Assembly: GCA_025357235.1 (NCBI GenBank)
Contig: JANXPQ010000002.1
Location: 1-35,731, forward strand
DNA from: Betaproteobacteria bacterium
GTDB lineage: Bacteria > Pseudomonadota > Gammaproteobacteria > Burkholderiales > JACQAP01
Reading direction: 5' to 3'
DNA: 35,731 bases
Translations under genes and position numbers: made by a program
Shown: positions 1-35,731 of the stretch, piece by piece
Layout of the letters: each line of letters begins with the position of its first letter
Numbering within the stretch: the first letter of the stretch is position 1
Notes under the pieces: model-generated
What the model saw: the letters and a program-made list of their open reading frames with translations, nothing else
Told to the model about the DNA's origin: nothing
Database searches by the model: none

Positions 1-19
1 TATCACTATGAAATCTATT

Positions 20-2204
<2,185 letters not shown>

Positions 2205-2279
2205 GGTCTTCTCCTTATGTTTCATGTTTCTTTCCTGATCACAAAGCGGTGTGGCGCAATTGCGCATCGGCATATTAAC

Positions 2280-2309
2280 CGGCAACTCCTCCGACCGGAG
2301 GCGTTGCCG
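2280..2309 (-). terminator. Intercistronic stem-loop between tsx-like and BMP genes
   Basis: CGGCAAC at 2280-2286 pairs with GTTGCCG at 2303-2309, and an inner CCTCC (2288-2292) pairs with GGAGG (2297-2301) around a 4-nt loop, with one mismatch. There is no U-tract on either side, so it may be an mRNA-processing or stabilising hairpin rather than a true terminator. It separates two co-oriented genes that could form one transcript. Confidence 0.4.
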
Positions 2310-2334
2310 TCTGGTGAATCCCCCGCGTCCCGGC

Positions 2335-3204
2335 TCAGAAGTGGTACTCGGCCCGGATCATCGGCGTTTTCGCAAAGGCGCCACTGCCTGCGGGACCCTC
2401 GTGATCGTTGCCGAACTTGTTTTTCCAGTATTCATATTCGAGACCTACCTTGAACGTGCCCTTGGGGCCTCCCATGACCTGCCCGACGTCCAGCATGATC
2501 GCCCCGTCGAAATGGGTTTCCGGTACGGTTCCGCCGCCAAATTCGTCAGTACCTTTGGCGGCGATGTAGTCGAAATAGCCCTGGAAGCTGAATGGCGAGT
2601 CGCCGATGGGGATGCCCCAGACGATATCCAGCTCGGGATGTGTTTTGTAGAAATAGCGGCCGTCAATGCCAATGGGTGCATTGCTCTCGCCCAGCACCAG
2701 CACGCTGACATTGAGGAAACCGGGCACGTCCATCATCAGCGTCGGACCGGCCACGAGCATGCGCTTTTTGGAGCTGTAACCAACATCGTTCTTGGTGTTC
2801 CAGTCAAAGCCGAAAGTACCCCCGATGCCGCGCACGAAGGCGAATTTGTAATCGCCGCCGGTAACCTTGCCCAGATCAACGGTATTGCGATAGACCACGT
2901 ACGCTTCCTGCGCGCCCGCGGTGCTGTTGCCTGCCGACGGATCCTTGCTGTCGGACATGAGCAGGTCGACGTTGAAGAAATTCACGCCGTACTTGTAGCC
3001 GCTCGCGTGCTGGAAATCGATGATGTGCTTGGTGACGTTATCCGGATCGAACGGCTCTCGAAACCTGGTGCCGTAGCGCCAGCCGATCGAGGTATCGCTC
3101 CATTCCGCCGCGGCCGCATCCTTCACGCCCGCGCCGAGTCCAGATCCCACCGCCACAATGCCGACCACGAGGGCCGTCGCCAGCTTTCGATATGTCCCGC
3201 TCAT
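2335..3204 (-). CDS. Tsx-like nucleoside-specific outer-membrane channel protein
   Basis: Predicted outer-membrane beta-barrel of 289 residues, related to the Tsx/OmpK nucleoside channel family. Seen: an N-terminal signal peptide (LATALVVGIVAVGSGLGAG, cleavage near AAAA-EW), then WSDTSIGWRYGTRFREPF, alternating amphipathic strands, a WGIPIGDSPFSFQGYFDYI segment and a C-terminal IRAEYHF ending in Phe, the usual barrel-assembly signature. The start at 3204 has AGGGAG eight bases upstream. Tsx proteins let nucleosides and related compounds cross the outer membrane; placed next to a BMP binding protein and a purine deaminase this one probably serves as the purine entry port. A weak promoter-like pair lies upstream at 3317-3345. 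Function is inferred from family and context. Confidence 0.8.
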   Translation of the reverse strand: MSGTYRKLATALVVGIVAVGSGLGAGVKDAAAAEWSDTSIGWRYGTRFREPFDPDNVTKHIIDFQHASGYKYGVNFFNVDLLMSDSKDPSAGNSTAGAQEAYVVYRNTVDLGKVTGGDYKFAFVRGIGGTFGFDWNTKNDVGYSSKKRMLVAGPTLMMDVPGFLNVSVLVLGESNAPIGIDGRYFYKTHPELDIVWGIPIGDSPFSFQGYFDYIAAKGTDEFGGGTVPETHFDGAIMLDVGQVMGGPKGTFKVGLEYEYWKNKFGNDHEGPAGSGAFAKTPMIRAEYHF

Positions 3205-3316
3205 TTGTAAAACTCCCTAGAAGTCTTCAAGCCCATGAACCGCCGCCGGGAAAGTCGGCATCCCCTTTTTAACCGGCAACGCGCAAGCACCTCATCGGAA
3301 CGCGCGATTGCATCCA

Positions 3317-3345
3317 ATAAAATGCACTGAATGGATACTCTGCAA
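3317..3345 (-). promoter_or_regulatory. Possible sigma-70 promoter for the tsx-like gene
   Basis: On the minus strand TTGCAG (3345-3340) is followed after 17 bp by TTTTAT (3322-3317). Transcription would begin near 3310, leaving a leader of about 105 nt before the ATG at 3204. The -10 match is only moderate. Confidence 0.3.
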
Positions 3346-3576
3346 TCCCTATGCCACGGGAATTCAAATAGCGCTGCGGGCGTGCACGGACAGTCAAAAC
3401 ATGGACTTAAATTATTCTCCGGCACCGCGCCCGCGCTTCAAAATGAAGCCTGCGCAGTGCGCGCGTGTTCACCAATGGTGCGATGCGGGGGCGATGGCGG
3501 AGGGAGGGGAGAGCGCACGCGGGCGAACATGGACGGCGGGCATGGTGCAACAAGGGGAGCCGCGTCAGGCAAAGAC

Positions 3577-3596
3577 TGTATACACTTTTTCGACCG
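3577..3596. promoter_or_regulatory. Candidate GntR/FCD operator, copy 1
   Basis: An 8-bp palindrome TGTATACA (3577-3584) followed by C, five T and CGACCG. The same arrangement, TGTATACA-G-TTTTT-GACCG, occurs at 7630-7648 in front of hiuH. GTATAC-centred palindromes are typical of FCD-subfamily GntR operators, and such a regulator is encoded at 6595-7362. Copy 1 sits between the end of allA and the tsx-like gene, so it could control the latter, although it is about 370 bp from that start codon. Confidence 0.45.
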
Positions 3597-3608
3597 CTGC
3601 CCCAGCCG

Positions 3609-4118
3609 TCAGAGCGCGATCGATTCGATCAGGTAACGTCCGGGCAACGCCGCCACATCGCAGTTTTCCCCGGGCCCGGCGCGATCGACGACCAGAAAAT
3701 CGCTGACCGTGCCGAGCGAGAGCAGCGGATGGTGCCAGACGCCGCGCCCGTAGTTCACGCCCTGGCGGCCATTGCTCATAAAGGCACAGGGTTCGCCGGG
3801 CCGGCCATCGGGTCCGTCCGCCGCCACGACGATCAGAAAAGGAATCACGCCCATCGGCATGAAGGCCTGGCTGCCCAGCGGATGGCGCTCGACTTCCGAC
3901 ATCTGCAACGGGAAGCGCACCGGCTGGCCGCGAAATACGCTGAGCGCCGCGCGGCCGTCCTGCATCAGGACGTCGATTTTGGCGAGGTCGTTGAAGCGCA
4001 TGGCCGTGCCGTCGTTGATGGCGAAGGAACGCGATGCGTCGGTCTCGATCACGTCGCCGAAGCGCGCGAACCCTTCGCGCGTGAGCGGCCTGACTTCCAG
4101 CACCCGCGGCGCGTTCAT
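3609..4118 (-). CDS. allA: Ureidoglycolate lyase
   Basis: Cytoplasmic enzyme of 169 residues splitting ureidoglycolate into glyoxylate and urea, the last step of this pathway. Seen: the AllA-type N-terminus ([17 protein letters not shown]), the central [27 protein letters not shown], and the cupin-like segment [16 protein letters not shown]. Length matches the family (about 160-175). The ATG at 4118 overlaps the TGA of the allantoicase gene in an ATGA junction, which argues for translational coupling and fixes the start. It is the last gene of the regulator-led operon. No clear terminator hairpin follows. Confidence 0.93.
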
Positions 4119-5134
4119 CGCCGCCCCGGGGAGACCTGCCCCCACAGCCGCAAGCGGCTCACGCCGCCGTCGGGAATGATGTTGAAGCGCACGTGCGTGA
4201 TCGGTCCGAGCGCGCCGATCTGCTCCGCGAATACGTGTACCGCGTTCATCGACAGCTTCTGCTCGGGCAGCAGCACCGGCCAGAACATGCTCTGCGTGAC
4301 CAGCGCCTCGTCCGGCACGTTCTTCGCGTTGGTGGCCTGCAGCGAGCAGCGGTCGGGATAGTTGCCCTTGAAATGCGCCGTGTCGACTTCGATCCTGCGG
4401 ATGATGCCAGGCCAGCCCAGCGCGATCACGGTCCAGTCGTTGCCCGGCTCGCGGCGGCGGCGCGTTTCCCAGCCGTCGCCCATGTTCTCGCCACGCCCGG
4501 GTGCGAGCAGGTTGATCGGATTGCCGAAGTGCGCATCGTTCCACGCCACCGGACGGCCGCCGTTCTCGATGGCAACCAGGTCATAGAGCGTGTCGCCGCC
4601 GCGCTGCGACCAGTCGCGCGCGACTTCGCCGTAGACGCGCAGGCGCGCGATGCCGCCGTCGGGATAGATGTTGAGCCGCAGGTGGCTCCATATGCGTGGG
4701 TCGGCAATCGCAGGATAGTGGTGCGTGTTGCCGGCAAGCTTCATCGGCGCGAGCAGCTCGACCCATTCGGCATCCGCACCGGGGTCGCCCTCCGACAGGC
4801 AGGCCTCGATCGAAGCCGCGGGCGGATAGTTGCCGGTGAAATGGCTGGTGTCGATGTCGAACCCGCGTATCGCCCCGGGCAGGCCCAAACGGATCACGCA
4901 GAAGTCGTGGCCGGGCCCGCGCCGGCGCCGCGTCTCCCAGCCGTCCATCCATTTGCCGTTGTCGTCGTATTTGCCGGCGACGAACACCGCGGCGTCGCGC
5001 GCCAGCATGCGCTCCTTCGGCGCGAAAAATTCGTCGCTCGCCGAAAGCGCCCTGGCGCCGATGCGCGGATCGGCCAGGTTCACGCAACGGCGCACGAAGT
5101 CCGGCGCGTTCGATGTACTTTGACTGTCTGTCAT
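4115..5134 (-). CDS. alc: Allantoicase
   Basis: Allantoate amidinohydrolase of 339 residues, hydrolysing allantoate to ureidoglycolate and urea. The family's internal duplication is plain: [16 protein letters not shown] with [11 protein letters not shown] in the first half, and [16 protein letters not shown] with [11 protein letters not shown] in the second. Both repeats end in a block of the type [18 protein letters not shown] / [18 protein letters not shown]. The start at 5134 is supported by AAGGAG six bases upstream. It lies 19 bp after uraD and overlaps allA by 4 bp. Use of allantoicase means the organism releases two urea per urate rather than ammonia through allantoate amidohydrolase. 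Confidence 0.96.
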
Positions 5135-5153
5135 TGACCGCTCCTTGCCGCCG

Positions 5154-5666
5154 CTACTCTCCGATCAGGTCGTGCAGGCGGAAGCCCGCGATACGCGCGA
5201 TTTCCCGCAGGCAGGCGCTGAATTCCTGATCCGCGGAATGCGCCAGCCGCTGTTCCAGTTGCGCGATGACGTGCGCACGCGTGAGTCCCCGTACCGCAAC
5301 GATGAACGGGAAGTCGAATTTCTTCCGGTAGGCGGCATTCAAGTCCTGCAGCCTGGCGAACTCTTCCGGCGTGCAGCGATCCAGTCCGGCTCCGGCCTGC
5401 TCGCTGCGCGACGCATCGGTCAGCTGCCCGTCCACCGCAAGACGGCCCGCGAGTTCCGGATGCGCGCGAATCAGCGCGAGTTGCTCTGCGTGGCTGGCAC
5501 CCGCGACCACCGCCTCCATTGCCGCATGCAGCCCATCGCGCGACCGGAACGGCCGCGCCTTCCACGCCCGTTCCGCAACCCACGGCGAATGCTCGTAGAT
5601 GCCGCCTAGCTGCGCGATGAACGCGTCGCGGTCCATCGCATCGATTTGCCGGATCGAGATCCTCAC
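5154..5666 (-). CDS. uraD: OHCU decarboxylase (2-oxo-4-hydroxy-4-carboxy-5-ureidoimidazoline decarboxylase)
   Basis: Converts OHCU to S-allantoin, the third step after urate oxidation. About 170 residues. Family marks: a helix with [20 protein letters not shown], the conserved HPELAGR block, a [18 protein letters not shown] segment, [19 protein letters not shown] and a C-terminal [13 protein letters not shown]. The GTG at 5666 overlaps the TGA of puuE as GTGA, matching the other couplings of the operon, and is preferred; an ATG at 5636 (MDRDAF) and a longer form from 5699 are possible. It is followed after 19 bp by allantoicase. Confidence 0.94.
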
Positions 5667-6598
5667 GCCGGCGCACGATAAGGGTGATGCTCGACCCAAT
5701 GCCGGGCGATTTCAACGCGCCGGCAGATCCACACATTGTCGTGTTTCTGCACGTGGTCGAGAAAACGCACCAGCGCGGCGATGCGCGCCGGACGCCCGGC
5801 GAGCCGGCAATGCAGGCCGATCGACAGCATTTTCGGCGCCGACTCCCCTTCCGCATAAAGCACGTCGAAGGCATCTCTCAGATAACCGAAGAACTGGTCG
5901 CCGCTGTTGAAGCCCTGCGCGGTGGCGAACCGCATGTCGTTGGTATCGAGCGCATACGGCACGATGAGCACCGGCCTGTCGCCCACCAATTCCCAGTACG
6001 GCAGGTCGTCGCTGTAGGAATCCGCATCGTAAAGAAATCCACCGTATTCCGCGACCAGGCGCCGGGTATTCTCGCTGGTGCGCCCGGTGTACCAGCCCAG
6101 GGGGGCTGCGCCGGTAACGCGGCGGATCGCCTCCACCGCCAGGCGGACATGTTCGCGTTCGGTACTTTCGTCCACACCGTGATAGTTGATCCAGCGCCAG
6201 CCGTGACTGGCAATCTCGTGGCCCAGAGCGGCCATCGCAACCACGGCTTCCGGATTGCGCGCCACCGCCATGCCCACCGCAAATACGGTCAGCGGCAACT
6301 GGCGCTGCTCGAACAGCCGCAGCAGCCGCCAGAGCCCTGCGCGACTGCCGTATTCATACAGCGACTCCATGCTCATATGCCGGGCGCCGACGAAAGGCTG
6401 CGCGCCGACGATCTCGGAGAGAAATATTTCCGAGGCCGGGTCGCCGTGCAGCACGCTGTTCTCCGCGCCCTCCTCGTAGTTGAGCACGAACTGCAGCGCG
6501 ACGCGCGCCCCGCCCGGCCAGCGCGGATGCGGCGGATTGCGCCCGTAACCAACCAGGTCGCGCGGATAGCCGGGGTCGAATGGTCCGGGGGCGTTCAT
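5663..6598 (-). CDS. puuE: Allantoinase PuuE (polysaccharide-deacetylase fold)
   Basis: Cofactor-type allantoinase of 311 residues, opening allantoin to allantoate. It belongs to the polysaccharide deacetylase family, not to the metal amidohydrolase AllB. Seen: N-terminal DPGYPRDLVGYGRNPPHPRWPG, VALQFVLNYEEGAENSVLHGD, EYGSRAGLWRLLRLFE, the GHEIASHGWRWINYHGVDE segment, GWYTGRTSENTRRLV, DADSYSDDLPYW and the GLHCRLAGRPARIAAL block. The ATG at 6598 overlaps the stop of the GntR gene (ATGA), and its own stop overlaps uraD (GTGA). Full length for the family. Confidence 0.96.
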   Translation of the reverse strand: MNAPGPFDPGYPRDLVGYGRNPPHPRWPGGARVALQFVLNYEEGAENSVLHGDPASEIFLSEIVGAQPFVGARHMSMESLYEYGSRAGLWRLLRLFEQRQLPLTVFAVGMAVARNPEAVVAMAALGHEIASHGWRWINYHGVDESTEREHVRLAVEAIRRVTGAAPLGWYTGRTSENTRRLVAEYGGFLYDADSYSDDLPYWELVGDRPVLIVPYALDTNDMRFATAQGFNSGDQFFGYLRDAFDVLYAEGESAPKMLSIGLHCRLAGRPARIAALVRFLDHVQKHDNVWICRRVEIARHWVEHHPYRAPA

Positions 6599-7362
6599 GC
6601 CGTCACACCGAGGATCCGGGCAAGGTCGATTCTCTCATTGTCGTCTTCCAGCTTGAGCCTGCGCTCGATGGCGAGCAAGTGCCGGTCCATGCGCTCCGCC
6701 GCTTTGCGCGACTCGCCGTCGACAATGAGGTCGATGAGCTCGTTGTGCTCTTCGCTGGCGCAGGGAATGCTGCCGGGACTTTCGTAGAGCGCGATAATCA
6801 GCGAGCAGCGCGACACCAGTTCGGTGAGGTAGCGCAGCAGCACTTTGTTGGCCGCCGCTTCCGCCAGCATGAGATGGAACTCGCCGCCGAGGCGAATCCA
6901 GGCGGGGCGGTCGCCGCGATGCAATGCGGCGTCTTCCTCCTTCACCAACTGGCGCAGCCGGACGATCTGCGGCCTGGTGGCCCGCATCACCGCCAGCGGC
7001 ACGATCGCCGCCTCGATGGCGCGGCGGGCGATGAAGATTTCGCGGGTTTCCTGCGGTGTCGGGCGGGCGACGATCGCGCCGCGGTTCGGGCGCAATTCGA
7101 TGATGTGTTCATGCGCGAGCCGTTGCAATGCCTTGCGTACGATGGTACGGCTCACCTTGAACAGCTCGCAGAAAGTCCCCTCGGTGAGTTTCGTGCCCGA
7201 CGGCAGGCGCTGGCTCATGACGGCGTTGAACACCGAATCATAGATGCGCCGGTCGGTCCCGGACAGGCCGCGCTTCGCCTTGGCGCGAACCGCCCCCGTA
7301 ACGCGCACAGGCGGCCTCGCCGGTTTTTTCCCGGCCCGCCTCGCGCTTTTGCTATTCTCCAT
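6595..7362 (-). CDS. GntR-family transcriptional regulator (FCD subfamily)
   Basis: Probable regulator of the purine genes. A basic, low-complexity N-terminus is followed by a winged helix (IYDSVFNAVMSQRLPSGTKL, then FCELFKVSRTIVRKALQRL and ELRPNRGAIVARP) and an all-helical FCD ligand domain containing EFHLMLAEAA and EEHNELIDLI, which carry the usual metal-binding Asp/His positions. The gene heads the minus-strand operon, overlaps puuE by ATGA, and diverges from hiuH-xdh, the classic place for a local regulator. The TGTATACA motif at 7630 lies in the divergent region. The start is uncertain: ATG at 7362 (255 residues) or 7404 (269 residues); neither has a Shine-Dalgarno. Effector unknown; a urate-pathway intermediate is a reasonable guess. 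Confidence 0.9.
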   Translation of the reverse strand: MENSKSARRAGKKPARPPVRVTGAVRAKAKRGLSGTDRRIYDSVFNAVMSQRLPSGTKLTEGTFCELFKVSRTIVRKALQRLAHEHIIELRPNRGAIVARPTPQETREIFIARRAIEAAIVPLAVMRATRPQIVRLRQLVKEEDAALHRGDRPAWIRLGGEFHLMLAEAAANKVLLRYLTELVSRCSLIIALYESPGSIPCASEEHNELIDLIVDGESRKAAERMDRHLLAIERRLKLEDDNERIDLARILGVTA

Positions 7363-7622
7363 ACTGGTCACGGCTGCAGGAATTCCGGCGTTGTTGCGTG
7401 GCATGCATATTGCAAAACACGGAGACGGCGTTCAAGTTTCGGCAATATTCGTTGCGACAAAATTCGCGATGATTGTACACGACGGATTCCGGCTCGCCAG
7501 CGCGACGGCGGGCAGGCGCCCCGTCGCAATGAAGGCGAAGGCGCGGGTCAGGATTGGTGCGGATGGCCGGAGCGCCGCCCCAGCATGGCGCATTCGGCCG
7601 GGCTGGAATGCGATGCCCGCGC

Positions 7623-7648
7623 TATATTATGTATACAGTTTTTGACCG
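7623..7648 (+). promoter_or_regulatory. hiuH-xdh promoter region with candidate GntR operator, copy 2
   Basis: TGTATACA at 7630-7637, followed by G, TTTTT and GACCG, matches the copy at 3577. It directly abuts a -10-like TATTAT (7625-7630), so a bound GntR protein would block the promoter. No good -35 is visible. It lies 37 bp before the hiuH ATG. The remaining divergent region (7405-7622) shows a second near-palindrome TTGTACAC at 7473-7480 but no gene. Confidence 0.5.
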
Positions 7649-7674
7649 GAGGCGCGGCACACGCACTGTTTCCG

Positions 7675-8022
7675 ATGGGAAAACTCACCACGCACGTTCT
7701 CGACACGGCACACGGCCGCCCCGCGGCCGGCATGCTGATCGAACTGCGCCGGCTTCCGGCGGATGAAGTCATCTTCTCGGCACGCAGCGATGTGGACGGA
7801 CGTTGCGCACGCCCGTTGCTCGAGGGCGCATCCTTCATCCCCGGCGAATACGAACTGGTCTTCCATACCGCCGATTATTTTCGCGCGCTCGGCGTGAAGC
7901 TTTCCGATCCGCCCTTCCTCGACCGCGTCGTGCTGCGCTTCGGCCTCGCCGGCACCGACCAGCACTATCACGTGCCATTGCTGGTGTCGCCGTGGAGTTA
8001 CTCCACTTACCGCGGCAGTTGA
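7675..8022 (+). CDS. uraH: 5-hydroxyisourate hydrolase (transthyretin-like protein)
   Basis: Hydrolyses 5-hydroxyisourate, the direct urate oxidase product, to OHCU. 115 residues. Seen: N-terminal LTTHVLDTAHGRPAAGM with catalytic His7, Arg43 in the DGRCARPLL region, His97/His99 in QHYHVPLLVSPWSYSTYRGS, and the C-terminal tetrapeptide YRGS that separates HIU hydrolases from transthyretins. The ATG at 7675 gives the standard length; the upstream GGAGG (7648-7652) is 22 bp away and seems too far to serve it, so translation initiation is not fully explained. First gene of the plus-strand operon; xdhA begins 2 bp after its stop. Confidence 0.95.
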   Translation: MGKLTTHVLDTAHGRPAAGMLIELRRLPADEVIFSARSDVDGRCARPLLEGASFIPGEYELVFHTADYFRALGVKLSDPPFLDRVVLRFGLAGTDQHYHVPLLVSPWSYSTYRGS

Positions 8023-8024
8023 AC

Positions 8025-9494
8025 ATGGCGCAGCGCACCCATATCCGGTTCATCCTCGACGGCGAAGTCGTCAACGTCCACGACATTGCGCCGACGGTCA
8101 CGCTGCTCGAATACCTGAGGGAGAAGCTCGGCCGCACCGGCACCAAGGAAGGTTGCGCCGAGGGAGACTGCGGCGCCTGCACGGTAGTGATCGGCGAACC
8201 CGCCGCCGGAAAAATCAGCTATCGCGCGATCAACTCCTGCATCCGCTTCCTGCCCACGCTCGACGGCAAGGAAATCGTCACCGTGGAAAACCTGAAGGCC
8301 GCCGACGGCGGGCTGCATCCGGTGCAGCAGGCGATGGTCGACCACCACGCCTCGCAATGCGGCTTCTGCACCCCCGGCTTCGTCATGTCGCTGTTCGGCC
8401 TGTATCTGAACGAAACGGCGCCGCAGCGCGAAGATGTCGTGCGGGCGCTGTCGGGAAACCTGTGCCGCTGCACCGGCTACCGGCCGATCATCGATGCCGG
8501 CTGCCGGATGAATGACTATGCGCATCCGGCGTCCTGGAGCCGTACCTATGCGCGCGACACGAAGCGATACGAGGCATTGCAGGCCATCGCCGCGACCGAC
8601 ACCGTCTCGCTCGGCGGCGGCGCCGGTTATTGCGCGCCGGTCTCGATCGACGAGCTCGCGCGGCTCTGCGCAGACAATCCGCAGGCGTTGCTGCTCGCCG
8701 GCGGTACGGATGTCGGCCTCTGGGTCACCAAGCAGTTGCGCGATCTGCCGATGCTCATCTATACCGGCAACGTCGCTGAGTTGAAGAGCGTACGCGAAGG
8801 CGGCAATGCCATCGAGATCGGTGCAGCGGTCAGCCTCACCGACGCCTATGCGGCAATCGTTGCACGCTATCCCATGCTGGCGGAGCTGGCGGAGCGTTTC
8901 GGTTCGCCCCCGGTGCGCAATTCCGGCACGCTCGGCGGCAACGTCGCCAACGGCTCGCCGATCGGCGATTCCATGCCTTTCATGCTGGCCCTCGGCGTCA
9001 CCGTGAAGCTGCGCCGGGCCGGCGGCGAACGCGAAATGCCGCTCGAGGATTTCTATCTCGGCTACCAGAAGAAGGCACTGCAACCCGGCGAGTTCGTCGA
9101 AGCCGTGCGCATTCCGCTCTCGCCCGCGGGGCGCCGCTTTGCCAGCTACAAGATTTCCAAGCGTTTCGACCAGGACATCTCCGCGCTTTGCGGCGCTTAC
9201 GCGTTCGACCTCGACAACGGTCGCATCGCGAAAGTCCGCATCGCCTATGGCGGCATGGCGGCCGTACCGAAGCGCGCACTGCAGACGGAGGCGGCGCTCA
9301 CCGGCCAGCCCTGGTCGCGCGCCGCCATGGAAGCCGCGCTGCCCGCGCTCGCGCTGGATTACGCGCCGCTCTCCGACATGCGCGCCAGCGCCGGATACCG
9401 CATGCAAGTCGCGCAGAACCTGCTGCTGCGCTTCTTTGCCGAGCACAGCGGCAAACCGGTGCCGACCCGCGTGACCGAACTCGAGGAGCATTAA
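8025..9494 (+). CDS. xdhA: Xanthine dehydrogenase small subunit (2Fe-2S and FAD)
   Basis: Electron-transfer subunit of 489 residues for oxidation of hypoxanthine and xanthine to urate. Domains: N-terminal plant-type 2Fe-2S (GCAEGDCGAC near 43-52 and NSCIRF), second 2Fe-2S domain (QCGFCTPGFV and LCRCTGYRP), then an FAD domain (LLLAGGTDVGLWV; RNSGTLGGNVANGSPIGD) and a CO-dehydrogenase flavoprotein C-terminal domain. All eight cluster Cys are present. The ATG lies 2 bp after hiuH. Its TAA stop provides the first base of the inverted repeat of the inserted element at 9494-9846, which splits it from xdhB. Confidence 0.96.
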   Translation: MAQRTHIRFILDGEVVNVHDIAPTVTLLEYLREKLGRTGTKEGCAEGDCGACTVVIGEPAAGKISYRAINSCIRFLPTLDGKEIVTVENLKAADGGLHPVQQAMVDHHASQCGFCTPGFVMSLFGLYLNETAPQREDVVRALSGNLCRCTGYRPIIDAGCRMNDYAHPASWSRTYARDTKRYEALQAIAATDTVSLGGGAGYCAPVSIDELARLCADNPQALLLAGGTDVGLWVTKQLRDLPMLIYTGNVAELKSVREGGNAIEIGAAVSLTDAYAAIVARYPMLAELAERFGSPPVRNSGTLGGNVANGSPIGDSMPFMLALGVTVKLRRAGGEREMPLEDFYLGYQKKALQPGEFVEAVRIPLSPAGRRFASYKISKRFDQDISALCGAYAFDLDNGRIAKVRIAYGGMAAVPKRALQTEAALTGQPWSRAAMEAALPALALDYAPLSDMRASAGYRMQVAQNLLLRFFAEHSGKPVPTRVTELEEH

Positions 9495-9846
9495 GTGTCC
9501 TGTTCCGCTAATTCACGGCTGAAAACCCGACGAGAATCGGTGCCATGCGGTGTTACGAGTCCTTGCCGTGCGCGTCGGAGGGCGGAACAGGGTTCCCTCC
9601 GGGATGTGACCCCGAAGTCGCGCGTAGACCGGCGATTGACGCACATTGGCCAGCGCCACGGTCGCATCCCCGCAATCGGGGCCCCTGCTCCACGTTTCGC
9701 CGGCCCCTGCCACTGTCAAGGACTCGCGCCTTGCCCGACACCGATTTCGCGGGTTTTCCAACCGGTGTCAATTGGCGTTCGGATCGATCAACGAGCCGGC
9801 ATTCACAGCGTCGGCGACCGCCCGCGAATTAGCGGAACAGGACACT
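9494..9846. mobile_element. 353-bp MITE-like palindromic element with 21-bp perfect terminal inverted repeats
   Basis: Left end 9494-9514 begins AGTGTCCTGTTCCGCTAAT; right end 9826-9846 is its exact reverse complement over 21 bp. The interior is also inverted: GAAAACCCG...AATCGGTG (9521-9542) against CACCGATT...CGGGTTTTC (9739-9758); CGAGTCCTTG (9556-9565) against CAAGGACTCG (9717-9726); GGGATGTGACC (9601-9611) against GGTCGCATCCC (9660-9670). The whole element could fold into a long imperfect hairpin with a core near 9612-9659. No recognisable transposase is encoded, and no clear target-site duplication is visible (flanks are CATTA and AGCAT). It fills the normally short xdhA-xdhB gap. Family unknown to me; a non-autonomous IS derivative is the best reading. 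Confidence 0.85.
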
Positions 9847-9849
9847 AGC

Positions 9850-12195
9850 ATGCCCGAACTCGTCCACATCTCGGTAGCCGGCCAGCCGTTGCCGCACGAA
9901 GGCGCGCCCTTGCATGTCAGCGGCGCGGCGAACTACACCGACGACATTCCGCTGCCGGACAACGCGCTGCATGTCGCGCTCGGCATGAGCACGATCACCC
10001 ACGGACGCATCAAGTCGATGGACCTTGCAGCAGTCGCCTCTGCGCCCGGCGTGGTGGCCATAGCCACCGCGTCCGATGTGCCCGGTTCCAACCTGATCGG
10101 TCCGGTGTTGCACGACGACCCGATTTTCGCCGAGTCGCTGGTGGAATTCGCCGGCCAGTCGCTGTTCGGGGTCGCGGCGACTTCGTACGGCGCCGCGCGC
10201 CGTGCGGCAAAGCTCGCACGCATCGAGTACGAAGAACTGCCGGCGATCCTCGACGTGCGCAGCGCGCTCGCGGCGAAAAGTTTCGTCGTGCCCACGCAGA
10301 CCCTGCGCCGCGGCGATCCCGAAGCGGCCATCGGCCACGCACCGCACAAGCTGAAAGGCAGCCTGGAACTCGGCGGCCAGGAACACTTCTATCTGGAAGG
10401 CCAGGTGGCGGTAGCGGTGCCGCAGGAAGACGGCGGCATGCTGATCTACAGCTCGACGCAGCACCCGACCGAGGTGCAGCACATGGTCGCGCTGGCACTG
10501 GGCAAGAAATCGCACGAGATCGTCGTGCAGTGCCGGCGCATGGGCGGTGGCTTCGGCGGCAAGGAAAGCCAGCCGGGACAATATGCCTGCGCCGCCGCGG
10601 TGATCGCCGCCCGCACGCGCCGTCCGGTGAAGCTGCGCCTCGATCGCGATGCCGACATGATCATGACCGGCAAGCGCCATGATTGCCTGATCGAGTATGA
10701 AGCGGGCTTTGATGACAACGGCCGTATCACCGGCGTAAAAATCATGCTCGCCTCGCGCTGCGGTTTTTCCGCGGATCTTTCGGGGCCGGTCAACGACCGC
10801 GCCATCTGCCATGTCGACAACTGCTATTTCCTCGAGCATGTCGAAATCGTTTCGCACCGCTGCAAGACCAACACGGTGTCGAATACCGCGTTCCGCGGCT
10901 TCGGCGGCCCGCAAGGCATGGTGGCGATCGAGGCGGTAATGGACGACATCGCGCGCAAGCTGCGCCGTGATCCGCTGGACGTGCGCCGCGCCAATTTCTA
11001 CGGAACCACCGATCGCAACATCACGCCTTACGGCATGGTGGTGGAGGACAACATCATCCCGCGCATCGCCGACGAACTCGAGGCGAGCAGCGATTACCGC
11101 GAACGCCGCCGGCGCATCCAGGAGTTCAATGCCGAAAGCCCGGTCCTGCGGCGCGGCATCGCGCTCACGCCGGTCAAGTTCGGCATTTCGTTCAACGCCA
11201 CGATCTACAACCAGGCCGGCGCGCTGGTGCACATCTACACCGACGGCAGCGTGATGGTGAATCACGGTGGCACCGAGATGGGACAGGGGCTGTACACCAA
11301 GGTCGCCCAGGTGGTCGCGAGCGAATTGCAGATCGACATTTCCCAGGTCCGCACCAGCAGCACCGATACCAGCAAGGTGCCGAACACGTCCGCCACCGCC
11401 GCTTCATCCGGTGCCGACCTGAACGGCAAGGCGGCGCAGGCGGCCTGCCAGACGCTGAAAGGCCGGCTGGCTGCGCTCGCCGCGGAGAAATTCGCAGTGC
11501 CAGCCGACACCGTGCGTTTCGCCGCCGGCAAGATCCTCGCCGGCAGTCACGTCATCGAATTCGGCGCACTGGTGCGCGAGGCGTACGCGGCACGCATCTC
11601 GCTGTCTTCCACCGGTTACTATAAGACACCGAAGATCCACTGGGACAAAAAAACGCTCACTGGGCGGCCCTTCTTTTATTTTGCCTATGGCGCCGCGGTA
11701 TCCGAGGTCGCCATCGACCTGCTCACTGGCGAGACCAGGCTGCTGAGGGTGGATATCCTGCACGACGTCGGCCGCTCGCTGAACCCGGCGCTCGACATCG
11801 GCCAGGTCGAAGGCGGCTTCGTGCAGGGCATGGGCTGGCTGACCTCGGAAGAACTCGTGTGGGACGCGCGCGGGCAGTTCAGGACGCACGCGCCTTCAAC
11901 TTACAAGATTCCCACGGCGGCGGACTGGCCGAAAAAATTCAACGTTCATTTGCTGGCGGACGCACCGAACCGCGAAGACACCATTTTTCGTTCCAAGGCA
12001 GTCGGCGAGCCGCCGCTGATGCTGGCGATCTCGGTACTGCATGCGATCCGCGACGCCTGCGCGAGCAGCGAGTCAGGCGCGATGCCGGCGCTGGTGGCAC
12101 CCGCCACGCCCGAATCCATCCTGCGCGCCCTTGCATCGCTGACGATTGCCCCCGCCCCGCAACCCGTTGCGGCCCTGGCAGGAGCCCGCGCATGA
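9850..12195 (+). CDS. xdhB: Xanthine dehydrogenase large subunit (molybdopterin-binding)
   Basis: Catalytic molybdenum subunit of 781 residues, hydroxylating hypoxanthine and xanthine. Seen: the domain start HVSGAANYTDDIPLP, QEHFYLEGQVAVAVPQEDG, the Mo-pterin loop MGGGFGGKES, AFRGFGGPQGM, GGTEMGQGLYTKVAQV, and near the C-terminus KAVGEPPLML with the catalytic Glu. Full length for bacterial XdhB. The ATG at 9850 is three bases past the inserted element; its apparent Shine-Dalgarno AGGA (9839-9842) lies inside the right terminal repeat. Although the reading frame stays open upstream into the element, homology begins at MPELVHISVAGQPLPHEGA. The stop overlaps the ABC ATPase start as ATGA. No xdhC assembly gene lies in the window. 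Confidence 0.96.
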   Translation: MPELVHISVAGQPLPHEGAPLHVSGAANYTDDIPLPDNALHVALGMSTITHGRIKSMDLAAVASAPGVVAIATASDVPGSNLIGPVLHDDPIFAESLVEFAGQSLFGVAATSYGAARRAAKLARIEYEELPAILDVRSALAAKSFVVPTQTLRRGDPEAAIGHAPHKLKGSLELGGQEHFYLEGQVAVAVPQEDGGMLIYSSTQHPTEVQHMVALALGKKSHEIVVQCRRMGGGFGGKESQPGQYACAAAVIAARTRRPVKLRLDRDADMIMTGKRHDCLIEYEAGFDDNGRITGVKIMLASRCGFSADLSGPVNDRAICHVDNCYFLEHVEIVSHRCKTNTVSNTAFRGFGGPQGMVAIEAVMDDIARKLRRDPLDVRRANFYGTTDRNITPYGMVVEDNIIPRIADELEASSDYRERRRRIQEFNAESPVLRRGIALTPVKFGISFNATIYNQAGALVHIYTDGSVMVNHGGTEMGQGLYTKVAQVVASELQIDISQVRTSSTDTSKVPNTSATAASSGADLNGKAAQAACQTLKGRLAALAAEKFAVPADTVRFAAGKILAGSHVIEFGALVREAYAARISLSSTGYYKTPKIHWDKKTLTGRPFFYFAYGAAVSEVAIDLLTGETRLLRVDILHDVGRSLNPALDIGQVEGGFVQGMGWLTSEELVWDARGQFRTHAPSTYKIPTAADWPKKFNVHLLADAPNREDTIFRSKAVGEPPLMLAISVLHAIRDACASSESGAMPALVAPATPESILRALASLTIAPAPQPVAALAGARA

Positions 12196-13757
12196 ACGAC
12201 AGGCTTGTCACGCCGCGATTGCAGTTGCGCGGCATCACCAAAAGTTATCCGGCGGTGGTCGCCAACAACAATGTCGACCTCGAAGTCCGACCGGGCGAAA
12301 TCCATGCGGTGCTGGGCGAGAACGGCGCGGGCAAAAGCACGCTGATGAAAATCATCTACGGCGTCACTCGCCCCGATTCCGGCGAAGTGCTGTGGGAAGG
12401 CCGGCCGGTACAGATCGCCAGTCCCGCCGAGGCGCGCAGGCTCGGCATCGGCATGGTGTTCCAGCATTTCGCGCTGTTCGAAACCCTGACGGTGGCCGAA
12501 AACATTTCGCTGGCACTCGACGAGCGCATCAAGCCGGCGAAGCTGGCGCCGCGCATCCACGAAGTCTCGGAAAACTACGGCCTGCCGATCGATCCGGACC
12601 GGCTGGTGCACAGCATGTCGGTGGGCGAGCGCCAGCGCGTCGAGATCGTGCGCTGCCTGCTGCAGAATCCGAAACTGCTGATCATGGACGAGCCGACCTC
12701 CGTGCTGACGCCGCAGGCGGTGCTGAAATTGTTCGAAACCCTGCGCCGGCTCGCGGCCGAGAGCTGCTCCATACTGTATATCAGCCACAAGCGCGACGAA
12801 ATCCAGGCCCTGTGCGACAGCGCGACGGTGTTGCGCGGCGGCCGCGTAACCGGCACCGCCCGGCCGAAACAGGAAACAGCAGAGAGCCTCGCCAAAATGA
12901 TGATCGGGTCCGACCTGCCTGAATGCCGGCTGCAGCCGCACGAACCCGGCGAGGTGCTGCTGCGCATCGACCGGCTTACGCTGAAGACGCTCGATCCGTT
13001 CGGCATCAACCTGCGCGCGATCAGCCTTGCGGTGCGCAGCGGCGAAATCGTCGGCATTGCCGGTGTGTCCGGCAACGGCCAGAAGGAATTGCTCGCGGCC
13101 TTGTCCGGCGAAATGCCATCGGGAAAACCGGAATCGATCATGCTCGGCGAGACCGCGGCGGGCCATCTCGATCCCGCGCAGCGGCGCGCGATCGGCTTCG
13201 GCTTCGTGCCGGAGGAACGCCTCGGACGTGGCGCGGTGCCGGCGCTGAGCCTGGCCGAAAACGCGCTGCTCACCGGCAGCCACTGCAAAATAGTCAACGG
13301 CAGCATGGTCGAGCACGGCCTGATCCGCCACAAGGTCGTGCGCGGTTTCGCGCGCGACGTGATCAGCCGCTTCAAGGTGAAAAGCCGCAACGAACAGGCG
13401 GCCGCGTCGAGCCTGTCCGGCGGCAACCTGCAGAAATTCATCGTCGGCCGCGAAACCATGCTCGATCCGAAAGTCATCGTCGTCGCGCAACCGACCTGGG
13501 GCGTGGACGTCGGCGCCTCCATGCTGATCCGCCAGTCGCTGATCGATCTGCGCGACCGTGGCGTCGCCGTGCTGGTGATCTCCGAAGAGCTGGACGAGTT
13601 GTTCATGATCTGCGACCGGCTGGCGGTGATCGCCGAAGGCCGGCTGTCGCCACCGGTGCCCTCCGCCGGAACCAGCGTCGAAAAAATCGGTGCCTGGATG
13701 GGCGGCCAGTTCGCCGATGCCGAGTCCGACAAATCCGTGGAAGCCGCCCATGCTTGA
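12192..13757 (+). CDS. ABC transporter ATP-binding protein, duplicated (BMP/nucleoside type)
   Basis: Two fused nucleotide-binding domains in 521 residues, the energiser of a purine/nucleoside importer of the YufO/NupA or RbsA-like architecture. First domain: Walker A GENGAGKS at 42-49, signature SVGERQRVEIVR, Walker B LLIMDEPTS. Second domain: degenerate Walker A GVSGNGQKE, signature LSGGNLQKFIVGRE, and VVAQPTWGVDVGA where the usual DE pair is AQ, so only the first site is likely fully hydrolytic, as is normal for this family. Start overlaps xdhB (ATGA); end overlaps the first permease by 8 bp. The cognate binding protein is probably the BMP protein at 1119-2204. Confidence 0.94.
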   Translation: MNDRLVTPRLQLRGITKSYPAVVANNNVDLEVRPGEIHAVLGENGAGKSTLMKIIYGVTRPDSGEVLWEGRPVQIASPAEARRLGIGMVFQHFALFETLTVAENISLALDERIKPAKLAPRIHEVSENYGLPIDPDRLVHSMSVGERQRVEIVRCLLQNPKLLIMDEPTSVLTPQAVLKLFETLRRLAAESCSILYISHKRDEIQALCDSATVLRGGRVTGTARPKQETAESLAKMMIGSDLPECRLQPHEPGEVLLRIDRLTLKTLDPFGINLRAISLAVRSGEIVGIAGVSGNGQKELLAALSGEMPSGKPESIMLGETAAGHLDPAQRRAIGFGFVPEERLGRGAVPALSLAENALLTGSHCKIVNGSMVEHGLIRHKVVRGFARDVISRFKVKSRNEQAAASSLSGGNLQKFIVGRETMLDPKVIVVAQPTWGVDVGASMLIRQSLIDLRDRGVAVLVISEELDELFMICDRLAVIAEGRLSPPVPSAGTSVEKIGAWMGGQFADAESDKSVEAAHA

Positions 13758-14859
13758 ACTCGAGCCGCGGCCGGAACCTTCGCGCGTCATGGCCTACGCG
13801 TCGCCGCTGCTGGCGGTGGTGCTGACGCTCGTCTCCGGCTATCTGTTGTTCTCGCTGCTCGGCAAGGATCCGGCACAGGCTTTCGTCGTATTCTTCATCA
13901 AGCCGGCGTCGACGCTCTATGGCCTGGGTGAGCTCTGCCTGAAAGCCACGCCGCTGATGCTGTGCGCGCTCGGGCTCGCGCTCGGTTTTCGCGCCAATGT
14001 ATGGAACATCGGCGCCGAGGGCCAGCTCACGCTCGGCGCCATCGCCGGCGGCGGCGTGGCGTTGTGGCTGCACGACGTGCAAAGCGCATGGGTGCTGCTG
14101 CCGCTGATGCTGATCGCCGGCGCACTCGGCGGCATGGCATGGGCGGCGATCCCGGCGTTCCTGCGCACCCGCTTCAACACCAACGAAATCCTGGTCAGCC
14201 TGATGCTGGTCTACGTCGCCAAGCTGCTGCTGTCGTGGCTGGTGCACGGACCGTGGCGGGATCCGCAGGGTTATAACTTTCCGCAATCACCGATGTTCCA
14301 CGAGGCGGCCTTGCTGCCGCTGCTCGTCGAAGGCGTGCGCACCAACATCGCCTTCCTCATCGCGTTGGTGCTTGCCGCGGTCTCGTGGGTGTTCGCCGAG
14401 AAAACCTTTGCCGGTTTCCGTTTCAAGGTGGCCGGCCTCGCTCCCGCGGCGGCGTCTTATGCGGGATTCAGCGAGAAGCGCAATGTCTGGCTGGCGCTGA
14501 TGATCGGCGGCGGTGCCGCCGGACTGGCGGGCATCGCCGAAGTCGCCGGCCCGATCGGCCAGTTGCAGCCGTCGATTTCACCGGGTTACGGCTTCGCCGC
14601 GATCATCGTCGCCTTCGTCGGGCGCCTGCATCCATTCGGCGTGGTGCTCGCCAGCCTGCTGATGTCGCTGCTCTACATCGGCGGCGAAACGGCGCAGATT
14701 CAGATGGCCCTGCCCGCGGCGATCACCGGCGTGTTCCAGGGCATGCTGCTGTTCTATCTCCTGGCGGCGGATCTGTTCATCAACTTCCGCCTGCGCTGGA
14801 AGACACGGCCTCACGGTTCGGCCGCGGCCATCCCGGTCGCATCGAAAGAAGCGGCATGA
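13750..14859 (+). CDS. ABC transporter permease 1 (YufP-like)
   Basis: Inner-membrane permease of 369 residues with about 8-10 hydrophobic segments, of the family paired with BMP binding proteins. Seen: MAYASPLLAVVLTLVSGYLLF, the block LGFRANVWNIGAEGQLTLGA that is shared with BPD_transp_2 permeases, FNTNEILVSLMLVYVA, and GYGFAAIIVAFVGRLHPFGV near the C-terminus. The ATG at 13750 lies inside the end of the ATPase gene (8-bp overlap), and the stop overlaps permease 2 (ATGA). It should form a heterodimeric membrane core with permease 2 for purine or nucleoside import. Confidence 0.92.
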   Translation: MLELEPRPEPSRVMAYASPLLAVVLTLVSGYLLFSLLGKDPAQAFVVFFIKPASTLYGLGELCLKATPLMLCALGLALGFRANVWNIGAEGQLTLGAIAGGGVALWLHDVQSAWVLLPLMLIAGALGGMAWAAIPAFLRTRFNTNEILVSLMLVYVAKLLLSWLVHGPWRDPQGYNFPQSPMFHEAALLPLLVEGVRTNIAFLIALVLAAVSWVFAEKTFAGFRFKVAGLAPAAASYAGFSEKRNVWLALMIGGGAAGLAGIAEVAGPIGQLQPSISPGYGFAAIIVAFVGRLHPFGVVLASLLMSLLYIGGETAQIQMALPAAITGVFQGMLLFYLLAADLFINFRLRWKTRPHGSAAAIPVASKEAA

Positions 14860-15782
14860 ACGCGGAGCAACTGATCCCGATCCTGGCGAGCACGGTCGGC
14901 GCGGCCACGCCGCTGGTGTATGCGAGCCTGGGCGAGCTGATCGTGGAACGTGCCGGCGTCCTCAACCTCGGCGTCGAGGGCATGATGCTGGGCGGCGCGA
15001 TTGCCGGCTTCGCGGTCACCAGCCAGACCGGCAGCCTCACGCTCGGCTTTGCCGCCGGCATGCTGGCCGGCATGGCGCTGGCGCTGCTGTTCGGTTTTCT
15101 CACACTGACCTTGCAGACCAACCAGGTCGCCACCGGGCTCGCGCTGACCCTGTTCGGCGTCGGCCTGTCGGCTTTCGCCGGCCGCAGTTTCGTCGGCACC
15201 GTGGTCGACGGACTCAAAGGCATCTCGATTCCGTGGCTCAGCGATATTCCGCTGATCGGGCCGCTGCTGTTCCGCTTCGACGTGCTGGTCTACGCGTCGC
15301 TGGCTCTGTTCATCGCCATGCAATGGTTCCTGAACCGCACGCGCGCCGGCCTGCTGGTGCGCGCCGTCGGCGAATCGCCGCAATCGGCGCACGCGATCGG
15401 TTATCCGGTCATTCTCATCCGCTATCTCGCGGTGCTGTTCGGCGGCGCCATGAGCGGACTGGCGGGCGCCTATCTGTCGCAGGCGATCACGCCGATGTGG
15501 GTCGAAGGCATGACCGCGGGGCGCGGCTGGATCGCGTTGGCACTGGTGGTGTTCGCCACCTGGAAACCGTGGCGCGTGGTGCTCGGCGCCTACCTGTTCG
15601 GCGGCGTCACCATCCTGCAACTGCATGCACAGGGATTCGGTGTCGCCATTCCGTCCGAGTTCCTGTCGATGCTGCCCTACATCGCTACCATCGTCGTGCT
15701 GGTGATCATCTGCCGCGACCCGAAGACCATCCTGCTCAACCAGCCGGTTTCCCTCGGCCAGCGCTTCCATCCCGACGCATAG
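14856..15782 (+). CDS. ABC transporter permease 2 (YufQ-like)
   Basis: Second permease, 308 residues with about 8-9 membrane segments. Seen: TPLVYASLGELIVERAGVLN followed by LGVEGMMLGGAIAGF, the conserved signature of this permease class, TLQTNQVATGLALTLFGVGL, and the loop AVGESPQSAHAIGYPV preceding RYLAVLFGGAMSGLAGAYLS. ATGA overlap with permease 1 fixes the start. It ends the contiguous hiuH-xdh-transport block; a 189-bp repeat-bearing gap separates it from puuD. Confidence 0.92.
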   Translation: MNAEQLIPILASTVGAATPLVYASLGELIVERAGVLNLGVEGMMLGGAIAGFAVTSQTGSLTLGFAAGMLAGMALALLFGFLTLTLQTNQVATGLALTLFGVGLSAFAGRSFVGTVVDGLKGISIPWLSDIPLIGPLLFRFDVLVYASLALFIAMQWFLNRTRAGLLVRAVGESPQSAHAIGYPVILIRYLAVLFGGAMSGLAGAYLSQAITPMWVEGMTAGRGWIALALVVFATWKPWRVVLGAYLFGGVTILQLHAQGFGVAIPSEFLSMLPYIATIVVLVIICRDPKTILLNQPVSLGQRFHPDA

Positions 15783-15971
15783 AAGGTCAAAAGCGTTAGA
15801 CACAGAGGACACAGAGAGAAGCGAGAGGACACAGAGGAAAATGCAGCGAAGGACTGAGGGATGTAGTCAGCGCGAGGCACTGGTGTTCTTCCGTCACGAT
15901 CGTCACGCGTCACGCCGTCACGACTACACGGCCTATCAGGTTCACCGCACTCCGACTCCATCGAAAACGTA
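15783..15971. repeat. Intergenic repeats between permease 2 and puuD
   Basis: Two short tandem families lie here. GACACAGAG occurs at 15799-15807, 15808-15816 and 15828-15836 within a purine-rich stretch. CGTCACG occurs four times at 15892-15898, 15901-15907, 15908-15914 and 15916-15922. No gene, terminator with U-tract or strong promoter was seen, and puuD lacks a clear ribosome-binding site, so how its expression starts is open. Confidence 0.6.
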
Positions 15972-17171
15972 ATGGAAGCCTACATCCTCAACTGGCTGAA
16001 CCTGCTGGTGCGCTGGTTCCACTTGATCACCGGCATTGCCTGGATCGGCGCATCGTTCTATTTCGTGTGGCTCGACAATCACCTGCTCGCGCCGAAGGAC
16101 AAATCCGCGGCCGACAAGGGCGTGTCGGGCGAGTTGTGGGCGGTGCACGGCGGCGGGTTCTACAACGGGCAAAAATACAGGGTGGCACCGGCCACGCTGC
16201 CGGAACCTTTGCACTGGTTCAAGTGGGAGGCCTACACCACTTTCATTTCCGGTTTCTTCCTGCTCTGCCTGATGTACTACGTCAGCGCCGAGGTCTATCT
16301 GATCGATCGCAATGTCGCCGACATCGGCAAGGCCGCCGCCATCGCGATCGGCATCGGCACGCTCGTTGGCGGCTGGATCGTCTACGACCTGCTGTGCAAG
16401 TCGCCGCTCGGGAAAAACGACAAGGCGCTGGGCGGCGTGCTGTTCGTGCTCACTGTCGCCGCCGCCTGGGGGTTATGCCAGGTGTTCAGCGGCCGCGGCG
16501 CCTACATCCATTTCGGCGGCATGCTCGGCACCATCATGGTCGCCAACGTGTACTTCGTCATCATTCCCGGGCAGAAGGAACTGGTGCGCGCCAAGGTCGA
16601 AGGGCGCGAGCCCGATCCGATCCATGGCGTGCGCGGCAAGCAGCGCTCGGTGCACAACACCTACTTCACGCTGCCGGTGCTGTTCACCATGATCAGCAGC
16701 CACTATGCGATGACGTACGGCAATGCGCATAACTGGCTGGTCCTCGCGGGAATCGCCTTTGCCGGTGCGGCCATCCGCGTCTACTTCGTCGCCCGCCACA
16801 AGGGCCGCGCGTCGCCTTTGCCGGCGATCGCCGGCGTAGCCGCACTTGCGGTCGTCGCCTTTGCGATCGCGCCCGCATCCCGAAGCACCGTGACGTCAAC
16901 AGCAACACCAGCGGAAGAATTCGCACACGTCAGCACGATCGTGCAGGCGCGCTGCGCGGTCTGCCACGCACCGTCGCCGACCCAGCCCGGCTTCGCGGCC
17001 GCGCCGAAAGGGGTCATGCTGGATACGCCCGATCGCATCGCCGCGCAGGCCACCCAGATCAATCAGCAGGTGTCGAGCCGCGTGATGCCGCTCGCCAATC
17101 TGACCGGCATGACCGATGCGGAACGCGAGACCATCACACAATGGTTCGCGCATGGCGCATTGACCAAATGA
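15972..17171 (+). CDS. puuD: Urate oxidase PuuD, membrane-bound with C-terminal cytochrome c
   Basis: Membrane enzyme of 399 residues that oxidises urate to 5-hydroxyisourate, passing electrons to the respiratory chain instead of making hydrogen peroxide. N-terminal domain (about 1-300): 8 or so membrane helices with conserved His-rich patches (RWFHLITGIAWIGASFYFVW, EPLHWFKWEAYTTF, SVHNTYFTLPVLFTMISSHY). C-terminal domain (about 315-399): a class I cytochrome c with the heme motif CAVCH at 328-332 and a likely Met ligand in SRVMPLANLTGM. Both halves are intact. The TGA overlaps the guanine deaminase ATG (ATGA). It supplies the step between Xdh and HIU hydrolase; no cofactor-free uricase is present. 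Confidence 0.94.
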   Translation: MEAYILNWLNLLVRWFHLITGIAWIGASFYFVWLDNHLLAPKDKSAADKGVSGELWAVHGGGFYNGQKYRVAPATLPEPLHWFKWEAYTTFISGFFLLCLMYYVSAEVYLIDRNVADIGKAAAIAIGIGTLVGGWIVYDLLCKSPLGKNDKALGGVLFVLTVAAAWGLCQVFSGRGAYIHFGGMLGTIMVANVYFVIIPGQKELVRAKVEGREPDPIHGVRGKQRSVHNTYFTLPVLFTMISSHYAMTYGNAHNWLVLAGIAFAGAAIRVYFVARHKGRASPLPAIAGVAALAVVAFAIAPASRSTVTSTATPAEEFAHVSTIVQARCAVCHAPSPTQPGFAAAPKGVMLDTPDRIAAQATQINQQVSSRVMPLANLTGMTDAERETITQWFAHGALTK

Positions 17172-18490
17172 ATGCACGCATGCCGTCACTGCGCGCCTAC
17201 CGCGGTTCGCTGCTGCATTTTCTCGGCGATCCGGGCGACGGCAATGAAGCGTCCGCCGTGCAGTATTTCGACGACGGCCTGCTGGTCGTGGAAAGCGGAT
17301 TGGTAAAGGCGGCGGGCGAAGCCCGCTTGCTGCTGCCGACTTTACCCGCGGGCCTGCAGGTCGTGGATTACTCCGGCCGGCTGCTGATGCCGGGTTTCAT
17401 CGATACCCACATCCACTATCCGCAGACCGACATGATCGCGGCCTATGCCGCGCAGTTGCTCGACTGGCTCGACGACCACGCGTTTCCGGCCGAGCGCCGC
17501 TTCGCCGATGCGGAGCACGCGGCGCAATGCTCCCGTTTCTTTCTCGACGAACTGATGCGCAACGGCACGACCACGGCGCTGGTGTTCGGCACCGTGCATC
17601 CGTGCTCGGTCGACGCCTTCTTCGCCGAAGCCGAGGCGCGCAACCTGCGCATGATCGCAGGCAAGGTGCTGATGGACCGCAACTGCCCCGAGTACCTGCG
17701 CGACACCGCGGAAAGCGGCTATCGGGATTCGGCGGCGCTGATCGAAAAGTGGGATGGGCGCGGCCGGCTGCATTACGCCATCACGCCGCGCTTCGCCGTC
17801 ACTTCGTCGGACGCGCAGCTCGAATCGGCCGGCCGCCTCGCCGCCGAGCATCCCGGCGTCTTCGTCCACAGCCACGTCGCGGAGAATCTCGACGAAGTGA
17901 AGTGGGCGCGAGAACTGTTTCCCCAGGCGCGCAGCTACCTGGACGTCTACGAGCGCTTCGGCCTGCTGCGCGAGCGCGCCGTGTACGCGCACTGCATCCA
18001 TCTCGACGACGAGGATCGGCGGCGCATGGCGCACACCGGCGCCGCCGCCGCCGTGTGCGCGACTTCGAACCTGTTCCTCGGCAGCGGCCTGTTCGATTTC
18101 GCGGCGGCGCGGCACGCCGGCATGCGCACCGGGCTCGGCACCGACGTCGGCGGCGGCACCAGCTTCAGCATGCTGCGCACGCTCGCCGAAACCTACAAGG
18201 TCGCGCAGATGGGCGGACACCGGCTCACGCCTTGGCGCAGCTTCTATCTCGCCACCCTTGGCGGCGCCATGGCGCTGGGTCTGGATGACCGCATCGGCAG
18301 CTTCGCCCCCGGGCGCGAAGCCGACTTCATCGTCCTGCGCATGGATTCCACGCCCCTGATCGCGCGGCGCATGAAGACCGCCCCCACGCCTGCGGAAAAA
18401 CTCTTCGCCTTGATGATGCTCGGCGACGATCGCGAAATCGGCGCAACTTACATCATGGGCGAGCGCGTCTGGAACACCCTGCCGGCTTGA
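17168..18490 (+). CDS. guaD: Guanine deaminase
   Basis: Zinc amidohydrolase of 440 residues converting guanine to xanthine. Seen: LLMPGFIDTHIHYPQTDMI (metal HxH plus the guanine-deaminase PQ), RNGTTTALVFGTVHP, HYAITPRFAVTSSDAQL, VHSHVAENLDEVKW, YAHCIHLDDEDRRRM, GLGTDVGGGTSFSML (metal Asp) and PGREADFIVL. Length and motifs fit the GuaD branch rather than atrazine-type hydrolases. The start at 17168 overlaps puuD by ATGA; MPSLRAYRG at 17180 is an alternative. Last gene of the purine locus; an inverted-repeat region follows. Confidence 0.94.
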   Translation: MNARMPSLRAYRGSLLHFLGDPGDGNEASAVQYFDDGLLVVESGLVKAAGEARLLLPTLPAGLQVVDYSGRLLMPGFIDTHIHYPQTDMIAAYAAQLLDWLDDHAFPAERRFADAEHAAQCSRFFLDELMRNGTTTALVFGTVHPCSVDAFFAEAEARNLRMIAGKVLMDRNCPEYLRDTAESGYRDSAALIEKWDGRGRLHYAITPRFAVTSSDAQLESAGRLAAEHPGVFVHSHVAENLDEVKWARELFPQARSYLDVYERFGLLRERAVYAHCIHLDDEDRRRMAHTGAAAAVCATSNLFLGSGLFDFAAARHAGMRTGLGTDVGGGTSFSMLRTLAETYKVAQMGGHRLTPWRSFYLATLGGAMALGLDDRIGSFAPGREADFIVLRMDSTPLIARRMKTAPTPAEKLFALMMLGDDREIGATYIMGERVWNTLPA

Positions 18491-18499
18491 AATTCGTCG

Positions 18500-18670
18500 A
18501 CGCAAAGGACGCAAAGGAAGGGCAAGAAAGGACGCAAAGGAAACCAAGATCAAGAGAATTGAAAGTAAATGCCCGACATTCCGCGCCAGAACGGATATTG
18601 CCGAGCATGGTCAGCGAGCCACGGAATACTTTCCTCTCCTTTCTTTTGGTTTCCTTTGCGCCTTTGCGTT
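18500..18670. repeat. Purine-rich tandem block with inverted pyrimidine-rich partner
   Basis: GACGCAAAGG or close variants repeat at 18499-18540, ending in GAAACCAAGA; about 100 bp on, TCTTTTGGTTTCC then TTTGCGCCTTTGCGTT (18642-18670) is the inverse. The arms could pair over roughly 25-30 nt. It lies between guaD and the threonine-dehydratase-like gene and resembles the blocks at 20975-21100 and 35430-35523. It may act as a transcription boundary or be an interspersed element. Nothing else is seen in 18491-18741. Confidence 0.65.
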
Positions 18671-18741
18671 GAGAAGTTGCTGTTTGGCATTCCCCCCTAC
18701 CCTCCGCGTTGGCTTTCTGCGTGGTCGCATACAATGGCGGG

Positions 18742-19710
18742 ATGAAAGATTTCCTGCCGTCCCTGGAAACATTACAATCCGCCGCGGCCATCGTTTATGA
18801 AACGATGGCACCGACGCCGCAATACGCGTGGCCGTTGCTGAAGGCAGCGGTCGGCGCCGAAATCTGGGTCAAGCACGAGAACCATACGCCGGTGGGCGCA
18901 TTCAAGTTGCGCGGCGGCCTGGTCTATTTCCGCGATTTTTCGCAGCAAGGCGGCCGTGCCGCCGGGGTCATCAGCGCGACGCGCGGCAACCATGGCCAGT
19001 CGGTGGGCTACGCCGCACGCAAGTACGGCTTTCCCGCAACGATCGTCGTGCCGCACGGCAACAGTCCCGAAAAAAATGCCGCGATGCGCGCCCTCGGTGT
19101 CGAGTTGATCGAGCACGGCGATGATTTCCAGGCGGCGCGGGAACGCGCGGCGTGGATCGCGCAGCAGCGCGGATTGCACATGGTGCCTTCTTTTCATCCG
19201 CTGCTGGTCCACGGGGTGGCGTCCTACTCGCTGGAACTGCTGCAGAACGTGCCCGATCTCGACGTCGCCTACGTGCCGATCGGCCTCGGCTCCGGCGTTT
19301 GCGGCATGATCGCCGCACGCAATGTACTGGGCCACCGCACGGAGATCGTCGGCGTCGTCTCCGAACACGCGCCCGCGTACGCGTTGTCGTTCGAGCAGCG
19401 TCACCTGGTCGAGCATCCGGTCACCACCCGTGTGGCTGACGGCATGGCCTGCCGCACGCCCGAGCCGGAGGCGCTCGAGATCCTGTGGCGCCACCTTGCC
19501 AGGATCGTGCGGGTCACCGACGACGAGATCGAAGATGCCATGCGGCTGATGTACTCCGCGACGCACAATGTTGCGGAAGGGGCGGGCGCGGCGCCGCTTG
19601 CGGCGGCATTGAAAGAGCGCGGCCGGCTTGCCGGCAAGAAAGCAGCCGTGGTGCTGAGCGGCGCGAACGTGGACCGTGACGTATTCGCGCGCCAGCTCGC
19701 AAAATCCTGA
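18742..19710 (+). CDS. Threonine dehydratase-like PLP enzyme (fold type II)
   Basis: PLP-dependent lyase of 322 residues related to catabolic threonine/serine dehydratases. Seen: TPQYAWPLLKAAVGAEIWVK, the PLP lysine in GAFKLRGG (Lys55), ATRGNHGQSVGYAARKYG (phosphate/substrate loop), the glycine-rich PIGLGSGVCGMIAA cofactor loop, and the terminal VVLSGANVD. No C-terminal ACT domain, so allosteric isoleucine control is unlikely. Several relatives act on hydroxy amino acids other than threonine, so the substrate is not certain. The start at 18742 gives the normal N-terminus. Not obviously linked to purine use. Confidence 0.88.
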   Translation: MKDFLPSLETLQSAAAIVYETMAPTPQYAWPLLKAAVGAEIWVKHENHTPVGAFKLRGGLVYFRDFSQQGGRAAGVISATRGNHGQSVGYAARKYGFPATIVVPHGNSPEKNAAMRALGVELIEHGDDFQAARERAAWIAQQRGLHMVPSFHPLLVHGVASYSLELLQNVPDLDVAYVPIGLGSGVCGMIAARNVLGHRTEIVGVVSEHAPAYALSFEQRHLVEHPVTTRVADGMACRTPEPEALEILWRHLARIVRVTDDEIEDAMRLMYSATHNVAEGAGAAPLAAALKERGRLAGKKAAVVLSGANVDRDVFARQLAKS

Positions 19711-19756
19711 CCGGCCTCTTGCCATGGCAACGCCATGGCGGGAAGATTCGCCTGCA

Positions 19757-20566
19757 ATGCCCGACCGGACCTCGACCATGTTGATTCGACCCCCTCTCCT
19801 GCTGCGCCTGGCCCTGTTCGGCGTCATCGCCTGCGCAGCGCTTACAATGCTGCCCCGCAGCGCGGCCTTCGCCGCGCCGGCGATGGCCATCTATCGCGGC
19901 GATGCGCCCGCCGCCGCCGGTGCGGGCCGCAGGATCGAGCTGCGGTTGAAGGCGGATGGCACGATGAGCCTGATCAGCGACTACCGGAACAACAAGGCGC
20001 CCATTACCGAAGACGGCCACTGGAACCCGATCTCCGTCGAAGCGATCGACGTCATCATCGAGCGCAAGGACGGCGTGGCGGTCGGCCCGAACACGCTGCA
20101 CTTTGTCAAACAGGGTGACGTCCTGCAGACCACAGCGGAATCCGCGGCCCAGTTCGGCAGCCAGGGACTGCAATTACGTCAGACGAAAGCTGCTGCGCCG
20201 CCAACGGCAGCGCCCGTCGTCGGCACGGCCAACGCCACCGGCTCATGGCGATGGGAAGGCCTGGTTTCTTCCGCCGACAAACTCGCGATCGAGCAACCGG
20301 AACGCTATACGCTGGACTTGCAAGGCGGCGGCAAAGCGCTGGTGCGCGCCGACTGCAATCGCGGCCAGGCCGCCTACAAATTCGACGGCCGCGCCATTGC
20401 CATCAGGATCTCGGGCATGACCAAAGTCGCCTGCCCGCCGGGTTCATTGTCCGAGCGCTATCTGAAGGCTCTCGAATCCGCGGTCGGCCAGCGCATCAGG
20501 GGAGACAATCTTTTCCTCGACCTGGCCGGTGGAGGCGGGACCATGAAGTTCGCGCGGGCCAGATAA
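19757..20566 (+). CDS. Exported protein with C-terminal META domain
   Basis: About 269 residues. A signal peptide (LLLRLALFGVIACAALTML, cleavage near AFA-AP) is followed by an NlpE-like beta segment (AIYRGDAPAAAG, LRLKADGTMSLISDY) and a C-terminal META/HslJ-type domain (GSWRWEGLVSSADKLAIEQP, ADCNRGQAAYKFDG, TKVACPPGSLSERYLKALES). Such two-domain proteins are envelope proteins associated with stress or copper response; the exact role is unknown. The start could be ATG 19757 (GGGAAG 11 bases upstream) or ATG 19778. It sits 1 bp before the DUF2237 gene, so the two are probably co-transcribed. Confidence 0.75.
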   Translation: MPDRTSTMLIRPPLLLRLALFGVIACAALTMLPRSAAFAAPAMAIYRGDAPAAAGAGRRIELRLKADGTMSLISDYRNNKAPITEDGHWNPISVEAIDVIIERKDGVAVGPNTLHFVKQGDVLQTTAESAAQFGSQGLQLRQTKAAAPPTAAPVVGTANATGSWRWEGLVSSADKLAIEQPERYTLDLQGGGKALVRADCNRGQAAYKFDGRAIAIRISGMTKVACPPGSLSERYLKALESAVGQRIRGDNLFLDLAGGGGTMKFARAR

Positions 20567-20567
20567 G

Positions 20568-20966
20568 ATGCCATTCGATCCGAAAGCACCCGGCGGTAAC
20601 ACCGCGCGCAACGTGCTGGGCGGACCGCTCGGCGAATGCGGAAGCAAGCCACTGACCGGTTTCTATCGCGACGGTTGCTGCAATTCCGGACACGACGATC
20701 ACGGCGTGCATTCGGTTTGCGCGCTGATGACGAAGGAGTTCCTGGAATTCTCCCTTGTGCGCGGCAACGACCTGAGCACGCCGATGCCGGATTTCGGCTT
20801 TCCCGGATTGAAAGCCGGCGACCGCTGGTGCCTGTGCGCCGCGCGCTGGCGCGAAGCGCTCAAGGCCGGCTGTGCACCGCGCGTCGTGCTGAACTCCACG
20901 CATGAGCGCACGCTCGATTACGTCAGCCTGGACGATCTGAAGAAGCACGCGATCGATCTTCAATAA
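20568..20966 (+). CDS. DUF2237 family protein
   Basis: Cysteine-containing cytoplasmic protein of 132 residues, function unknown. The family pattern is clear: NVLGGPLGECGSKPLTGFYR, DGCCNSGHDDHGVHSVCA, MTKEFLEFSLVRGNDLSTP, FPGLKAGDRWCLCAARW and VSLDDLKKHAIDL. The conserved Cys pairs (DGCCNSG, RWCLCAARW) and His residues suggest metal binding or redox chemistry, but this is inference. It starts 1 bp after the META-domain gene. Confidence 0.9.
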   Translation: MPFDPKAPGGNTARNVLGGPLGECGSKPLTGFYRDGCCNSGHDDHGVHSVCALMTKEFLEFSLVRGNDLSTPMPDFGFPGLKAGDRWCLCAARWREALKAGCAPRVVLNSTHERTLDYVSLDDLKKHAIDLQ

Positions 20967-20974
20967 GATCAGAG

Positions 20975-21100
20975 GAAAAGTGAAAGGTGAAAGGTAAAAG
21001 CTGAAAGTGAAAAGCCCGCAAGCGCAGCCGTGCCGGGCCACACGGAAGGAAAGCTGCGCCTTTGCATTTCCACTTTTCCCTTTAACCTTTGACCTTTCGG
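20975..21100. repeat. Purine-rich heptad-like block with inverted partner
   Basis: GAAAAGTGAAAGGTGAAAGG and following GTAAAAGCTGAAAGTG units fill 20975-21014; the reverse complement of 21064-21100 reads CCGAAAGGTCAAAGG then TTAAAGGGAAAAGTGG, matching the left arm with few changes. The roughly 50-nt spacer (21015-21063) shows no gene. Together this would make a large imperfect hairpin in RNA. The gap from 20967 to 21249 has no other feature except the leader of the following gene. Confidence 0.65.
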
Positions 21101-21249
21101 CTCGCCCTTCCGGGCAGTGAACTTCATGCCGCCTCGCGGTCAAAAACACCAGGGGCCACGGCACTGGCTACTAAAATCCGCTGACCGTGGTATTGTCGCC
21201 CTGCCGGAGCCGGCCTGCCCGCTTCGGGCCATGTTCAATCAGAGGAGCC

Positions 21250-21597
21250 ATGAGCATCAAGTTTCGCAGCAAAGAGTTGTCTCCCGCGGAAGCGTCGTTC
21301 CTGAAATGGCAGTACGGTTTCGACGAACAGGACGAACCGTTCGAGCGCGCGTTGTGGCAGGCCATCATGCGGGCCTGGGATGCCGATGCCTCATCGGAAA
21401 CAAATCCCCGCCACCTCGAACGCCTCGGCTGCGACGACGCTTATCCGGAGGAAGTCGCGCTTTACGTGAAATTCAAGTCCGAAGACAGCGACGCGTTGTG
21501 GAATGAGCTGATCCGCCGCGCCGGCCTGTCCGATCGCCGCACGACTAAAGTCGAACTGCCGGTCGATCGCCGGCGCCGCAGCGGCGCCCGGGCCTGA
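21250..21597 (+). CDS. Small hypothetical protein
   Basis: Protein of 115 residues that I do not recognise. It starts MSIKFRSKELSPAEASFLKW, has an acidic aromatic middle (FDEQDEPFERALWQAIMRAW) and a basic tail (DRRRRSGARA). No signal peptide or membrane segment, so probably cytoplasmic. The start at 21250 is supported by AGAGGAG just upstream, although the spacing is short. Real-gene status rests on base composition and the ribosome-binding site. Confidence 0.6.
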   Translation: MSIKFRSKELSPAEASFLKWQYGFDEQDEPFERALWQAIMRAWDADASSETNPRHLERLGCDDAYPEEVALYVKFKSEDSDALWNELIRRAGLSDRRTTKVELPVDRRRRSGARA

Positions 21598-21617
21598 AGA
21601 CGCGCTTCCCGTTTCCC

Positions 21618-21639
21618 GTCCGCAGGCGTGCCTGCGGAC
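21618..21639. terminator. Perfect 10-bp stem-loop downstream of the 115-aa protein gene
   Basis: GTCCGCAGGC and GCCTGCGGAC flank a 2-nt gap, forming a perfect inverted repeat 21 bp after the stop codon. No U-tract follows, so termination would need Rho or it is a transcript-end stabiliser. Confidence 0.4.
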
Positions 21640-21755
21640 AGCGCCGCCTGTACCCCTGATTTTGCCGGCTGTGTCGTGATTTCCGGCATTATCACGCCCG
21701 TCGATAGCGTGTAATCTTTGCGTCCACGTCCCTAAAAAAAGCGGAGGAACGCCCG

Positions 21756-21875
21756 ATGAGCGCGGCGGACATGAAAGCAAGGGAATTCCAGTCGTGGTCT
21801 TCGGTGGCGCCAGGTTGGCGCAAGCACGACAAGCGGCTCACCGGGGTCACCTGGATCGCATGGGGACGCAAGTAA
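21756..21875 (+). pseudogene. 39-codon reading frame resembling a methyltransferase with its middle deleted
   Basis: The frame reads MSAADMKAREFQSWSSVAPG, then WRKHDKRLTGVTWIAWGRK and TAA. QSWSSVAPGWRKHD resembles the N-terminus of class I SAM-dependent methyltransferases (a W..VAPGWRKH pattern), and VTWIAWGRK resembles their C-terminal strand. The GxGxG SAM-binding core between them, about 200 residues, is missing, yet the frame is kept. GGAGG stands eight bases before the ATG, so it could still be translated. Read as an in-frame deletion relic; a genuine small protein is less likely but possible. A PfkB kinase gene starts 26 bp later. Confidence 0.5.
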
Positions 21876-21901
21876 TGCAGGCGCTACATTCCTGAACCGG
21901 A

Positions 21902-22825
21902 ATGACTCCGCCACGCACCGACGGGCCGCGCTTCATGAGTGCAGGCGAAGCACTCACCGATTTCATCCGGCAGGAAAACGGCTATTGGCTGGCGCGCGCC
22001 GGTGGCGCGCCCTGGAATGTGGCTCGCGTCGTGGCGGGTCTCGGCATTTCCAGTGCGTTCGCGGGCAGCGTGAGCCGCGACAATTTCGGCGACGAGCTCG
22101 CCGCGCTCAGTCGCACGTCCGGACTGGACATGCGCTTCCTGCAGCAACACGAAAAGTCTCCGTTGCTGGCGATCGTTCACGAGACGTCGCCGCCGCGCTA
22201 TTACTTCATCGGCACCGACAGCGCCGATCTCGCCTTCGATCCGGCGCTGCTTCCGCATGAATGGGCGCGCTCGGTGGAATGGCTGCATTGCGGCGGCATC
22301 AGCCTCACGCGCGAGCCCTTGCGCGGCCGGCTGATCGGCCTGCTGGAAAACGCCAAGGCGGCGGGCGCGAAGGTGAGCTTCGATCCGAACTTCCGCAACC
22401 TGATGACCGCTTCCTACGACGCCACTCTCGTCCGCGTCGCGGGCCTGGCGGATGTGATCAAGGTTTCCGACGAAGATTTGCGCGGCCTGTTCCGCACGCG
22501 CGACGAAGCCGGCGCGCTGGCGCAGCTCAAGGCGCTCAATCCGCAAGCGGTCGTTATGCTCACGCTCGGCGCGCAGGGCGCGGAACTGCATGCAGGCGCA
22601 CAGCGCCTGCACCAAGCCTGCCCGACGGTTGAAATCGCCGACACGGTCGGCGCGGGCGACGCCAGCATCGGCGGACTGCTCTGCAGCCTGATAACCCGAC
22701 CCGGTGCGGACTGGTCGACGCATCTGCGGTACGCGGTCGCCACGGGAACGGCCGCGTGCCTGCGACCCGGCGCGGCGCCGCCGACACCCGTCGAGGTCGA
22801 AAGCGTTCTGGCGAAGATGGACTGA
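21902..22825 (+). CDS. PfkB-family sugar kinase (fructokinase-like)
   Basis: Ribokinase-fold carbohydrate kinase of 307 residues. Seen: PRFMSAGEALTDFI, the sugar-binding ARAGGAPWNVARVVAGLG, VSFDPNFRNLM, and the catalytic signature DTVGAGDASIGGLL near residues 250-260 with the base Asp. Most like bacterial fructokinases. The next gene encodes an AGE-family aldose-ketose isomerase, so mannose to fructose to fructose-6-phosphate is a plausible two-step route. The last codons nearly touch the next gene. Confidence 0.85.
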   Translation: MTPPRTDGPRFMSAGEALTDFIRQENGYWLARAGGAPWNVARVVAGLGISSAFAGSVSRDNFGDELAALSRTSGLDMRFLQQHEKSPLLAIVHETSPPRYYFIGTDSADLAFDPALLPHEWARSVEWLHCGGISLTREPLRGRLIGLLENAKAAGAKVSFDPNFRNLMTASYDATLVRVAGLADVIKVSDEDLRGLFRTRDEAGALAQLKALNPQAVVMLTLGAQGAELHAGAQRLHQACPTVEIADTVGAGDASIGGLLCSLITRPGADWSTHLRYAVATGTAACLRPGAAPPTPVEVESVLAKMD

Positions 22826-22830
22826 AGCCC

Positions 22831-23904
22831 TTGCCCGACTTCCGCGACCCGCAATTCCTGCTCGACCACATCCGCCACACGATGGCGTTCTACCATCCGC
22901 GCGCAATCGATCCGCGCGGCGGGTTCTTCCATTTTTTCCGCGACGACGGCAGCGTCTACGACACAATGACCCGCCACCTGGTCAGCAGCACGCGGTTCAT
23001 TTTCAACTATGCGATGGCCTATCGCCGATTCGGCGATGCGGCGTACTCGCAGGCCGTGCAACACGGCCTGGCTTTCCTTCGCGACCGGCATCGCAATGCG
23101 TCGACCGGCGGCTATGCCTGGCTGCTCGACGGCGGGCGCATTGCCGACGCGACCAATCATTGCTATGGCCTTGCATTCGTCCTGCTGGCCTATGCCCATG
23201 CATCGATGGCGGGGGTGGAAATGGCACGCGCGTGGATCGGCGAAACCTTCGACCTGATGGAGCGGAATTTCTGGTCGCCGGCGTCCGGCCTGTACGCGGA
23301 CGAGGCGGCTGCGGACTGGTCGGCGGTCTCCCCATATCGCGGGCAAAACGCCAACATGCATGCCTGCGAAGCCATGCTGGCGGCGTTCGATGCCACCGGC
23401 CAGACACGCTATCTCGATCGCGCGGCGAAGCTGGCGCGCAACATCACGGTACGGCAGGCGGCGCTGGCCGACGGGCTGGTCTGGGAGCACTACCATGCCG
23501 ACTGGTCGGTGGACTGGGATTACAACCGGCACGACAAGACCAACATCTTTCGTCCATGGGGCTATCAGCCCGGACATCTTGCCGAATGGGCCAAGCTGTT
23601 GCTGATACTGGAGCGTCATGCCGATCGACTGGGCGATGCGCAATGGCTGGCGCCGCGCGCGGCCGAATTGTTCGACGCCGCAATGAAACACGCATGGGAC
23701 GACGAGCACGGCGGCCTCGTCTACGGTTTCGCGCCGGACGGCAGCCTCTGCGACGGCGACAAATATTTCTGGGTGCAGGCGGAATCGCTCGCAGCGGCGG
23801 CGCTGCTGGCAAAACGCACCGGCGACGAAAAATCCCCCGCGGGAAAAACCGACTACCACACCATGGGCGCGTGCTACGAAGTGCTCAACGTGGCCGGGAC
23901 ATGA
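22831..23904 (+). CDS. AGE-family sugar epimerase/isomerase (D-mannose isomerase-like)
   Basis: Alpha/alpha-barrel protein of about 357 residues of the N-acylglucosamine 2-epimerase family; close in style to mannose isomerases. Seen: HTMAFYHPRAIDPRGGFFHF, LVSSTRFIFNYAMAYR, TNHCYGLAFVLLAYAHA, YRGQNANMHACEAMLAAF, WGYQPGHLAEWAKLLLIL and DGDKYFWVQAESLAAAALL, containing the conserved catalytic His residues. Homology begins at about LPDFRDPQFL, which points to a TTG start at 22831, 5 bp after the kinase stop. An ATG at 22756 would overlap the kinase by 70 bp, and ATG 22882 would lose conserved residues. It converges on the MFS gene 8 bp away. Confidence 0.85.
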   Translation: MPDFRDPQFLLDHIRHTMAFYHPRAIDPRGGFFHFFRDDGSVYDTMTRHLVSSTRFIFNYAMAYRRFGDAAYSQAVQHGLAFLRDRHRNASTGGYAWLLDGGRIADATNHCYGLAFVLLAYAHASMAGVEMARAWIGETFDLMERNFWSPASGLYADEAAADWSAVSPYRGQNANMHACEAMLAAFDATGQTRYLDRAAKLARNITVRQAALADGLVWEHYHADWSVDWDYNRHDKTNIFRPWGYQPGHLAEWAKLLLILERHADRLGDAQWLAPRAAELFDAAMKHAWDDEHGGLVYGFAPDGSLCDGDKYFWVQAESLAAAALLAKRTGDEKSPAGKTDYHTMGACYEVLNVAGT

Positions 23905-23912
23905 TCGCGGCT

Positions 23913-25040
23913 TTAGCGACGAAACAAGGCCGCCGCACTGGCCAGCAACAAGACTGAAGCTCCCATCAACAGCGCGTTCATTCCATTTTTCGAATCGGCC
24001 ACCAGGCTCACCAGCAACGGGCCGACTATCTGTCCCACCGCGAAAGCTGCGGTCATCGCCGCGATCAGTCGCGATGCGTGATCGGGCGCCAGGATGCGCG
24101 CCTCCTGCAGGCCGGTCATGGTGGCCACCATGAACGTGCCGCCCACGCAGCACGCCGCAATCACGATACCGGCCGCGCCCGGCAGCAACACGGGCATCGC
24201 CACGCCGAGCGCCATGACGACGTGCGACAGTGCCCAGATGCGCCGATTCGACAGATGCGCCGCCAGCCGGCCGGCCAGCAGAGTCGAAACGAATGCCGCG
24301 CTGCCGAATATCGGCCAGGCCCAGCCGAACACCGCCGGGTCGGGAAGGATCTGTCTCGCCATGGCCGGCAGGAAGGTGCCCGGAATGATGTAGCCGAAGC
24401 CGAGAATTCCGTAGCAGACGATAACGAGCGCGTGCGTGCGCAGCCGCAGCGGCGAGGCCGCCGCTTTCGTTGCGGCTCGCGCCTGCGTCGCATCGCGATA
24501 GCCAGGCCAACACAAAACGGTGAGCAACAGCGCGATGGCGCCGGTCGCGACCCAGGCCTGGTCGGCCGACCATGACAGATTCAGGAACAACAGACAGAAT
24601 GCGCCGGTCAGTGCAGTGCCGAATCCGACGCCGCTGAACACCACGCCGCCGAGTTGTCCTCTACCCTGTGCCGCAAGCTGCCCGAGGATAAAGGACGAGG
24701 CGAATATCAGGACCCATGCGCTTACCACGCCTGCGAGTCCCCGCAGCAGCAGCCATGCGGCGGGATGATGAAAAAACCCCATGGCACCGGTGAGCAGGGC
24801 CACCGTCACCACTGAAAAGCGCACCACCGTCACCGTCGCCGCACGGATCCAGATCGCCGACAGCGCGCCGATAAAATAGCCGACATAATTCACCGAGGCC
24901 AGCAAGCCGGCCATGCGCAGCGTCAGGCCGTAATCCTTTTGCATCATCGGCAGGATGGGCGTGAACGCAAAGCGGCCGATGGCGATGGCCAGCGCAAGCA
25001 ATCCGGAAATCGCGAGTCGCCACGCGGAAGGTTTATTCAC
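23913..25040 (-). CDS. YbfB/YjiJ-family MFS transporter
   Basis: Inner-membrane major-facilitator protein of 375 residues with about 12 helices. Seen: the family N-terminus AIAIGRFAFTPILPMMQKDY, ASVNYVGYFIGALSAIW, GVVFSGVGFGTALTG, and IVCYGILGFGYIIPGTFLPA. Substrate unknown. The start is GTG at 25040 with a poor ribosome-binding site. Convergent with the isomerase gene. Confidence 0.87.
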   Translation of the reverse strand: MNKPSAWRLAISGLLALAIAIGRFAFTPILPMMQKDYGLTLRMAGLLASVNYVGYFIGALSAIWIRAATVTVVRFSVVTVALLTGAMGFFHHPAAWLLLRGLAGVVSAWVLIFASSFILGQLAAQGRGQLGGVVFSGVGFGTALTGAFCLLFLNLSWSADQAWVATGAIALLLTVLCWPGYRDATQARAATKAAASPLRLRTHALVIVCYGILGFGYIIPGTFLPAMARQILPDPAVFGWAWPIFGSAAFVSTLLAGRLAAHLSNRRIWALSHVVMALGVAMPVLLPGAAGIVIAACCVGGTFMVATMTGLQEARILAPDHASRLIAAMTAAFAVGQIVGPLLVSLVADSKNGMNALLMGASVLLLASAAALFRR

Positions 25041-25083
25041 TTCGAATTCTTGATTTGGTCAGTCTAGTAACAATACCCTAAAT

Positions 25084-25124
25084 CAACGCGTTCACCGCTC
25101 CCCCAAAAACAACGCGCTCACCGC
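25084..25124. repeat. Pair of 15-bp direct repeats upstream of divergent genes
   Basis: CAACGCGTTCACCGC (25084-25098) and CAACGCGCTCACCGC (25110-25124) differ at one base and start 26 bp apart. They lie between the divergent MFS and amidohydrolase genes, so a regulator site is possible. The rest of 25041-25266 holds the amidohydrolase promoter and leader. Confidence 0.45.
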
Positions 25125-25178
25125 AGAGGACGCGGATGGTTGAAGTCCTTATTTTCAATAGGTAGGCAGGATTCAGGG

Positions 25179-25207
25179 TTGCGCGGCCGCAAGCCTTGGA
25201 CTATAAG
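25179..25207 (+). promoter_or_regulatory. Likely sigma-70 promoter for the amidohydrolase operon
   Basis: TTGCGC (25179-25184), 17-bp spacer, TATAAG (25202-25207). The start codon is 60 bp downstream and has a strong GGAGGAG ribosome-binding site. Confidence 0.45.
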
Positions 25208-25266
25208 AACGAACCGGCGCGGCGGTGTGTTTCGCCGTTCCATAACAAGAAAACCGGAGGAGCTTC

Positions 25267-26955
<1,689 letters not shown>

Positions 26956-26962
26956 GCCGATC

Positions 26963-27385
26963 ATGGGAAAAGTCTTTCGCGTCGAATATCCAATCCGCTT
27001 CTCGCATTGCGATCCCGCCGGCCAGGTTTACTTTCCACGCTTCTTCGATCTGCTGCACGATGCGATGGAAGACTGGTTCAACCTCGGACTGCAGGAGCGT
27101 TTCGCCGACTTCCTGATGAAGAGGCAGCTCGGCACGCCGACGGTCGGCACGCAATGCGACTTCCTGAGCCCGGCGCATTTCGGCGACACGCTCGTCATCG
27201 AACTGTCGATTCTGCGGCTCGGCAACAGTTCGATCGAACTCGGTTTCAATGCCAGCATCGACGGGCGCGCGTGCCTGAAGTGCCGCCACACCATCTGCAT
27301 TTTCTCCAAGGAAACCCTGAAGGCGGTGCCGATTCCGGAAACACTGCGCAGCCGCATGCAGGATTACGTCGTTGCGGCCGGGTAA
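26963..27385 (+). CDS. Hotdog-fold acyl-CoA thioesterase (4HBT family)
   Basis: Cytoplasmic protein of 140 residues. The 4-hydroxybenzoyl-CoA thioesterase signature is present: YPIRFSHCDPAGQVYFPRFF, with catalytic Asp17, then DAMEDWFNLGL and QCDFLSPAHFGDTLVIELSI. Length is normal for the family. The start at 26963 lies 7 bp after the amidohydrolase stop, so they likely share a transcript. Acyl group unknown. Confidence 0.88.
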   Translation: MGKVFRVEYPIRFSHCDPAGQVYFPRFFDLLHDAMEDWFNLGLQERFADFLMKRQLGTPTVGTQCDFLSPAHFGDTLVIELSILRLGNSSIELGFNASIDGRACLKCRHTICIFSKETLKAVPIPETLRSRMQDYVVAAG

Positions 27386-27576
27386 TCCGGGCGCCCTTCT
27401 GCCACGCCCTCCGCGGTTATGACGGGGAACTTTTCCGCGGATGACCTGCCTATAGTTCCATGACGATTCGCTCATCGGATCGTTGCCATTCCGGTTCCGC
27501 CCCAAGTCCGTTATTTCCTGACCGTCTGCGCTTCGAATCCACGGATCGCCGGATAGGCTCATCAAAGGAGAATCCA

Positions 27577-28038
27577 ATGAATACCGATATCTGGAAGATC
27601 ACTGCACTGACGCTGTTCCTGGCCTTTTTGCTGGCCGGCGCACCGATGACGTTTGCCGCCGAGAGTACCGGCGGCAAGACCACCGGCAAGGACGTTTCGC
27701 AAAAGATCGACGAGACGGCGCACGCGATCAAGAACTATTCCGCGGAGCAGCGCGATGAAGCCCTGAAGAACGCGAAAAGCGTCCTCGCGGACGCCGATGC
27801 GCGCATCGATCGTTTCGAAAGCAAGATGAACAGGGACTGGGACAAGATGAATGCTTCGGCGCGCAAGCACGCGCAGGATACGATGAAGATGCTGCGCCAG
27901 CAGCGCCAGGATCTGTCCCAGAGCTACGGCGAGTTGAAGCGCAGTTCCGCGAATGCCTGGGATGAGGTCAAAGAGGGCTTCGCGAAGAGTTACGACGCGC
28001 TGCGCGACTCCTTCTCGAAGGCGTCGAAGGAATTCTGA
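27577..28038 (+). CDS. Secreted coiled-coil protein, possible stress-related
   Basis: Protein of 153 residues. Signal peptide MNTDIWKITALTLFLAFLLA with cleavage near TFA-AES, then a highly charged, heptad-rich helix from about residue 40 to the end (IDETAHAIKNYSAEQRDEAL, KMNRDWDKMNASARKHAQDT). It resembles apolipoprotein-like or Sll1863-type stress proteins in style, but the match is only structural. AAAGGAG is six bases before the ATG. GGAACTT at 27426-27432 upstream hints at an ECF/sigma-E type -35, without a clear -10. A strong terminator follows. Confidence 0.7.
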   Translation: MNTDIWKITALTLFLAFLLAGAPMTFAAESTGGKTTGKDVSQKIDETAHAIKNYSAEQRDEALKNAKSVLADADARIDRFESKMNRDWDKMNASARKHAQDTMKMLRQQRQDLSQSYGELKRSSANAWDEVKEGFAKSYDALRDSFSKASKEF

Positions 28039-28060
28039 GCCACAGTCCGCAGGCGCAGGA

Positions 28061-28086
28061 AAAGCCCGGGAAACCGGGCTTTTTTT
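28061..28086 (+). terminator. Rho-independent terminator
   Basis: AAAGCCCGG and CCGGGCTTT pair as a 9-bp stem around a GAAA loop and run into a T-tract, 23 bp after the coiled-coil gene. A strong intrinsic terminator. Confidence 0.9.
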
Positions 28087-28149
28087 CGCCCTTCGTCCAG
28101 ACGCGATTGACGGCTCCCGCACCGTAATTTTCGGGTTGTGCTAAAGTAG

Positions 28150-28161
28150 GTGTATATGCAC
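28150..28161. promoter_or_regulatory. Possible MarR operator
   Basis: GTGTATATGCAC is a near-perfect 12-bp palindrome (10 of 12 positions symmetric), located 20 bp before the MarR start. MarR proteins often bind such sites to regulate themselves and a neighbouring exporter. Confidence 0.35.
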
Positions 28162-28181
28162 GTTAATGGGGTTTTTCATAA

Positions 28182-28691
28182 GTGACCACCGCCACCATTG
28201 CCAGTCGTCCGAAATCTGCGCGAGCGGCAATGGCCGCCGGGAGCGCTGCGCAAAGCCCGCAACCGCTCGTCTGCACCGGGGCAAGGCTGCGCCGTCTTAC
28301 GCGGCGCATCACCGCGTTCTATGAGCACCACATGCGCGACAGCGGGTTGAAGCTTTCCCAGTACTCGCTGCTGGCGCAATTGTCGGAAGTTCCGCAGGCG
28401 TTGACCGCGCTGGCCGACCGCATGGAGATCGATCGCACGACGCTGACTCGCAGCCTGCAACCCTTGCTGGAACAAGGCTGGGTTGCGGAGTCGTCTGGTA
28501 CCGACGCGCGGCAGCGCCTGATCGTGCGCACTGCGAGCGGCACCCGCGCCCGCGACGCGGCGCGCAAGTATTGGCGGCAGGCCCAGCTCGCGCTCGAGCA
28601 GCACCTCGGCCGGGATTTCGTCGCCAACTTCCACGCCCAGCTCGATCAGGCCCTGTCGCGCCTCAAGCCCGCCCTTCCAGAGGATAACTAG
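28182..28691 (+). CDS. MarR-family transcriptional regulator
   Basis: DNA-binding protein of up to 169 residues. After a low-complexity N-terminus come ARLRRLTRRITAFYEHHMRD, KLSQYSLLAQLSEVPQALTA, the recognition region LADRMEIDRTTLTRSLQPLL and wing GWVAESSGTDARQRLIVRT. The start is GTG 28182 (weak ribosome-binding site) or ATG 28230. The MFS gene follows 2 bp later, so it probably controls that carrier. Confidence 0.87.
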   Translation: MTTATIASRPKSARAAMAAGSAAQSPQPLVCTGARLRRLTRRITAFYEHHMRDSGLKLSQYSLLAQLSEVPQALTALADRMEIDRTTLTRSLQPLLEQGWVAESSGTDARQRLIVRTASGTRARDAARKYWRQAQLALEQHLGRDFVANFHAQLDQALSRLKPALPEDN

Positions 28692-28693
28692 CC

Positions 28694-29929
28694 ATGTCTT
28701 CCCGCAACGAAAACCGCTCCTACTGGTTCGTCGTCCTGCTCGCCGCCGCATTATTGATGGTCACCATGGGATCGCGGCAGTCGCAGGGTCTGTTCCTGTC
28801 GCCGCTCAATACCTCCACGGGACTCGGCATCGCCACCATCAGCCTGGCCATGGCGATCGGCCAGTTCGTCTGGGGCGCCGTGCAGCCGATCGCGGGGGCG
28901 ATTGCCGACCGCTACGGTCCGGGACGCGTACTCGTCGGCGGCATCCTCCTGCTCGCGCTCGGCTCGGCGATCACGCCGCTCATGACGACCTCCATGGGCC
29001 TGATATTTTCGCTCGGCATCCTGGTGGCGGCGGGCGCGGGCGCGGGAAGCTTCTCGGTGTTGATCGGGTCGGCCGCGCGGCACATGCCGCCGGAAAAACG
29101 CGGCATGGCTGCCGGCATCATCAATGCCGGCGGATCGTTCGGGCAATTCGTATTCGCGCCGATCACGCAAGGCCTGATCGGCGCGCTGGGCTGGATGGGT
29201 GCGATGTGGTCGATCGCCGGGATCGCACTGGCCGCCCTGCCGATCACCCGCGCGCTGCGTGGCAAACCCGTGACCGCCGCGGAAGCTGCGCGCTCGGTGG
29301 CCGCCAATCCCGCCGACAAGGGCATGAAAGCTGCGCTGCGCGATGCGATGAAGGATCGCAGCTACCTGCTGCTGCACGCCGGATTCTTCACGTGCGGATT
29401 CCATATCGCCTTCCTGATCACGCATCTGCCGGGGGAAGTACAGTTGTGCGGACTTTCGGCGCAGGTGGCAAGCTGGTCGCTGGCGATCATCGGCCTGTCC
29501 AACATCGCGGGCAGCCTGCTGGCCGGCTGGGGAACGCAACGCTATCGCAGCAAATATATTCTGTTCTGGATGTACAGTTCGCGCGCGGTGCTGATCCTGA
29601 TCTATCTCGCCGCGCCTAAAACTGCGCTGACGTTCTATCTCTTTGCTGCGGGCCTCGGACTGACCTGGCTTGCGACCGTGCCGCCGACTGCCACCATCGT
29701 CGGCAAGCTGTTCGGCACCCGCTACCTGGCCACCCTCTTCGGCCTGACGCTGCTGTCCCACCAGATCGGCGCTTTCCTCGGCGCCTGGCTGGGCGGACTT
29801 GCCGTCGTCAACCTCGGTGACTACACGGTGATGTGGTACCTCGATGCCGGGCTCGCCACCTTTGCGGCCCTGGTCAACCTGCCCATCCGCGAAGTGCCGA
29901 TCGCGTCACCCAGGCTGCAGGCCGCCTGA
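28694..29929 (+). CDS. MFS transporter
   Basis: Twelve-helix major-facilitator protein of 411 residues, monocarboxylate/OFA-like. Seen: VTMGSRQSQGLFLSPLNTST, ADRYGPGRVLVGG (the loop 2-3 motif), PPEKRGMAAGIINAGGSFGQ, and TVPPTATIVGKLFGTRYLAT. AGAGGA in the end of the MarR gene serves as ribosome-binding site. Substrate unknown. Confidence 0.87.
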   Translation: MSSRNENRSYWFVVLLAAALLMVTMGSRQSQGLFLSPLNTSTGLGIATISLAMAIGQFVWGAVQPIAGAIADRYGPGRVLVGGILLLALGSAITPLMTTSMGLIFSLGILVAAGAGAGSFSVLIGSAARHMPPEKRGMAAGIINAGGSFGQFVFAPITQGLIGALGWMGAMWSIAGIALAALPITRALRGKPVTAAEAARSVAANPADKGMKAALRDAMKDRSYLLLHAGFFTCGFHIAFLITHLPGEVQLCGLSAQVASWSLAIIGLSNIAGSLLAGWGTQRYRSKYILFWMYSSRAVLILIYLAAPKTALTFYLFAAGLGLTWLATVPPTATIVGKLFGTRYLATLFGLTLLSHQIGAFLGAWLGGLAVVNLGDYTVMWYLDAGLATFAALVNLPIREVPIASPRLQAA

Positions 29930-30002
29930 AACTTCAAGGGTTTCATCGAATCGCGTAAGATTCCCGGTCGCCGTCAATCACGGGCGCAATCCGGATTTCT
30001 TC

Positions 30003-30977
30003 ATGGCCGAGCAGGGCAACTGGGCGTTTCCGAAGGGCATGCAACCGCAGCAGGAGGAATTGCGGTTCGACCTGGACTCGGCGCTCGACGCAGTCGTGCA
30101 ACTGCGCTCGGAAATTCCCGAAGACGCCTTCACGGCCTCCATTCTCGGCACCGAACGCGCCGGCAACGGCATTGTCATCCGCGACAACGGCCTCGTCCTC
30201 ACCATTGGCTACCTCATTACCGAAGCCCGCAGCATCTGGCTGACGACCAATAGCGGCCTGGCGCTCGCCGGGTACCCGCTGGCTTACGACCAGGCCACCG
30301 GATTCGGGCTGGTGCAGCCGCTGGGCCGGCTGGGTGTATCGGCGCTGCCGCGCGGCAGCGCCTCCTCCTGCGCAATCGGTGACGACGTCATCGTCATCAG
30401 CCACGGCGGGCGGGCGCACGCATTGAAAGCGAAAATCACCTCCAAGCGCGAATTCGCCGGATATTGGGAATACGTGCTCGACGAGGCCGTGTTCACCGCG
30501 CCCGCGCATCCGCAATGGGCAGGTGCCGCGATAGTGGGAATGGATGGCCGGCTGCTCGGCATAGGCTCGCTGCTCGTGGAAGAGGCGTACGAGGGCAAAC
30601 AGGCGCAAGGCAACATGGTCGTGCCAATCGACCTGCTCGAACCGATCCTGGACGACATGCTGAAGTTCGGTGGCCCGAACCGCGCGCCGCGCCCGTGGCT
30701 GGGAATGTATGCGGCGCAAACGGGCAGCCAGGTCGTCGTCGGCGGACTGGCCGAGGCGGGCCCTGCACAACGTGCCGGCATCCGCCACGGCGACATTGTG
30801 CTCGAAGTTGCCGGCCAGCGCGTTGCATCCCTTGCGGACATGTTCCGCAGAATCTGGCAGCTCGGCGCCGCCGGCACGGCAATTCCACTGACGTTGGCCC
30901 GCGAAGGCTCGTTGCTCAACGTGAGCCTGCAATCGGTCGACCGCAACGACCTCCTCAAAAAACCTCAACTGCACTAA
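30003..30977 (+). CDS. HtrA/S1C-like PDZ protein without the catalytic triad
   Basis: Protein of 324 residues with a trypsin-like fold (about 40-210) and a PDZ domain (about 228-312, with GLAEAGPAQRAGIRHGDIVL). The strand where HtrA has its catalytic His reads GLVLTIGYLITEA (Tyr70), the GNSGG serine loop reads PQWAGAAIVGMDG (Ala173), and the Asp position reads TGFGLV. So the triad appears lost and it is likely a pseudoprotease with a binding or sensing role. No signal peptide is seen, so it may be cytoplasmic. The start at 30003 has a weak ribosome-binding site; the frame is open further upstream. Confidence 0.8.
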   Translation: MAEQGNWAFPKGMQPQQEELRFDLDSALDAVVQLRSEIPEDAFTASILGTERAGNGIVIRDNGLVLTIGYLITEARSIWLTTNSGLALAGYPLAYDQATGFGLVQPLGRLGVSALPRGSASSCAIGDDVIVISHGGRAHALKAKITSKREFAGYWEYVLDEAVFTAPAHPQWAGAAIVGMDGRLLGIGSLLVEEAYEGKQAQGNMVVPIDLLEPILDDMLKFGGPNRAPRPWLGMYAAQTGSQVVVGGLAEAGPAQRAGIRHGDIVLEVAGQRVASLADMFRRIWQLGAAGTAIPLTLAREGSLLNVSLQSVDRNDLLKKPQLH

Positions 30978-30991
30978 CCCCCTCACCCCAG

Positions 30992-31019
30992 CCCTCTCCC
31001 CCGCCACCGGGGGAGAGGG
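30992..31019. repeat. CCCTCTCCC-type interspersed palindrome
   Basis: CCCTCTCCCCC and GGGGGAGAGGG form a perfect 11-bp stem around a 6-nt loop. This short palindrome type is scattered in many proteobacterial genomes. It lies between two convergent genes; no T-tract follows. The rest of 30978-31202 holds no gene that I can support. Confidence 0.8.
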
Positions 31020-31202
31020 AGATGGAAAACCAGGCGACAGTTCGTCGCCGTCCGGCATTTCAGCTCCTTCTCTGCCCAGGGGAGGAACTCCGCCGACACG
31101 GCGTTGGCAGCGCCATCCGGGGCGGGCGGCGGAGCTTGGCACACTTCCCGCAATCGGCCGACTTTGTCGGTAACGTGTCCGTGTGCCCGGGGGATGAGGT
31201 GA

Positions 31203-33077
31203 TCAGCCGAACCCGAATCGCGCCGGCAGCCAGAGCGAAAACGCCGGTACGAATACGAGTACCAGGAGGGCGACGAACAGGACCGCGAGATACTTCGCCA
31301 TCGGCCCGATCACATCCTTCAGTTCGGTGCTGGTGATCGAGCAGGTGGCGAACAAACCCAGTCCGACCGGCGGGGAGAACAGCCCGAATCCCATCGCCAC
31401 CACCATGACGGTGCCGAAGTGCAGCGGCGAGACGCCGAGCTGCAGCGCGATCGGCGTCAACAGCGGCCCGAAGATGATCAGCGCCGGTGCCCCCTCGAGA
31501 ATCGCGCCGAATGCGATCATCAGCAGGGTCGAGGCGAGTACGAAGCCGTCGGCGCCGAAGCGGTGCCCCAGGTCCATCATGAACCCGGAAAGCTGCTGCG
31601 GGATCTGCTGGATGGTCAGCGCGAAGGACACGCTCGAAGCCGCCGCGACGATGAAAAGAATGCTGCCGGCCATCGACGCCGAGCGCACGAACAGGCGCAG
31701 CACGCTGTGCGCGTTCAGTTCGCGAAACGCCAGTCCGCCCACGACCAGCGCGTATGCCACCGCGAACGCGGACACTTCCGTCGACGTCGCGATGCCGGAC
31801 GTCACGCCTTTGCCGATCATCGCGATCATGACCAGTCCGACCAGTGCTCCGCCGATCAGCGGCACCATCGCCCGGCGCTTTTCGAACGCCGAGTCGGGAT
31901 CGATGCGCGAGCCGAAGGCGTAGGCCACCAGCGCGAGGGATAGCGCCATGAACGCCGCCGGCACCAGGCCGGCGATGAATAATCCGCCGATGGAAATGTT
32001 GGCGACGAACCCCATGATGATCATGTTGATGCAGGGCGGAATGGTTTCCGCCATGACTGCCGAGGCGGCCAGCAGCCCCGCGGCATCGTTCGGATCCTGC
32101 CGGGTGCGGCGTACCGCGGGCATGATGATGCCGCCAACGGCGGCGATGTCGGCGAGCTTCGAGCCGGACACGCCCGAAAAAAAAGCCGTCGCGGTGATGA
32201 TGATCAGGTTCAACCCGCCGCGCACGCGCCCGAACATGCGCAGCAACAATTCGATCAGCCGCGACGACATGCCGTTCGCCTCCATCAGCAGGCCGGCCAG
32301 CACGAAGAAGGGAATCGCCAGCAACACGAAATGATCCATGCCCGACAGCACCTGCTGCGAGTACACCAGCATCGGCAGCGAGGGATCGGCGAGAAAGTAA
32401 AGCAGCGCGGAAAACGCCAGCGCGAACGCGATCGGCAGGCCGGCGACGATGCTCAGCACGAAACCGGTGGCAAGCAGCATCATGGGTGTGGCCGCCTGCG
32501 CGGGCATTGCGGCATTCCAACTCCAGACTGCGGCGGCCATGACGACTGCCAAAGCCAGCGTGCCCCACACAGTCCCGCCCGGACCTTCGAGCGCACTGGC
32601 AATGCCGAACAGCAGCATGAGTGCGCTGCCGATCACGACCGGACCGATGTAGATCCACTGCGGCAGCCCGATCGGCGTAGTCTGGCCGCGCGAATCGGCG
32701 AACAGCGCGCAGGAAGACAGCAACAACGCAAGCGCAACTACGACGACGATCCAGTGGCAAAGCTGGATCAACACCGGGCGCCAGGCGGGAGGAAACAGGT
32801 TGCGGAAGCTGTCGATGCCGACATGCTGCGCGTGTGCCAGCGTCGTCGCCGCGCCGAGGAAGACCTGCATGCCCATCAGGGCGCGCGCAATTTCTTCCGC
32901 CCAGTCCACCGGATCGTGCAGGAAATAACGCCAGACGACCGAGCACAACACCACCAGCACGTCGGCGGCCAGCACCACGGCCGCGAAAATTTCCGTCGCG
33001 GCCAGCAGCCCGCCCAAGGCATGGTGCGCGGAGCGCGGCCTGGAAAACCGGGAGACGTAACTGGCGTTGTCTTTCAT
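31203..33077 (-). CDS. TRAP transporter fused small and large permease (DctQM)
   Basis: Membrane protein of 624 residues joining a DctQ-like four-helix part (about 1-160, with VVWRYFLHDPVDWAEEIARAL) to a DctM-like twelve-helix part (about 190-620: AGLPIAFALAFSALLYF, FVLLAIPFFVLAGLLMEANG, GVSGSKLADIAAVGGIIMP, AETIPPCINMIIMG, FGLFSPPVGLGLFATCSI). It imports an organic acid, driven by an ion gradient, together with DctP encoded 28 bp upstream. Substrate unknown. Confidence 0.93.
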   Translation of the reverse strand: MKDNASYVSRFSRPRSAHHALGGLLAATEIFAAVVLAADVLVVLCSVVWRYFLHDPVDWAEEIARALMGMQVFLGAATTLAHAQHVGIDSFRNLFPPAWRPVLIQLCHWIVVVVALALLLSSCALFADSRGQTTPIGLPQWIYIGPVVIGSALMLLFGIASALEGPGGTVWGTLALAVVMAAAVWSWNAAMPAQAATPMMLLATGFVLSIVAGLPIAFALAFSALLYFLADPSLPMLVYSQQVLSGMDHFVLLAIPFFVLAGLLMEANGMSSRLIELLLRMFGRVRGGLNLIIITATAFFSGVSGSKLADIAAVGGIIMPAVRRTRQDPNDAAGLLAASAVMAETIPPCINMIIMGFVANISIGGLFIAGLVPAAFMALSLALVAYAFGSRIDPDSAFEKRRAMVPLIGGALVGLVMIAMIGKGVTSGIATSTEVSAFAVAYALVVGGLAFRELNAHSVLRLFVRSASMAGSILFIVAAASSVSFALTIQQIPQQLSGFMMDLGHRFGADGFVLASTLLMIAFGAILEGAPALIIFGPLLTPIALQLGVSPLHFGTVMVVAMGFGLFSPPVGLGLFATCSITSTELKDVIGPMAKYLAVLFVALLVLVFVPAFSLWLPARFGFG

Positions 33078-33105
33078 GCAGCGTCCCCGCTTGCGCCGCG
33101 CTGGC

Positions 33106-34134
33106 CTAGCGTGCGGCGGCGACCGCCTGGAACAAGGGCTTCGTGGGCGGATACTGGTTCGCGAACGCTGGCCAGAGCTGCCTTTCCATCAGCTTGCGCA
33201 ACCCGTCGCGCTCCGGCTTCGCCATGGGATGGAAAACAATGCCCAGCTTCTTCAGTTCCTCGAACGCCGCGCGCCCCTTCTCCGCGGCCTGCGCGCGCTG
33301 ATACCGGCTCGCCTCCTGCGCCGCCTGCAGAAACGCCGGGCGGATGTCCGCGGCAATCTTGTCGAGCCCGCGCTTGCCGACTACGGCGACCATCGGCGGG
33401 AACAGATGCTCGGTCAGAAAACAGTGATGCGTCACTTCGTAGAGCTTGGTGGCGAGGACAGTCGAGGCGTCGTGCTCGAAGCCGTCGACCACGCCGGTCT
33501 GCACGGCGGTGTAAAGCTCGTTGAACGGGATCGGCGTGGGCACCGCACCCATGAGCTTGAAGGTATCGATGAAGGCGCTGGTCGGCAACACGCGCAGCTT
33601 CACGCCTTTCAGTTCCGCGAGCGATGTCACCGGCGCCTTGGTATAGACGCTGCGCGCTGCAAAGTGCGATCCCCATCCCATGATCGTGCACCCGGTGCGA
33701 TTGCGCAGGATTTCCGCGAGGCTCGCGCCCACACCTGCGTCGAGCGACCTGGCCATGTGCGCGTAGCTGTCGAACAAATAGCCCAGGTCCAGCATGCCGA
33801 ATTCGGGCGTTACCGTGGCCCAGATCGAGGAACCGGTCAGCATGATGTCGATCGAGCCGACCTTGACCTGCTGCACCACGTCGGCTTCCTTGCCGAGCTG
33901 GCTGTTCGGAAAAAAATCGGGCGTAAGCCGGGCACCCAGCGCGGTTTTCAGGTTGGCGGCGAAACGCTGGTACCAGATGTAGTGCGCCGAGTTCTGGTCA
34001 GCAGTCAGCGAAGAAGAAATGCGCAAGGCAATCGCATTGTCTGCGCGTGCCGTCACGGACAGTCCTGCTGCGGCCAATGCCGCCGTTGCCGAGGCGCCTG
34101 CAACAAAGCGTCGGCGCGACACCGATGTGGTCAT
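33106..34134 (-). CDS. TRAP transporter substrate-binding protein (DctP), Tat-exported
   Basis: Periplasmic binding protein of 342 residues. The N-terminus has a twin-arginine motif (SRRRFVAGASATAALAAAGL), so export is probably folded by Tat. DctP features: FFPNSQLGKEADVVQQVKVG, LKGVKLRVLPTSAFIDTFKL, GAVPTPIPFNELYTAVQTGV and VVDGFEHDASTV. The ATG at 34134 overlaps the stop of the MFS gene (ATGA). Ligand not identifiable. Confidence 0.93.
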   Translation of the reverse strand: MTTSVSRRRFVAGASATAALAAAGLSVTARADNAIALRISSSLTADQNSAHYIWYQRFAANLKTALGARLTPDFFPNSQLGKEADVVQQVKVGSIDIMLTGSSIWATVTPEFGMLDLGYLFDSYAHMARSLDAGVGASLAEILRNRTGCTIMGWGSHFAARSVYTKAPVTSLAELKGVKLRVLPTSAFIDTFKLMGAVPTPIPFNELYTAVQTGVVDGFEHDASTVLATKLYEVTHHCFLTEHLFPPMVAVVGKRGLDKIAADIRPAFLQAAQEASRYQRAQAAEKGRAAFEELKKLGIVFHPMAKPERDGLRKLMERQLWPAFANQYPPTKPLFQAVAAAR

Positions 34135-35396
34135 GTTCGTCCTTTGGGATAAGTGGCCAGGGGCATTTTTCTGCTTCTGCCGAGCAGCATCAATGCAATC
34201 GCCATGTTCACGAGATTGAAGGCAATGCCGTTCATGAATGCGGCCCGGTACGAACCGGTCAGGTCGAAGATCACGCCGGACATCCAGCCGCCCAGCGCCA
34301 TGCCCACCATGGTCGCGGTGAGCACGATGCCGATGCGCGTGCCGGCCTCCTTCGGCGAGAAATACTCGCGGATGATCATCGCATAAGACGGGACGATGCC
34401 GCCCTGGAACAGCCCGAACAGGGCCGAGATGACATAGAGCGAAGCGAGGCCGTCGAACGGCAGGAACAGAAACAGCGCGAAGCACTGCAGGCTCGACCCG
34501 ATCAGCAGCGTGCGCAATCCGCCGATGCGGTCGGAGATCCAGCCGAACACGAGGCGGCTGACGATGCCGCATGCAAGCAGCAGCGACAGCATCTGCGCGC
34601 CGCGCGCGGCGCCGTAACCAAGGTCCCCGCAATAGGCGACCAGGTGCACCTGCGGCATGGACATGGCGACACAGCAGCCTACGCCGGCGATGATCAGCAG
34701 GTTCTGCAATGCCAGCGGTGACATTCCCAGCGGACGAGCGCGGACTGCCAACACTTGCGTGGAGGCGGGTGCGTGGCCGTGTTCTCCCGGCGCCCGCCTG
34801 CGCAGCGTAAGCACCAGGGGAATCATGGTGGCCGCGCAGAAAATCGCGATGCCGAAGAAGGTGTGCCGCCATCCGCTGGTCTCGATGAAATGCTGCACCA
34901 CCGACGGCCACAGCGTTCCGGCGAGGTAGTTGCCGCTGGCGATGATGGCCACGGCGATGCCGCGCCTGCGGGCGAACCAGTGCGACGTATCGGCAAGCAG
35001 CGGCGAGAAGGTTGCCGAACTGCCGAAGCCGATGAGCAGGCCGTGCGCAATCGAGTATTGCCAGAGCGTGGAGGCCGAGGCGGCGGCGGCGTATCCAAGC
35101 GTGAGACAGAAGATGCCGATGATGACCGGGGCCAGGATCCCGAAACGATCCGACATCCGGCCCAGGACGATGCCGCCGACGCCGAAACCAAGCATCGTCA
35201 GCGTATAGGGAAGAGAGGCATCCGCGCGCGCCACCCCGAACTCGGCCTGCACCGCGGGCAACGCCACGACCACCGACCACATGCCGACCCCGCCGATGGT
35301 CGACAGGATCAGTGCCAGCACCAGCCGGGTCCACGCGTAAGTGGAATCCACCCCATCGCGCGCCACACCGCTGTTATTTTCTTGTTCGCTCCTCAC
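34131..35396 (-). CDS. MFS transporter in TRAP operon
   Basis: Twelve-helix MFS protein of 421 residues. Seen: GRMSDRFGILAPVIIG (loop 2-3 motif), HWFARRRGIAVAIIASGNYL, RLVFGWISDRIGG, and FLPFDGLASLYVISALFGLF. The start is GTG at 35396 with no ribosome-binding site; a GTG at 35351 is an alternative. Its stop overlaps dctP by ATGA, so both carriers are made from one transcript. Substrate unknown. Confidence 0.87.
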   Translation of the reverse strand: MRSEQENNSGVARDGVDSTYAWTRLVLALILSTIGGVGMWSVVVALPAVQAEFGVARADASLPYTLTMLGFGVGGIVLGRMSDRFGILAPVIIGIFCLTLGYAAAASASTLWQYSIAHGLLIGFGSSATFSPLLADTSHWFARRRGIAVAIIASGNYLAGTLWPSVVQHFIETSGWRHTFFGIAIFCAATMIPLVLTLRRRAPGEHGHAPASTQVLAVRARPLGMSPLALQNLLIIAGVGCCVAMSMPQVHLVAYCGDLGYGAARGAQMLSLLLACGIVSRLVFGWISDRIGGLRTLLIGSSLQCFALFLFLPFDGLASLYVISALFGLFQGGIVPSYAMIIREYFSPKEAGTRIGIVLTATMVGMALGGWMSGVIFDLTGSYRAAFMNGIAFNLVNMAIALMLLGRSRKMPLATYPKGRT

Positions 35397-35429
35397 CGGG
35401 GGGGATTGTGCCTGAATTACGAGAGAAGC

Positions 35430-35523
35430 GAGGTCAAAGCCAAACGGGGAAAGGGAAAAGTTCAGGGCTAACAGACCCTAAAGCAGCCTTCCTCTTTCAC
35501 CTTTTACCTTTCAACTTTCTCCT
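35430..35523. repeat. Purine-rich block with pyrimidine-rich partner
   Basis: GGTCAAAGCC...GGGAAAGGGAAAAG (35430-35460) faces TTCCTCTTTCACC...TTTACCTTTCAACTTTC (35489-35520). The reverse complement of the right arm shares the core TGAAAGGTAAAAG with the block at 20986-21005. The gap 35397-35625 otherwise shows no gene. Confidence 0.55.
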
Positions 35524-35625
35524 GATTTCTACAGTACGTTACAAAACTCCTGCAACCGGCCGCGTACCAATGCGTTAGAGCAGGCAGCACCATCCATTTC
35601 CAAGCCAAGCCAGGAGGGGCAGGTC

Positions 35626-35731
35626 ATGAACAAAATATCGATTGCGGTAGCAACCGTGCTAGCGATTACCCAAGTAAACGCTCACGCGTTCGAGGCGCTC
35701 GCCAATGTGGTTGGCGTATCGCCGATCACCG
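35626..35731 (+). CDS. Start of an exported protein, cut by the window end
   Basis: Thirty-five codons are visible: signal peptide MNKISIAVATVLAITQVNA, cleavage near AHA-FE, then EALANVVGVSPIT. AGGAGGGG stands ten bases before the ATG. The mature start is reminiscent of glycine-zipper 2TM-domain proteins (a V.PI pattern), but too little remains to be sure. Confidence 0.65.
   Translation, partial: MNKISIAVATVLAITQVNAHAFEALANVVGVSPIT

Follow-up and report, generated by a model that had tools for sequence, protein, structure and literature searches.

A widespread HtrA-fold protein family with replaced catalytic residues and a probable binding function

Introduction

HtrAs of the DegP, DegQ and DegS type act in the periplasm. 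Members of this group (HtrA/DegP/DegQ/DegS, peptidase family S1C) are built from a trypsin-like domain that carries a His-Asp-Ser triad, followed by PDZ. The closest described non-catalytic relative is MamO, an HtrA-type pseudoprotease of magnetotactic alphaproteobacteria encoded in magnetosome islands, whose oxyanion hole and cleft are obstructed by Glu at position 193 and Trp at position 192; it works by binding, without catalysis (PMC4794232). MamO promotes MamE-dependent proteolysis, keeps the catalytic His and Asp (H116 and D149), has a di-histidine metal site and ends in a transporter domain (TauE) (PMC4794232). Replacement of catalytic residues, including His to Tyr, is also described for bacterial pseudo-orthocaspases (PMC6426788), which have a caspase fold and are unrelated to the HtrA-type family considered below.

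The window, that is, the whole 35,731-nt stretch of DNA analyzed, encodes a 324-aa protein whose initial annotation was that of a probable binding-only or regulatory pseudoprotease of HtrA type. Here, we compare this protein with canonical HtrAs and with its own relatives, which appear to form an undescribed family. No earlier description of the family was found in the open-access literature, though subscription journals or MEROPS may contain one.

Results and discussion

Protein layout and predicted structure

The window protein has the trypsin-like domain and C-terminal PDZ domain of the HtrA/Deg layout, as judged by AlphaFold, Foldseek and Pfam matches above the gathering scores (Trypsin_2, PF13365, E = 1.2e-10; PDZ_2, PF13180, E = 2.9e-9) (Table 1). 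The NCBIfam models for DegP, DegQ and DegS were not matched at their cutoffs; the best, TIGR02037, scored 60 bits where 416 are needed. The AlphaFold2 model, built with 53 sequences, has a pLDDT of 92.2 and a pTM of 0.89, and the top 50 Foldseek matches in the PDB were all HtrA-type proteases, with E values down to 1.7e-20. Both the Pfam matches and the structure prediction thus agree with the initial annotation that the protease-like fold is kept. The whole-chain TM score to HtrA structures in the PDB is ~0.5 (Foldseek), probably because the domain orientation differs. A search of the PDB for a solved structure of a family member found none, the best matches being canonical HtrAs. The good PDZ ligand groove ascribed to the protein is consistent with an intact carboxylate-binding loop; almost every member of the two subfamilies described below has [PA]W[LIM]G-hydrophobic at this place.

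The mechanical open reading frame, which ends with the stop codon at 30975-30977, could extend upstream to 29844, overlapping the 3′ terminus of the MFS gene that precedes it. Conservation among orthologues starts at Met1/Trp7, the predicted start of the 324-aa protein, and direct reading of the translated upstream extension reveals no obvious hydrophobic segment. The window protein itself also has no hydrophobic N-terminal segment, in line with the earlier view that a signal peptide is missing.

Table 1 Features of the pseudoprotease gene and its product in the window
Feature	Position	Strand	Basis
HtrA-fold pseudoprotease gene (probable), subfamily A, 324 aa, no signal peptide	30003..30977	+	Open reading frame and translation; Pfam; relatives with common start region and C-terminus
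N-terminal motif WAFPxxxQP, residues 7-15, typical of subfamily A	30021..30047	+	W7 and P10 invariant in 12 orthologues
Trypsin-like domain, residues 54-187	30162..30563	+	PF13365 match; AlphaFold strands
Signature LTIGYL, residues 66-71; Tyr70 (30210-30212) at catalytic His	30198..30215	+	Alignment
Gly100 at catalytic Asp	30300..30302	+	Gly in all scored relatives, Asp in 12 canonical HtrAs
Signature FAGYWEY, residues 151-157, a hallmark not in canonical HtrA	30453..30473	+	W155, E156 and Y157 at 1.00 in both subfamilies
Former nucleophile/oxyanion loop HPQWAGA, residues 169-175: Gln171, bulky Trp172, Ala173 (30519-30521)	30507..30527	+	Alignment
PDZ carboxylate-binding loop PWLGM, residues 231-235	30693..30707	+	Conserved in subfamilies A and B; equivalent loop in canonical HtrAs
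PDZ domain, residues 233-309	30699..30929	+	PF13180 match
Conserved C-terminal tail R314-H324, ending KKPQLH	30942..30974	+	R314 invariant in subfamilies A and B

Loss of the catalytic residues

Canonical HtrAs from the window's order, in which His, Asp and Ser fell at the aligned columns in 12 of 12 sequences, were used to place the triad. The canonical segments ILTNHHVV, DPxTDLAVL and NPGNSGGAL align with VLTIGYLI, DQATGFGLV and HPQWAGAAI of the window protein, respectively, so the S1C triad is replaced by Tyr70, Gly100 and Ala173. All three replacements claimed initially, namely Tyr for His, loss of the Asp site and Ala for Ser in the GNSGG loop, were confirmed. The alignment revealed a further lesion beyond these, as the oxyanion-hole glycine (position 193) is Gln171.

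The fixation of these replacements was assessed in two sets of relatives. Scanning GTDB genomes with sequence patterns gave at least 595 stretches; 593 of the matches listed were confirmed relatives, and 80 were kept. LTIGYL was one of the patterns scanned for, which skews this set, taken by itself, in favor of that motif; a wider set added loci from whole-genome profile searches that did not need LTIGYL to be found. Tyr at position 70 and Gly at position 100 were each present in 81 of 81 sequences (the 80 scan relatives plus the window protein) and were invariant in 151 of 151 relatives scored at those columns in the wider set. One locus (L172) was misplaced by the aligner and reads LTIGYL, DTGFGL and PGYGGAAL by eye. 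Position 171 is not Gly in 122 of 122 members of subfamily A and 29 of 30 of subfamily B (151 of 152), and Trp172 is present in all 122 members of subfamily A. The substitutions are therefore fixed for Tyr70 and Gly100 and not for Ala173, which is variable: position 173 is Gly in 60, Ser in 19 and Ala in two of the 81 sequences, and Gly in 102, Ser in 39, Ala in nine and Gln in two of the wider set. The congener of the window genome carries Gly there. On a tree from which the triad columns were left out, at least 14 changes are required at residue 173, which argues that this position is free of catalytic constraint. The constancy of Tyr70 and Gly100 in the aligned sequences of 151 relatives is not attributable to chance, and frozen residues at the former His and Asp positions alongside a drifting nucleophile site would fit a long-dead protease under a new constraint.

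An alternative Ser-His-Asp triad was considered and rejected, as the family has no conserved His: the residues conserved in at least 95% of subfamily A and at least 90% of subfamily B include one Ser (189), Asp96 and Asp264 but no His. The pseudoprotease reading given initially is thus supported by the fixed His and Asp replacements, the predicted HtrA fold and the exclusion of a second triad.

Comparison with HtrAs and MamO

The family is separated from canonical HtrAs by one branch with a support of 100, and a profile search of a phylum sample gave family members scores of at least 319 bits, against 108 bits at most for every other HtrA. With Tyr at the His position, Gly at the Asp position, FAGYWEY, a PDZ domain and a place on this separate branch, the window protein belongs to what we propose as the LTIGYL/FAGYWEY family. 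Its members have in common with HtrA, DegP, DegQ and DegS the order of a trypsin-like domain and PDZ, the fold and the carboxylate loop, at ~18-27% identity. Unlike those proteases, they do not have the triad His and Asp, mostly not the Ser and not the oxyanion Gly; they also differ in having a single PDZ domain, in the absence of a signal peptide from subfamily A and in the signatures LTIGYL and FAGYWEY.

The family resembles MamO (PMC4794232) in a non-Gly residue at position 193, a bulky Trp in loop L1 (by GNSGG alignment, at 194 in the window protein and 192 in MamO) and active paralogues in the genome. It differs in having Tyr for the His and Gly for the Asp, in the PDZ domain that follows and in the occurrence of the gene in many other bacteria. 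With MamO compared by its description, no family-wide conserved His pair corresponds to the di-histidine site, and the C-terminal transporter domain is absent, the window protein ending after its PDZ domain. By these sequence comparisons, the active-site block is the same in kind as that of MamO, with His and Asp also lost, and the protein is not a MamO.

The gene is maintained by purifying selection, as judged from a dN/dS of ~0.16 (Nei-Gojobori) against the congener, whose protein is 87% identical. The window's genome contains four other HtrA genes, each with His, Asp and Ser in place, so active paralogues coexist with the pseudoprotease; the window protein is ~21-23% identical to them.

Subfamilies and distribution

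The window protein is 49-87% identical to its first 11 orthologues in subfamily A, which is marked by WAFPxxxQP near the N-terminus and by His169 and Trp172 in the former nucleophile loop. Subfamily B is 38-44% identical, more often keeps Ser at position 173 and has Arg, Thr or Val in place of His169, which is invariant in subfamily A. A hydrophobic N-terminal segment, for secretion or anchoring, is clear in most members of subfamily B. No signal peptide was seen in subfamily A (median best 15-residue hydropathy of 1.15 in the first 46 residues), and the open frame upstream spans 20 codons or fewer in 45% of its members. On the tree, subfamily B is nested in A, and the direction between the two is uncertain because the outgroup is distant.

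The family C-terminal signature KKPxLH is present in the window protein, and all 81 proteins (scan relatives plus the window protein) end at or before its C-terminal column. Subfamily A relatives end in Leu-His (83 of 121) or Leu-Gln (22 of 121), unlike subfamily B, most members of which have hydrophobic or aromatic C-termini (Ile, Leu, Tyr or Val; for example, L013, L032 and L034), as a PDZ ligand would.

A profile search found a family member in 93 of 399 genomes of the window's order, which named relatives suggest to be Burkholderiales; among the matches listed, subfamily A occurred in 56 genomes (23 of them also with B) and B only in 37. Subfamily A is kept in reduced genomes of 1.6-1.9 Mb. 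A subfamily B pseudoprotease (L169) is present in a complete, single-contig 1.2-Mb genome (G731), where its retention suggests that it matters.

By sequence, the family spans many alpha- and betaproteobacteria. It is far wider than the MamO of magnetosomes, the sole bacterial HtrA pseudoprotease met in the literature searched. Subfamily A members occur in plasmid records from Azospirillum, Rhizobium, Neorhizobium, Pararhizobium and Phyllobacterium; those with an annotation are called "S1C family serine protease" or "signal protein PDZ". The public protease label is probably wrong; because of it, hundreds of genomes seem to have an HtrA protease where the gene very probably encodes no such enzyme. 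Since the family occurs in culturable genera (Azospirillum, Rhizobium, Neorhizobium and Methylobacterium), its function is directly testable.

Candidate functions

Taken together, we consider it fairly likely that these proteins are a catalytically dead family of HtrA (S1C) fold, apparently undescribed, that acts through binding by the PDZ domain and a remodelled cleft. With the same replacements fixed in relatives, the window protein is probably a binding or regulatory protein, an action that would follow naturally from a dead triad. Because the neighbouring genes are not conserved (see below), the proposed adaptor role draws on PDZ conservation and precedent, and the Ser kept at position 173 in about one-quarter of members is a point against this reading. 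Subfamily A would be a cytoplasmic adaptor or scaffold, probably trimeric as other HtrAs are. Its PDZ domain would take the C-terminal tails of client proteins, the blocked former cleft (Tyr70, Trp172 and FAGYWEY) would serve as a second binding or structural site, and the fate or activity of clients would be altered by holding or presenting them without cutting. Subfamily B, with its signal or anchor segment, would have an equivalent role at or beyond the inner membrane. The HtrA scaffold would then have been retained widely for roles other than catalysis, in the cytoplasm as well. A more speculative version, which we regard as rather unlikely, is a widespread proteobacterial cytoplasmic PDZ adaptor system derived from a dead HtrA that reads C-terminal tails and controls stability or assembly, its own conserved C-terminal tail possibly entering adjacent PDZ domains to act as a switch.

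Other readings account for parts of the same evidence. MamO sets a precedent in the superfamily for a fold turned to small-ligand or metal binding (PMC4794232), with PDZ only positioning the fold. His169, beside the former nucleophile and invariant in subfamily A, and the invariant polar residues R52, E74, D96, E156 and N204, which have no catalytic explanation, would suit such a role, but there is no invariant His pair, His169 is not conserved in subfamily B and the one other near-invariant His of subfamily A is the C-terminal residue, so we judge it unlikely. The invariance of Tyr70 and Glu156, to a degree usual for catalytic residues, could instead point to a new enzyme, its active site rebuilt in the former cleft from Tyr70, Glu156, Ser189 and Asn204. 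Across the family, though, the invariant residues include no His, Cys or Lys, and most are Gly, Pro, Leu and aromatics, which fit packing, making this distinctly improbable.

If the protein were a regulatory or dominant-negative subunit, joining active HtrA chains of its own cell in mixed trimers, the four intact paralogues could be its partners, and the promotion of MamE-dependent proteolysis by MamO (PMC4794232) is a parallel. Subfamily A has no signal peptide, however, and DegP/DegQ/DegS-type HtrAs are periplasmic, so the two should not meet; with the low identity to the paralogues as well, we think this quite doubtful. Ser at the nucleophile position in about one-quarter of members could also favor a pseudogene in decay or an unusual protease that is still active. 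A pseudogene was rejected on the dN/dS value and on frames that are intact among the matches listed, and an active protease would have to work in a family that never has the His or Asp and has lost Gly193 almost throughout, so that either is next to impossible.

Genomic surroundings

Upstream on the same strand lie genes for an amidohydrolase, a thioesterase, a small hypothetical protein, a MarR regulator and the MFS transporter. This gene order, together with the downstream TRAP DctQ-DctM gene on the opposite strand, is common only to the congener, and neighbours differ elsewhere. Clustering of neighbours at 20 and then 92 loci found, beyond the sister species, only common transporters (MFS, RND and ABC) and general genes, so partners cannot be read from context. 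The adjacent MarR and MFS genes were considered as operon partners and rejected as a functional unit for the family, because their synteny with the pseudoprotease gene extends only to the congener. Scanning for promoters around the pseudoprotease gene yielded nothing.

A small protein encoded upstream (27577-28035, + strand) has a signal-like N-terminus and a long amphipathic helical body, with a weak Apolipoprotein match below the cutoff, and among the loci compared was seen only in the congener. Downstream (31203-33077, − strand), a single 624-aa fusion protein combines the small (DctQ) and large (DctM) TRAP membrane subunits, with an ORF for a solute-binding protein upstream of it on the same strand. 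Directly 3′ of the pseudoprotease stop, positions 30980-31019 read CCCTCACCCCAGCCCTCTCCC, which holds a 12-nt perfect inverted repeat (30992-31003 and 31008-31019). A 21-nt stretch of it occurs nine times in the genome at two or fewer mismatches, against none for a control pattern, and looks like a dispersed repeat element.
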